Assembly (NCBI RefSeq): GCF_964355755.1
Contig: NC_092678.1
Span: 23,912,365-23,976,364, forward strand
Direction of reading: 5' to 3'
Length of the DNA: 64,000 nucleotides
Origin: Antedon mediterranea
Lineage: Eukaryota > Echinodermata > Crinoidea > Comatulida > Antedonidae
Shown here: positions 1 through 64,000 of the stretch, piece after piece
Layout: each line of letters begins with the position of its first letter
Position numbering within the stretch: the stretch's first letter is position 1
Notes under the pieces: generated by a model
Database searches by the model: none
The model's input: only the letters and a program-made list of their open reading frames with translations
What the model was told of the DNA's origin: nothing
Made by a program: the position numbers and the translations under genes

Positions 1-3000
1 CATTTATCAACCATCGGCCTATAAAATCATTCGTTTTTGTGTCAGGTTTTCCCGCAAATAAATTGAATTCATAAAAGCCAATGGCGTCAACACGAAATCG
101 AAATTTTAATCTAACGGTTTGTCCTTGTCGATGTGTTTCAGCGTAAACCAACTTGTTCTCGGTTTTATTCTCCTTAGTTTTCATAGAATACAGAACATTT
201 ACCTCCTCTTTATTATAACTTATTTCAAACAAAGTTTCATTTTTATTGCATACTATTTCAGAACCTTTTGTGGTGTTTAATAATATTTCAAAAGCGTCAA
301 ACTTTTCATTTGGTCCCCAGTGTTGGAATGGCAGGTAGGGCGGTAACGGTGTAGCGTTCTTATTCAGTATCAGATAAGTAGCACCGGTTTCATATCGGTC
401 CGTAGACACGTGTTCTTTACTTAACCTTGCAAACAGTATCAACGAATATTCTCCAATTGTAGGACATCTTACATTGAAAACAATCTTTCCTGGGTAAGAA
501 TCTGCAAATACATATTCTGTAAGATCATTTCCATTTTCGTCTCTAAAATTGAATCTGATTGGCTCACATCCTGGTCTATCAATTGTAAATTTAGTATATC
601 CATCTAATGTTTCAATAATAGAATGTGTTACAGTTGATTTAAATCCTCCTTCGGTAAAAGCTGGAACTGTTCCCAGGAAATGTGTAAACTCTGGAAATAG
701 TTGAGATCCTGTGACACAAGTCGCGTGTACTATAAAACTCACCAGCATATCTCTACTCTCTGCTTTCGAACGGTCCGACAGACAAACAGGCTCACCAAAT
801 AATACGACCCTATATAATCCAGCACGTGGTAGACGTAGCAACAATGTTGCTTTCTTTTCATTTTCAATCAATGCTATCGAGTTTTGAACATGCTGTTCTG
901 TTGCTTCATCTATTAATGTATGCCTGTATGTCATCTTGTGTGTGCTCTGAAAAGTCAACTTAACTCTAACCTATTTTCATTGGCTTTTATGCAGCCTTCA
1001 GCTAACGATGGTTTCACACACAACACCTATAACAATATAATAATACAATATTAGTACAATATATCAAAAAGTAAATTACTAAAAAAATGACAATGCTGTG
1101 GCTATCTATCGATCTCCATGGAGATGCAAAAAACTAAATGAAAACAATTTAAAAAAAAAAAAAAGCCAAAAAGGAATTTTCAGGTAACACTGACCTTTCA
1201 TAAATGCAACATATATCAATACAATGCATGGACATGCAGACAGAAAGATCTAAAACGTTGCAAATAAGTAAAGTACCTTATACAAACAACATGACGGTTT
1301 CACTAGCGCTTGGTTCGTCCATTTATGAACATCACTTATTGGATCATCAACCATTGCAAGTGCACTGTCGTCTGGTTTGTGAGAATGACGTAACGTTTCT
1401 GGTGGTGTCAGAAAGTAGTCTTCATTCCATTGGAAAACATATCTATATTTGTCATTAATTTTCTCTGCAATAAAACACAAACGGTAACAAGATTAGTGCT
1501 TGCAGTTGACCCGATACACGTACGGTATCATGTCTAATGACAACAATTATAAACAGTCAGCAGTTTGTTTATAGACGCAACTTTGTCCCACATGGGCGCT
1601 ACTGTATAGTATAGCATATCCTGACACTTTTAGTGTATCATCAACAATTCGCTGACCAAATGTAGAAATAATTATAAGTTACATTTGATAAATTATATTA
1701 AATTGCCGTGGCTCAGGTAAGGGGGTATAACAACTCACACAGTTCTGGATCTGCAAACAACCCAGCATCTAAAACGTCCATCACTTGGTAGACGTCACCA
1801 GCTAAAGTGACGAAAACATCGGTCAAAGGAAGTTGTTAGTGTAAAATCTTTATTTGATCTAACCTTTTTTTCGAAAAAAAAAGACGGATAGCACCTACCT
1901 GCATATCCAGCTGCCCACGTAGCATCACATAGAAACCAAGTGTTTGATATCCTGATGCGATTCCACGCATGTCTAAATTTCTTCGATTTTTCTCCATTCA
2001 CGAGGTCATTTCCAATCCTGTATCCAGCTCCCTTTGCTATTCCGGTAATTTTCTCACATGTTAAATCACACAAGCTAAAGATTAGAAATAAATATTCCAT
2101 TTATTAGAAAAGTAAGCTAAGTAGGCCAGCTACATTGTAAGTTAATTAGGCCTCCCACATAAGAAAACAACACATAAAGTCTGCATGTTTAACTCACCGA
2201 CACATTTCCAAGACAAGATTTGAAAATCCATCGCAGACAGCAGAACCTTGGTTCAAGACGTCTTGATGATGTGATGATCCTCTGTGCTGATTGGTTGTCA
2301 GGAAGTCGACGTCATAGGCTATATTGGTAGCCACCCATCTTATTATAACGCGTGCTTTATCATACTCGCTTGATGTGGACTCCACCAAGTAGTCCACTAA
2401 ATTTTTAATGTTCTTTTTCAGTGATTTTGGAGCCTAAAGAATGATGTAAAATATTATTTTTTAGTGAACACCAAAAACTGATTTATATTAGACGTATTTA
2501 AGATGATTGGCGGAGAACGATTTGATCTGATTTGAATATTTTATAAGCGACAATACGACAGCACCGAGAAAAAAAAAATGATTTTAGTGCATTAGATTTA
2601 TAATCACAAATATTTTAGTTTTATTAGATAAGTTGAGATTGTATGTAGCAAAGGTATAATGTGAAACGAATCTATAAACCAATTCTTCACTCGAACTCAA
2701 TAGAAATACTTTATAAATCATGATATTTTATTTTACTTTACAAAAATGATTTCACGGTTTAAATATCAGTTACCTTGTCCACATGCTGATCAAGACGTTC
2801 CACTGCCTCAAAGCCAGGATAGATAGCTTTATGTTCGGGTGAAAAGAATCGATCCAGGTCATACTTGGTCACAATTTGAGGTTCAGGTCTTGGAAATGCT
2901 TTGCAGGCATCGCTATATCGTGTCAACTGACGCCCATCATTGCGCGCATCCCCCGTGACGTCAGCATCTTCAGAATGAGTAGCCTTATTTACTTGTTCAA

Positions 3001-3127
3001 TTTGTAAAGTTTTATTTTCTTTTGGATATTCGGTGTTTTCACCTGCCTTGTTATTTTCTTTAATATCTGGAGGTGGTATTTCTGATGTCAGCACCCTCGT
3101 ACTTTTGGAAGACCCACAACACCCCAT
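1..3127 (-). CDS. Kyphoscoliosis peptidase (KY)-like transglutaminase-fold protein, 3' part missing
   Basis: Five exons are visible on the minus strand: 3127-2774 (coding; the exon reaches 3155 after an AG acceptor), 2433-2198, 2074-1899, 1464-1277 and 946-1, still open at the window edge. All joints are GT-AG and keep frame. The N-terminus MGCCGSSK fits N-myristoylation with palmitoylation, so membrane anchoring is likely. A disordered polar stretch (about residues 10-85) precedes the transglutaminase-like core. The catalytic triad is readable as Cys185 (AVCDGF), His232 (RHAWN) and Asp247 (LCDATW), followed by the KY-type EDYFLTPPE motif and a beta-rich C-terminal region. In vertebrates KY is a muscle cytoskeleton-associated protein; invertebrate members are mostly uncharacterised. 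Triad and motif order make the family call firm; function here is inferred. The C-terminus lies outside the window. Confidence 0.88.
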
Positions 3128-4156
3128 CGGGTGACCGTTTCTTGTCTATTACAACCTAAAAGACAATTAACATTCATTAAAATCAGTTTCGAAAGTACTG
3201 TGTTTCTTTTAGTTACAACATTTTTTTTTGTTGAGGGGTACACTTTTCCGACCTTTAACTTGCACGCGCACATACTATAGACCTATTATGTAACTGAGAG
3301 TAGTATACAAAGTATACCCTTTCCCATGATTGTATCACGAGTTGGGCCAATTTAACTGCATTACATTATCAGGACGTTTCATTTTGGCATAGCATATAAG
3401 CCATACAATGTGTTTTGATTTGATTTTATGAAGCCTTAGCATAACAATTTGATGAACAATTTAATTTCTCATTTAAGTACAAACAGTGAAATCTCTGCCC
3501 AGTCTGTCTCTACTGCTTGTGGGTATTTTGATAGGTCGACAGTATTAATAGTTATTGTTATGATACCTTCATTGTGCTATTTTGACACCTGCTGCGCTTT
3601 TGTCTAATGACAGGGTAAAATCAGAACAACATGAGTGTGATCATAGGCCTAAATCTCACCATATCGAATAATATTAATATATTAGCCTATAATAATCCAA
3701 AATTTACTGGCCTGAACTGTCTATCCATTCAAGAATAAGTAAACATTTATCTGTGTGTAATCAGTAAAAGTACATATTGCGTGTGTATTACACCTGGGTA
3801 AATAACACTAACGAGAAGTTCAATAAGAAATACGGGTTTACACCGGTATTTTATCTGCCTAGGCCTATTGAATAAAAAAGTAAATATTTAATCTATCTAA
3901 ATTTATATCCATATATACATCCATAGAGATTTCTTATAAACTCACCTGATAGTAGTACAGTAAAATGCAACATTTAACGGGAAGTACAATAATAAATACC
4001 TCCTTAATCTAACATATACAAATTGTTCCCATAGAAACGATAAACAATACACTTCGCGGATCAATGCGTCTATCGATTCTATCTCTTGATGTATTATTAC
4101 GTAAATGTGACCTCTGATATTACTGTCAATACAGCTTGATACGAAACAAATGATGG

Positions 4157-6507
4157 CAGGCCCGTAGCCAGGGGGGGTTTTTATGGTTCGACCCCCCACC
4201 CCCTTAACCGACTGCGAACCCCTATCCCCGACATCCACAATACCTCACCACACCCTCATCTCTGAAAATCCTCCAAATACGTGCCCCACAATACAAAAGG
4301 TTGTTTGTAAATTGAAAAATTCGTAAACTCGTTCGTGAATAACTCATACCTTATTGTTAAACAAATGAATTGGTTGCCGATTTTCACCTGAAAAATAATA
4401 CGAATTTTTGGTCCCAGGATGTAACATGATATTGACGCGAGCTTGGGCACGAACGAATCGTACAAAGAACACCGCTAGACAACCGCGTACCTATTGTTTC
4501 GATCACTGGCAGTCAGCATGCATAAAGTATATAGCCTTCCGACGTACATCAAAAAATGGAACGCTGCGGTTACCTACAATATTTATGTGTGGCTATGAAG
4601 TATAGTGTATCATCATCATAGAGGATTATAGTGAATTTAATATATTACACTATAATATCTATGGTATCATGTACTGTAGTTTACATTAGGCCTATGGCAT
4701 TCGATTATTTTTTTCTAGACCACCAGCCGATACCTAGGCCTACTCAACTGTATCAATACCACCTATTTACATTGATATATTTAGTTTCCTCAACAAATTG
4801 CTGTAAATAAATATAGATAGAGCTATCAGGGGCGGTCGCAGGACTATTTTAAGAGGGTTGCCCAAAGACTCCAGGGCTGTAGACACTGAGTATTTGAGCA
4901 AGCAAATTGTTAAATGACACCCCTAGATGGCCGCAAATAGTACTCTCGCACGTAAATTTATGATAATTTTTTTTTCGTTCAATGCAAACGTCACGGGGAA
5001 GTCTCCGATTAAGGTACTTTTGGTACGGTAATACAGTCTAATAACTGTACTCAATTAATGTAAATTAATTATCAATTAATAATTTTAAAAAGTTGTACAA
5101 AAAATATGAAGCAGTTGCTATAACTATATTGAGCAAAAGGTTAAATTGTATAATTTGGAATTTTAATTCATTTAAAAATGCTAAATAAAGTCAGATGTTA
5201 AAACCACATTTTCCAAAAATTCATTTTCATTTATCCACTATAAACTTTACAAAAGTGTTGTTTTAAACCACACTCCAAATAAAACAAAGAAAATAATGAT
5301 AGGAAATTTGCAGAAAGAAGCAAACTTTGCTCTGTTACCGGTATAACACGGTTCAAATTTTGGAACGTCTATAAATTACTACGGAAATTCGGCCTATTTA
5401 CGACGAACGTACGGAAATGAAGATAAATAGGGTACTACACGCATCGGAAATACAACACTATACGCACAATTATGATTTGGCCTAAAAATTGGCCTTAGAT
5501 TATGGAAAACCCCCGGCAAAACGCAATAATTATGGACAAATCGATTATTAGCCTTGGCAATATGCCTAATATTTAAAAGGAATGAATATAGGCTATATTT
5601 CGTTTGTCGATGAATTTTTTAAATCATGTGTGAATGATTGATCCATTAGAGGTAATCTGTGATGGTTCTAATAACACTGCTATGCGTGCGTAATTTGTGA
5701 ATAACGTAGTAGTATGCTACATACACGAGCCTAGATAGGGAGGATCTGTACTGTCGTTCATTGCGAGAGGAGGGGGAAGTCCGGTAATGTGTCATGAAAA
5801 ATGTAACAAGCCAGAGATGAAATAAAATTACTAACATTTAGCTGATTGTCGTTGTTTTAGTCGTCGTCAGAAGTTTATCGACCGACATCTATTTCTCATG
5901 TGTAAAGTAGAGCGTTTCTTTGATTGAATAATTTTTTTTGTATTATAACACAAGTTCATTTTGGATTTTCAGTAAATTACCAATGGTTTATTCAAAGTCA
6001 AACTGTAACTAATCCCTCACTATTCAATCAAAATGTTATTATACTACTATATTGTTGAAAAATGGATTGCGTGACATGAAAATAGATTGATAGTAAAATG
6101 TAATAAAGAGACACGTTCTTGTCTGGTTATTAGGTATGCATGCTCTGATAAAGCAGAGGATTATTTTTGTAGCGTTCCATTTAAAATAGATTTTATTACA
6201 AAGAAATATTTTGGTTGTGAAGGTCGTTTTAACAATTAGGCTAATATCAAAACATTCAACAATGATAAAATGCCCAGCAACTCTGTAACTACTTTATGAC
6301 TAAGCCTATCAAGTTCCGTGTCCGGATGGTATACGATGAAATGGAACTCAATTTCAATTTAGTGGCAGAAACAACATTTAGTATGAAATTAATTAAGGCT
6401 GTTGCCCGGGCCACAAGGGAAACACAGTGACAGTGGGACAGTGACCCAAATACTTAGTGTCCGAACCCCCCCCCCCCCCCCCTTGACAGATCCTGGCTAC
6501 GGCCCTG
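4157..6507. mobile_element. Candidate 2.35-kb DNA transposon (TIR plus possible 5-bp target duplication), no ORF
   Basis: The left end at 4157-4172 reads CAGGCCCGTAGCCAGG. The right end at 6492-6507 is its inverted form with one mismatch. GATGG lies immediately outside both ends (4152-4156 and 6508-6512), which fits a target-site duplication. A G-run follows the left end and a C-run precedes the right end. The interior has no transposase-like frame, so if real it is non-autonomous or decayed. Two independent short relics facing each other would look similar. Confidence 0.5.
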
Positions 6508-7354
6508 GATGGGCAATAATATCTGTACCGATAAGATAAGTCGTATTTGTTTGGTAGAGTTTATGCTCAATGTGAATTTGATGTTAAAAATAGGCCTACT
6601 GTAATAAATGAGAAGCACCAGACTCTATAGCATTTTAAAATAAAATATGGCATGATTACATTTTTCATAAACACTCGATCGGACGTATCCCAAAATAATT
6701 GTAATGTTGTGAGCGATTCTACATTATGGCATATAATTGCGTACTTTCGCCGTGGAAAAATTAAATATATTATTAATTATTATATTATATATTTCGTTTA
6801 CTATTGGTTCCTTTTTTGATTATTATTATTTCAATATACTTGCATTGTCATCAAGTACGAGATAGGCGCATTCAAACGATGATATATCAACAATCTCTGC
6901 ACGCAAACTATGTATATCTAAGTGTATTAATGACGTTAGACTGTAAGAACAAGAATGTACTTATTCACGCATAAAAAACACAAAATCATTAACATCTAAA
7001 AGGTTTCTATGGCAACGTCAAGCGATCTTTTCAAAGCCGCTATTGTCTTCAGTGGTGTACAACGTCAGTGTGATTGAGATAGTGAAATGTATTTACAAAA
7101 ATAGCTATATTTATACTGTGTGTTATTTTATGGTTATTTTAGGTGTAAGAGAGGACTGCCCAAATCACATAATAACATGTAGATGTATGTTGTGGACCCT
7201 ACGTACGTTAGTACTCATTAGTACAGCTGATAGGCCTACTGTAAGTATAACCACTTTGTATAATGGTAATAAATAGTGCATAGTACTGTATACGTTAATG
7301 AGTTTACTGCAAGTGCGTTAGGAAGTCACTGATGATTGATGGAGGTTAGTATAA

Positions 7355-7935
7355 GGTTGATAATGATAATGATAATGGTGATAGTGACAACCATAGTGGT
7401 GATGATGATGATTATAACAAGATGATGTTAACAATGATGTTGATATGTGAATATGATGATGGTAATAAGAGGAATATTATGATAAAGATTAATGATGATG
7501 ATAATGATGATGGTGATGGTGACAACCATAGTGGTGATGATGATGATTATAACAAGATGATGATAACAATGATGTTGATATGTGAATATGATGATGGTAA
7601 TAAGAGGAATATTATGATAAAGATTAATGATGATGATAATGATGATGAGGGTGATAATGCTGATCGTAATGATGATGAGGGTAATAATGATGAAGGTGAT
7701 GATGATGATGATGATGGTAATGATGATGAGGGTGATAATGATGATGAGGGTGATGATAATAATGGTAATGATGATGAGGGTGATGATGATAATGATGATA
7801 ATGATTGTAATGATGATGAGGGTGATGATGGTAATGATGATGATGAGGGTAATGATGATGGTAATGATAATGGTGATGATGATGATGGTGATTAATGATG
7901 TTGATGGTGATGATGATATGGTAATGATGACAGCT
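7355..7935 (+). repeat. GAT-rich microsatellite with a nested ~135-bp duplication
   Basis: Long runs of GATGAT with GGT and AAT variants fill this stretch. A block of about 135 bp beginning GTGACAACCATAG occurs twice, at 7384 and 7519. The Asp-rich, Met-rich and His-rich open frames across it in three readings are by-products of the triplet repeat, not genes. Confidence 0.9.
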
Positions 7936-8287
7936 TAATGAACAAAGATGCATATTAATTATATTATATAACCAGTACCATTAGTTAAGGATACTGATAA
8001 CAATTTTTTTTTTTAAATCAAATTGTTTCCATACAGGAATGAAGAAACAGGAAAAGATCATTGCTTATGGATGTTATATTGTATCGAAGATCAATATCAT
8101 TGCTGAATCTCTGATGATGAGTCATCACAACAAATAAGATACCAAAGAATAAAAATGAACAAAATTAAAGTATGGTACAAAAACAATACATGTGTGTATT
8201 ACATACACAGAATTAGAAATGCATGACAGGATTACCGCTAAGCTCCAGCTTTACAATATAAAGTGATTATTACATACAGATTTAATC

Positions 8288-10425
8288 ATGGGAAATATAT
8301 GTAATAAAACATTGGAGAAAATTGAGTATCTAGGAATCAGCCAAGAAGATGGGCCTGAGACAGAATGGACAAGACAGAATATGACGTTTAAACAAAACCC
8401 TATGTACCGGCTGGTGTACTTCAGTGGTAAAGGAACGCTAGTGGCAAAAGCCAATAAACATGGAGCGACTGGGAAGAAGATGAAGAAATACATAAAGCAG
8501 AAGATACAGGAGTATCTATACAGAGATGGTGATGGCAAAGAATTGACCAAACTTGAATATGCAAAATATATGTTTGAAAATAATTATTTAGCTGTAAAGA
8601 AGGTAAGATTATTTTTTAAATTCACTTCATTTATTATTTGTGAAACAATTTAATGTAATAATGTTTAATGTAAATGTTCTATTTAAACACATCTCCCTGA
8701 TTAAACATATAACTGTCCTTCAACATTAAAAAGATGCAGTTGGTCACACTTTTGGTGTTTTAATTTTTAATGAATAAATTAATTAGGAATAATTGTTAAT
8801 GTACCAATACACTTTTTCATTCAAAACTATTAAAATCTTCTTATAGGCAGATCCAGGTCCATAAAAAATGTCAATGCAAAAGATAGGACATAAGTTCTTA
8901 TTTCATAATCCTGGATCCGCAACCGCTTCTACTATTATCATCTTATAAATACTATTATTTTTCTATTTTAATAATTAAATGCAAAATCATTGTTATATCT
9001 TTGTAAAACAGGTTAACAAAGTCCAAATGTCATCAGAAGAGTTGATAAGAAATCTGGAACGTCATGAAACAATAGTTAGCTTTGATAAATTTGAGCAACA
9101 TCAAGTTTGCTGGGATCTCAACAGACGAGGTGAAGTTGGAGAAACAATTCTACATTTGTGTTTTCTCAACAACACAGAACATCACAGAGCATTGGCGCAC
9201 ACAATCATGGAATGTTACCCACAAATGGCCCTGGACATTTATGAAGGACCTGAATATTATGGTATTTAATTTAATATTCTTCAATAATAAATAATATTCT
9301 ATAGAATTAAATCTTCTATAGAATAAAATAGTTGATGAATTATTTAATATAGTATGTTCCTCTATATAAATACCATTTAGTACATTATTTCTGCAGTATG
9401 CACGCATATCATCATCATATCATTATCAATATATTTATCAATATCATTAGCATCATCATAATAATTAATATTATCATTGGTATCACAAACCTCAATTTAT
9501 TTTCACTATTACAGGAGAAGGTATGCTGCATATGGCTATTATCAACAATGATATTGAATCAGTCAACTTGCTTATTCACACATACTTCGTTCCCATCAAC
9601 CAACGTGCGACAGGAAGATTCTTCTGCCCAAAAGACCTCAAAGACAAAGCAATGGTGGAGAAGAATCTAAAAACGAGTAAATTTGAAGGGGAGACGTATT
9701 TTGGCGAGTATCCACTTGCATTTGCAGCTAGTGTTGGTAGCACAGAGATTTACGATATTATCCTGAACGCAAGTGTTTCTGGGAAATCCAGCGGAGAAGT
9801 TGATCCAAATGATCAGGATAATTTTGGCAATACTGTTCTTCACATGATTGTTATTCACAACCAAGTGGTAAGCAGGTTATATATCATTGTAGTTAATTAT
9901 TGTATGTGATGAGTTTTTGAATGTGATGGTCATTATATTTATCATTGTTAGTACCATCATCATCTTTATTACCAGTATCATCATCATCATCTTTATTAAC
10001 AGTATCATCATCATCATTAACAGTATCATCATCATCATTAACAGTATCATTATCATCATCTTTATTAACAGTATCATCATCATCATCTTTATTAACAGTA
10101 TCATCATCATCATCATCTTTATTAACAGTTCCATCATCATCATCTTTATTAACAGTATCATTATCATCATCTTTATTAACAGTATCATTATCATCATCAT
10201 CTTTATTAACAGTATCATCATCATAATCTTCATTAACAGTATCATCGTCATCATCATCTTTAGTAACAGTATCATCATCTTTATTAACAGTATCATTATC
10301 ATCATCTTTATTAACAGTATTATCATCATCATCTTTATTAACAGTATCATTATCTTTATTAACAGTACGATCATCTTTAGTAAAGTATGTTCATCATCAT
10401 CATCATCTTTATTAACATTAACATT

Positions 10426-10470
<45 letters not shown>

Positions 10471-13400
10471 TTATTAACAGTATCATCATCATCATCATCA
10501 TCATCATCTTTATTAACAGTATCATAATCTTTATTAAAGTATGTTCATCATCATCATCTTTATTAACAGTATCATCATCATCTTTATTAACAGTATTATC
10601 ATCATCTTTATTAGCAGTATCATCAGTCATCAGCATCATTTATATCATCATCAGTGGTTTAACATACTGTAGGGGAAATAGACCCCTGGTTTAATATCTT
10701 TTTACTGAGCCCTGCTCATAGATGATACGCCACTGATCATCATCTTCGTTCTAATCATAACCATTGTCATCATTATCCACATCATCTATCATTGTCATAA
10801 TCATAATTGTTATCATTTTCTATCATAATCATCTTTCTTCATTCATTTCATTATTTCACAGCATATGTTCAATTACGTAGCTAGCCACAATAAGATGCCT
10901 GCCAATTATGAAATAAGAAACAAAGCGGGCCTTACACCAATGGAGCTGTCCTTTCAGTTAGGCCGTAGCCAATTGTTTTCTAACCTGCTAGACCTTGCAA
11001 GCGTACCACAGTGGTCTTTTGGAAATATTACCTATGCTGCTTACCCGCTTTCGTTAATTGATACGATTGGGAAAAATGGAGAAACAAGTGAGTATCTTAT
11101 TGAATGCTTATCCCTAATACTCACCTTTCGTAATCCATACTACGTCTAATTATTGAAAAATACTTTTCTGAACACAAACATCTTGATAATATTATGATTA
11201 TTTCATATGAGGTTTAATTCATTTAATTTTTTTCTTTATTTCCAGATGAAAATTCAGCTCTCCGGATTATTGTTCGAGGAGAAACACAGGAACATCTTGA
11301 AATGTTGGATGGGGAAATTATCAACACACTACTGATGGAAAAATGGAAGACATACGCACGGGTTAGTTAGACATATGCACGGGTTAGTTAGACATATGCA
11401 CGGGTTAGTTAGACATATGCACGGGTTAGTTAGACATATGCACGGGTTAGCTAGACATAAGCAAGGGTTAGTTAGACATATGCACGGGTTAGCTAGACAT
11501 GCACGGTTTAGGAGCTATCTTATTTTATAATACTTTCATTGTTTGTTGAGACTATACTAAATGTTATGTGTTCCTTTGATGACTAAATTGTACTGATGTA
11601 GTTATAAAGGAAGAATAGGGATGCAGTTGTCAAAAAGTAATTCTGCTGCGTATAGTTGCTTCATGCGTTGTTAAAAGCGAAGGCTTGCATGTCAGTGAAT
11701 TTAATCATTCTAAAGATTGGTATTAATTATTGGAATGTAATTGTAAATAGTGTTTTTTATAATACTATAGTACCAAATTTGTATATTAATAGTTAATGGT
11801 CGCTTGTGTTTTACCTTACATGTTATTTTTTTTTGTCTCATAAGTAATGATTTATATTTTCATTTCAGAACAAATTCTATTTCAAGTTTGTTTGGGCGTT
11901 GCTGCATTTATGTCTTCTTTCAATTGCTGTGTATCTACGTCCAAAAGGAGACCTCATGTCGTCAGACCCTGATGGGGGCTTAGCAAGATTCAATATATGC
12001 ATGGTAATTATATTCTCAACACTTTCTATTAAACAGTAGAACACCTACAGGCACACTTTCAGTACCCAACAAAGTATCTGCTATAGTATTAAAACATTTA
12101 ATACCCCTTATTAGTGTTTCAATTGAAAGTCTCTCCTTTTTTTCATAACATCCAACATTGAGCAACTCGCCAATTACAAGATGGCCAGATATTTTTATAA
12201 TTTATCGTTCTTAAAAACTAAATCCCATTGAAAGCTTAGGGAATTGAGTTGAAAGAGTTGTGAGTAAGGTACAACCCTGGCCCTGTAGGTCAGGATTGAA
12301 CACCGGCCTTTGGGATTGGAAGGCAAGCATCTCAACCATCGGCTACAGCTATCTACCTTTAAGCTCTGTCTTCACTATCAAACGAGTTTGAAAAAAAAGT
12401 ATGATATGCCCAATGATCGTGATATATGCTTACATATGGTAGTGATGATATCATCATGTCTATATATAAAATTTTTTTGTCACATAAAGTTTGATAGTGT
12501 AGACAGAGCTTAATAGAGGTGTGATCTTAAGAGGGTTTTCAGTGTAATAATAAATTGTATTACTGGATTTATGTGTGTGATTATTTATTAGGTTATCATT
12601 GTTGTCTTTAACACAGGTAAGATGGGTAGCAGAGATTTGTGTTTTAATTGGCTGTGTTGCAAAAACAGTTATTGAGATTAGAGAAATTATCTCACGTGGA
12701 TCCATCAAGTCATACCTCAAGAGTCTGGTAAGATTGTATAATAACTATACTAGGTCTAGTAGAAAGACATGGTAAAGAAATAAACCAATTAAGATAATAT
12801 ATTCTGATTGGTAGCCTGTTTAATTTGGTAATTGATTTATGTAATAGTAGTAATTCATTCATTCAATCTTTTATTTCTTAATCTCTGGTCCATAGAAAAT
12901 AAAATTACGTAAATTAATCAATTTAAAAGAAAACTGTACTCAACTCAATGATGTACAAATAGTATTTACATTTTTATAAATTTTTTCCATTTTTAATTAA
13001 TATTTTCTCTATCTTTCAGTTTTCTTCTTTCCTCTGTTTATTTTTATTTTTTCTGATTTTCATTAAACCAATGAATTATATTTTTGTTTTCAGTATATGA
13101 TGCCAGCAAAGTCAGCGTTTTTAATATCCATCATCATGCTCTACCTCTGCGTACCATTTAGATTGTGTCGCCTAAAAAATGTAGAAGAAACATTTCTTTC
13201 AATACTTCTTCCATTTTCCTGGTGTTATATATTATTCTTTTATAGGTGAGTCAAAATTTGACAATTTAATTGTTTTCTTGAAAGAATTTCATTTAGCTTC
13301 GATTTTGTATAGATGACAAATTTCGTTTTTGTAAAAGCACAAGTTAACGGAGTGCAAGGATACCTTAAGCCTGAAAGAAAATGCATATGCAGTAAATTTA

Positions 13401-16400
13401 CCTTGAAATATATAATACTGGTTATGTCTTTCAGAGCAATGAAGAGACTGGGACCATTTATTCACATGATTTATGAAATGTTAATGGGTGATCTGCTTCG
13501 CTTCTCAATTATCTATACAATTTTTATTTTTATGTTTTCACAAGGTAAATAATAATGTTTTAATTTTAATTTGATTTATAGTTATTGTTTTAGTTTGTTA
13601 TTTATACTGGGTGACCTCTTCAGACTGGTCTCCAAGAGGGCACATGTTATGATAATACACCGGGGTAACCCCTACTCATTTCGAAAGATGTACCTTTAAA
13701 GTACACTGAGCTAGATGTATACACTGGTTTATAGTCCTTATCCGAGTCCTTATCGAGAAGACTCGAAACCTTGCCGATGTTATGGCTACGTAAATACGGT
13801 TCCACTGTCGTAACCGCTCGGCCACTCACTCGCACACTTGTTAGTAATATCACATAGATATCCAAAGATATCCCACGCCACTAATTGAGGTGTACACAAA
13901 TCTAAACTTTATTTTGCCACTAAAACTAAACATGCTTGTCTCCTAATGTTTAATATATTGTCTTTTTTAGTGTTTTTCTATATGTACAAAGAGACAGACC
14001 ACGAGGCAACAGATGACACCTTTGCCACAGCTCATGGCTCTGTAATGTCTGTGTTTAAAATGACCTTAGGTGACTTTTCTGTAAGTAATACCATTTTTTC
14101 TAAGTGTTGTAGTAGATACATAATACTTATCCCTGAGACCCCTGGTGTAGGTACGCTGAGTGGGCCTCCAACGCTGGACGCCTCAGGCGTTTTTAGCTTT
14201 CTTTGACTTATTTGAATGCCTTTTTATTCCTTCGGGCCATGTTCAGCAGCCCCAATAAGTTTGGTGGTACCCTGGGTTTAGCCAGTGAGAGCTCATAGCC
14301 GTTACACCACTAAGTATAGCTAGCCAGTCGTTGATATCCGAAAGTCAGCCCATAGAAGAGAGGAAAAAGAATGTGAAACACTTTTGTGGTGTAACACTAT
14401 TTAATGTTGTCATACTGTTCTATAAAAATGTAAGAAATCAACGTAACTTTGTGGGGCTATGTCATTAGCACTGTTAACCTAAAGCTGTAGGTCTTTCCCT
14501 AGTAGATAGTAGTGCAGTCGACTCTCTGAAAACAGAAAGACTCCCAAACCAGACTTTTTTAAATCCAAATTAATTTATACCATTAAAAACACATTCTGAA
14601 TACTAGACTTCCCAGAAAACTTTTTGTTTAGGTCAGCCCAATACAAGGGTGTTCGGTATTGGGAGATTTAACTGTATATAAGTACATACTTTTTAAAGAC
14701 TAAATAGCAAAATGATAATTATTTTGAAATACTTTTATATTTTTAGGATGATTTGTTTGACAAAACAGAGCATTGGCTTTTATCAAGAATTGTCTTTGTA
14801 TTATTTGCTATTTATCTACCAATCTTGTTGCTTAATATGTTAATAGCGATGATGGGTCGCACTTACACAAAAATCGAACAAAAGGCAAAGAGGGAGTGGA
14901 GAAGACAGGTACATAATCTACAAATGTTGAATATCAATTTAGTTACCCCATCTATATTTGTCTGACATAATTTAATTTATCAAAATCAATCAAAAATAAA
15001 ATCTAGCTTATATAAAAGTTACACTGTGACAATGTGTCAGTGCGAACTGAAATGAATTGTATTGTCACCTAACTTGTTTTTACCAAGTCAAGGAGTTAAT
15101 CAAACTTTGTGGTAATGTACCGACCAAAATCATCTTAAGAAAGTGCTTTGTTAAAAAAGTATGTGACTACCAACTGAAATTTTCTGAAACTTGTCTAAAG
15201 CTCTGTCTACACTATCAAACTAGTTTGTCAAAAAAAGTGTGATGTGCCCTAAAATATGGTAATGATTTGGCCACATATGGTAGTGATATGACATCATCAT
15301 GTTCATATAATTATGGGAACATTATCATTTTTTGTCACATAAAGTTTGATAGTTTAGACAGAGCTTAATATGACTAAACATACTGATTGTCACTCTGGCC
15401 CATAAGTGATAACATTATTTTTCTTAATTGTTTGTTTTACAGTTAGCAATCATAATTTTAAATGTAGAAAGAGCCATTTCTAAGAAAGACTTAGCCCAGA
15501 TGCGATTAAAATATTCCACTGAGATTACAGTAAGGCGTAAACAAAAGAAGGTTATTAAGAAGAGTTCATCGCGTGTTGGTTCTTGTGCGAGCTTCTACGA
15601 GGACCAGGATGCATCTAGGTAAACTTCTTTTTCTTCATTTTATCTTTTTATTTATCGACAATTATACCTAGCCACTTCAAAAGTCATTTTGTAATGGCTG
15701 TTGTGCATTAAATACTTAGTGTGAATAAGAATATAGAATGCCGAAAGTGTAACATTAAAATCTATAAACAACACAAGTTTCATTTTGTTGTCAAAGCTGA
15801 ATACTTACTACAAAAAATAACTGTTTAGATACAAAATAAATGAACACAAAGTTATAAGCAGGTAGAAAAGGAGAGAAATAGAAAAACACACCATACTGTA
15901 CCAAAAATGATGTTGTGTGTTGTACTGCCAGGGTCCAGGGTTCAATTCTAAGCTTGTACCAATTTAACTCATGCCTGTTTCTACTCCACTTTCTTAAGGA
16001 TCAAAATGATACCTAATTTGTAAGTGCCTATAGTTTCCATCTTGTAATTGGTTATATTCTGTAAATCATATACAGTTAAATTATATATTACTTTTTTTTT
16101 ACCTTTTTTCAGTTCTAGAACAAATCTTATGAGTTTGTCTACATTGTATTCACGGAGCAACTATCATGCACCGTCAAATGACACAGAACAGGAGTCAGTG
16201 ACGGGTCAGAATTGTGAGGTAGAAGAAGAAGAGAAGGAAGAAACCTTTAGAGCTCTCATGTTTCTAAAACGATCTGACCCAGAAAAGAAAAAGAACTGTA
16301 GTCAAGCTCAACAAAATTGGATGGTAGGTATAATTTATAAACATATTCAGAGATTTTCTGAAGATATTTATTAATTATTTATTTATTTTATTTATGAAGG

Positions 16401-17131
16401 TGGTCTATTTTTAACATAGGCCTATAAATAGTATTTTAACATTGCCTATTGCAATTGGATTTATTTTTCTTTGTTGTTTTATTGTATTAATTATACCAAG
16501 CAAATTTCCATTTTCAAGTGGACAAATAACATTTCTTGAATCATCCATCTGAAGCTGATAATTAGGAACCCTCATAACAATATAAATTTTATATAATTAA
16601 TTCATAATTAGCTAAATAATAAAATGTATAATAGAAAAAAAATGGGTTTAGAAATTAAAATTTGATTTAGTTTTATTTAACATCTGAGAAAAATATTTTT
16701 TTAGGAAACATTTGATGGAATCATGTCGAACATCAAAAGGACGATAGTTTAGGAGGCAAGCGAGAACCTTTAAAATGAAGGCATTCATGTTGATATTGAT
16801 ATCTGTTATGAAGAAGAAGAGTATTGATACAAAATTCCTAAAAAATAACAGCTCATGACTACTATTACACTTAAAATAAAACATCTTGACTTGGTAGGAT
16901 GTGCTGTAATGTAATCTACACCTCATTCATGCGTTATCTGTTTACTGCAGTACCGGGGTATTTTTATGTATTTAGTATCCTAAAAAATAATCTTTTTTTT
17001 TTCAGAAATCTATGAAGGCAGCAAAAAACAAAAGTAAAAGTAGTAATGAAATGAAATTGACTAAAAAGGAAAGTGTAAACAGAGAGGTAGTACAAAAAAT
17101 AGAGAATAGTTTACCAAATGTAGCAAGCTGA
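8288..17131 (+). CDS. TRPV-family cation channel, complete, 14 coding exons, 850 aa
   Basis: Exons: 8288-8602, 9012-9261, 9515-9867, 10862-11087, 11246-11361, 11869-12003, 12617-12727, 13094-13245, 13435-13544, 13971-14080, 14747-14908, 15443-15618, 16113-16323, 17006-17131. Together they make 2553 nt with frame kept at every GT-AG joint. The start MGNICNK is a possible myristoylation signal. Ankyrin repeats span about residues 150-400 ([50 protein letters not shown]). S1-S4 lie near 426-552 and S5 near 571-590. The pore loop at 615-625 ([11 protein letters not shown]) is followed by S6 ([14 protein letters not shown]) and a TRP-like helix ([16 protein letters not shown]). The tail is charged and Lys-rich. 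TRPV channels are plasma-membrane or ciliary cation channels; invertebrate members serve mechano-, osmo- and chemosensation. The ankyrin region resembles the Nanchung/OCR and OSM-9/Inactive groups as much as vertebrate TRPV5/6, so I do not assign a subtype. Confidence 0.93.
9395..9485 (+). repeat. Short ATC/ATT microsatellite in TRPV intron 2
   Basis: Degenerate ATC and ATT runs sit just before the exon 3 acceptor at 9515. The strand label is nominal. Confidence 0.7.
9955..10630 (+). repeat. 24-bp ATC-rich minisatellite in TRPV intron 3
   Basis: The consensus is a run of TCA triplets followed by TCTTTATTAACAGTA, repeated about 25 times with expansions and contractions of the TCA part. Each unit contains TTAACAG, a weak acceptor-like string on the plus strand upstream of the real acceptor before 10862. 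The Ser-rich and Ile-rich frames here are repeat artefacts. Confidence 0.9.
11350..11505 (+). repeat. 21-bp tandem repeat straddling the TRPV exon 5 splice donor
   Basis: The unit is GTTAGTTAGACATATGCACG plus one G. The first, slightly different copy includes the last 12 exonic bases (ACATACGCACGG, codons for TYAR) and the true donor GTTAGT at 11362. About seven copies follow, becoming degenerate towards 11505. Each good copy recreates CGG followed by GTTAGT. Confidence 0.92.
12240..12352 (-). mobile_element. tRNA-derived SINE relic
   Basis: On the minus strand a box-B-like GGTGTTCAATCC (12304-12293) follows a tRNA-like 5' half (12350-12331, AGCCGATGGTTGAG). It lies in TRPV intron 6, next to a foldback element. 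Confidence 0.5.
12359..12513. mobile_element. TTAA-flanked foldback MITE, copy 1
   Basis: Ends GCTCTGTCTTCACTATCAAAC and its near-perfect inverted partner (GTTTGATAGTGTAGACAGAGC) are flanked by TTAA on both sides. The internal part also folds back. It is about 147 bp and has no coding capacity. TTAA targets are typical of piggyBac-type elements, so a piggyBac-mobilised MITE is inferred. Confidence 0.75.
13603..13850 (-). mobile_element. tRNA-derived SINE with clear A and B boxes
   Basis: The minus strand reads TGGCCGAGCGGTTA (box A, about 13824-13811), then GGTTTCGAGTC (box B, 13770-13760), then about 150 bp of unrelated body to about 13605. The head resembles Ser/Leu tRNA. It sits in TRPV intron 9. 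It is not a functional tRNA gene because no acceptor-stem pairing or terminator follows box B. Confidence 0.7.
14215..14335 (-). mobile_element. Weak tRNA-like SINE relic
   Basis: The minus strand has GTGGTGTAACGGCTATGAGC (about 14310-14291), which resembles a tRNA A-box region, with only a poor B box downstream. It lies in TRPV intron 10, about 500 bp from the better SINE at 13603-13850. Confidence 0.35.
14515..14674. mobile_element. pogo-like MITE
   Basis: The left end CAGTCGACTCTC and the inverted right end CAGTTAAATCTCCC resemble Tc1/mariner pogo-type termini. TA follows the right end. It is about 160 bp and lies in TRPV intron 10. A related relic lies at 58583-58740. Confidence 0.5.
15196..15368. 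mobile_element. TTAA-flanked foldback MITE, copy 2
   Basis: Same family as the element at 12359-12513: ends GCTCTGTCTACACTATCAAA and GTTTGATAGTTTAGACAGAGC, with TAAA on the left (a decayed TTAA) and TTAA on the right. It lies in TRPV intron 11 and is 165 bp between the flanks. Confidence 0.75.
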
Positions 17132-17244
17132 ACACCATTTAATAGCTACAATACTAATCAGTTTACAGCGGTCGCTCTACAACAACAAATTTTTTAGAAA
17201 ACAGTTATATGTACTGTAGAAAATTTCATTTTGAAAAAATTCCT
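17132..17244 (+). other. Short unique spacer after the TRPV stop codon
   Basis: About 113 bp separate the TRPV stop codon from the satellite. No AATAAA occurs in it. The first is at 17302, inside the satellite. Confidence 0.75.
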
Positions 17245-20200
17245 GGGCAACAGGGATTTTTGTTGCAAAAATATTCCCACATATATGCGCAGAAGTACAA
17301 AAATAAAGCGATTTTTGCGCATAATCAAAGAAGATTAAATATCGGCATATTTTTGCTGATATTTTAAGAAATCCCTGAATTATATGTAGAAATATGTTCA
17401 TATAGATATCATGATGCTGAATAAATATATGCAAAAATATTCCCACATATATGGGCAGAAATGCAAAAATATAGCACTTTTTGCACATACCATGCACATA
17501 CTCTCAGAATTATCGAATATCGGCATATTTTTGCTGATTTTTTTAGAAATCCCTGAATTATAAGCAGAAATATGTTCATATATTGAAAGAGCATCCTCAT
17601 ACGCTGCTATGTACCAAATTTCATCAAAATCCGAGATGGTCGAAATTTTACACCTAAAAAATCCCAGGGATCCATCTTGGATTTTGCTGAAATTTTGTAC
17701 ATAGCATCATATGGTGATGCTGAATAAATATATGGAAAAATATTCCCATATATATGCGCAGAAGTGCAAAAATAAAGCAATTTTTGCGCATAATCAAAGA
17801 TGAATAAATATCAGCATATTTTTGCTGAATTTTTAAGAAATCCCTGAATTATATGTAGAAATATGTTCATATATAAATAGATATGATGATGCTGAATAAA
17901 TATATGCAAAAATATTCCTACATATATGCGCAGAAGTGCAAAAATAAAGCAATTTTTGCGCATAATCAAAGATGAATAAATATCAGCATATTTTTGCTGA
18001 AACTTAAGAAATCCCTGAATTATATGTAGAAATATGTTCATATAGATATGATGATGCTGAATAAATATATGCAAAAATATCCCCACATATATGCGCAGAA
18101 GTTAAAAAATAAAGCGATTTTTGCGCATAATCAAAGAAGATAAAAATATTTTTGCTGATTTTTAAAGAAATCCCTGAATTATATGTAGAAATATGTTCAT
18201 ATATAAATAGATATGATGATGCTGAATAAATATATGCCAAAATAATCCCACATATATGCGCAGAAGTGCAAAAATATAGCACTTTTTGCACATACTCTCA
18301 GAATTATCGAATATCGGTATATTTTTGCTAATTTTTTTTAGAAATTCCTGAATTATATGCAGAAATATGTTCATATATTGAAAGAGCATCGTCATACGCT
18401 GCTATGTACCAAATGTCATCAAAATCCGAGATGGTCGAAATTTTACCCCTAAAAAATCCCAGGGATTTTTTCCGCGTAAAATTTCGACCATCTTGGATTT
18501 TGTTGAAATTTTGTACATAGCATCATATGGTGATGCTGAATAAATATATGGAAAAATATTCCCATATATATGCGCAGAAGTGCAAAAATAAAGCAATTTT
18601 TGCGCATAATCAAAGATGAATAAATATCAGCATATTTTTGCTGAGTTTTTCAGAAATCCCTGAATTATATGTAGAAATATGTTCATATATAAATAGATAT
18701 GATGATGCTGAATAAATATATGCAAAAATATTCCCACATATATGCGCAGAAGTGCAAAAATAAAGCAATTTTTGCGCATAATCAAAGATGAATAAATATC
18801 AGCATAATTTTGCTGAAACTTAAGAAATCCCTGAATTATATGTAGAAATATGTTCATATAGATATGATGATGCTGAATAAATATATGCAAAAATATTCCC
18901 ACATTATATGCGCAGAAATGCAAAAATATAGCACTTTTTGCACATACCATGCACATACTCTCAGAATTATCGAATATCGGCATATTTTTGCTGATTTTTT
19001 TAGAAATCCCTGAATTATAAGCAGAAATATGTTCATATATTGAAAGAGCATCCTCATACGCTGCTATGTACCAAATTTCATCAAAATCCGAGATGGTCGA
19101 AATTTTACACCTAAAAAAGCCCAGGGATCCATCTTGGATTTTGCTGAAATTTTGTACATAGCATCATATAGTGATGCTGAATAAATATATGGAAAAATAT
19201 TCCCATATATATGCGCAGAAGTACAAAAATAAAGCAATTTTTGCGCATAATCAAAGATGAATAAATATCAGCATATTTTTGCTGAATTTTTCAGAAATCC
19301 CTGAATTATATGTAGAAATATGTTCATATATAAATAGATATGATGATGCTGAATAAATATATGCAAAAATATTCCCACATATATGCGCAGAAGTGCAAAA
19401 ATATAGCACTTTTTGCACATACTCTCAGAATTATCGAATATCGGTATATTTTTACTAATTTTTTTAGAAATCCCTGAATTATATGCAGAAATATGTTCAT
19501 ATATTGAAAGAGCATCGTCATACGCTGCTATGTACCAAATTTCATCAAAATCCGAGATGGTCGAAATTTTACCCCTAAAAAATCCCTGACCTATATAGCC
19601 CAGGGATTTTTTCCGCGTAAAATTTCGACCATCTTGGATTTTGCTGAAATTTTTTACATAGCATCATATGGTGATGCTGAATAAATATATGCAAAAATAT
19701 TCCCACATATATGCGCAGAAGTACAAAAATAAAGCGATTTTTGCGCATAATCAAAGAATATTAAATATCGGCATATTTTTGCTGATTTTTTAAGAAATCC
19801 CTGAATTATATGTAGAAATATGTTCATATATAAATAGATATGATTATGCTGAATAAATATATGCAAAATATTCCCACATATATGCGCGGAAGTGCAAAAA
19901 TATAGCACTTTTTGCACATACTCTCAGAATTATCGATTATCGGTATATTTTTACTAATTTTTTTAGAAATCCCTGAATTATATGCAGAAATATGTTCATA
20001 TATTGAAAGAGCATCGTCATACGCTGCTATGTACCAAATTTCATCAAAATCCGAGATGGTCGAAATTTTACCCCTAAAAAATCCCTGACCTATATAGCCC
20101 AGGGATTTTTTCCGCGTAAAATTTCGACCATCTTGGATTTTGCTGAAATTTTTTACATAGCATCATATGGTGATGCTGAATAAATATATGCAAAAATATT

Positions 20201-23200
20201 CCCACATATATGCGCAGAAGTACAAAAATAAAGCGATTTTTGCGCATAATCAAAGAAGATTAAATATCGGCATATTTTTGCTGATTTTTTAAGAAATCCC
20301 TGAATTATATGTAGAAATATGTTCATATATAAATAGATATGATGATGCTGAATAAATATATGCAAAATATTCCCACATATATGCGCGGAAGTGCAAAAAT
20401 ATAGCACTTTTTGCACATACTCTCAGAATTATCGAATATCGGTATATTTTTACTAATTTTTTTAGAAATCCCTGAATTATATGCAGAAATATGTTCATAT
20501 ATTGAAAGAGCATCGTCATACGCTGCTATGTACCAAATTTTATCAAAATCCGAGATGGTCGAAATTTTACCCCTAAAAAATCCCTGAGCTTATAGCCCAG
20601 GGATTTTTTCCGCGTAAAATTTCGACCATCTTGGATTTTGCTGAAATTTTTTACATAGCATCATATGGTGATGCTGAATAAATATATGCAAAAATATTCT
20701 CACATATATGCGCAGAAGTACAAAAATAAAGCGATTTTTGCGCATAATCAAAGAAGATTAAATATCGGCATCTTTTTGCTGATTTTTTAAGAAATCCCTA
20801 AATTATATGTAGAAATATGTTCATATATAAATAGATATGATGATGCTGAATAAATATATGCCAAAATATTCCCACATATATGCGCAGAAGTACAAAAATA
20901 AAGCGATTTTTGCGCATAATCAAAGAAGATTAAATATCGGCATATTTTTGCTGATTTTTTAAGAAATCCCTGAATTATATGTAGAAATATGTTCATATAT
21001 AAATAGATATGATTATGCTGAATAAATATATGCAAAATATTCCCACATATATGCGCGGAAGTGCAAAAATATAGCACTTTTTGCACATACTCTCAGAATT
21101 ATCGATTATCGGTATATTTTTACTAATTTTTTTAGAAATCCCTGAATTATATGCAGAAATATGTTCATATATTGAAAGAGCATCGTCATACGCTGCTATG
21201 TACCAAATTTCATCAAAATCCGAGATGGTCGAAATTTTACCCCTAAAAAATCCCTGACCTATAGCCCAGGGATTTTTTCCGCGTAAAATTTCGACCATCT
21301 TGGATTTTGCTGAAATTTTTTACATAGCATCATATGGTGATGCTGAATAAATATATGCAAAAATATTCCCACATATATGCGCAGAAGTACAAAAATAAAG
21401 CGATTTTTGCGCATAATCAAAGAAGTTTAAATATCGGCATATTTTTGCTGATTTTTTAAGAAATCCCTGAATTATATGTAGAAATATGTTCATATATAAA
21501 TAGATATGATTATGCTGAATAAATATATGCCAAAATATTCCCACATATATGCGCAGAAGTGCAAAAATATAGCACTTTTTGCACATACTCTCAGAATTAT
21601 CGAATATCGGTATATTTTTACTAATTTTTTTAGAAGTCCCTGAATTATATGCAGAAATATGTTCATATATTGAAAGAGCATCGTCATACGCTGCTATGTA
21701 CCAAATTTCATCAAAATCCGAGATGGTCGAAATTTTACCCCTAAAAAATCCCTGACCTATAGCCCAGGGATTTTTTCCGCGTAAAATTTCGACCATCTTG
21801 GATTTTGCTGAAATTTTTTACATAGCATCATATGGTGATGCTGAATAAATATATGCCAAAAGATTCCCACATATATGCGCAGAAGTACAAAAATAAAGCG
21901 ATTTTTGCGCATAATCAAAGAAGATTAAATATCGGCATATTTTTGCTGATTTTTTAAGAAATCCCTGAATTATATGTAGAAATATGTTCATATATAAATA
22001 GATATGATTATGCTGAATAAATATATGCAAAATATTCCCACATATATGCGCGGAAGTGCAAAAATATAGCACTTTTTGCACATACTCTCAGAATTATCGA
22101 TTATCGGTATATTTTTACTAATTTTTTTAGAAATCCCTGAATTATATGCAGAAATATGTTCATATATTGAAAGAGCATCGTCATACGCTGCTATGTACCA
22201 AATTTCATCAAAATCCGAGATGGTCGAAATTTTACCCCTAAAAAATCCCTGACCTATAGCCCAGGGATTTTTTCCGCGTAAAATTTCGACCATCTTGGAT
22301 TTTGCTGAAATTTTGTACATAGCATCATATGGTGATGCTGAATAAATATATGCCAAAATATTCCCACATATATGCGCAGAAGTACAAAAATAAAGCGATT
22401 TTTGCGCATAATCAAAGAAGATTAAATATCGGCATATTTTTGCTGATTTTTTAAGAAATCCCTGAATTATATGTAGAAATATGTTCATATATAAATAGAT
22501 ATGATGATGCTGAATAAATATATGCCAAAATATTCCCACATATATGCGCAGAAGTACAAAAATATAGCACTTTTTGCACATACTCTCAGAATTATCGAAT
22601 ATCGGTATATTTTTACTAATTTTTTTAGAAATCCCTGAATTATATGCAGAAATATGTTCATATATTGAAAGAGCATCGTCATACGCTGCTATGTACCAAA
22701 TTTCATCAAAATCCGAGATGGTCGAAATTTTACCCCTAAAAAATCCCTGAGCTATAGCCCAGGGATTTTTTCCGCGTAAAATTTCGACCATCTTGTATTT
22801 TGCTGAAATTTTGTACATAGCATCATATGGTGATGCTGAATAAATATATGCAAAAATATTCCCACATATATGCGCAGAAGTACAAAAATAAAGCGATTTT
22901 TGCGCATAATCAAAAAAGATAAAATATCGGCATATTTTTGCTGATTTTTTAAGAAATCCCTGAATTATATGTAGAAATATGTTCATATATAAATAGATAT
23001 GATGATGCTGAATAAATATATGCCAAAATATTCTCACATATATGCGCAGAAGTACAAAAATATAGCACTTTTTGCACATACTCTCAGAATTATCGAATAT
23101 CGGTATATTTTTACTAATTTTTTTAGAAATCCCTGAATTATATGCAGAAATATGTTCATATATTGAAAGAGCATCGTCATACGCTGCTATGTACCAAATT

Positions 23201-23682
23201 TCATCAAAATCCGAGATGGTCGAAATTTTACCCCTAAAAAATCCCTGAGCTATAGCCCAGGGATTTTTTCCGCGTAAAATTTCGACCATCTTGTATTTTG
23301 CTGAAATTTTGTACATAGCATCATATGGTGATGCTGAATAAATATATGCAAAAATATTCCCACATATATGCGCAGAAGTACAAAAATAAAGCGATTTTTG
23401 CGCATAATCAAAAAAGATAAAATATCGGCATATTTTTGCTGATTTTTTAAGAAATCCCTGAATTATATGTAGAAATATGTTCATATATAAATAGATATGA
23501 TGATGCTGAATAAATATATGCCAAAATATTCTCACATATATGCGCAGAAGTACAAAAATATAGCACTTTTTGCACATACTCTCAGAATTATCGAATATCG
23601 GTATATTTTTACTAATTTTTTTAGAAATCCCTGAATTATATGCAGAAATATGTTCATATATTGAAAGAGCATCGTCATACGC

Positions 23683-23818
23683 TGCTATGTACCAAATTTC
23701 ATCAAAATCCGAGATGGTCGAAATTTTACCCCTAAAAAATCCCTGAGCTATAGCCCAGGGATTTTTTCCGCGTAAAATTTCGACCATCTTGTATTTTGCT
23801 GAAATTTTGTACATAGCA
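23683..23818. repeat. Representative 136-bp palindrome (module C) of the satellite
   Basis: The arm starting TGCTATGTAC at 23683 pairs with the arm ending GTACATAGCA at 23818. Pairing runs almost the whole length (AGATGGTCGAAATTTTAC against GTAAAATTTCGACCATCT; AAAAAATCCCTG against CAGGGATTTTTT) around a loop of about 8 nt. The same foldback is present in most units of the array, roughly 35-40 times. Confidence 0.9.
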
Positions 23819-26583
23819 TCATATGGTGATTCTGAATAAATATATGCAATAATATTCCCACATATATGCGCAGAAGTACAAAAATAAAGCGATTTTTGCG
23901 CATAATCAAAGAAGATAAAATATCGGCATATTTTTGCTGATTTTTTAAGAAATCCCTGAATTATATGTAGAAATATGTTCATATATAAATAGATATGATG
24001 ATGCTGAATAAATATATGCCAAAATATTCCCACATATATTCGCAGAAGTGCAAAAATAAAGCACTTTTGCACATACTCTCAGAATTATCGAATATCGGTA
24101 TATTTTTACTAATTTTTTTAGAAATCCCTGAATTATATGCAGAAATATGTTCATATATTAATAGATATGATGATGCTGAATAAATATATTCAAAAATATT
24201 CCCACATATATGCGCAGAAGTACAAAAATAAAGCGATTTTTGCGCATAATCAAAGAAGTATGCAGAAATATGTTCATATATTGAAAGAGCATCGTCATAC
24301 GCTGCTATGTACCAAATTTCATCAAAATCCGAGATGGTCGAAATTTTACCCCTAAAAAATCCCTGAGCTATAGCCCAGGGATTTTTTCCGCGTAAAATTT
24401 CGACCATCTTGTATTTTGCTGAAATTTTGTACATAGCATCATATGGTGATTCTGAATAAATATATGCAAAAATATTCCCACATATATGCGCAGAAGTACA
24501 AAAATAAAGCGATTTTTGCGCATAATCAAAGAAGATAAAATATCGGCATATTTTTGCTGATTTTTTAAGAAATCCCTGAATTATATGTAGAAATATGTTC
24601 ATATATAAATAGATATGATGATGCTGAATAAATATATGCCAAAAATTTCATCAAAATCCGAGATGGTCGAAATTTTACCCCTAAAAAATCCCTGACCTAT
24701 AGCCCAGGGATTTTTTCCGCGTAAAATTTCGACCATCTTGGATTTTGCTGAAATTTTTTACATAGTATCATATGGTGATGCTGAATAAATATATGCAAAA
24801 ATATTCCCACATATATGCGCAGAAGTACAAAAATAAAGCGATTTTTGCGCATAATCAAAGAAGTTTAAATATCGGCATATTTTTGCTGATTCTTTAAGAA
24901 ATCCCTGAATTATATGTAGAAATATGTTCATATATAAATAGATATGATTATGCTGAATAAATATATGCAAAATATTCCCACATATATTCGCGGAAGTGCA
25001 AAAATATAGCACTTTTTGCACATACTCTCAGAATTATCGATTATCGGTATATTTTTACTAATTTTTTTAGAAATCCCTGAATTATATGCAGAAATATGTT
25101 CATATATTGAAAGAGCATCGTCATACGCTGATATGTACCAAATTTCATCAAAATCCGAGATGGTCGAAATTTTACCCCTAAAAAATCCCTGAGCTATATA
25201 GCCCAGGGATTTTTTCCGCGTAAAATTTCGACCATCTTGGATTTTGCTGAAATTTTGTACATAGCATCATATGGTGATGCTGAATAAATATATGCAAAAA
25301 TATTCCCACATATATGCGCAGAAGTACAAAAATAAAGCGATTTTTGCGCATAATCAAAGAAGATTAAATATCGGCATATTTTTGCTGATTTTTTAAGAAA
25401 TCCCTGAATTATATGTAGAAATATGTTAATATATAAATAGATATGATGATGCTGAATAAATATATGCCAAAATATTCCCACATATATGCGCAGAAGTACA
25501 AAAATATAGCACTTTTTGCACATACTCTCAGAATTATCGAATATCGGTATATTTTTACTAATTTTTTTAGAAAACCCTGAATTATATGCAGAAATATGTT
25601 CATATATTGAAAGAGCATCGTCATACGCTGCTATGTACCAAATTTCATCAAAATCCGAGATGGTCGAAATTTTACACCTAAAAAATCCCTGAGCTATAGC
25701 CAAGGGATTTTTTCCGCGTAAAATTTCGACCATCTTGGATTTTGCTGAAATTTTGTACATAGCATCATATGGTGATGTTGAATAAATATATGCAAAAATA
25801 TTCTCACATATATGCGCAGAAGTACAAAAATAAAGCGATTTTTGCGCATAATCAAAGAAGATAAAATATCGGCATATTTTTGCTGATTTTTTAAGAAATC
25901 CCTGAATTATATGTAGAAATATGTTCATATATAAATAGATATGATGATGCTGAATAAATATATGCCAAAATATTCCCACATATATGCGCAGAAGTACAAA
26001 AATATAGCACTTTTGCACATACTCTCAGAATTATCGAATATCGGTATATTTTTACTAATTTTTTTAGAAATCCCTGAACTATATGCAGAAATATGTTCAT
26101 ATATTGAAAGAGCATCGTTATACGCTGCTATGTACCAAATTTCATCAAAATCCGAGATAGTCGAAATTTTACCCCTAAAAAATCCCTGAGCTATATAGCC
26201 CAGGGATTTTTTCCGCGTAAAATTTCGACCATCTTGGATTTTGCTGAAATTTTGTACATAGCATCATATGGTGATGCTGAATAAATATATGCAAAAATAT
26301 TCCCACATATATGCGCAGAAGTACAAAAATAAAGCGATTTTTGCGCATAATCAAAGAAGATTAAATATCGGCATATTTTTGCTGATTTTTTAAGAAATCC
26401 CTGAATTATATGTAGAAATATGTTCATATATAAATAGATATGATGATGCTGAATAAATATATGCCAAAATATTCCCACATATAGGCGCAGAAGTGCAAAA
26501 ATATAGCACTTTTGCACATACTCTCAGAATTATCGAATATCGGTATATTTTTACTAATTTTTTTAGAAATCCCTGAATTATAT

Positions 26584-29500
26584 ACAGAAATATGTTCATA
26601 TATTAATAGATATGATGATGCTGAATAAATATATGCAAAAATATTCCCACATATATGCGCAGAAGTACAAAAATAAAGCGATTTTTGCGCATAATCAAAG
26701 AAGATTAAATATCGGCATATTTTTGCTGATTTTTTAAGAAATCCCTGAATTATATGTAGAAATATGTTCATATATAAATAGATATGATGATGCTGAATAA
26801 ATATATGCAAAATATTCCCACATATATGCGCGGAAGTGCAAAAATATAGCACTTTTTGCACATACTCTCAGAATTATCGAATATCGGTATATTTTTACTA
26901 ATTTTTTTAGAAATCCCTGAATTATATGCAGAAATATGTTCATATATTGAAAGAGCATCGTCATACGCTGCTATGTACCAAATTTTATCAAAATCCGAGA
27001 TGGTCGAAATTTTACCCCTAAAAAATCCCTGAGCTATAGCCCAGAGATTTTTTCCGCGTAAAATTTCGACCATCTTGGATTTTGCTGAAATTTTTTACAT
27101 AGCATCATATGGTGATGCTGAATAAATATATGCAAAAATATTCTCACATATATGCGCAGAAGTACAAAAATAAAGCGATTTTTGCGCATAATCAAAGAAG
27201 ATTAAATATCGGCATCTTTTTGCTGATTTTTTAAGAAATCCCTGAATTATATGTAGAAATATGTTCATATATAAATAGATATGATTATGCTGAATAAATA
27301 TATGCAAAATATTCCCACATATATGCGCGGAAGTGCAAAAATATAGCACTTTTTGCACATACTCTCAGAATTATCGATTATCGGTATATTTTTACTAATT
27401 TTTTTAGAAATCCCTGAATTATATGCAGAAATATGTTCATATATTGAAAGAGCATCGTCATACGCTGCTATGTACCAAATTTCATCAAAATCCGAGATGG
27501 TCGAAATTTTACCCCTAAAAAATCCCTGCGCTATAGCCCAGAGATTTTTTCCGCGTAAAATTTCGACCATCTTGGATTTTGCTGAAATTTTTTACATAGC
27601 ATCATATGGTGATGCTGAATAAATATATGCAAAAATATTCCCACATATATGCGCAGAAGTGCAAAAATAAAGCGATTTTTGCGCATAATCAAAGAAGATA
27701 AAATATCGGCATATTTTTGCTGATTTTTTAAGAAATCCCTGAATTATATGTAGAAATATGTTCATATATAAATAGATATGATGATGCTGAATAAATATAT
27801 GCAAAAATATTCCCACATATATGCGCAGAAGTGCAAAAATAAAGCGATTTTTGCGCATAATCAAAGAAGATAAAATATCGGCATATTTTTGCTGATTTTT
27901 TAAAAAATCCCTAAATTATATGTAGAAATATGTTCATATATAAATAGATATGATGATGCTGAATAAATATATGCCAAAATATTCCCACATATATGCGCAG
28001 AAGTACAAAAATAAAGCGATTTTTGCGCATAATCAAAGAAGATTAAATATCGGCATATTTTTGCTGATTTTTTAAGAAATCCTTGAATTATATGTAGAAA
28101 TATGTTAATATATAAATAGATATGATGATGCTGAATAAATATATGCCAAAATATTCCCACATATATGCGCAGAAGTACAAAAATATAGCACTTTTTGCAC
28201 ATACTCTCAGAATTATCGAATATCGGTATATTTTTACTAATTTTTTTAGAAATCCCTGAATTATATGCAGAAATATGTTCATATATTGAAAGAGCATCGT
28301 CATACGCTGCTATGTACCAAATTTCATCAAAATCCGAGATGGTCGAAATTTTACCCCTAAAAAATCCCTGACCTATAGCCCAGGGATTTTTTCCGCGTAA
28401 AATTTCGACCATCTTGGATTTTGCTGAAATTTTTTACATAGCATCATATGGTGATGCTGAATAAATATATGCCAAAATATTCCCACATATATGCGCAGAA
28501 GTACAAAAATAAAGCGATTTTTGCGCATAATCAAAGAAGATTAAATATCGGCATATTTTTGCTGATTTTTTAAGAAATCCCTGAATTATATGTAGAAATA
28601 TGTTCATATATAAATAGATATGATGATGCTGAATAAATATATGCCAAAATATTCCCACATATATGCGCAGAAGTACAAAAATATAGCACTTTTTGCACAT
28701 ACTCTCAGAATTATCGAATATCGGTATATTTTTACTAATTTTTTTAGAAATCCCTGAATTATATGCAGAAATATGTTCATATATTGAAAGAGCATCGTCA
28801 TACGCTGCTATGTACCAAATTTTATCAAAATCCGAGATGGTCGAAATTTTACCCCTAAAAAATCCCTGAGCTTATAGCCCAGGGATTTTTTCCGCGTAAA
28901 ATTTCGACCATCTTGGATTTTGCTGAAATTTTTTACAAAGCATCATATGGTGATGCTGAATAAATATATGCAAAAATATTCTCACATATATGCGCAGAAG
29001 TACAAAAATAAAGCGATTTTTGCGCATAATCAAAGAAGATTAAATATCGGCATCTTTTTGCTGATTTTTTAAGAAATCCCTGAATTATATACAGAAATAT
29101 GTTCATATATTAATAGATATGATGATGCTGAATAAATATATGCAAAAATATTCCCACATATATGCGCAGAAGTACAAAAATAAAGCGATTTTTGCGCATA
29201 ATCAAAGAAGATTAAATATCGGCATATTTTTGCTGATTTTTTAAGAAATCCCTGAATTATATGTAGAAATATGTTCATATATAAATAGATATGATGATGC
29301 TGAATAAATATATGCAAAATATTCCCACATATATGCGCGGAAGTGCAAAAATATAGCACTTTTTGCACATACTCTCAGAATTATCGAATATCGGTATATT
29401 TTTACTAATTTTTTTAGAAATCCCTGAATTATATGCAGAAATATGTTCATATATTGAAAGAGCATCGTCATACGCTGCTATGTACCAAATTTTATCAAAA

Positions 29501-31597
29501 TCCGAGATGGTCGAAATTTTACCCCTAAAAAATCCCTGAGCTATAGCCCAGAGATTTTTTCCGCGTAAAATTTCGACCATCTTGGATTTTGCTGAAATTT
29601 TTTACATAGCATCATATGGTGATGCTGAATAAATATATGCAAAAATATTCTCACATATATGCGCAGAAGTACAAAAATAAAGCGATTTTTGCGCATAATC
29701 AAAGAAGATTAAATATCGGCATCTTTTTGCTGATTTTTTAAGAAATCCCTGAATTATATGTAGAAATATGTTCATATATAAATAGATATGATTATGCTGA
29801 ATAAATATATGCAAAATATTCCCACATATATGCGCGGAAGTGCAAAAATATAGCACTTTTTGCACATACTCTCAGAATTATCGATTATCGGTATATTTTT
29901 ACTAATTTTTTTAGAAATCCCTGAATTATATGCAGAAATATGTTCATATATTGAAAGAGCATCGTCATACGCTGCTATGTACCAAATTTCATCAAAATCC
30001 GAGATGGTCGAAATTTTACCCCTAAAAAATCCCTGCGCTATAGCCCAGAGATTTTTTCCGCGTAAAATTTCGACCATCTTGGATTTTGCTGAAATTTTTT
30101 ACATAGCATCATATGGTGATGCTGAATAAATATATGCAAAAATATTCCCACATATATGCGCAGAAGTGCAAAAATAAAGCGATTTTTGCGCATAATCAAA
30201 GAAGATAAAATATCGGCATATTTTTGCTGATTTTTTAAGAAATCCTTGAATTATATGTAGAAATATGTTCATATGTAAATAGATATGATGATGCTGAATA
30301 AATATATGCAAAAATATTCCCACATATATGCGCAGAAGTGCAAAAATAAAGCGATTTTTGCGCATAATCAAAGAAGATAAAATATCGGCATATTTTTGCT
30401 GATTTTTTAAAAAATCCCTAAATTATATGTAGAAATATGTTCATATATAAATAGATATGATGATGCTGAATAAATATATGCCAAAATATTCCCACATATA
30501 TGCGCAGAAGTACAAAAATAAAGCGATTTTTGCGCATAATCAAAGAAGATTAAATATCGGCATATTTTTGCTGATTTTTTAAGAAATCCTTGAATTATAT
30601 GTAGAAATATGTTAATATATAAATAGATATGATGATGCTGAATAAATATATGCCAAAATATTCCCACATATATGCGCAGAAGTACAAAAATATAGCACTT
30701 TTTGCACATACTCTCAGAATTATCGAATATCGGTATATTTTTACTAATTTTTTTAGAAATCCCTGAATTATATGCAGAAATATGTTCATATATTGAAAGA
30801 GCATCGTCATACGCTGCTATGTACCAAATTTCATCAAAATCCGAGATGGTCGAAATTTTACCCCTAAAAAATCCCTGACCTATAGCCCAGGGATTTTTTC
30901 CGCGTAAAATTTCGACCATCTTGGATTTTGCTGAAATTTTTTACATAGCATCATATGGTGATGCTGAATAAATATATGCCAAAATATTCCCACATATATG
31001 CGCAGAAGTACAAAAATAAAGCGATTTTTGCGCATAATCAAAGAAGATTAAATATCGGCATATTTTTGCTGATTTTTTAAGAAATCCCTGAATTATATGT
31101 AGAAATATGTTCATATATAAATAGATATGATGATGCTGAATAAATATATGCCAAAATATTCCCACATATATGCGCAGAAGTACAAAAATATAGCACTTTT
31201 TGCACATACTCTCAGAATTATCGAATATCGGTATATTTTTACTAATTTTTTTAGAAATCCCTGAATTATATGCAGAAATATGTTCATATATTGAAAGAGC
31301 ATCGTCATACGCTGCTATGTACCAAATTTTATCAAAATCCGAGATGGTCGAAATTTTACCCCTAAAAAATCCCTGAGCTTATAGCCCAGGGATTTTTTCC
31401 GCGTAAAATTTCGACCATCTTGGATTTTGCTGAAATTTTTTACAAAGCATCATATGGTGATGCTGAATAAATATATGCAAAAATATTCTCACATATATGC
31501 GCAGAAGTACAAAAATAAAGCGATTTTTGCGCATAATCAAAGAAGATTAAATATCGGCATCTTTTTGCTGATTTTTTAAGAAATCCCTGAATTATAT
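26584..31597. repeat. Recent 2507-bp higher-order tandem duplication inside the satellite
   Basis: 26584-29090 and 29091-31597 are near-identical copies, each about five satellite units. Private variants match at a constant offset of 2507, for example TACAAAGCATC near 28933 and 31440, and the truncated junction ATATACAGAAA at 26581 and 29088. By eye I found two substitutions, near 27738/30245 and 27768/30275. Confidence 0.85.
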
Positions 31598-34500
31598 GTA
31601 GAAATATGTTCATATATAAATAGATATGATTATGCTGAATAAATATATGCAAAATATTCCCACATATATGCGCGGAAGTGCAAAAATATAGCACTTTTTG
31701 CACATACTCTCAGAATTATCGATTATCGGTATATTTTTACTAATTTTTTTAGAAATCCCTGAATTATATGCAGAAATATGTTCATATATTGAAAGAGCAT
31801 CGTCATACGCTGCTATGTACCAAATTTCATCAAAATCCGAGATGGTCGAAATTTTACCCCTAAAAAATCCCTGAGCTATAGCCCAGGGATTTTTTCCGCG
31901 TAAAATTTCGACCATCTTGGATTTTGCTGAAATTTTGTACATAGCATCATATGGTGATGCTGAATAAATATATGCAAAAATATTCCCACATATATGCGCA
32001 GAAGTACAAAAATAAAGCGATTTTTGCGCATAATCAAAGAAGATTAAATATCGGCATATTTTTGCTGATTTTTTAAGAAATCCCTAAATTATATGTAGAA
32101 ATATGTTCATATATAAATAGATATGATGATGCTGAATAAATATATGCCAAAATATTCCCACATATATGCGCAGAAGTGCAAAAATATAGCACTTTTGCAC
32201 ATACTCTCAGAATATCGAATATCGGTATATTTTTATTAATTTTTTTAGAAATCCCTGAATTATATGCAGAAATATGTTCATATATTGAAAGAGCATCGTC
32301 ATACGCTGCTATGTACCAAATTTCATCAAAATCCGAGATGGTCGAAATTTTACCCCTAAAAAATCCCTGAGCTATAGCCCAGGGATTTTTTCCGCGTAAA
32401 ATTTCGACCATCTTGGATTTTGCTGAAATTTTGTACATAGCATCATATGGTGATGCTGAATAAATATATGCAAAAATATTCCCACATATATGCGCAGAAG
32501 TACAAAAATAAAGCGATTTTTGCGCATAATCAAAGAAGATAAAATATCGGCATATTTTTGCTGATTTTTTAAGAAATCCCTGAATTATATGTAGAAATAT
32601 GTTCATATATAAATAGATATGATGATGCTGAATAAATATATGCCAAAATATTCCCACATATATGCGCAGAAGTACAAAAATATAGCACTTTTTGCACATA
32701 CTCTCAGAATTATCGAATATCGGTATATTTTTACTAATTTTTTTAGAAATCCCTGAATTATATGCAGAAATATGTTCATATATTGAAAGAGCATCGTCAT
32801 ACGCTGCTATGTACCAAATTTCATCAAAATCCGAGATGGTCGAAATTTTACCCCTACAAAATCCCTGAGCTATAGCCCAGGGATTTTTTCCGCGTAAAAT
32901 TTCGACCATCTTGGATTTTGCTGAAATTTTGTACATAGCATCATATGGTGATTCTGAATAAATATATGCAAAAATATTCCCACATATATGCGCAGAAGTA
33001 CAAAAATAAAGCGATTTTTGCGCATAATCAAAGAAGATAAAATATCGGCATATTTTTGCTGATTTTTTAAGAAATCCCTGAATTATATGTAGAAATATGT
33101 TTATATATAAATAGATATGATGATGCTGAATAAATATATGCCAAAATATTCCCACATATATGCGCAGAAGTGCAAAAATATAGCACTTTTGCACATACTC
33201 TCAGAATTATCGAATATCGGTATATTTTTACTAATTTTTTTAGAAATTCCTGAATTATATGCAGAAATATGTTCATATATTAATAGATATGATGATGCTG
33301 AATAAATATATGCAAAAATATTCCCACATATATGCGCAGAAGTACAAAAATAAAGCGATTTTTGCGCATATTCAAAGAAGATTAAATATCGGCATATTTT
33401 TGCTGATTCTTTAAGAAATCCCTCAATTATATGTAGAAATATGTTCATATATAAATAGATATGATTATGCTGAATAAATATATGCAAAATATTCCCACAT
33501 ATATGCGCGGAAGTGCAAAAATATAGCACTTTTTGTACATACTCTCAGAAATATCGATTATCGGTATATTTTTACTAATTTTTTTAGAAATCCCTGAATT
33601 ATATGCAGAAATATGTTCATATATTGAAAGAGCATCGTCATACGCTGCTATGTACCAAATTTCATCAAAATCCGAGATGGTCGAAATTTTACCCCTAAAA
33701 AATCCCTGAGCTATAAGCCCAGGGATTTTTTCCGCGTAAAATTTCGACCATCTTGGATTTTGCTGAAATTTTGTACATAGCATCATATGTTGATGCTGAA
33801 TAAATATATGCAAAAATATTCCCACATATATGCGCAGAAGTACAAAAATAAAGCGATTTTTGCGCATAATCAAAGAAGATTAAATATTGGCATATTTTTG
33901 CTGATTTTTTAAGAAATCCCTGAATTATATGTAGAAATATGTTCATATATAAATAGATATGATGATGCTGAATAAATATATGCCAAAATATTCCCACATA
34001 TATGCGCAGAAGTGCAAAAATATAGCACTTTTGCACATACTCTCAGAATTATCGAATATCGGTATATTTTTACTAATTTTTTTAGAAATCCCTGAATTAT
34101 ATGCAGAAATATGTTCATATATTGAAAGAGCATCGTCATACGCTGCTATGTACCAAATTTCATCAAAATCCGAGATGGTCGAAATTTTACCCCTAAAAAA
34201 TCCCTGAGCTTATAGCCCAGGGATTTTTTCCGCGTAAAATTTCGACCATCTTGGATTTTGCTGAAATTTTGTACATAGCATCATATGTTGATGCTGAATA
34301 AATATATGCAAAAATATTCCCACATATATGCGCAGAAGTACAAAAATAAAGCGATTTTTGCGCATAATCAAAGAAGATTAAATATCGGCATATTTTTGCT
34401 GATTTTTTAAGAAATCCCTGAATTATATGTAGAAATATGTTCATATATAAATAGATATGATGATGCTGAATAAATATATGCCAAAATATTCCCACATATA

Positions 34501-37500
34501 GGCGCAGAAGTGCAAAAATATAGCACTTTTGCACATACTCTCAGAATTATCGAATATCGGTATATTTTTACTAATTTTTTTAGAAATCCCTGAATTATAT
34601 GCAGAAATATGTTCATATATTAATAGATATGATGATGCTGAATAAATATATGCAAAAATATTCCCACATATATGCGCAGAAGTACAAAAATAAAGCGATT
34701 TTTGCGCATAATCAAAGAAGATTAAATATCGGCATATTTTTGCTGATTTTTTAAGAAATCCCTGAATTATATGTAGAAATATGTTCATATATAAATAGAT
34801 ATGATGATGCTGAATAAATATATGCAAAATATTCCCACATATATGCGCGGAAGTGCAAAAATATAGCACTTTTTGCACATACTCTCAGAATTATCGAATA
34901 TCGGTATATTTTTACTAATTTTTTTAGAAATCCCTGACTTATATGCAGAAATATGTTCATATATTGAAAGAGCATCGTCATACGCTGCTATGTACCAAAT
35001 TTTATCAAAATCCGAGATGGTTGAAATTTTACCCCTAAAAAATCCCTGAGCTTATAGCCCAGGGATTTTTTCCGCGTAAAATTTCGACCATCTTGGATTT
35101 TGCTGAAATTTTTTACATAGCATCATATGGTGATGCTGAATAAATATATGCAAAAATATTCTCACATATATTCGCAGAAGTACAAAAATAAAGCGATTTT
35201 TGCGCATAATCAAAGAAGATTAAATATCGGCATCTTTTTGCTGATTTTTTAAGAAATCCCTGAATTATATGTAGAAATATGTTCATATATAAATAGATAT
35301 GATTATGCTGAATAAATATATGCAAAATATTCCCACATATATGCGCGGAAGTGCAAAAATATAGCACTTTTTGCACATACTCTCAGAATTATCGATTATC
35401 GGTATATTTTTACTAATTTTTTTAGAAATCCCTGAATTATATGCAGAAATATGTTCATATATTGAAAGAGCATCGTCATACGCTGCTATGTACCAAATTT
35501 CATCAAAATCCGAGATGGTCGAAATTTTACCCCTAAAAAATCCCTGAGTTCATAGCCCAGGGATTTTTTCCGCGTAAAATTTCGACCATCTTGGATTTTG
35601 CTGAAATTTTTTACATAGCATCATATGGTGATGCTGAATAAATATATGCAAAAATATTCCCACATATATGCGCAGAAGTACAAAAATAAAGCGATTTTTG
35701 CGCATAATCAAAGAAGATAAAATATCGGCATATTTTTGCTGATTTTTTAAGAAATCCCTGAATTATATGTAGAAATATGTTCATATATAAATAGATATGA
35801 TGATGCTGAATAAATATATGCAAAAATATTCCCACATATATGCGCAGAAGTGCAAAAATAAAGCGATTTTTGCGCATAATCAAAGAAGATAAAATATCAG
35901 CATATTTTTGCTGATTTTTTAAGAAATCCCTAAATTATATGTAGAAATATGTTCATATATAAATAGATATGATGATGTTGAATAAATATATGCCAAAATA
36001 TTCCCACATATATGCGCAGAAGTACAAAATTAAAGCGATTTTTGCGCATAATCAAAGAAGATTAAATATCGGCATATTTTTGCTGATTTTTTAAGAAATC
36101 CCTGAATTATATGTAGAAATATGTTCATATATAAATAGATATGATTATGCTGAAAAAATATATGCAAAATATTCCCACATATATGCGCGGAAGTGCAAAA
36201 ATATAGCACTTTTTGCACATACTCTCAGAATTATCGATTATCGGTATATTTTTACTAATTTTTTTAGAAATCCCTGAATTATATGCAGAAATATGTTCAT
36301 ATATTGAAAGAGCATCGTCATACGCTGCTATGTACCAAATTTCATCAAAATCCGAGATGGTCGAAATTTTACCCCTAAAAAATCCCTGACCTATATATAG
36401 CCCAGGGATTTTTTCCGCGTAAAATTTCGACCATCTTGGATTTTGCTGAAATTTTTTACATAGCATCATATGGTGATGCTGAATAAATATATGCCAAAAT
36501 ATTCCCACATATATGCGCAGAAGTACAAAAATAAAGCGATTTTTGCGCATAATCAAAGAAGATTAAATATCGGCATATTTTTGCTGATTTTTTAAGAAAT
36601 CCCTGAATTATATGTAGAAATATGTTCATATATAAATAGATATGATTATGCTGAATAAATATATGCAAAATGTTCCCACATATATGCGCGGAAGTGCAAA
36701 AATATAGCACTTTTTGCACATACTCTCAGAATTATCGATTATCGGTATATTTTTACTAATTTTTTTAGAAATCCCTGAATTATATGCAGAAATATGTTCA
36801 TATATTGAAAGAGCATCGTCATACGCTGCTATGTACCAAATTTCATCAAAATCCGAGATGGTCGAAATTTTACCCCTAAAAAATCTCTGACCTATAGCCC
36901 AGGGATTTTTTCCGCGTAAAATTTCGACCATCTTGGATTTTGCTGAAATTTTGTACATAGCATCATATGGTGATGCTGAATAAATATATGCAAAAATATT
37001 CCCACATATATGCGCAGAAGTACAAAAATAAAGCGATTTTTGCGCATAATCAAAGAAGATTAAATATCGGCATATTTTTGCTGATTTTTTAAGAAATCCC
37101 TGAATTATATGTAGAAATATGTTCATATATAAATAGATATGATGATGCTGAATAAATATATGCAAAATATTCCCACATATATGCGCGGAAGTGCAAAAAT
37201 ATAGCACTTTTTGCACATAGTCTCAGAATTATCGAATATCGGTATATTTTTACTAATTTTTTTAGAAATCCCTGAATTATATGCAGAAATATGTTCATAT
37301 ATTGAAAGAGCATCGTCATACGCTGCTATGTACCAAATTTCATCAAAATCCGAGATGGTCGAAATTTTACCCCTAAAAAATCCCTGAGCTATAGCCCAGG
37401 GATTTTTTCCGCGTAAAATTTCGACCATCTTGGATTTTGCTGAAATTTTGTACATAGCATCATATGGTGATGCTGAATAAATATATGCAAAAATATTCCC

Positions 37501-38432
37501 ACATATATGCGCAGAAGTACAAAAATAAAGCGATTTTTGCGCATAATCAAAGAAGATTAAATATCGGCATATTTTTGCTGATTTTTTAAGAAATCCCTGA
37601 ATTATATGTAGAAATATGTTCATATATAAATAGATATGATGATGCTGAATAAATATATGCCAAAATATTCCCACATATATGCGCAGAAGTGCAAAAATTT
37701 AGCACTTTTGCACATACTCTCAGAATTATCGAATATCGGTATATTTTTACTAATTTTTTTAGAAATCCCTGAATTATATGCAGAAATATGTTCATATATT
37801 GAAAGAGCATCGTCATACGCTGCTATGTACCAAATTTCATCAAAATCCGAGATGGTCGAAATTTTACCCCTAAAAAATCCCTGAATTATATGCAGAAATA
37901 TGTTCATATATTGAAAGAACATCGTCATACGCTGCTATGTACCAAATTTCATCAAAATCCGAGATGGTCGAAATTTTACCCCTAAAAAATCCCTGAGCTA
38001 TAGCCCAGGGATTTTTTCCGCGTAAAATTTCGACCATCTTGGATTTTGCTGAAATTTTGTACATAGCATCATATGGTGATGCTGAATAAATATATGCAAA
38101 AATATTCCAACATATATGCGCAGAAGTGCGAAAATAAAGCGATTTTTGCGCATAATCAAAGATGATTAAATATCAGCATATTTTTGCTGAATTTTAAAGA
38201 AATCCCTGAATTATATGTAGAAATATGTTCATGAATCATATAGATAGATATGATGATGCTGAATAAAGATATGCAAAATTATTCCCACATATATGCGCAG
38301 AATGCAAAAATATAGCACTTTTTGCGCATACTCTCAAAATTATCGAATATCGGCATATTGTTGCTGATTTTTTTTAGAAATCCCTGAATTATAAGCAGAA
38401 ATATGTTCATATATTGAAAGAGCATCATCAAT

Positions 38433-38758
38433 TATGATGTTTCTTATGGCGATAATCTTAAATACAGGGATCAATGAAACACAAAAAAAAAACAATGTTG
38501 GCTTACCATTACAAAAATAACCACAATATCATTAATAGTTACTGTTTATTATCTAATATTTACAAACTCTATTTTTCATTCTTTTTGTGACATTTTATCC
38601 CAAACAATAATAAATAAAATAGATATATCCATATTTTTAATGAAATTATACTCAATTCCCTACATAGCTTAAACTTAGTCTAAACTTAGCATGTAGTGAC
38701 GACCTAATCTATTTAGTAATTAGAAAATAATAATTACGTAAAGAGACTTTTGTTGCCT
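38433..38758. other. Unique AT-rich spacer between the satellite and the SELENOK 3' end
   Basis: No repeat unit or exon is seen. It separates the array from the probable poly(A) site of the minus-strand SELENOK gene. Confidence 0.6.
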
Positions 38759-38764
38759 TTTATT
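38759..38764 (-). terminator. Poly(A) signal AATAAA of SELENOK
   Basis: This is the first canonical AATAAA I find downstream of the SELENOK stop on the minus strand, about 585 nt after it and directly after the candidate SECIS element. Confidence 0.65.
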
Positions 38765-38815
38765 CATCAATTTAATTGGTCCTACTTATTGTAGGCTGGC
38801 CAATCAAACGTCATT
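38764..38815 (-). promoter_or_regulatory. Candidate SECIS element of SELENOK
   Basis: Read on the minus strand, ATGA (38814-38811) opens a helix of about 10 pairs (GTTTGATTGG with CCAATTAAAT, two of them G-U) closed by GATG (about 38768-38765). That gives the GA/GA tandem of the SECIS core. Above the helix are a CCAG bulge and a mini-stem CCTAC/GTAGG with loop AATAA, which resembles a type 2 SECIS. The bulge shows CC where AA is usual; CC variants are known in some selenoproteins. It lies about 530 nt after the stop. Confidence 0.5.
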
Positions 38816-39110
38816 ATCAGCAGGTTACATCATACTGTAGCAACAACAAGGTCAAAGGTTATGACAAACAATCAAAGCACATATATAAATTGTATTACAA
38901 ACACTAAATTTTGACTAATTATTTATGTTTAATAATTAGTATATTTAAACTGTTCTTGCTCGAATAACCTCCAGTTACAAAGTTTAAAAGTGTTGCTGAG
39001 ACGAATGAAATTGGGTATGAAAATTACAGTCAAACCTCAAACTGGGTGGTTTGCTAGTTGAACAACAACAGTTTAAATGTTTGTAAAGGTTAAAAAAATA
39101 CTCATTAGCA

Positions 39111-39204
39111 TTAAAGCCTGGTTCCCACTAGTAATTTGATCAATCACATGGACTATTTGTGCTTGGTCATCTTGCATTGCGTCCTAGTGGGAACCAGGCT
39201 TAAT
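39111..39204. mobile_element. Short foldback element with perfect ~16-bp arms
   Basis: GCCTGGTTCCCACTAG at 39116-39131 and its exact inverse near 39184-39199 flank about 50 bp, with TTAA or similar on both sides. It looks like a MITE and lies in the presumed 3' UTR of SELENOK. Confidence 0.65.
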
Positions 39205-39348
39205 AATTTAACAAAGATGATGAAAGTTAGTACGAGCTTGTATTTGATTTAGCAGAGTGCTTGTGCTTAGATGATTAGCTGTGCTTAGATGTTCTTTTGT
39301 GTTTGATGTGTTTACATAACCAGTAGCTTACTCTACAGGAGCAAGCAT

Positions 39349-42024
39349 TTACCTAGAAAAACAAAAACAAATTATGTGACATTAAAATGGCATATTCAAC
39401 AAAAACATTTAATCATTTACAATAAATACAAAACATAAACAGATAAGTTATTCTAATTAATGACTACAAAACATATTACTCAATAGGATCATAATGTATT
39501 TGCACAAGCTTATACCTAAACAAATAGGCTTAAAAGAATAGAAGTGTTTACCTTCCTCATCCACCACCTGCTGGAGGCGGTGCACTTGGCCCTGACTGTC
39601 TTCCTCCAAATCCTCCCATCCTTCTGCGTGGACCTCTAGGAGGTGGGCCTGGTGGTCTAAAAAGTAGAAAATTAAGTATGTGAGTACTGTAGATAGATAC
39701 AGTACTGGCCATTTTTCAAGGCATTTTATTCTCATGATGAAGAGATAAAATTTACATAATATACAAATAATGAATGTTTATGAGTGCAATGGTACAAATA
39801 ATGGCACGAGGTGAATGATGAAAGGTTATATCAACGAGGCAAAGCCGAGTTGATATAACCTTTCATCATTCACCAAGTGCCATTATTTGTACCATTACAC
39901 GAATACAAAACATTCATTATTTGTTTTATATAACATCTAAATAAAAAAAAAAAAGAAAAAAAAAAAGTACTATTTAACGATCGTTGAATAGTGCGTACTA
40001 TTGCACGCCATGTGACCCACATTCGTCCAATCAAATGACAGGAATTTATTTAGGTGTTATATAATATATAATATACGTTGTACAATAGCACTGATTAATG
40101 ATGACAATGACGTTATGTTGTAACAAATTTGGTGTCAAAAGGTTTCGTTCATTATTCAGATATTCAAACACATTTAAGAATACTTTTGAAGAAATTGGTG
40201 GAATTTAATAATTTAAACCCATTCCTTTTAGACGACTAAACTGACAGTCAAAACACCAGACCACTGAGATTGCACAGATGACTAGATGCAAGGAAGTAGC
40301 AGGTACTTTGCTAGACAAAGTTGGTGAACAAAGTTAATTACAAAATTAAATTAGATTACAACTTACCCACGTCCACTATTACTGACTCTATAATCTGAAG
40401 TGTATCCAGTTCCTTTACTTGTTAAACCAGGCTGCAATACAAAACAGGTATTATTATTACTGTACACTACACACGATAGCCGTTCAGCAGACTGGCACGC
40501 TAGCTATTCAGCAGACTGGCTCTAGCCATTCGGCAAACTGGCACGATAGATATTCGGCAGACTGGCACGCTAGCTATTCAGCAGACTGGCTCTAGCCATT
40601 CGGCAGACTGGCACGATAGATATTCAGCAGACTGGCTCTAGCCATTCGGCAGACTGGCACGATAGATATTCAGCAGACTGGCTCTAGCCATTCGGCAGAC
40701 TGGCACGATAGATATTCAGCAGACTGGCTCTAGCCATTCGGCAGACTGGCACGATAGATATTCAGCAGACTGGCATGCTAGCTATTTGGCAGACCGGCAC
40801 GCTAACTTTTCGGTAGACTGGACCGTGAGTGAGGCGCCGGCTGATTAGGACCTACATTTTCACTCGGTAGCAATTTAATTTATGTTTTTAATTACGTCTG
40901 AACAAAACAATATAAAACTCAGCTTTGTCATGTTGTCATACCATTTAAACAGTTTATATTTTATCATTTTTTAATTTGGCTAAAAAATGTGGAAATATTT
41001 GCCTTAGTCCACACAGTGTTTAAAAAAAATAATAATATGATTAGAAAACAGAAAACAAATATATATTGAATGAAAATACTTACAGAAAACATAGTACGAA
41101 AGCTGCGAAAAAAAAAAAAGAGAATGAAAACATATAGCGCAATAATCTATCAGTATCCTACAGCAATAACTCTTCTTTTTTTGTCATATATTATTTTATC
41201 TAATACCTAAATAATTGTCTGTTATTTGATTGGACGATTGTGGGTCACATGGCGTTCAATAGACGGTACAGTAGGCATTTGTGCTATGGTCTTCAGAAAT
41301 AATTTAATTCAGTGAAAGCTGAAAGATTTTATTTTCAATCGACTTCGCTTTGTGAAAATATAACTGTTCATTTTTCACCTCATGAAATTATTGGTACCAT
41401 CACACTCATAAACATTCATTATTTGTATAATAGTTACTTACAATAATGAAAAAAAGTTGACAATTCCCCAAAATAGTTCTGGAATGAATGAAAGTCTCCA
41501 TGGTGACTTTGCGTCCACAACATTGCCTAGAAAAAAGTCATATAGAAGTTGTTAATGTTATGCAAATTAACAGTGCCAGTGGATATGCAAATGTAGACAT
41601 GGTGAGCGAACAGGAGACCGAAGAAGGCGGGCAGTGGTAAGCCGACTAAATTATATAAATATAGCTAATTTTGAATAGGAATTAGGCATACCTAACCAAA
41701 ATATATTGTTTTTCTTTATTAAAATAAGAACAAAAGAATGAAACAACATAGGGACGAAACGACTCTAAGGAACACAATAATAAAAGACGGTGCAATCATG
41801 TCCGGTTGCATACTAGAATTTCCATCGCTTCAGCAAAGTATAATTTTGGCCTAGCTTATTATTACATTAACAAACAATATACATAACTTTACTTATTTTA
41901 TAATGCAAATATGACTTTTATACACCATTATTCTAACAGGAAACTGCATTGGAAGACATAAATAAACAATAAAATTCACATAATATTCGATTTAATTGTG
42001 CTTACCTCCACTCACGTACGACAT
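39349..42024 (-). CDS. SELENOK: Selenoprotein K, complete, UGA-encoded selenocysteine, 98 aa
   Basis: Coding exons on the minus strand are 42024-42006, 41526-41442, 41102-41084, 40431-40367, 39656-39552 and 39352-39349. They total 297 nt in frame with GT-AG joints, if one UGA is read as selenocysteine. The start MSYVSGGNVVDAKSPWRLS matches the family N-terminus, which is followed by the single membrane helix (FWGIVNFFSLFF). A Gly/Pro/Arg-rich cytosolic tail (GPPGPPPRGPRRRMGGFGG) ends GGG-U-GR. The Sec codon is TGA at 39559-39557. The last exon supplies only the final base of the Arg codon plus TAA. SELENOK is a small ER membrane protein; in vertebrates it binds p97/VCP and Derlins in ER-associated degradation and partners DHHC6 in palmitoylation. 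Length is close to the roughly 94 residues of vertebrate members. An annotation that treats TGA as a stop would lose only three residues and mislabel the protein. Confidence 0.95.
39757..40085 (+). mobile_element. Foldback MITE in SELENOK intron 4, copy 1
   Basis: An inner hairpin with arms of about 75 bp centres near 39843: GAATGATGAAAGGTTATATC meets its inverse. The remaining right part contains CATGTGACCCAC and ends near TAGGTGTTATATAATATA. Termini and internal blocks match an inverted copy at about 41165-41432. Confidence 0.7.
40490..40835 (+). repeat. 46-bp minisatellite in SELENOK intron 3
   Basis: The unit consists of two half-units of about 23 bp (ATTCAGCAGACTGGCTCTAG and ATTCGGCAGACTGGCACGAT). 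It repeats about seven times with a period of 46, visible at 40621 and 40667. Confidence 0.9.
41165..41432 (-). mobile_element. Foldback MITE in SELENOK intron 2, copy 2 (opposite orientation)
   Basis: It shares ACAAATAATGAATGTTTATG, GAGGTGAA and the GTGGGTCACATGG block with the element at 39757-40085, but in the reverse direction. The ends are AT-rich. Confidence 0.65.
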
Positions 42025-42696
42025 CTTGACGTTTTCCGTGTTTGTACTACGTTGCATTATTTTTGTTTGTAAATAAAGGACGCCCTCTCTATTGTAACAA
42101 AAAAAAAAATTACTTTGGTATAATACTTTGATATAACTATTTTTGTTTAAATTGTAGGTCATAGTATTTGTTTTTTCCCATATATTCTGTAGTATTATTA
42201 TTCACAAATACTGTATGTTAATTAGAATTATACGATTCATAACATCTTTGTTGTCATTAAAAAGTCAATAATTGCTACGACAAAGAACACCAATTAATTT
42301 CGAATACTAGAGAAAAGTATAACAAAATAATATTAAATATTTAAAATAAAATGCGCGTTTAAATATTGACCTAATTAAAATATATTTTGTATAAATATAT
42401 TGCAAACCAAAAAAATGTTTGGACAGTGCAAATCTAAGCTTCAGCGTTAACTGCGATCTGATTTTATTTGTTCTCATCATAAAGGAAAATGCCATAAAAA
42501 TATTTTATCTGCATTGTTTAGCAAATTGAGGCTTAACAATAAATAAAACGAATAAATTAATAAATTAAATTGTCTTAGCATTATTTATATAATGCAATAA
42601 TATTGCATATTAACAAAACACAAATCAATTGGTGCAGCATATACTGTATTTAGACCTACATTAGATTGTAAGGAGATTGACGACGACGACAACAGC

Positions 42697-45444
42697 ATGG
42701 TTTGCGTGCCTGTGAACAAACTGTTATATGTGGGGATAATTATAGGTACATGTTCATCGTTTACATTTATTTCGATAGGGTTAGAATCATTCTGTGTGTT
42801 TTTGCCTAGACTTCTTGGGTTCGAATCCTCCGACGTGTCTTTAGTGGACGAGTATGACTCGTGGAATACTCGATTGGTTTGGGCGAATGGATTCGCTTAC
42901 TCGTCGTTTAACATATTTGGTAAGAAATGGTTTTTAATAAGTTTATTTGTGCGCATAATACGATAATAATAATAAAGGTTATAACCATGATTAGGAAGAT
43001 AATATTGTGTGCAAAGTATAAAAATAAGAATTATATAGTTTTTAATCAATTCATTTTGCGCAGATAATTTATAACAAATTGCTATAGGAAGATAATATTG
43101 TGTAAAGTATAAAAAGAAAGGATTATGTACTTTTTAATAAATGTATTTGTGTGCAGAATATGATAATAACAAATTGCTATAGGAAGATAATACTGTGTAG
43201 TGTAAAATAGTGTAAAAATAAGAATTATGTAAGCAAAATTGTTGTATTTGAACAGGAATTTTCGCTGGTGCTATTGTAAACCGACTTGGATTTTCGAGAA
43301 CCATGATGGCGAGTGGAATCGTATTATTTTTTGGAATGTTGTTTGTTCTTCTCTCGACTAACATGACGCAGATGTACATAGCTTTAATAGTCGTATTAGG
43401 TGAGAACCAATAACATTTCTTTAAATTTGTTTAAATTATATAACATTTTATTTTAAATCATGACAAATTATCTTAGTTTGTGCGCGCGCGGCGCCAATTG
43501 TATATCTCTGTTGCATCATCGTCGAATTCACGGTAAAGAACATTTCGAATTTTATACCGACAGTATAATCGATACAACCCGAGCGCGGGTAATGGTAACG
43601 TTTGAAAAATGAACACAGTACTGAATGTTTTTAAGTTTTGTAAACCATTTTTCTTTGGACAGGATTTGGTCAAAGTATGTGTGTGAATGCCACTATTGTA
43701 TCACTTGGTTATTTTCATCGGGATCACTACGGTGTTGTATTGGCTATTACTACAGCCGGCCTTCCGTTTGGCAAACTGGCTTCTCCGATATTGACAGAGG
43801 TAGGCCTTGTCACTCATTATTGTCATCATAATTAATCATACAGGCGCCAAATTACACAGACGATCGAGAGGTAACGGTAATACAAATATAGAATCTATGT
43901 TATTCATTATGACCCGCTTACCGTTACCGCTCGTCTGTGTAAATTGTTTTGACACCACTCTTGTCATATCAATAATCACAAATTCATAATCAATGTTGTA
44001 TCACTGATGAATAGGCCTATAAGGTAAAAAGGGGCTAAGCTCCTTTGCTCTACTTGTTTAGTCAAGGAATCGAGCACTTTCGGCGTTCATGAATTGATAC
44101 AGTATTTTTATCATTTTTAGGCATTAATTGAATTATTTGGTGTGCGTGGTGGATATCTTTTGTTGTCTTGTCTAATGATGTTAAATGTATGCTTCGTAGC
44201 CGTATTCTGTGACGTACTCCACAATCGTTTGGAGTCGGCGCGGACATACGTTGGAAGCCTCACTGTGTTTGAAGAGGACGGATTCACAGTAGTGGAAAAG
44301 AGCAAACAAGATATCTCCTGTTCAACTATCTGTATTATTCAGAAACTATCTTCAGCAAGTGAATACACAGAAATGAAGAAAACCACGGGGATGTTTTCGT
44401 TTATCACAGTACTGGCTCTTGGATATGGCGGTTATATTTCAGTTATTCCTTACATTTCTCCTCATGCCAGAAGTTTAGGAATCAACCAGACTGCTGCCGA
44501 GATTGGTTATTATGTCAACGCAATCTCTAGTCTCATTGGTAGAGGACTGCTGATTGCGTGTGACGTCAAAGAACTTGTAACTCCAATGACCATGTTTTTC
44601 ATAGGGTTAAGTACGAACGCGTTTAGTCACATGGTACTCGCTATTACGTATCAGTATGGCTGGTTTCTAGCTGCTGTCATGTTTGATGGTATGTCGTCTG
44701 GATGTATGGTTCCGTACGTTGCTGTCATTCTCAGACAAATATCTGGAACGAAGTTGTTGCCGATGACGTATGGCTGGGTGATGACGTGCTGGGGACTCTT
44801 TTCCTTTGTTCTTGTGTTTTTATATGGTAATTCTTTTTATTTATACATTTTTAAATAAGTGTTATTATTACATTAGGTAATGCGACACGAGACTCGGTCA
44901 TAAATAAAATGACGACGGTTAAGATATGATGACAAAGATTCGATGACGACGACGGCAAGGTAACGACGGCTGTGTGATGACGAAGGTTCGATTACGACGG
45001 TATGGTGACGATGGTTAGGATGATAAAAAATGTTCGATGACGACGACGGTAAGATGACGACGGTTGTTTAATGACGAAGGTTCAATCACGACGGTAAGAT
45101 GATGACGGACAATATGATGACTACCGTATGGTGACGACGATTACCGTATAAATAATGTAAAAAGCAGAAACGATAACACATTAATAAAACGATTCTTCTA
45201 TCGATATTTCTGATGTAAACTATGCTTATTTATTTCAGGTCATTCGTACAGCGTGTTTGGCACGTACCACGAGATGTTCCTTATCTGTTCAGCCTTCCAG
45301 ATCATCGCGTTGTTAGTGATCCTGTGGGCAACGTCACTGTTAGAATTAATGCCTATTTGCCCGTCAAAGGGAATAAATGGATTGCAGCAACCAGATAACT
45401 CAGATATCAAGTCTTTCACAAACCAACGTATTCTTTCGAAATAG
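42697..45444 (+). CDS. SLC16/monocarboxylate-transporter-like MFS protein, 471 aa
   Basis: Exons 42697-42919, 43256-43399, 43663-43799, 44121-44826 and 45239-45444 give 1416 nt with frame kept. The protein has about 12 hydrophobic segments in two halves, separated by a hydrophilic loop around residues 210-255 (ESARTYVGSLTVFEEDGF to EYTEMKK). The segment GFGQSMCVNATIVSLGYFHRDHYGVVLAITTAG corresponds to the MCT TM4-TM5 signature (YF, basic residue, A...AG.P.G). The MCT TM1 signature (D/E-G-G/S-W/F-G/A-W) is not evident, so this is a divergent orphan-like member. Expected role: proton-linked or facilitative transport of small carboxylates or related solutes at the plasma membrane; the substrate cannot be read from sequence. 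AATAAA at 45472 and 45483 gives close poly(A) signals. Confidence 0.85.
42930..43240 (+). repeat. ~105-bp degenerate tandem repeat in SLC16-like intron 1
   Basis: Three diverged units contain TTTTTAATAA...TTTATTTGTG, GATAATAATAA and AGGAAGATAATATTGTG. The first begins about 10 bp after the exon 1 donor at 42920. Confidence 0.7.
43848..43952. repeat. Imperfect foldback in SLC16-like intron 3
   Basis: AATTACACAGACGATCGAG...GGTAACGGTAA on the left pairs with TTACCGTTACC...CTCGTCTGTGTAAATT on the right, with about 40 bp between the arms. It is probably a small MITE. Confidence 0.6.
44895..45145 (+). repeat. Degenerate GACGACGGT-type repeat in SLC16-like intron 4
   Basis: Many interspersed GATGACGACGGT, GATGACGAAGGTTCGAT and AACGACGGT strings occur here. 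They are locally richer in C and G than the rest of the intron. Confidence 0.75.
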
Positions 45445-46240
45445 ATGAGTGAAACAGAAAATAATATTAATAATAAAGTTTGAATAAATGTGTAATATAT
45501 TATGAACACATATGTGTACAATATTGTATGAATGTACATTTTAACTAACATACCATATTTGGGTAAATATTCATGTGAGAATATGACGATAGGCAACAAA
45601 GAAGGGTACTATTTACACAACGGACGTAAAGCCGTTGGTCCCAGTGCAAAAAAAATATTCGGATCGTGTCCCGGTGTGTTGATATATCTGGGCAGGCACT
45701 GACTGCTGGCTGCCGTGGGTACGGAATGACTAAATCCGAATTTCTCAGTTTTTCCCAGTTAATATATATGTTTTTCTTTTTTAGGGGCACCACTATTTTT
45801 GTAAAAGCATTTTTGTTTGTTTTTCCTCCATTATTTCCCAGTCTTTACAATGTTACTCATCTTTATTTTGTCATACGTGCTTGAAATGGAAAAAAAACTC
45901 TGTTCATGAAAGCAATAACAATTACCACTGTACGTAATATAAACAGATGTTACGAATCCGACAAAGATTAAATCCTCAGTTTTTATTGTTCAAAATAATT
46001 TTACTTAACAATAGCTTAATTATTATGTATTATGTGAAAGGAAAAACAGTCGTTTACGCGCACCTGGTTCATCATAATTATGGAGAGATTAAAACAAAAC
46101 TATTACCATATACATTTATCTTACACTATGTAAATTAAATATTCAGTTTAGTTCGGTTTATATCGCAAACAACAAAATACGGTGATGGAAGTAAATTGCA
46201 CACATGCTAATATTAAATAAAGTCATGTTCTTAGAGACAG
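45445..46240. other. Intergenic spacer between two MFS transporter genes
   Basis: It holds the 3' end of the SLC16-like gene (poly(A) signals at 45472 and 45483) and then unremarkable AT-rich sequence. I see no exon. Confidence 0.55.
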
Positions 46241-46645
46241 GAGACCACAATAAAACTCGTGGAACTGTTACAATCTGTTTGGTAGGCAAGTACACCAGTT
46301 ACGTAGCCAAGACTAAGATACTATTTATTTGATACTGTCTTGGAGAAACTCGTGGAAATGTTCACAATCTGGAATTGGTAGGCAAGTACACCAGTTATGT
46401 AGCCAAGACTGCAATGCTATTTATTTGATGTTGTCTTGGAGACCACAATAAAACTCAAGGTACTGGGACCATCTAGAATTGGCAGGCAAGTACACCAGTT
46501 ATGTAGCCAAGACTGCAATACTATTTGTTGATGCTGTCTTGGAGACCACAAGAAAACTCGTGGTACTGGGAAAATCTAGAATTGGTATGCAATGATGTTC
46601 ACCAGTTATAGCCAAGACTAAAATACTATTTATCTGATAACATGT
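46240..46645 (-). repeat. ~115-125-bp tandem repeat covering the 3' end of the SLC18-like gene
   Basis: About four diverged units share GGCAAGTACACCAGTTATGT, AGCCAAGACT and CTATTTATTTGAT...TGTCTTGGAGA. The unit nearest the gene includes its last codons and stop. AATAAA on the minus strand (TTTATT on plus, for example 46324-46329 and 46420-46425) occurs in the outer units. Confidence 0.85.
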
Positions 46646-48003
46646 CTTGTTGATGAACGGGTGTTGTCGTGTACTGTGGGTCATGAGTTGGGCTAATTGA
46701 CAACCGTTCTCGTTCACTGTCCACCTCGATATCGAAGACATACCGATAAATGAATGATAAAGGTGAGGCACACAAACTGACAATCGCCATCGTGAAACCG
46801 AGCCAAAATATACCAGCGTATTCGTAGATGAGAAGAGATATCAATGGTCCAACCGCGAACGGAAGTATCGTAAAGAAGTCGTAAATGGCAAAAATACGGC
46901 CGACATCAAGAGGAAATATCTGACGGGATAAAAACGCCATGACTGAGAATATAAGAAATCGTACTACAGTTGTTGAGAAGCTTAGTAACGATGTTGGAAT
47001 GGCTATTGCCCATTCTGCCGACACCATACATAGTAACATCGAGAAGGCAGCAGTCAGTAGCAAATTAATGAACATAACAAACCACGTTTTATTGTTCATT
47101 TTTTTCATAACAAAAGCACTAAAAATGATTGCAAGTTCAAAACATATCCACTGAGGAAAGTAGATCATTGCTATCTGCCAACTATCCGAGCCAAAATCAC
47201 GTGACATCCAAACCGGTAGAACGGGATCGAGGAACGCTTTTGGGATTACCGCGACGGCCACAAGAATTGCCGAAAAAGTGATGTATGAATTGTTGACTAA
47301 ACCTTTAAATCCTTGTTGAGTGTACGTTGTTGTATTACTACTATCTGCCTCTTTAAGTTTATTTTCACTCACATCCGGGTCAGATATAATCATCCCAGCT
47401 ACAAATATACATAGATTACCAATCAATGTAAACGCTAATATAGAAAATGTTCTCTGTTGACCAAAAAGAGAAACAGCAATGCCACCGTACACAGGACCAA
47501 ACACATCAAACCCGTAAATTAACCATTCTAACGTATAAATATTATTAACAGTCTGAGGTGAATAGTTTGAGCAGGATACCAAGCCTGTTCCGGCAATGAA
47601 TATAAATGACGCACCGACACCGTGGAATATTCTGGCTAAGATAAACAGGTTGATACTGTTAGCAAAAGCAAATGTCAGCGACGTAGCAAAGAGGCATAGT
47701 ATTCCTACTAATATCGGTACATCAAATCCAACACTGTCAACTAGGATCCCAATCATAGGGCTAACAATCAATGTTGTGAGCTGTGATGTTGCGTACAGTA
47801 CACTAATAAAAAGCTCCTCGATCTTCTGCCTCTTCGGTACCCGTATGTAAGCAACTTGTCGTGTTGTCATTGTCCAAGCATTCTGCAATCGGGAACCATT
47901 GAGGTACAAATGACACGATAATTGTCACTAACGTTCGAGAAAGTAAAAGAGCGATTAAAAATCCTGTTATTTTGAGACAGGTACTTGGTTTAGAAATAGC
48001 CAT
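46626..48003 (-). CDS. SLC18/VMAT-like vesicular transporter, intronless, with apparent frameshift after TM1
   Basis: The main frame runs down to the stop at 46628-46626 and encodes about 11 membrane segments with SLC18 landmarks: LFARxxxGxG-like LILARIFHGVGASF, the family-typical PVLPVWM in the middle, and FPLDVGRIFAIYDF near the TM10 region. TM1 (MAISKPSTCLKITGFLIALL...FVPQW) starts at ATG 48003 but lies in a different frame, which ends at 47803. The two frames overlap at about 47803-47936. The shift equals one surplus base, and no plausible intron fits. The first ATG in the main frame (about 47870) would lose TM1. So this is either a sequencing or assembly error, a recent disabling indel, or a shortened protein. 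SLC18 proteins load amines or acetylcholine into vesicles by proton exchange; the substrate here is unknown. The tail is Thr/Gln/Ser-rich. Confidence 0.8.
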
Positions 48004-49130
48004 CACGATCACAAACTGTACTTCGTTGTAAAATCAAAAGTACTGTGGGACACACGGCCTCAAAATGAAAGTTAGACTAACCATTCATTTTCTCAGTTAA
48101 TAATTCACTTACAAATGCGTAATATAGAAGGTTTGAGAGATGTTCAACGAATTCCTTAAAATCAAGTCCATCCAAAATCATTTTTCGATTCAGTAATCAA
48201 TTATCACCGGTGTTTTCATACGTAAACAGGATTTTGTTGTTTTTGTACCTGTTGCTCTTGAACTATGGATACCGCTTTCGGATGACTTGACGTTCGATTC
48301 AAAAGTCCATATGGTTATTAACGATTAAATAACAATAGGATATTGCTATGATTTATGGTGTATCGTTTATCGTCTGTCAATACACCTGTGAGCAATCTGA
48401 TTGGTTGGTTCAACCTCTGCGTCGGACGGTACGGCTAACATTATTGATTTCTGTAAACTGTCGCGTTTAGCTTTACAATAAACACCTCTTTAGAAATATA
48501 AATATTATATTTCTGTCGACTCCCACTTATTTGAGTTCTGTTTAATAAATCTGGTACGTAGGTAGGTTGGTTACCGACGTGTGATTATTTGTCTCTTATC
48601 TCGTGTACAGACAAACTGATAAGAAGACGGACGTAGGCGGTATGACCTCATATAACATGTATTTACATTACATAACAGGATTGATACAATCAAAAAAACA
48701 CAATATAATAAATATATATTAAAATTTACATATACAGTATAATAAAAATTAAATGCAAATATATACAACAGTCGCTAGTAACCAAATTGCATAAAAACAG
48801 TACAAAAAGGCTGTTGAGTAAAATATCACCAACAGACAATTACTGTTACATTGATATTAATATTGTAATAGTCTCAAACAACAAATAAAACCAAGTTTAA
48901 AACAAAATTCAAAAGCTATTTTTATTGGGATTTCAAAATTATAAAAGAACAATTTAAAAAATAAATAATTGCACATTTTTTTGCACTAAAAAAAAGCAAC
49001 AAATTGCTTAAATCATGAAAACAATGAATAATTCTTTTTGGAAGACAAACATAGGCCTACGTATGATTCGAACCCAGACCTCTGGAATGGCAGGCAACAA
49101 GAATCTGGTCGGCACACTCTTCTTCTTATT
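48004..49130. other. AT-rich intergenic region
   Basis: It should contain the promoter of the SLC18-like gene (minus) and the 3' flank of the coiled-coil gene (minus). No exon, hairpin or repeat array of note is seen, apart from a box-B-like string at 49065-49075. Confidence 0.55.
49040..49115 (-). mobile_element. Box-B-like SINE fragment at the 3' end of the coiled-coil gene
   Basis: The minus strand carries GGGTTCGAATC (49075-49065) after a tRNA-like stretch. It lies just past the stop codon at 49134-49132, so it would be in the 3' UTR. The A box is not convincing. Confidence 0.35.
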
Positions 49131-49131
49131 C

Positions 49132-52100
49132 CTAAGATGCCTTCAGTGGATTTTCAGAAGCCCAACTGTGAACAGGTATATTGCGAGGCTTATCAACATT
49201 TCTAACATTAGCTGACCTCCATCTTGATTGACCTCCTGTTGGTGAGATGGGGGAGATTGTTTGTTGGAATTGTCGTTCTCTGTCCAATTTACGTTCTTGT
49301 TGTTTGTTTTTAATCCAATGACTGGCTTGTTTTGTCATTGACTGATTCAGTTGTTTATTCTGTAACAATAGAAAAGTATTAATCAATTTGAACCATCATG
49401 AAAGCTTAAGTGGTCTAATGATAGAATGTCTGCATAGGAAGCAGAAGTTTCTGGGTTCTAATCAATCTCAATTTGGGGTGCCTTTTTCTCATTCTCATAC
49501 TACTGTAGCCTATCTGTTTATAAATTAATAGGACAGGAAGCAATCATTGTAATGTGTAGGCACAGAGCAAAAACATACATTTTTAATGCATTATTGTTGT
49601 GATGTTATACTAAGGCTGTATTTCCAATTAGCACCTTTAATTATTAACTAGACATGCTAATAACGTAAGATTTGCGTTACACACACATTTCCAGAAGGTT
49701 GTAAAGTCAAGAAAATCTCAACGTTTCAGTTTCATGCTGAAACCAGCTTCTGTAGTAATGCTAGGCTGGATCTAAACACATGATGTACCACAAACCTGAC
49801 TTTACCAGTGTTTATTTGACATGCAAACCTTTAAACAATATTGAACAGAATAATAGGGATGTTTACCTGCTGTTGTTGCTTGTGTAGTTTCTTTTGTAAT
49901 GCTTCTCTATCACTGTAGCACACAGAAAGATGTTTCTAAGCAAAAACAAAAACATATTTATATAGTTTGAATACTTATATTATGTTCCTTTACTACAACA
50001 TGCAAGAACATAGCCTGCAGGGCGAGAACCTGCAATTTCTAAATTAAGAATTACTAGGAGGTTTACTCGGGTAGTGAAAAGAATTGTAGTAGGATTTGAA
50101 CCCAGGACCCAAATACTGGTAAGCAAGCATGTATAACTCAGCTTCTAACCTATGATCCTTAAAACTCTGCATTTAAATCATTTTAAAAAAGAAATATGGA
50201 AATAGAATGGGAAAAACTACTTGTACAGAGTACGTAATGTTAACTTCAATAACTTTGAAATCATAATGCACAAAGTTTTAAGAATTGTAAATAAGATTTT
50301 GTTTTTATACCTTGTGATGTTGAGCATCAATAAATGACTCATGTGTTCTTGTTTTCATTATCTTGTTTTCTTCTTTTAATTTTCTTAATTCTTCTTTCAG
50401 ACACTTGTTCTCCTCAACCAAACCCTATAAATACCAATATTCAAGTTAATTAAAAATTTAAAATAAAATAACATAAGTTAAAGGAGAGGGGTTTAAAGAT
50501 ATATGACTGAGCAATGACAGCCATTTCTCAATTCAGATTGTAAAAATATACACACTTAGGTGAACTAAAAGAACCAACTTGAAGAGTAAAATGCACTCCT
50601 AATTGTTGTTAATTGCTATTGGAGAAATTGATTTCAATAAACTTACCAAATATTTTACATCAATCTCTTGCGGTTTTGGAATGGTGGTAGGTGATTTTGG
50701 AAGACTGAAAAAAAAAGAACATATCCATAAGAAAATAAACTTCAGGACGTGTAACTGTAATATGCTATTTAGGCCTTATTATTCCTTACTAATATATTTT
50801 GTATTGTGTTAGGTTCTCTTGACTTGGTTCCCTCCGGGTTCTTTCCCTCAATATCTTAGAAGATAGAACTAGACTAATAACTAGTAAAATGTCTTGTTTT
50901 TACCTAGTTGTTTGGTTTGTTTCACGGTCAAGCTTCATTTCTTCGTAAAGTGCTTCAAAGTGAACAGCAGTGTCAAAGGTTATCTGCAATTCTCTTTCAA
51001 GATCTTCAATTCTTTTTTGAGCTGTGACATAAAATAAATCATTATTCTGTAACTAAAATATCAATGCCTTTGAGGAGTGCAATTTACATAAAACTTAAAT
51101 TTGGTAAACTTCTACACACTAAAATAGAAAAAGCACACCTGAATGTGTTAGGAGTGAAATTTGTAGCACACCTCCAACTTTCAAAAGATAAAGCTTAATA
51201 ATAGAAAGCAGCCATACTCAGTTTTTTTTTAGCATGGCATTGGTTTTTATAAAGTAGATTTACCCTTTATTATCCTATGATCAAATGCTTGTGACAGCTT
51301 ATGCGTTGTCCGCCTTGCAAGTTCTATGTCTTTAATCAGTCTACCATTTGTTTCATGTAGCATTCTTGATGCATTTTCACATTCTTCAATTATAAAAGAG
51401 TCAGATGATAGACTTCTGTAGAAAGAACGTACATTAAATTGTTTAAATGTAACAATGTTGTGCTCTACATGTATGTTGTGTTGGGTGAAAAGCCACGATA
51501 TTAACTGAAATAATAGTACAAATAGAGATGGACAGTATGCTGTAAATACGTATTTAAAGTGGATTATCTGTGGCCAAAAACTAAAAAACTGGTTTCTAAA
51601 TTTCAAAACCATCAACAGAATCTCAGTAATGTATATTATTCAACAGATTTTAATTGACAAACCTTTGGTTTCTTTGTACAGGCACATCTCTGTTAAAATG
51701 TTTCTTTTTTTCTACATTTCCAGAATTCCCATCTTTCATCTTCACCGCTTCTTCAATTTTTTGTTCCTTTTTCCCTTCACTTTCATTCCTACTTTCAATA
51801 ATTTTTCTTTCCTCTTTATCATCTTCTTTGGCCGATGTTTGTTCTGATTCTTTAACATTTTGGTCAGTCTCTTGGTCAGTGACCATTTGTGTCTCTTGGT
51901 CAGTGACCATTTGTGTTTCTCTGTCAGTGACCAATTTTGACTCTTGGTCAGTCACCATTTCTGTCTCTCGAACAGTGACTTTTAGTTTTTCCCTTATATT
52001 ATCTGTTTTTTTACTTGGTACCAACAACGCATTTGTTTCATTTTCTCTGAAAAAAAAGACACCAAATTAAGTGGTAATTATAAACTGTGTACAATGTTTA

Positions 52101-52913
52101 CAATGGTGAGTACTGCTATTCATTTATTTGTTGGACTACTTACATTTGTTGATGATCTTGTGGCTTGATTTTTTCCAGACTGTCTGACTGGCTGTTTGGT
52201 GTTGGACTCTTTGGTTGAGTGTTCGATATCTCACTATTGTTTGATGTTGGACTCTTTAGTTGGTTCTCAGATATTTTTGGATGACTTTCTTGAAGCTTGA
52301 CATTTGTTTGCGAGTTGTTTTGTTGAATATCTGTGTCTGAATTATGTTTGAATTGCTCATGGTCTGATGTTGATTTTTCCCATTTAAGATTGTTTAATTT
52401 CAGAGTTTGCAGATTGTCCACATTAGTAGACTCAAGGTTTTCTTGTTGTTGAGGTGTATACTGTTTATGAGGTACTGCCTCATCATCTTGTTGATCTGGT
52501 TGCAGTTTGTTTACCTGGTTGCTGATATCTAGTTGCAGATTGCTGACCTGGTTGGTATCCACTTGCAGATTGCTGACTTCTTTACTGGTATTTAGTTGCA
52601 GATTGCTGACCTGGTTGCTAATATCTGGTGGCGAATTGTTGGCATTCAGTTGCTGATCGCTGACCTGGTTGGTATTCAGTTGCAGATTGCTGACCTCTTT
52701 GCTGATATCTGGTTGCGGATTGCTGACCTGGTTTGTATTCAGTTGCAGATTGCTGACCTCTTTGCTGGTATCTGGTTGTGGATTGTTGACCTCTTTGCTG
52801 GTATCTGGTTGCAGATTGCTGATATCTGGTTGGTTACTGAATTCAGTATCATTAGCCTCATCAGTGCCCTTGGCATTGATATCAACATTATTGTCATTAA
52901 CTGAAGGATCCAT
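49132..52913 (-). CDS. Coiled-coil protein of unknown role, complete, 630 aa
   Basis: Eight coding exons on minus: 52913-52144, 52046-51663, 51415-51264, 51021-50904, 50704-50647, 50424-50311, 49935-49867 and 49359-49132, total 1893 nt in frame. The start is the ATG at 52913 (MDPSVNDNN); a TGA lies in frame upstream in the same exon, which has an acceptor at about 52949. Exon 1 encodes a low-complexity Asn/Gln/Ser-rich region with a repeat of about 12 residues (KEVSNLQLNTNQ). Exon 2 encodes Thr/Asp/Gln/Glu repeats (VTDQETQM) and a Lys/Glu-rich stretch. Exons 3-7 encode heptad-like helices (ARRTTHKLSQAFDHRI, AQKRIEDLERELQITFD, EENKCLKEELRKLKEENK), and the tail is basic. I do not recognise the family. 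It has no membrane segment or enzyme motif. A structural or scaffold role is only a guess. Confidence 0.85.
49395..49490 (+). mobile_element. tRNA-derived SINE relic
   Basis: TGGTCTAATGATAG (from 49411) resembles box A, and GGGTTCTAATC (49453-49463) resembles box B at tRNA-like spacing. It lies in the last intron of the coiled-coil gene. Confidence 0.5.
50080..50165 (-). mobile_element. tRNA-derived SINE relic
   Basis: On the minus strand GGGTTCAAATCC (50103-50092) is a near-perfect box B, preceded by a tRNA-like half beginning near 50155. It is intronic in the coiled-coil gene. Confidence 0.5.
51865..51970 (-). repeat. Coding minisatellite encoding VTDQETQM repeats
   Basis: Units of about 30 bp containing CTCTTGGTCAGTGACCAT (plus strand) occur in exon 2 of the coiled-coil gene. 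They stay in frame. Confidence 0.85.
52505..52835 (-). repeat. Coding minisatellite encoding SNLQLNTNQV-type repeats
   Basis: Units built from GATTGCTGACCT and GGTATTCAGTTGCA or GATATCTGGTTGC (plus strand) repeat about ten times. Unit lengths are multiples of three, which keeps the frame in exon 1 of the coiled-coil gene. Confidence 0.85.
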
Positions 52914-52948
52914 TCTCCTCGACACAATAAGATCTTCTTGTTTTCAAT

Positions 52949-54153
52949 CTGGAAAGTGAATTGATTGATAATAAAATTCAAATGTGGCCATTGAGCATAA
53001 ACAAGAGGAAAAACACTTATATATAATATTGGCTATTTTGTCAAAAGGAACATCAATTAATATGTCAAAACTATTACAAACTTATTTAACACTTTAAGGG
53101 AAAAGGCAGCTCTAAGGTAAACATGACTACGGTAAAAATGACCTTATATGCATAGAGTACTGTAGTAAAAGGAGCTGCCATGACTAAAACCAACCAGTTA
53201 CTAAAAATAAGTCTGAGTAAAGACTATTTAGGCTACTAACTAGCTAGTGTTCTGCTGTTAATTGCTACAAATATTTCACTTTCATAAGTCTATCTGAGTT
53301 ACTAAAATAATGCATTACCTTCTAGCATCGTATGTTACGTACAAGTATTAAAAGAAAAAGCTTCAAAACACACCTCTTTTGTCAGATAAGCACCGTACTT
53401 AAGTTGTCAGTTGCCATAGTTGCACAGCGACCTCAACGTCAAAAAACGCACGGAAAGAATGCAACGCCATTGAGTCCAAATTATTTTTACTCTATGCTCT
53501 GTGTAAATCTTTAGTCGAATAATATTCTATTGAACACGGAAGTTTTTACCTCTACAAAAAGCAATGTTCTTGTTTGAAAATAGCCAATGTGTGAATATTA
53601 TTCTCGTACGATGCTTGCGGGTTAAAATGCCACTATTGCCTTTCATAGGCGAACAAATTCAGGTAAAAAGTAAATAATGAAACTAAAGAATTGTTAATAA
53701 ATATACACACCGAGTGGAACCGTAAGTTTCAAAAGTTGTGACATCCGCACACGTTTACGTTTCAAAACAAACACGACACACTTTCTGCGCGACGCCCAAA
53801 TAATGTAGTTTATTTGACAAGTAATATCTTATTTCTATAGTGTATTCTGATGCAAATGTAAATACATAAAGAATTAGTCGAGTGTGTACAGGTCAGCATT
53901 ATAAAGAAACGATTTGAACTAACCAATTGTTAACTTGCACGCCTAAAAGGTAGGCCCTAAGAAGTTGGGCATCATCAAGAAATTTCAACTTGAAGAGGAG
54001 CCTCTTTTCCCCGTACGATGAGTTGATACATTTCACAGTTGTAGGCCTAGGCCGATCCTAGACCTAGGTATTCCTTATCCTTAAAATGTATTGTGCAATT
54101 ACTATTTTTGATTATTTCATATTTAATTTTAATTGTCTTATTTTTTTTTTCAG
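52949..54153. promoter_or_regulatory. Shared upstream region of two divergent genes
   Basis: The coiled-coil gene (minus, coding from 52913) and the SLC35E3-like gene (plus, coding from 54173) diverge here. Both start codons lie in exons with an upstream acceptor (52949 on minus, 54153 on plus), so each has at least one 5' non-coding exon in this interval. I could not place those exons or a core promoter with confidence. AGGCCTAGG-like motifs occur near 54046-54070. Confidence 0.5.
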
Positions 54154-54157
54154 ATAA

Positions 54158-57789
<3,632 letters not shown>

Positions 57790-58889
57790 CAGAGAAACAC
57801 GCCTGTCATAATCAGTGCATCTATTGGTTTTTTGTAATAGACATTATTTCATTTTTAGTAAAAAATATTCAGTTTTTAAGATCAAAATGATATGGTTGTG
57901 GATTTAGAATATATTTTTGTACTTAAAAATTTTATTGTATTCAAAGCTGAGAGCTATAAAAGTAAAATATTCTCGCTATATTAATTAATATTCCAATAAT
58001 AATAATAATAATTACCATTTTTGTTGTAAATTTTTATGATGTTAAACAGATTTGAATTTAAAATGTTACGTTTTTTAAATTATCATAATTAATTCCCACC
58101 ATTTTAATATACTTTGTGTTTTCTACTTTATATGTTTATATTAAATGAATGGCCGTTATAATTTTAATAAATATCAAGTGATTTGATTTCTCATTGTTTT
58201 ATTTATATGTAGAAACTGTGGATTATATATTAAATAGTTAGACTTAGTTTAGACAGTGCAAGATACTTTCCTGATTGTATGATAGTACTTATAGTAGATA
58301 GTATTTATTTACCAGAAATTTTAAGTTAAGTGATTTAAACGACTTAATTCATTTGCGTGAGATTGCCAGTAACATAAATAAGTTTGTGTTGTAAGAAGCA
58401 TGCATATAAGAACTTATATTATCACATTTTGTAATTTGTTACATCTTTTGGAATAAAGTTACCTATATATATATATATATGATAGTAAAAGCAAAGCAGT
58501 ACTGGATGCCACCAACTACTTACAAATCATAACTGTAGTTTTTTCCTGTTAGAATAGAGGCATACAGTATTTGTTGTAATTATGGTCGACTCTCCTAATA
58601 CCAGACTCGCTGAAAACCGGAGACGCTCCCACAACCACACTTCCCTTAAGGATCAAACAGCCCACAATTCTTTTTTTTCACAACTAAAAACATTTCAGAT
58701 TTTCTAGAAACCAGATATATTATTATGGAGCGGCTTTTATACATACATACAGATACACAATATCTGTGAATATCCCCTTAACATTGTCCCATCATTGAAT
58801 GCCTCTGACTTGGAAACGCCAAAATTAACATCATTGAAAAGTGAAATAAGTTCATCTTTCTACCTCATCGAGCTGTACTTTCTCTATTG
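57790..58889. other. Convergent 3' region of the SLC35E3-like gene and CDC123
   Basis: The SLC35E3-like 3' UTR probably ends after AATAAA near 58168 or 58452. A short TA microsatellite lies at about 58464-58482. A relic related to the pogo-like MITE of TRPV intron 10 (GTCGACTCTC from 58585) lies at 58583-58740. No exon is seen. Confidence 0.6.
58583..58740. mobile_element. pogo-like MITE relic
   Basis: GTCGACTCTCCTAATACC and a later GGAGACGCTCCC resemble the left part of the element at 14515-14674. The right end is not clear. Confidence 0.4.
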
Positions 58890-61800
58890 TCATCTTTCTG
58901 CCTCCTCTGTATTTTCTTTATTTTCATCTTCTCGTCCTTGTCTTTCAGCCTCCTGCAAAAATTCAATTTGTTTAATCTTCATTCAGAACTTTATTAATAC
59001 GAAGGACAAAGATAAAAAATCTTTTTTTTTTAAAAGGCTAAAAACAAAACAAGAACATAGTTAGTGGAGCTGACATTTGGTGGTTAATGTGTTTGCTTCT
59101 GACCTAGTGCCAAGGTTGTAAATCATAACTCTTTCAACTTCACTCCCTACACCACAAAAATGATAAATTATAGTCTATCCAACCTGTAAATTGGCGTGAA
59201 TGTGTATGAATTAAATAAAATAAAAAAATAGTTTAAAAAGATAAAATAAAATCGAATGAACAAAACAAAGGTAACTTACGATTTTCAAAAAGTCAAACAG
59301 TTTTTGAGGATCAGATCCAGATGCTATGTCAATGATGTCTGTTGGAACACTATACTGGCTGTATGGGTTTGGTTTTACACCTTCTTGATGTGTAACATAG
59401 CGAAATATATCTTCCTACAAGAGAATAATTTTTTGTGAAAGCCACAAATATTAAACACTCACTCAAACTCAACAAATTAAACATTCACTCAACTTAATGG
59501 TAAAGTAAAGACTGTACTTATGTAAATGATGATGACAGTAAAGACAATAATACAATAATATTTTTCGGAAAAAAACTCTTTCTTTGATGGTGTTCGTGTG
59601 ACGAGAGTCAGGTGTCTGTCACATGCAAATGAATCAAGTCGCCGGTGGTCAAGTGGACGAATCAGAATGGAGCGTGGTGGTGCGCGGTATTTTGGAGAGC
59701 TGTGCTGGGTGTGGTAGACAAAGAAGGACTCGCTCATGAGACGGGACAAGTCGGAGGCGCTTGAAGTGAACGGTGTTCGAGACTACTGGAAGCGAGGCAG
59801 GACGATAAGAATGGGGAAGTTGTGATGTGTACGGATGGCTAGGCAAACCAACCACTCGGTATCATACGTATCTATAGTTGTGTTGTTATGTATTTTGTGC
59901 ATCGTGAAAGGAAATAAATGGAGCTCGTGCTCCTTGCATAATACTCTGAGTGTAACACTCACTCAAACTTTTAAAAGTCATGATAAAGAAAAGATTGTAC
60001 TTATGTAAACAATGATGACTGTGACAATAATAAATAATGAAGACAGTTATACAATGCTGTTTTTTGGGAAACTCTTTCTTTGATGGTATTTGAATTCAGA
60101 GTCACCTCACCTGCATGTTACCTGGTTGCCGGTTCCTTAGTTCTTCCCAAGTAAACAGTAAACTATCGCAAACTTCACCAAATGGATTGAAGTCAATCAG
60201 CAGATAATTATTCTGAGATAAATATAAATCATAAAATCATATTAAATTAAAAAAATAAACAATAGTTTACAATACTGTAAGCCAGTCAAGAATGTCTTGG
60301 TTAAAAGACTGACCTGTTTTAGTAATGTGACATGGAAGTCATATAACAAATTATTGAAAAAAAAACTTACTGTGGCTTTCCTATAAACATCAAAGACATC
60401 TGCAAGATTAACATAATAAAGAGCAACTAATGAAATATGAAAAAATGGAAACTAAAGCATGTGAGCAACTAGATTGCAGTTAACCACAATGCATACACAA
60501 TTCAATTAAATTCAACTGATAAAAAATGTTAAACCAACAATAATAAATGTCTTACAATTTTGAAGATTACATTGTGCTGTTATGTGTCTGGAGTGAAATT
60601 GTTGGATTTCACGTTGTAGTCTAGCAGCAATGTTGTGAAGTTCTGGGAAGTAGTTTGTGAAATCTCTTTGTGATATACCTTTAAGACAAAATTATGACAT
60701 CATTTCCATTAAACGATTATTAAATAAATGATTTTAATTTTAAAACTGTATCAACACATTGTGCTTGGTTTTTTTGTCTTTAAAAATAAGTTTAAATTTA
60801 ATTGAAATTTATAGGCAGGAAGGTTTTCTACTTAAAAAAGTTAAATACACTTACCAACAATTGCTCCTTGTTTTACAAACACCCTGAACTCCATGGACTG
60901 GGCTAAACTGTACCATTTTCTTAAAACTAACTGAAAAACATAGAAAAGTAAATGTATATAAAGAATTATAAACATTTAAAATAAAAATTTTAAAAATCGA
61001 CTAAAAGATAATACTAAATTACCTCATATTGCACAGAATCAGTGTGAGAATCATTGTCATGGCAACAATCAAATCTACCAAAAAAGAAAAAACTTGTTTG
61101 TCATTGAAGTATAGTTCATACTAAGTATGTCTGGTGCTGGCAAAAATTGTAGAAAGGAAGGATTGTGGTTTTTCTTTTAACTTACGGTCTTGTTAGATCA
61201 TGTGTGATGAAATCAGAGCTTTTCAACAGAAGTAGAATTTCATTTAAGCTTTTACATTTCAAAGTATTACCAAATGCAATCCATGAGGCGTCCTAAACAT
61301 AAAAGATAAACATACATTTTTTTAATCACACTGATGTAGGTGAGCTTAAATATTTCAGATAACTAGACTAAAATAATACATCTAGACCAGTAAATTATTA
61401 GTAATAAAATAAGTAGATGCTATAAATGCTAAATTTTAAAAAATGTGGAAAAAAACAGGTTTTAGCTGAAACTGACTTGGAAAATGTCAGAGTGAGAGAA
61501 TCTAAAATTTGCTATTTAGTTTAATTTAAACTTAAAAGTTTAAATTAAATTTTAAATTATATATTTAGGCAAATTGCCAAGGATAACCATAAATGAATTC
61601 ATTCACTATCCTTCTTAAAGTTGGCAATTCTGTTCACAAACAGATACACAAGATGCTCTACATAAACAAAGTCTTATTACAAGCCTTTGGGAGTGGAGTT
61701 GTAATTTGTCATTACAAAAAATCCTGACATATGAAAGGACTTGAAACCAGAATTGGTAGCCAAGCATCATAACCACCAAGCCACAACTCCACTCATTAAT

Positions 61801-64000
61801 TAATCATTAAGTTTCCATGGTGATATCTACATATAATTTAAAGGTAATCCATGCATACCCTTGGAGCACTCCAGTTCAGTTTAATCATTAAGATTCCATG
61901 GTGATATCTACATATAATTTAAAGGTAATCCATGCATACCCTTGGAGCACTCCAGTTCAGTTTAATCATTAAGATTCCATGGTGATATCTACATATAATT
62001 TAAAGGTAATCCATGCATACCCTTGGAGCATTCCAGTTCAGTTTAATCATTAAGATTCCATGGTGATATCTACATATAATTTAAAGGTAATCCATGCATA
62101 CCCTTGGAGCACTCCAGTTCAGTTTAATCATTAAGATTCCATGGTGATATCTACATATAATTTAAAGGTAATCCATGCATACCCTTGGAGCACTCCAGTT
62201 CAGTGATATGTACATATAATTTAAAGGTAATACATGCATACCCTTGGAGCACTCCAGTTCAGTGATATGTACATATAATTTAAAGGTAATCCATGCATAC
62301 CCTTGGAGCACTCCAGTTCAGTGATATCTACATATAATTTAAAGGTAATCCATGCATACCCTTGGAGCACTCCAGTTCAGTGATATCTACATATAATTTA
62401 AAGGTAATCCATGCATACCCTTGGAGCACTCCAGTTCAGTTTAATCATTAAGATTCCATGGTGATATCTACATATAATTTAAAGGTAATCCATGCATACC
62501 CTTGGAGCACTCCAGTTCAGTTTAATCATTAAGATTCCATGGTGATATCTACATATAATTTAAAGGTAATCCATGCATACCCTTGGAGCACTCCAGTTCA
62601 GTTTAATCATTAAGATTCCATGGTGATATCTACATATAATTTAAAGGTAATCCAAGCATACCCTTGGAGCACTCCAGTTTAGTTTAATCATTAAGATTCC
62701 ATGGTGATATGTACATATAATTTAAAGGTAATCCATGCATACCCTTGGAGCACTCCAGTTCAGTTTAATCATTAAGATTCCATGGTGATATGTACATATA
62801 ATTTAAAGGTAATCCATGCATACCCTTGGAGCACTCCAGTTCAGTTTAATCATTAAGATTCCATGGTGATATCTACATATAATTTAAAGGTAATCCATGC
62901 ATACCCTTGGAGCACTCCAGTTCAGTTTAATCATTAAGATTCCATGGTGATATCTACATATATAATTTAAAGGTAATCCATGCATACCCTTGGAGCACTC
63001 CAGTTCAGTGATATGTACATATAATTTAAAGGTAATCCATGCATACCCTTGGAGCACTCCAGTTCAGTTTGATCATTAAGATTCCATGGTGATATCTACA
63101 TATAATTTAAAGGTAATCCATGCATACCCTTGGAGCACTCCAGTTCAGTTTAGGAAACACACATCCATCAAGATCTTCTATTGCTTCTTTCACCAATGCT
63201 TCAAATTCCACAAACTGAGGAGGCTGTTCAAAAATAAATGTATTGATTGTAATAATTGGATAACAGTGAATAAAGATTCTTTCTTGTTTTGTTTTTTGCT
63301 CTTATTTTCCTTGACTGTCTAGATTTAGGTCTAGGTACCTCATGTAAATTTGGTTGATTTAAAGAGATTTATGTATGAGTAAGGTAACTCTAACAAATGA
63401 CAATCATGAGGTTATAATGAATTCATTATTGACAATGTTCTGATACATGATTGTCATTTAAAGATACCATACTCTTTTTCTATTTGCAATAAATCAGTGA
63501 ATCTTTTGCTTCATACACATATACTGTGTAATTAAGTAATATAGATACCGGAGTTTCTTCAGACTCATCTGTCCAATTATTATCTTCCTGCAAGATACAA
63601 ACAGGTATTATTGTATTAGAAATGAAAACGTCATTTTTACAATTACAATACTGTACAATAAGTATCACTGTCAGTAGATTGTCACAAACTACTGTTACAT
63701 GTAATCTCTGATACTCCTGCTTCGTGATGAATTAATTGTCAAAATAAATTCATTTTAAAAGTTGATCGATTTATGAATATAACTGTATAAAAAGCAAATT
63801 AATGTACTTTACCTCATCTTCATCATTAGTTCTGTTGGAAAATAAAATGGAAAAAAACATTAAGCTTGGAAAATTTACGGCATTTTAATTTTTAATTTGT
63901 TTATTATTTTCAAGCAATTTAAAAAAGGTACACATTTTTGTTTAAAGAAACTCACCGGTTACTTTGACCCTCATCTTCTGGCAAAACAATTCCATCAGCC
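58890..64000 (-). CDS. CDC123: Cell division cycle protein 123 homologue, 5' end missing
   Basis: Minus-strand exons: 64000-63956 (partial), 63831-63813, 63587-63549, 63223-63128, 61292-61186, 61074-61023, 60930-60855, 60678-60556, 60398-60370, 60212-60111, 59414-59280 and 58952-58890. All joints are GT-AG and in frame. Family landmarks in order: acidic segment ([11 protein letters not shown]), [86 protein letters not shown] then [15 protein letters not shown], and [17 protein letters not shown]...LFDFLKI. CDC123 is an ATP-grasp-fold chaperone that assembles the eIF2 heterotrimer (binding eIF2 gamma) and so controls translation initiation; it is cytosolic. The D-x-NPFGE metal/ATP-binding motif is intact. 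The tail ends in a short acidic segment, as in vertebrates. The N-terminal residues lie beyond the right edge. Confidence 0.96.
59065..59225 (+). mobile_element. tRNA-derived SINE with A-rich tail
   Basis: TGGTGGTTAATG (59078-59089) resembles box A and AGGTTGTAAATC (59113-59124) box B. The block CATAACTCTTTCAACTTCAC is shared in inverted form with the relic at 12240-12352. The 3' end is A-rich (AATAAAATAAAAAAAT). Confidence 0.55.
59590..59965. mobile_element. GC-richer block, possible solo-LTR-like insertion
   Basis: About 370 bp stands out from the AT-rich CDC123 intron. It begins near TGTGACGAGAGTC and ends near GAGTGTAACA, with AATAAA about 50 bp before the end, as in an LTR. The intron sequence on its left (GTACTTATGTAAA... 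to CTCTTTCTTTGATGGT) recurs on its right at 59998-60090. I see no clean target duplication and no ORF of note. Confidence 0.35.
61700..61800 (-). mobile_element. tRNA-derived SINE relic
   Basis: The minus strand has TGGCTTGGTGG (61783-61773, box A) and GGTTTCAAGTCC (61748-61737, box B) at tRNA-like spacing. It lies beside the CDC123 minisatellite. Confidence 0.6.
61825..63152 (-). repeat. 81-bp minisatellite that has copied the CDC123 exon end and splice donor
   Basis: About 18 units. On the minus strand each starts with 24 bp identical or nearly so to the exon end at 63151-63128 (codons for KLNWSAPR), followed by the donor GTATGC and about 50 bp of intron. The full unit is 81 bp. A shorter form of about 59-60 bp, lacking the part with CATTAAGATTCCATGG, occurs at 62205-62400 and 63010-63065. 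Homogeneity is high, which suggests recent expansion. Confidence 0.95.

Follow-up and report, generated by a model that had tools for sequence, protein, structure and literature searches.

The 64,000-nucleotide window analysed here, from the crinoid Antedon mediterranea, holds an intron in which a minisatellite repeats the end of the preceding exon together with its 5' splice site, and the question is how such an array could arise and persist, and whether it affects splicing. By homology, the gene that carries it is CDC123. Two joined exons match Pfam D123 (PF07065) with E=4.8e-29 and the PDB entry 'Cell division cycle protein 123 homolog' with E=3.4e-24, the splice junction being aligned without a gap, which bears out the gene assignment made in an earlier note on this DNA. 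Four CDC123-family exons lie in order in the window, and a search of the 354-Mb genome gave no match to the family beyond this locus. CDC123 is an essential gene and encodes a translation factor.

The gene lies on the minus strand. The coding exon before the array (63128..63223; 32 codons, 96 bases) ends in 24 bases, AAACTGAACTGGAGTGCTCCAAGG, which encode KLNWSAPR and at the same time begin the first repeat copy. Protein continuity across the junction places the authentic 5' splice site, GTATGC, at 63122..63127 (last exonic base 63128, +1 at 63127), and exon continuity defines an intron of 1,835 bp (61293..63127). The next exon, located by protein match, occupies 61184..61292 and begins with DASWIAFG at 61292. 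As read from the sequence, the minisatellite spans 61802..63151 (1,350 bp, running from 63151 to 61802; the base T at 63152 is ambiguous) and makes up 72% of the intron, while the acceptor at 61293 lies about 510 bp past the array in unique sequence. The 18 copies in the array fall into three lengths: 81 bp (twelve copies), 59 bp (five) and 83 bp (one). An 81-bp unit comprises 24 exonic and 57 intronic bases, the 59-bp copies are without 22 bp of this length, and any copy placed after a 59-bp unit opens with TCAC, not AAAC. The string GCTCCAAGG followed directly by GTATGC occurs exactly 18 times, as the authentic exon end and 17 copies within the intron, and the donor hexamer is intact in 18 of 18. 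The 17 further donors (61853..63046) have their +1 positions at 63046, 62987, 62904, 62823, 62742, 62661, 62580, 62499, 62418, 62359, 62300, 62241, 62182, 62101, 62020, 61939 and 61858. The roughly 18-fold copying of exon end and donor described in the earlier note is thus an exact count, and the array itself stands where the note put it (61825-63152), except that the array continues for about 23 bases past 61825, to 61802. A whole-assembly search (354 Mb) found no second place for the repeat unit. Outside the array, a dispersed repeat of about 120 bp, recognized in a genome repeat search, adjoins its downstream end (61680..61800, minus strand); it has inverted ends, AGTGGAGTTGT and ACAACTCCACT, and at least 40 scored copies of 1,704 candidates on the large contigs.

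Eighteen near-identical units of 81 or 59 bp cannot be a product of chance. Tandem arrays are error-prone in assembly, and a single haplotype was at hand, so that a repeat expanded or misassembled by the assembler has to be considered. The copies, though, differ by independent substitutions, by a 2-bp insertion and by two length classes in mixed order, and simple assembler duplication does not create such mixed differences. Furthermore, independent arrays of the same architecture occur elsewhere in the genome. The probability of an assembly artefact is therefore close to negligible.

The earlier note knew of no described class of minisatellite at exon-intron joints, but such a class had already been named. 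In amphioxus, tandem repeats that span exon-intron boundaries in Adh3 and the globin genes BflGb6 and BflGb9 are termed 'mirages'; BflGb6 haplotypes carry 6 and 3 units, Adh3 is somatically unstable, and regular splicing is reported as undisturbed (PMC3087553). As in mirages, a minisatellite-like unit here spans an exon-intron boundary, the AG/GT signals are kept in the copies, and evolution is concerted; donor-side and acceptor-side cases occur both in amphioxus and in the present genome. The CDC123 unit joins the end of a coding exon to the adjoining intron (24 + 57 bases), its splice signal is kept in 18/18 copies, and unit turnover is evident in shared variants (59/81, TAG/TAC) that occur in mixed combinations. 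On its sequence, then, the array fits the anatomical definition of a mirage, although it has 18 units, and arrays in other genes here have more, whereas BflGb6 has few (6 and 3).

Other known systems resemble the CDC123 array in part. The minisatellite with multiple splice donors in human IFI6/G1P3 (6-16), credited to Turri et al. 1995 in PMC4526556 and PMC2572611, likewise supplies repeated donors at an exon-intron joint. Isoforms arise there from two downstream repeat units that do serve as donors (PMC4526556), whereas use of a downstream donor in CDC123 would lead to a stop after VCMDYL and not to a protein isoform. Introns gained through tandemly duplicated AGGT segments (Rogers 1989; ATP2A1, 24-bp repeats of fission yeast, potato RdRp; PMC4974935) likewise involve a tandem duplication that carries splice signals, including a duplicate crossing an intron-exon boundary. 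In that scheme both splice sites of the new intron derive from the duplicated segment; in CDC123 the acceptor at 61293 is in non-repeated sequence about 510 bp past the array, so that the structure does not require a new intron. Finally, human segmental duplications contain variable internal tandem repeats at exon-intron boundaries (PMC2812944). These, too, are boundary minisatellites that alter gene structure, but they belong to recent primate paralogues, in which they elongate exons or form introns.

Reading through the first CDC123 donor adds VCMDYL and then a stop, that is, a stop after six codons, in agreement with the in-frame stop that the earlier note had predicted for any downstream donor. 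Use of any of these donors would therefore yield a truncated product and a probable target of nonsense-mediated decay (NMD). The computed pairing with U1 is -5.1 kcal/mol and equal in all copies, whereas the other arrays examined range from -10.6 to -12.4 kcal/mol and a consensus donor reaches -14.4. By this measure the CDC123 donors are weak, and a degree of leakage into products of the NMD type is plausible. As the 18 donors are identical, the first has no advantage by strength alone, and whatever picks it is thus something other than donor strength.

These properties raise the possibility that the array is a splicing dampener, in which the donors compete, some transcripts acquire VCMDYL and a stop and are degraded by NMD, and array length tunes CDC123 output. 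Donors that are all identical and weak, with a stop six codons past any downstream one, are consistent with such a device, as is the use of downstream repeat units as donors in human IFI6 transcripts (PMC4526556). The donors show no corresponding sign of selection, however. In four arrays, 2 of 24 columns in donor hexamers are variable versus 27 of 193 elsewhere (p=0.35), and as three of the four were found through a donor pattern, which biases them to intact donors, even this weak difference is generous. The extra donors in these four arrays show no sign of being kept or purged. An essential translation factor is, moreover, an unlikely target for tolerated leakage. The regular splice in amphioxus mirages is also reported to be undisturbed (PMC3087553). 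A dampening role is therefore unlikely. In-frame micro-exons of 27 nt between TAG and the donor in the 59-bp copies, possible in principle, were also considered, and nothing was found for them.

The genome-wide search that the earlier note had proposed was carried out in part, by pattern searches of the 354-Mb genome for regularly spaced occurrences of three donor motifs, with the flanks then read and arrays of acceptor motifs included; it yielded further cases. Donor-side exon-end arrays backed by protein homology are present in six genes, namely CDC123 and homologues of TDP2, DHX8, MAGUK-p55, dynein and ABCC, and an acceptor-side array in one, DDX54. In the TDP2 homologue (C1:41208045-41208944), about 29 copies of a 31-bp unit repeat an exon end GGDTNLRDSE followed by GTAAGT, and the next exon, VKSIGGLPG, is present (PDB TDP2, E=1.3e-13). 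The DHX8 homologue (C1:17776228-17777072) has about 23 copies of a 37-bp unit, with ITVMQIHLTEPP before GTAAGT and GDILMFLTGQEE in the next exon (E=9.6e-53). The array of the axonemal dynein heavy chain (C1:19363306 to beyond 19368600) has a 68-bp unit in which GLCKWVRAMDIYDKVAK precedes GTAAGT, the next exon beginning with VVGPKQEKL (PF12777, E=5.3e-19); over its length of more than 5 kb, upwards of 75 donors follow one another, and its first copy lies beyond the sequence covered. As in CDC123, many copies in the TDP2, DHX8 and dynein arrays keep the splice signal. The ABCC transporter array (C9:48226 to about 48500) repeats a 58-bp unit with FQWVHYIWSIPYQ before GTAAGT (E=5.1e-5, from the exon before the array only), and one of its copies has lost the GT. 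In the PDZ exon of the MAGUK-p55 homologue (C2:40519520-40520035; PDZ E=6.3e-12), a 36-bp unit carries ILQGGMIDKQ before GTAAGG, with LLNVGDVIKEING in the next exon. Read-through of this array is open in frame, with GKVLQGGMIDKQ repeated, so that the frame would survive whichever donor is chosen, with 12-residue units being added to the PDZ domain. DDX54 supplies the acceptor-side case: a short array of a 39-bp unit, at C1:41235906, precedes one of its exons, at the joint between TTTTTCAG and GRVARAGRSGTAFSMVAPDE (E=9.6e-14). Since TDP2, DHX8, MAGUK-p55, dynein, ABCC and DDX54 share the same architecture, exon-edge arrays are a recurring class in this genome.

Further arrays are less clearly assigned. 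Those at C2:16022404 (41 bp) and C4:35201091 (55 bp) are exon-like by open reading frame only, with no homology; that at C2:40443402 (54 bp) likewise has no homology, is open in frame as far as it was read, and may be a coding repeat. Two nearby arrays, C6:30480007-30481557 and C6:30503553-30504409, share one 53-bp unit in which FSIIVMLDAVKT stands before CAG and GTAAGT, and are probably exon-end arrays in duplicated genes; the reading of flanks left out this pair and C4:25561904. Upstream sequence was not coding, and an exon end was rejected, for the donor-motif arrays at C1:40902567, C1:24690375, C1:37700693, C1:416891, C1:17483664, C2:32644842, C3:782103, C3:11081273, C3:14092020, C3:18962394 and C1:22714692. 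Acceptor-motif arrays were rejected at C7:22225010, C10:23340597, C4:32338209, C9:8512326 and C11:18300417, as was that at C1:23438675, which resembles either a simple repeat or a coding repeat in frame.

Seven homology-backed cases in a single genome, six at donors and one at an acceptor, could suggest that exon-intron joints are hot spots that nucleate minisatellites, for example via R-loops or transcription-linked breaks. This was examined with the motif CAGGTAAGT, which occurs 3,315 times in the genome, and its reversed control, which occurs 2,032 times. Counting as distinct arrays those in which a motif occurs at least three times at a spacing of 28-58 bases, there are 7 with CAGGTAAGT and 4 with the reversed motif, or 0.21% versus 0.20% per motif. 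The rates do not differ (7/3315 versus 4/2032, odds ratio 1.07, Fisher p=1), in a sample of 11 arrays in which a modest enrichment would be missed. Raw counts of places (580 versus 1722 for the reversed motif) were kept out of the test because long arrays dominate them. About 39% of the CAGGTAAGT sites are above the reversed-motif background and are presumably real donors, and about 2.7 of the 7 arrays would therefore lie on real donors by chance. Of the 7, DHX8 and ABCC are exon ends backed by homology, C4:35201091 counts as an exon end through its open frame behind an acceptor, and the two arrays of the C6 pair are likely exon ends, judging from the repeated peptide alone. While these assignments can be read in favour of nucleation, the chance expectation and the equal array rates per motif argue against it; this small null test finds nothing beyond by-catch. 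The nucleation at exon-intron joints proposed in the earlier note is thus unsupported, and we regard it as highly improbable.

We therefore favour, at a probability of about three in four, the reading that the CDC123 array is a mirage-type minisatellite, a tolerated by-catch that is neither a regulatory device nor nucleated by splice sites. Its left edge is CCTAAACTG, its right edge GATTAATTAATG, and its internal junctions GATTAAACTG, from which we infer that TAA was common to the two sequences joined in the first duplication. This event would have been a short germ-line tandem duplication that, with 3 bp of microhomology at its breakpoints, took in the intron's 5' splice site by chance. Growth to 18 copies would have followed by slippage or unequal exchange, with subsequent homogenization. 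Along the array, the two lengths (59/81) and the two forms of the TAG/TAC variant are found in all four pairings, a pattern that speaks for copies having exchanged with or converted one another and against a single linear series of duplications. The array would persist because use of the first donor still gives the normal mRNA, the extra copies all being intronic. Its source would be the abundant formation of minisatellites in this genome, with random births of which some straddle a donor. Neutral by-catch is thus the most likely account, in which splicing from the first donor would keep the array out of sight of selection; this use of the first donor, the neutrality and the mechanism of growth are its proposed elements.

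The window has a GC content of about 33%, and the genome has eleven large contigs, which would seem unlike amphioxus. Micro- and minisatellites are found in the window at 7351-7930, 9955-10653, 40472-40821, 46253-46632, 51867-52822 and 55435-56210, one of them with 19 copies of a 40-bp unit at 97%, and their number marks the genome as minisatellite-rich. A satellite of about 20 kb, with nested periods of 172 bp and about 498 bp, occupies 17709-37996. Elsewhere, clusters of single-exon protein-kinase genes were noted at C9:20883170-20974873, C8:6419308-6432965 and C10:20231407-20335267.

The CDC123 array is therefore of a described but little-known kind, which the present analysis extends to six or more genes within a single genome. 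A farther-reaching view, which we consider very doubtful, is that exon-edge minisatellites are a widespread and fast-turning source of variation in splice-site copy number, so that a unit that is a multiple of three, as in MAGUK-p55, could insert variable numbers of 12-residue units, and genes such as CDC123 could be tuned via NMD. Splice-aware aligners, according to the account in PMC10632439, make false junctions between repeats, and gene models and RNA-seq junctions at such loci therefore need care. Every such array amounts to a naturally occurring test of splice-site choice, with many identical donors in cis and the exon, intron and acceptor held constant. Their recurrence in housekeeping genes, on both donor and acceptor sides and within one chromosome-scale genome, suggests that boundary-spanning minisatellites are not just an oddity of a few amphioxus genes.
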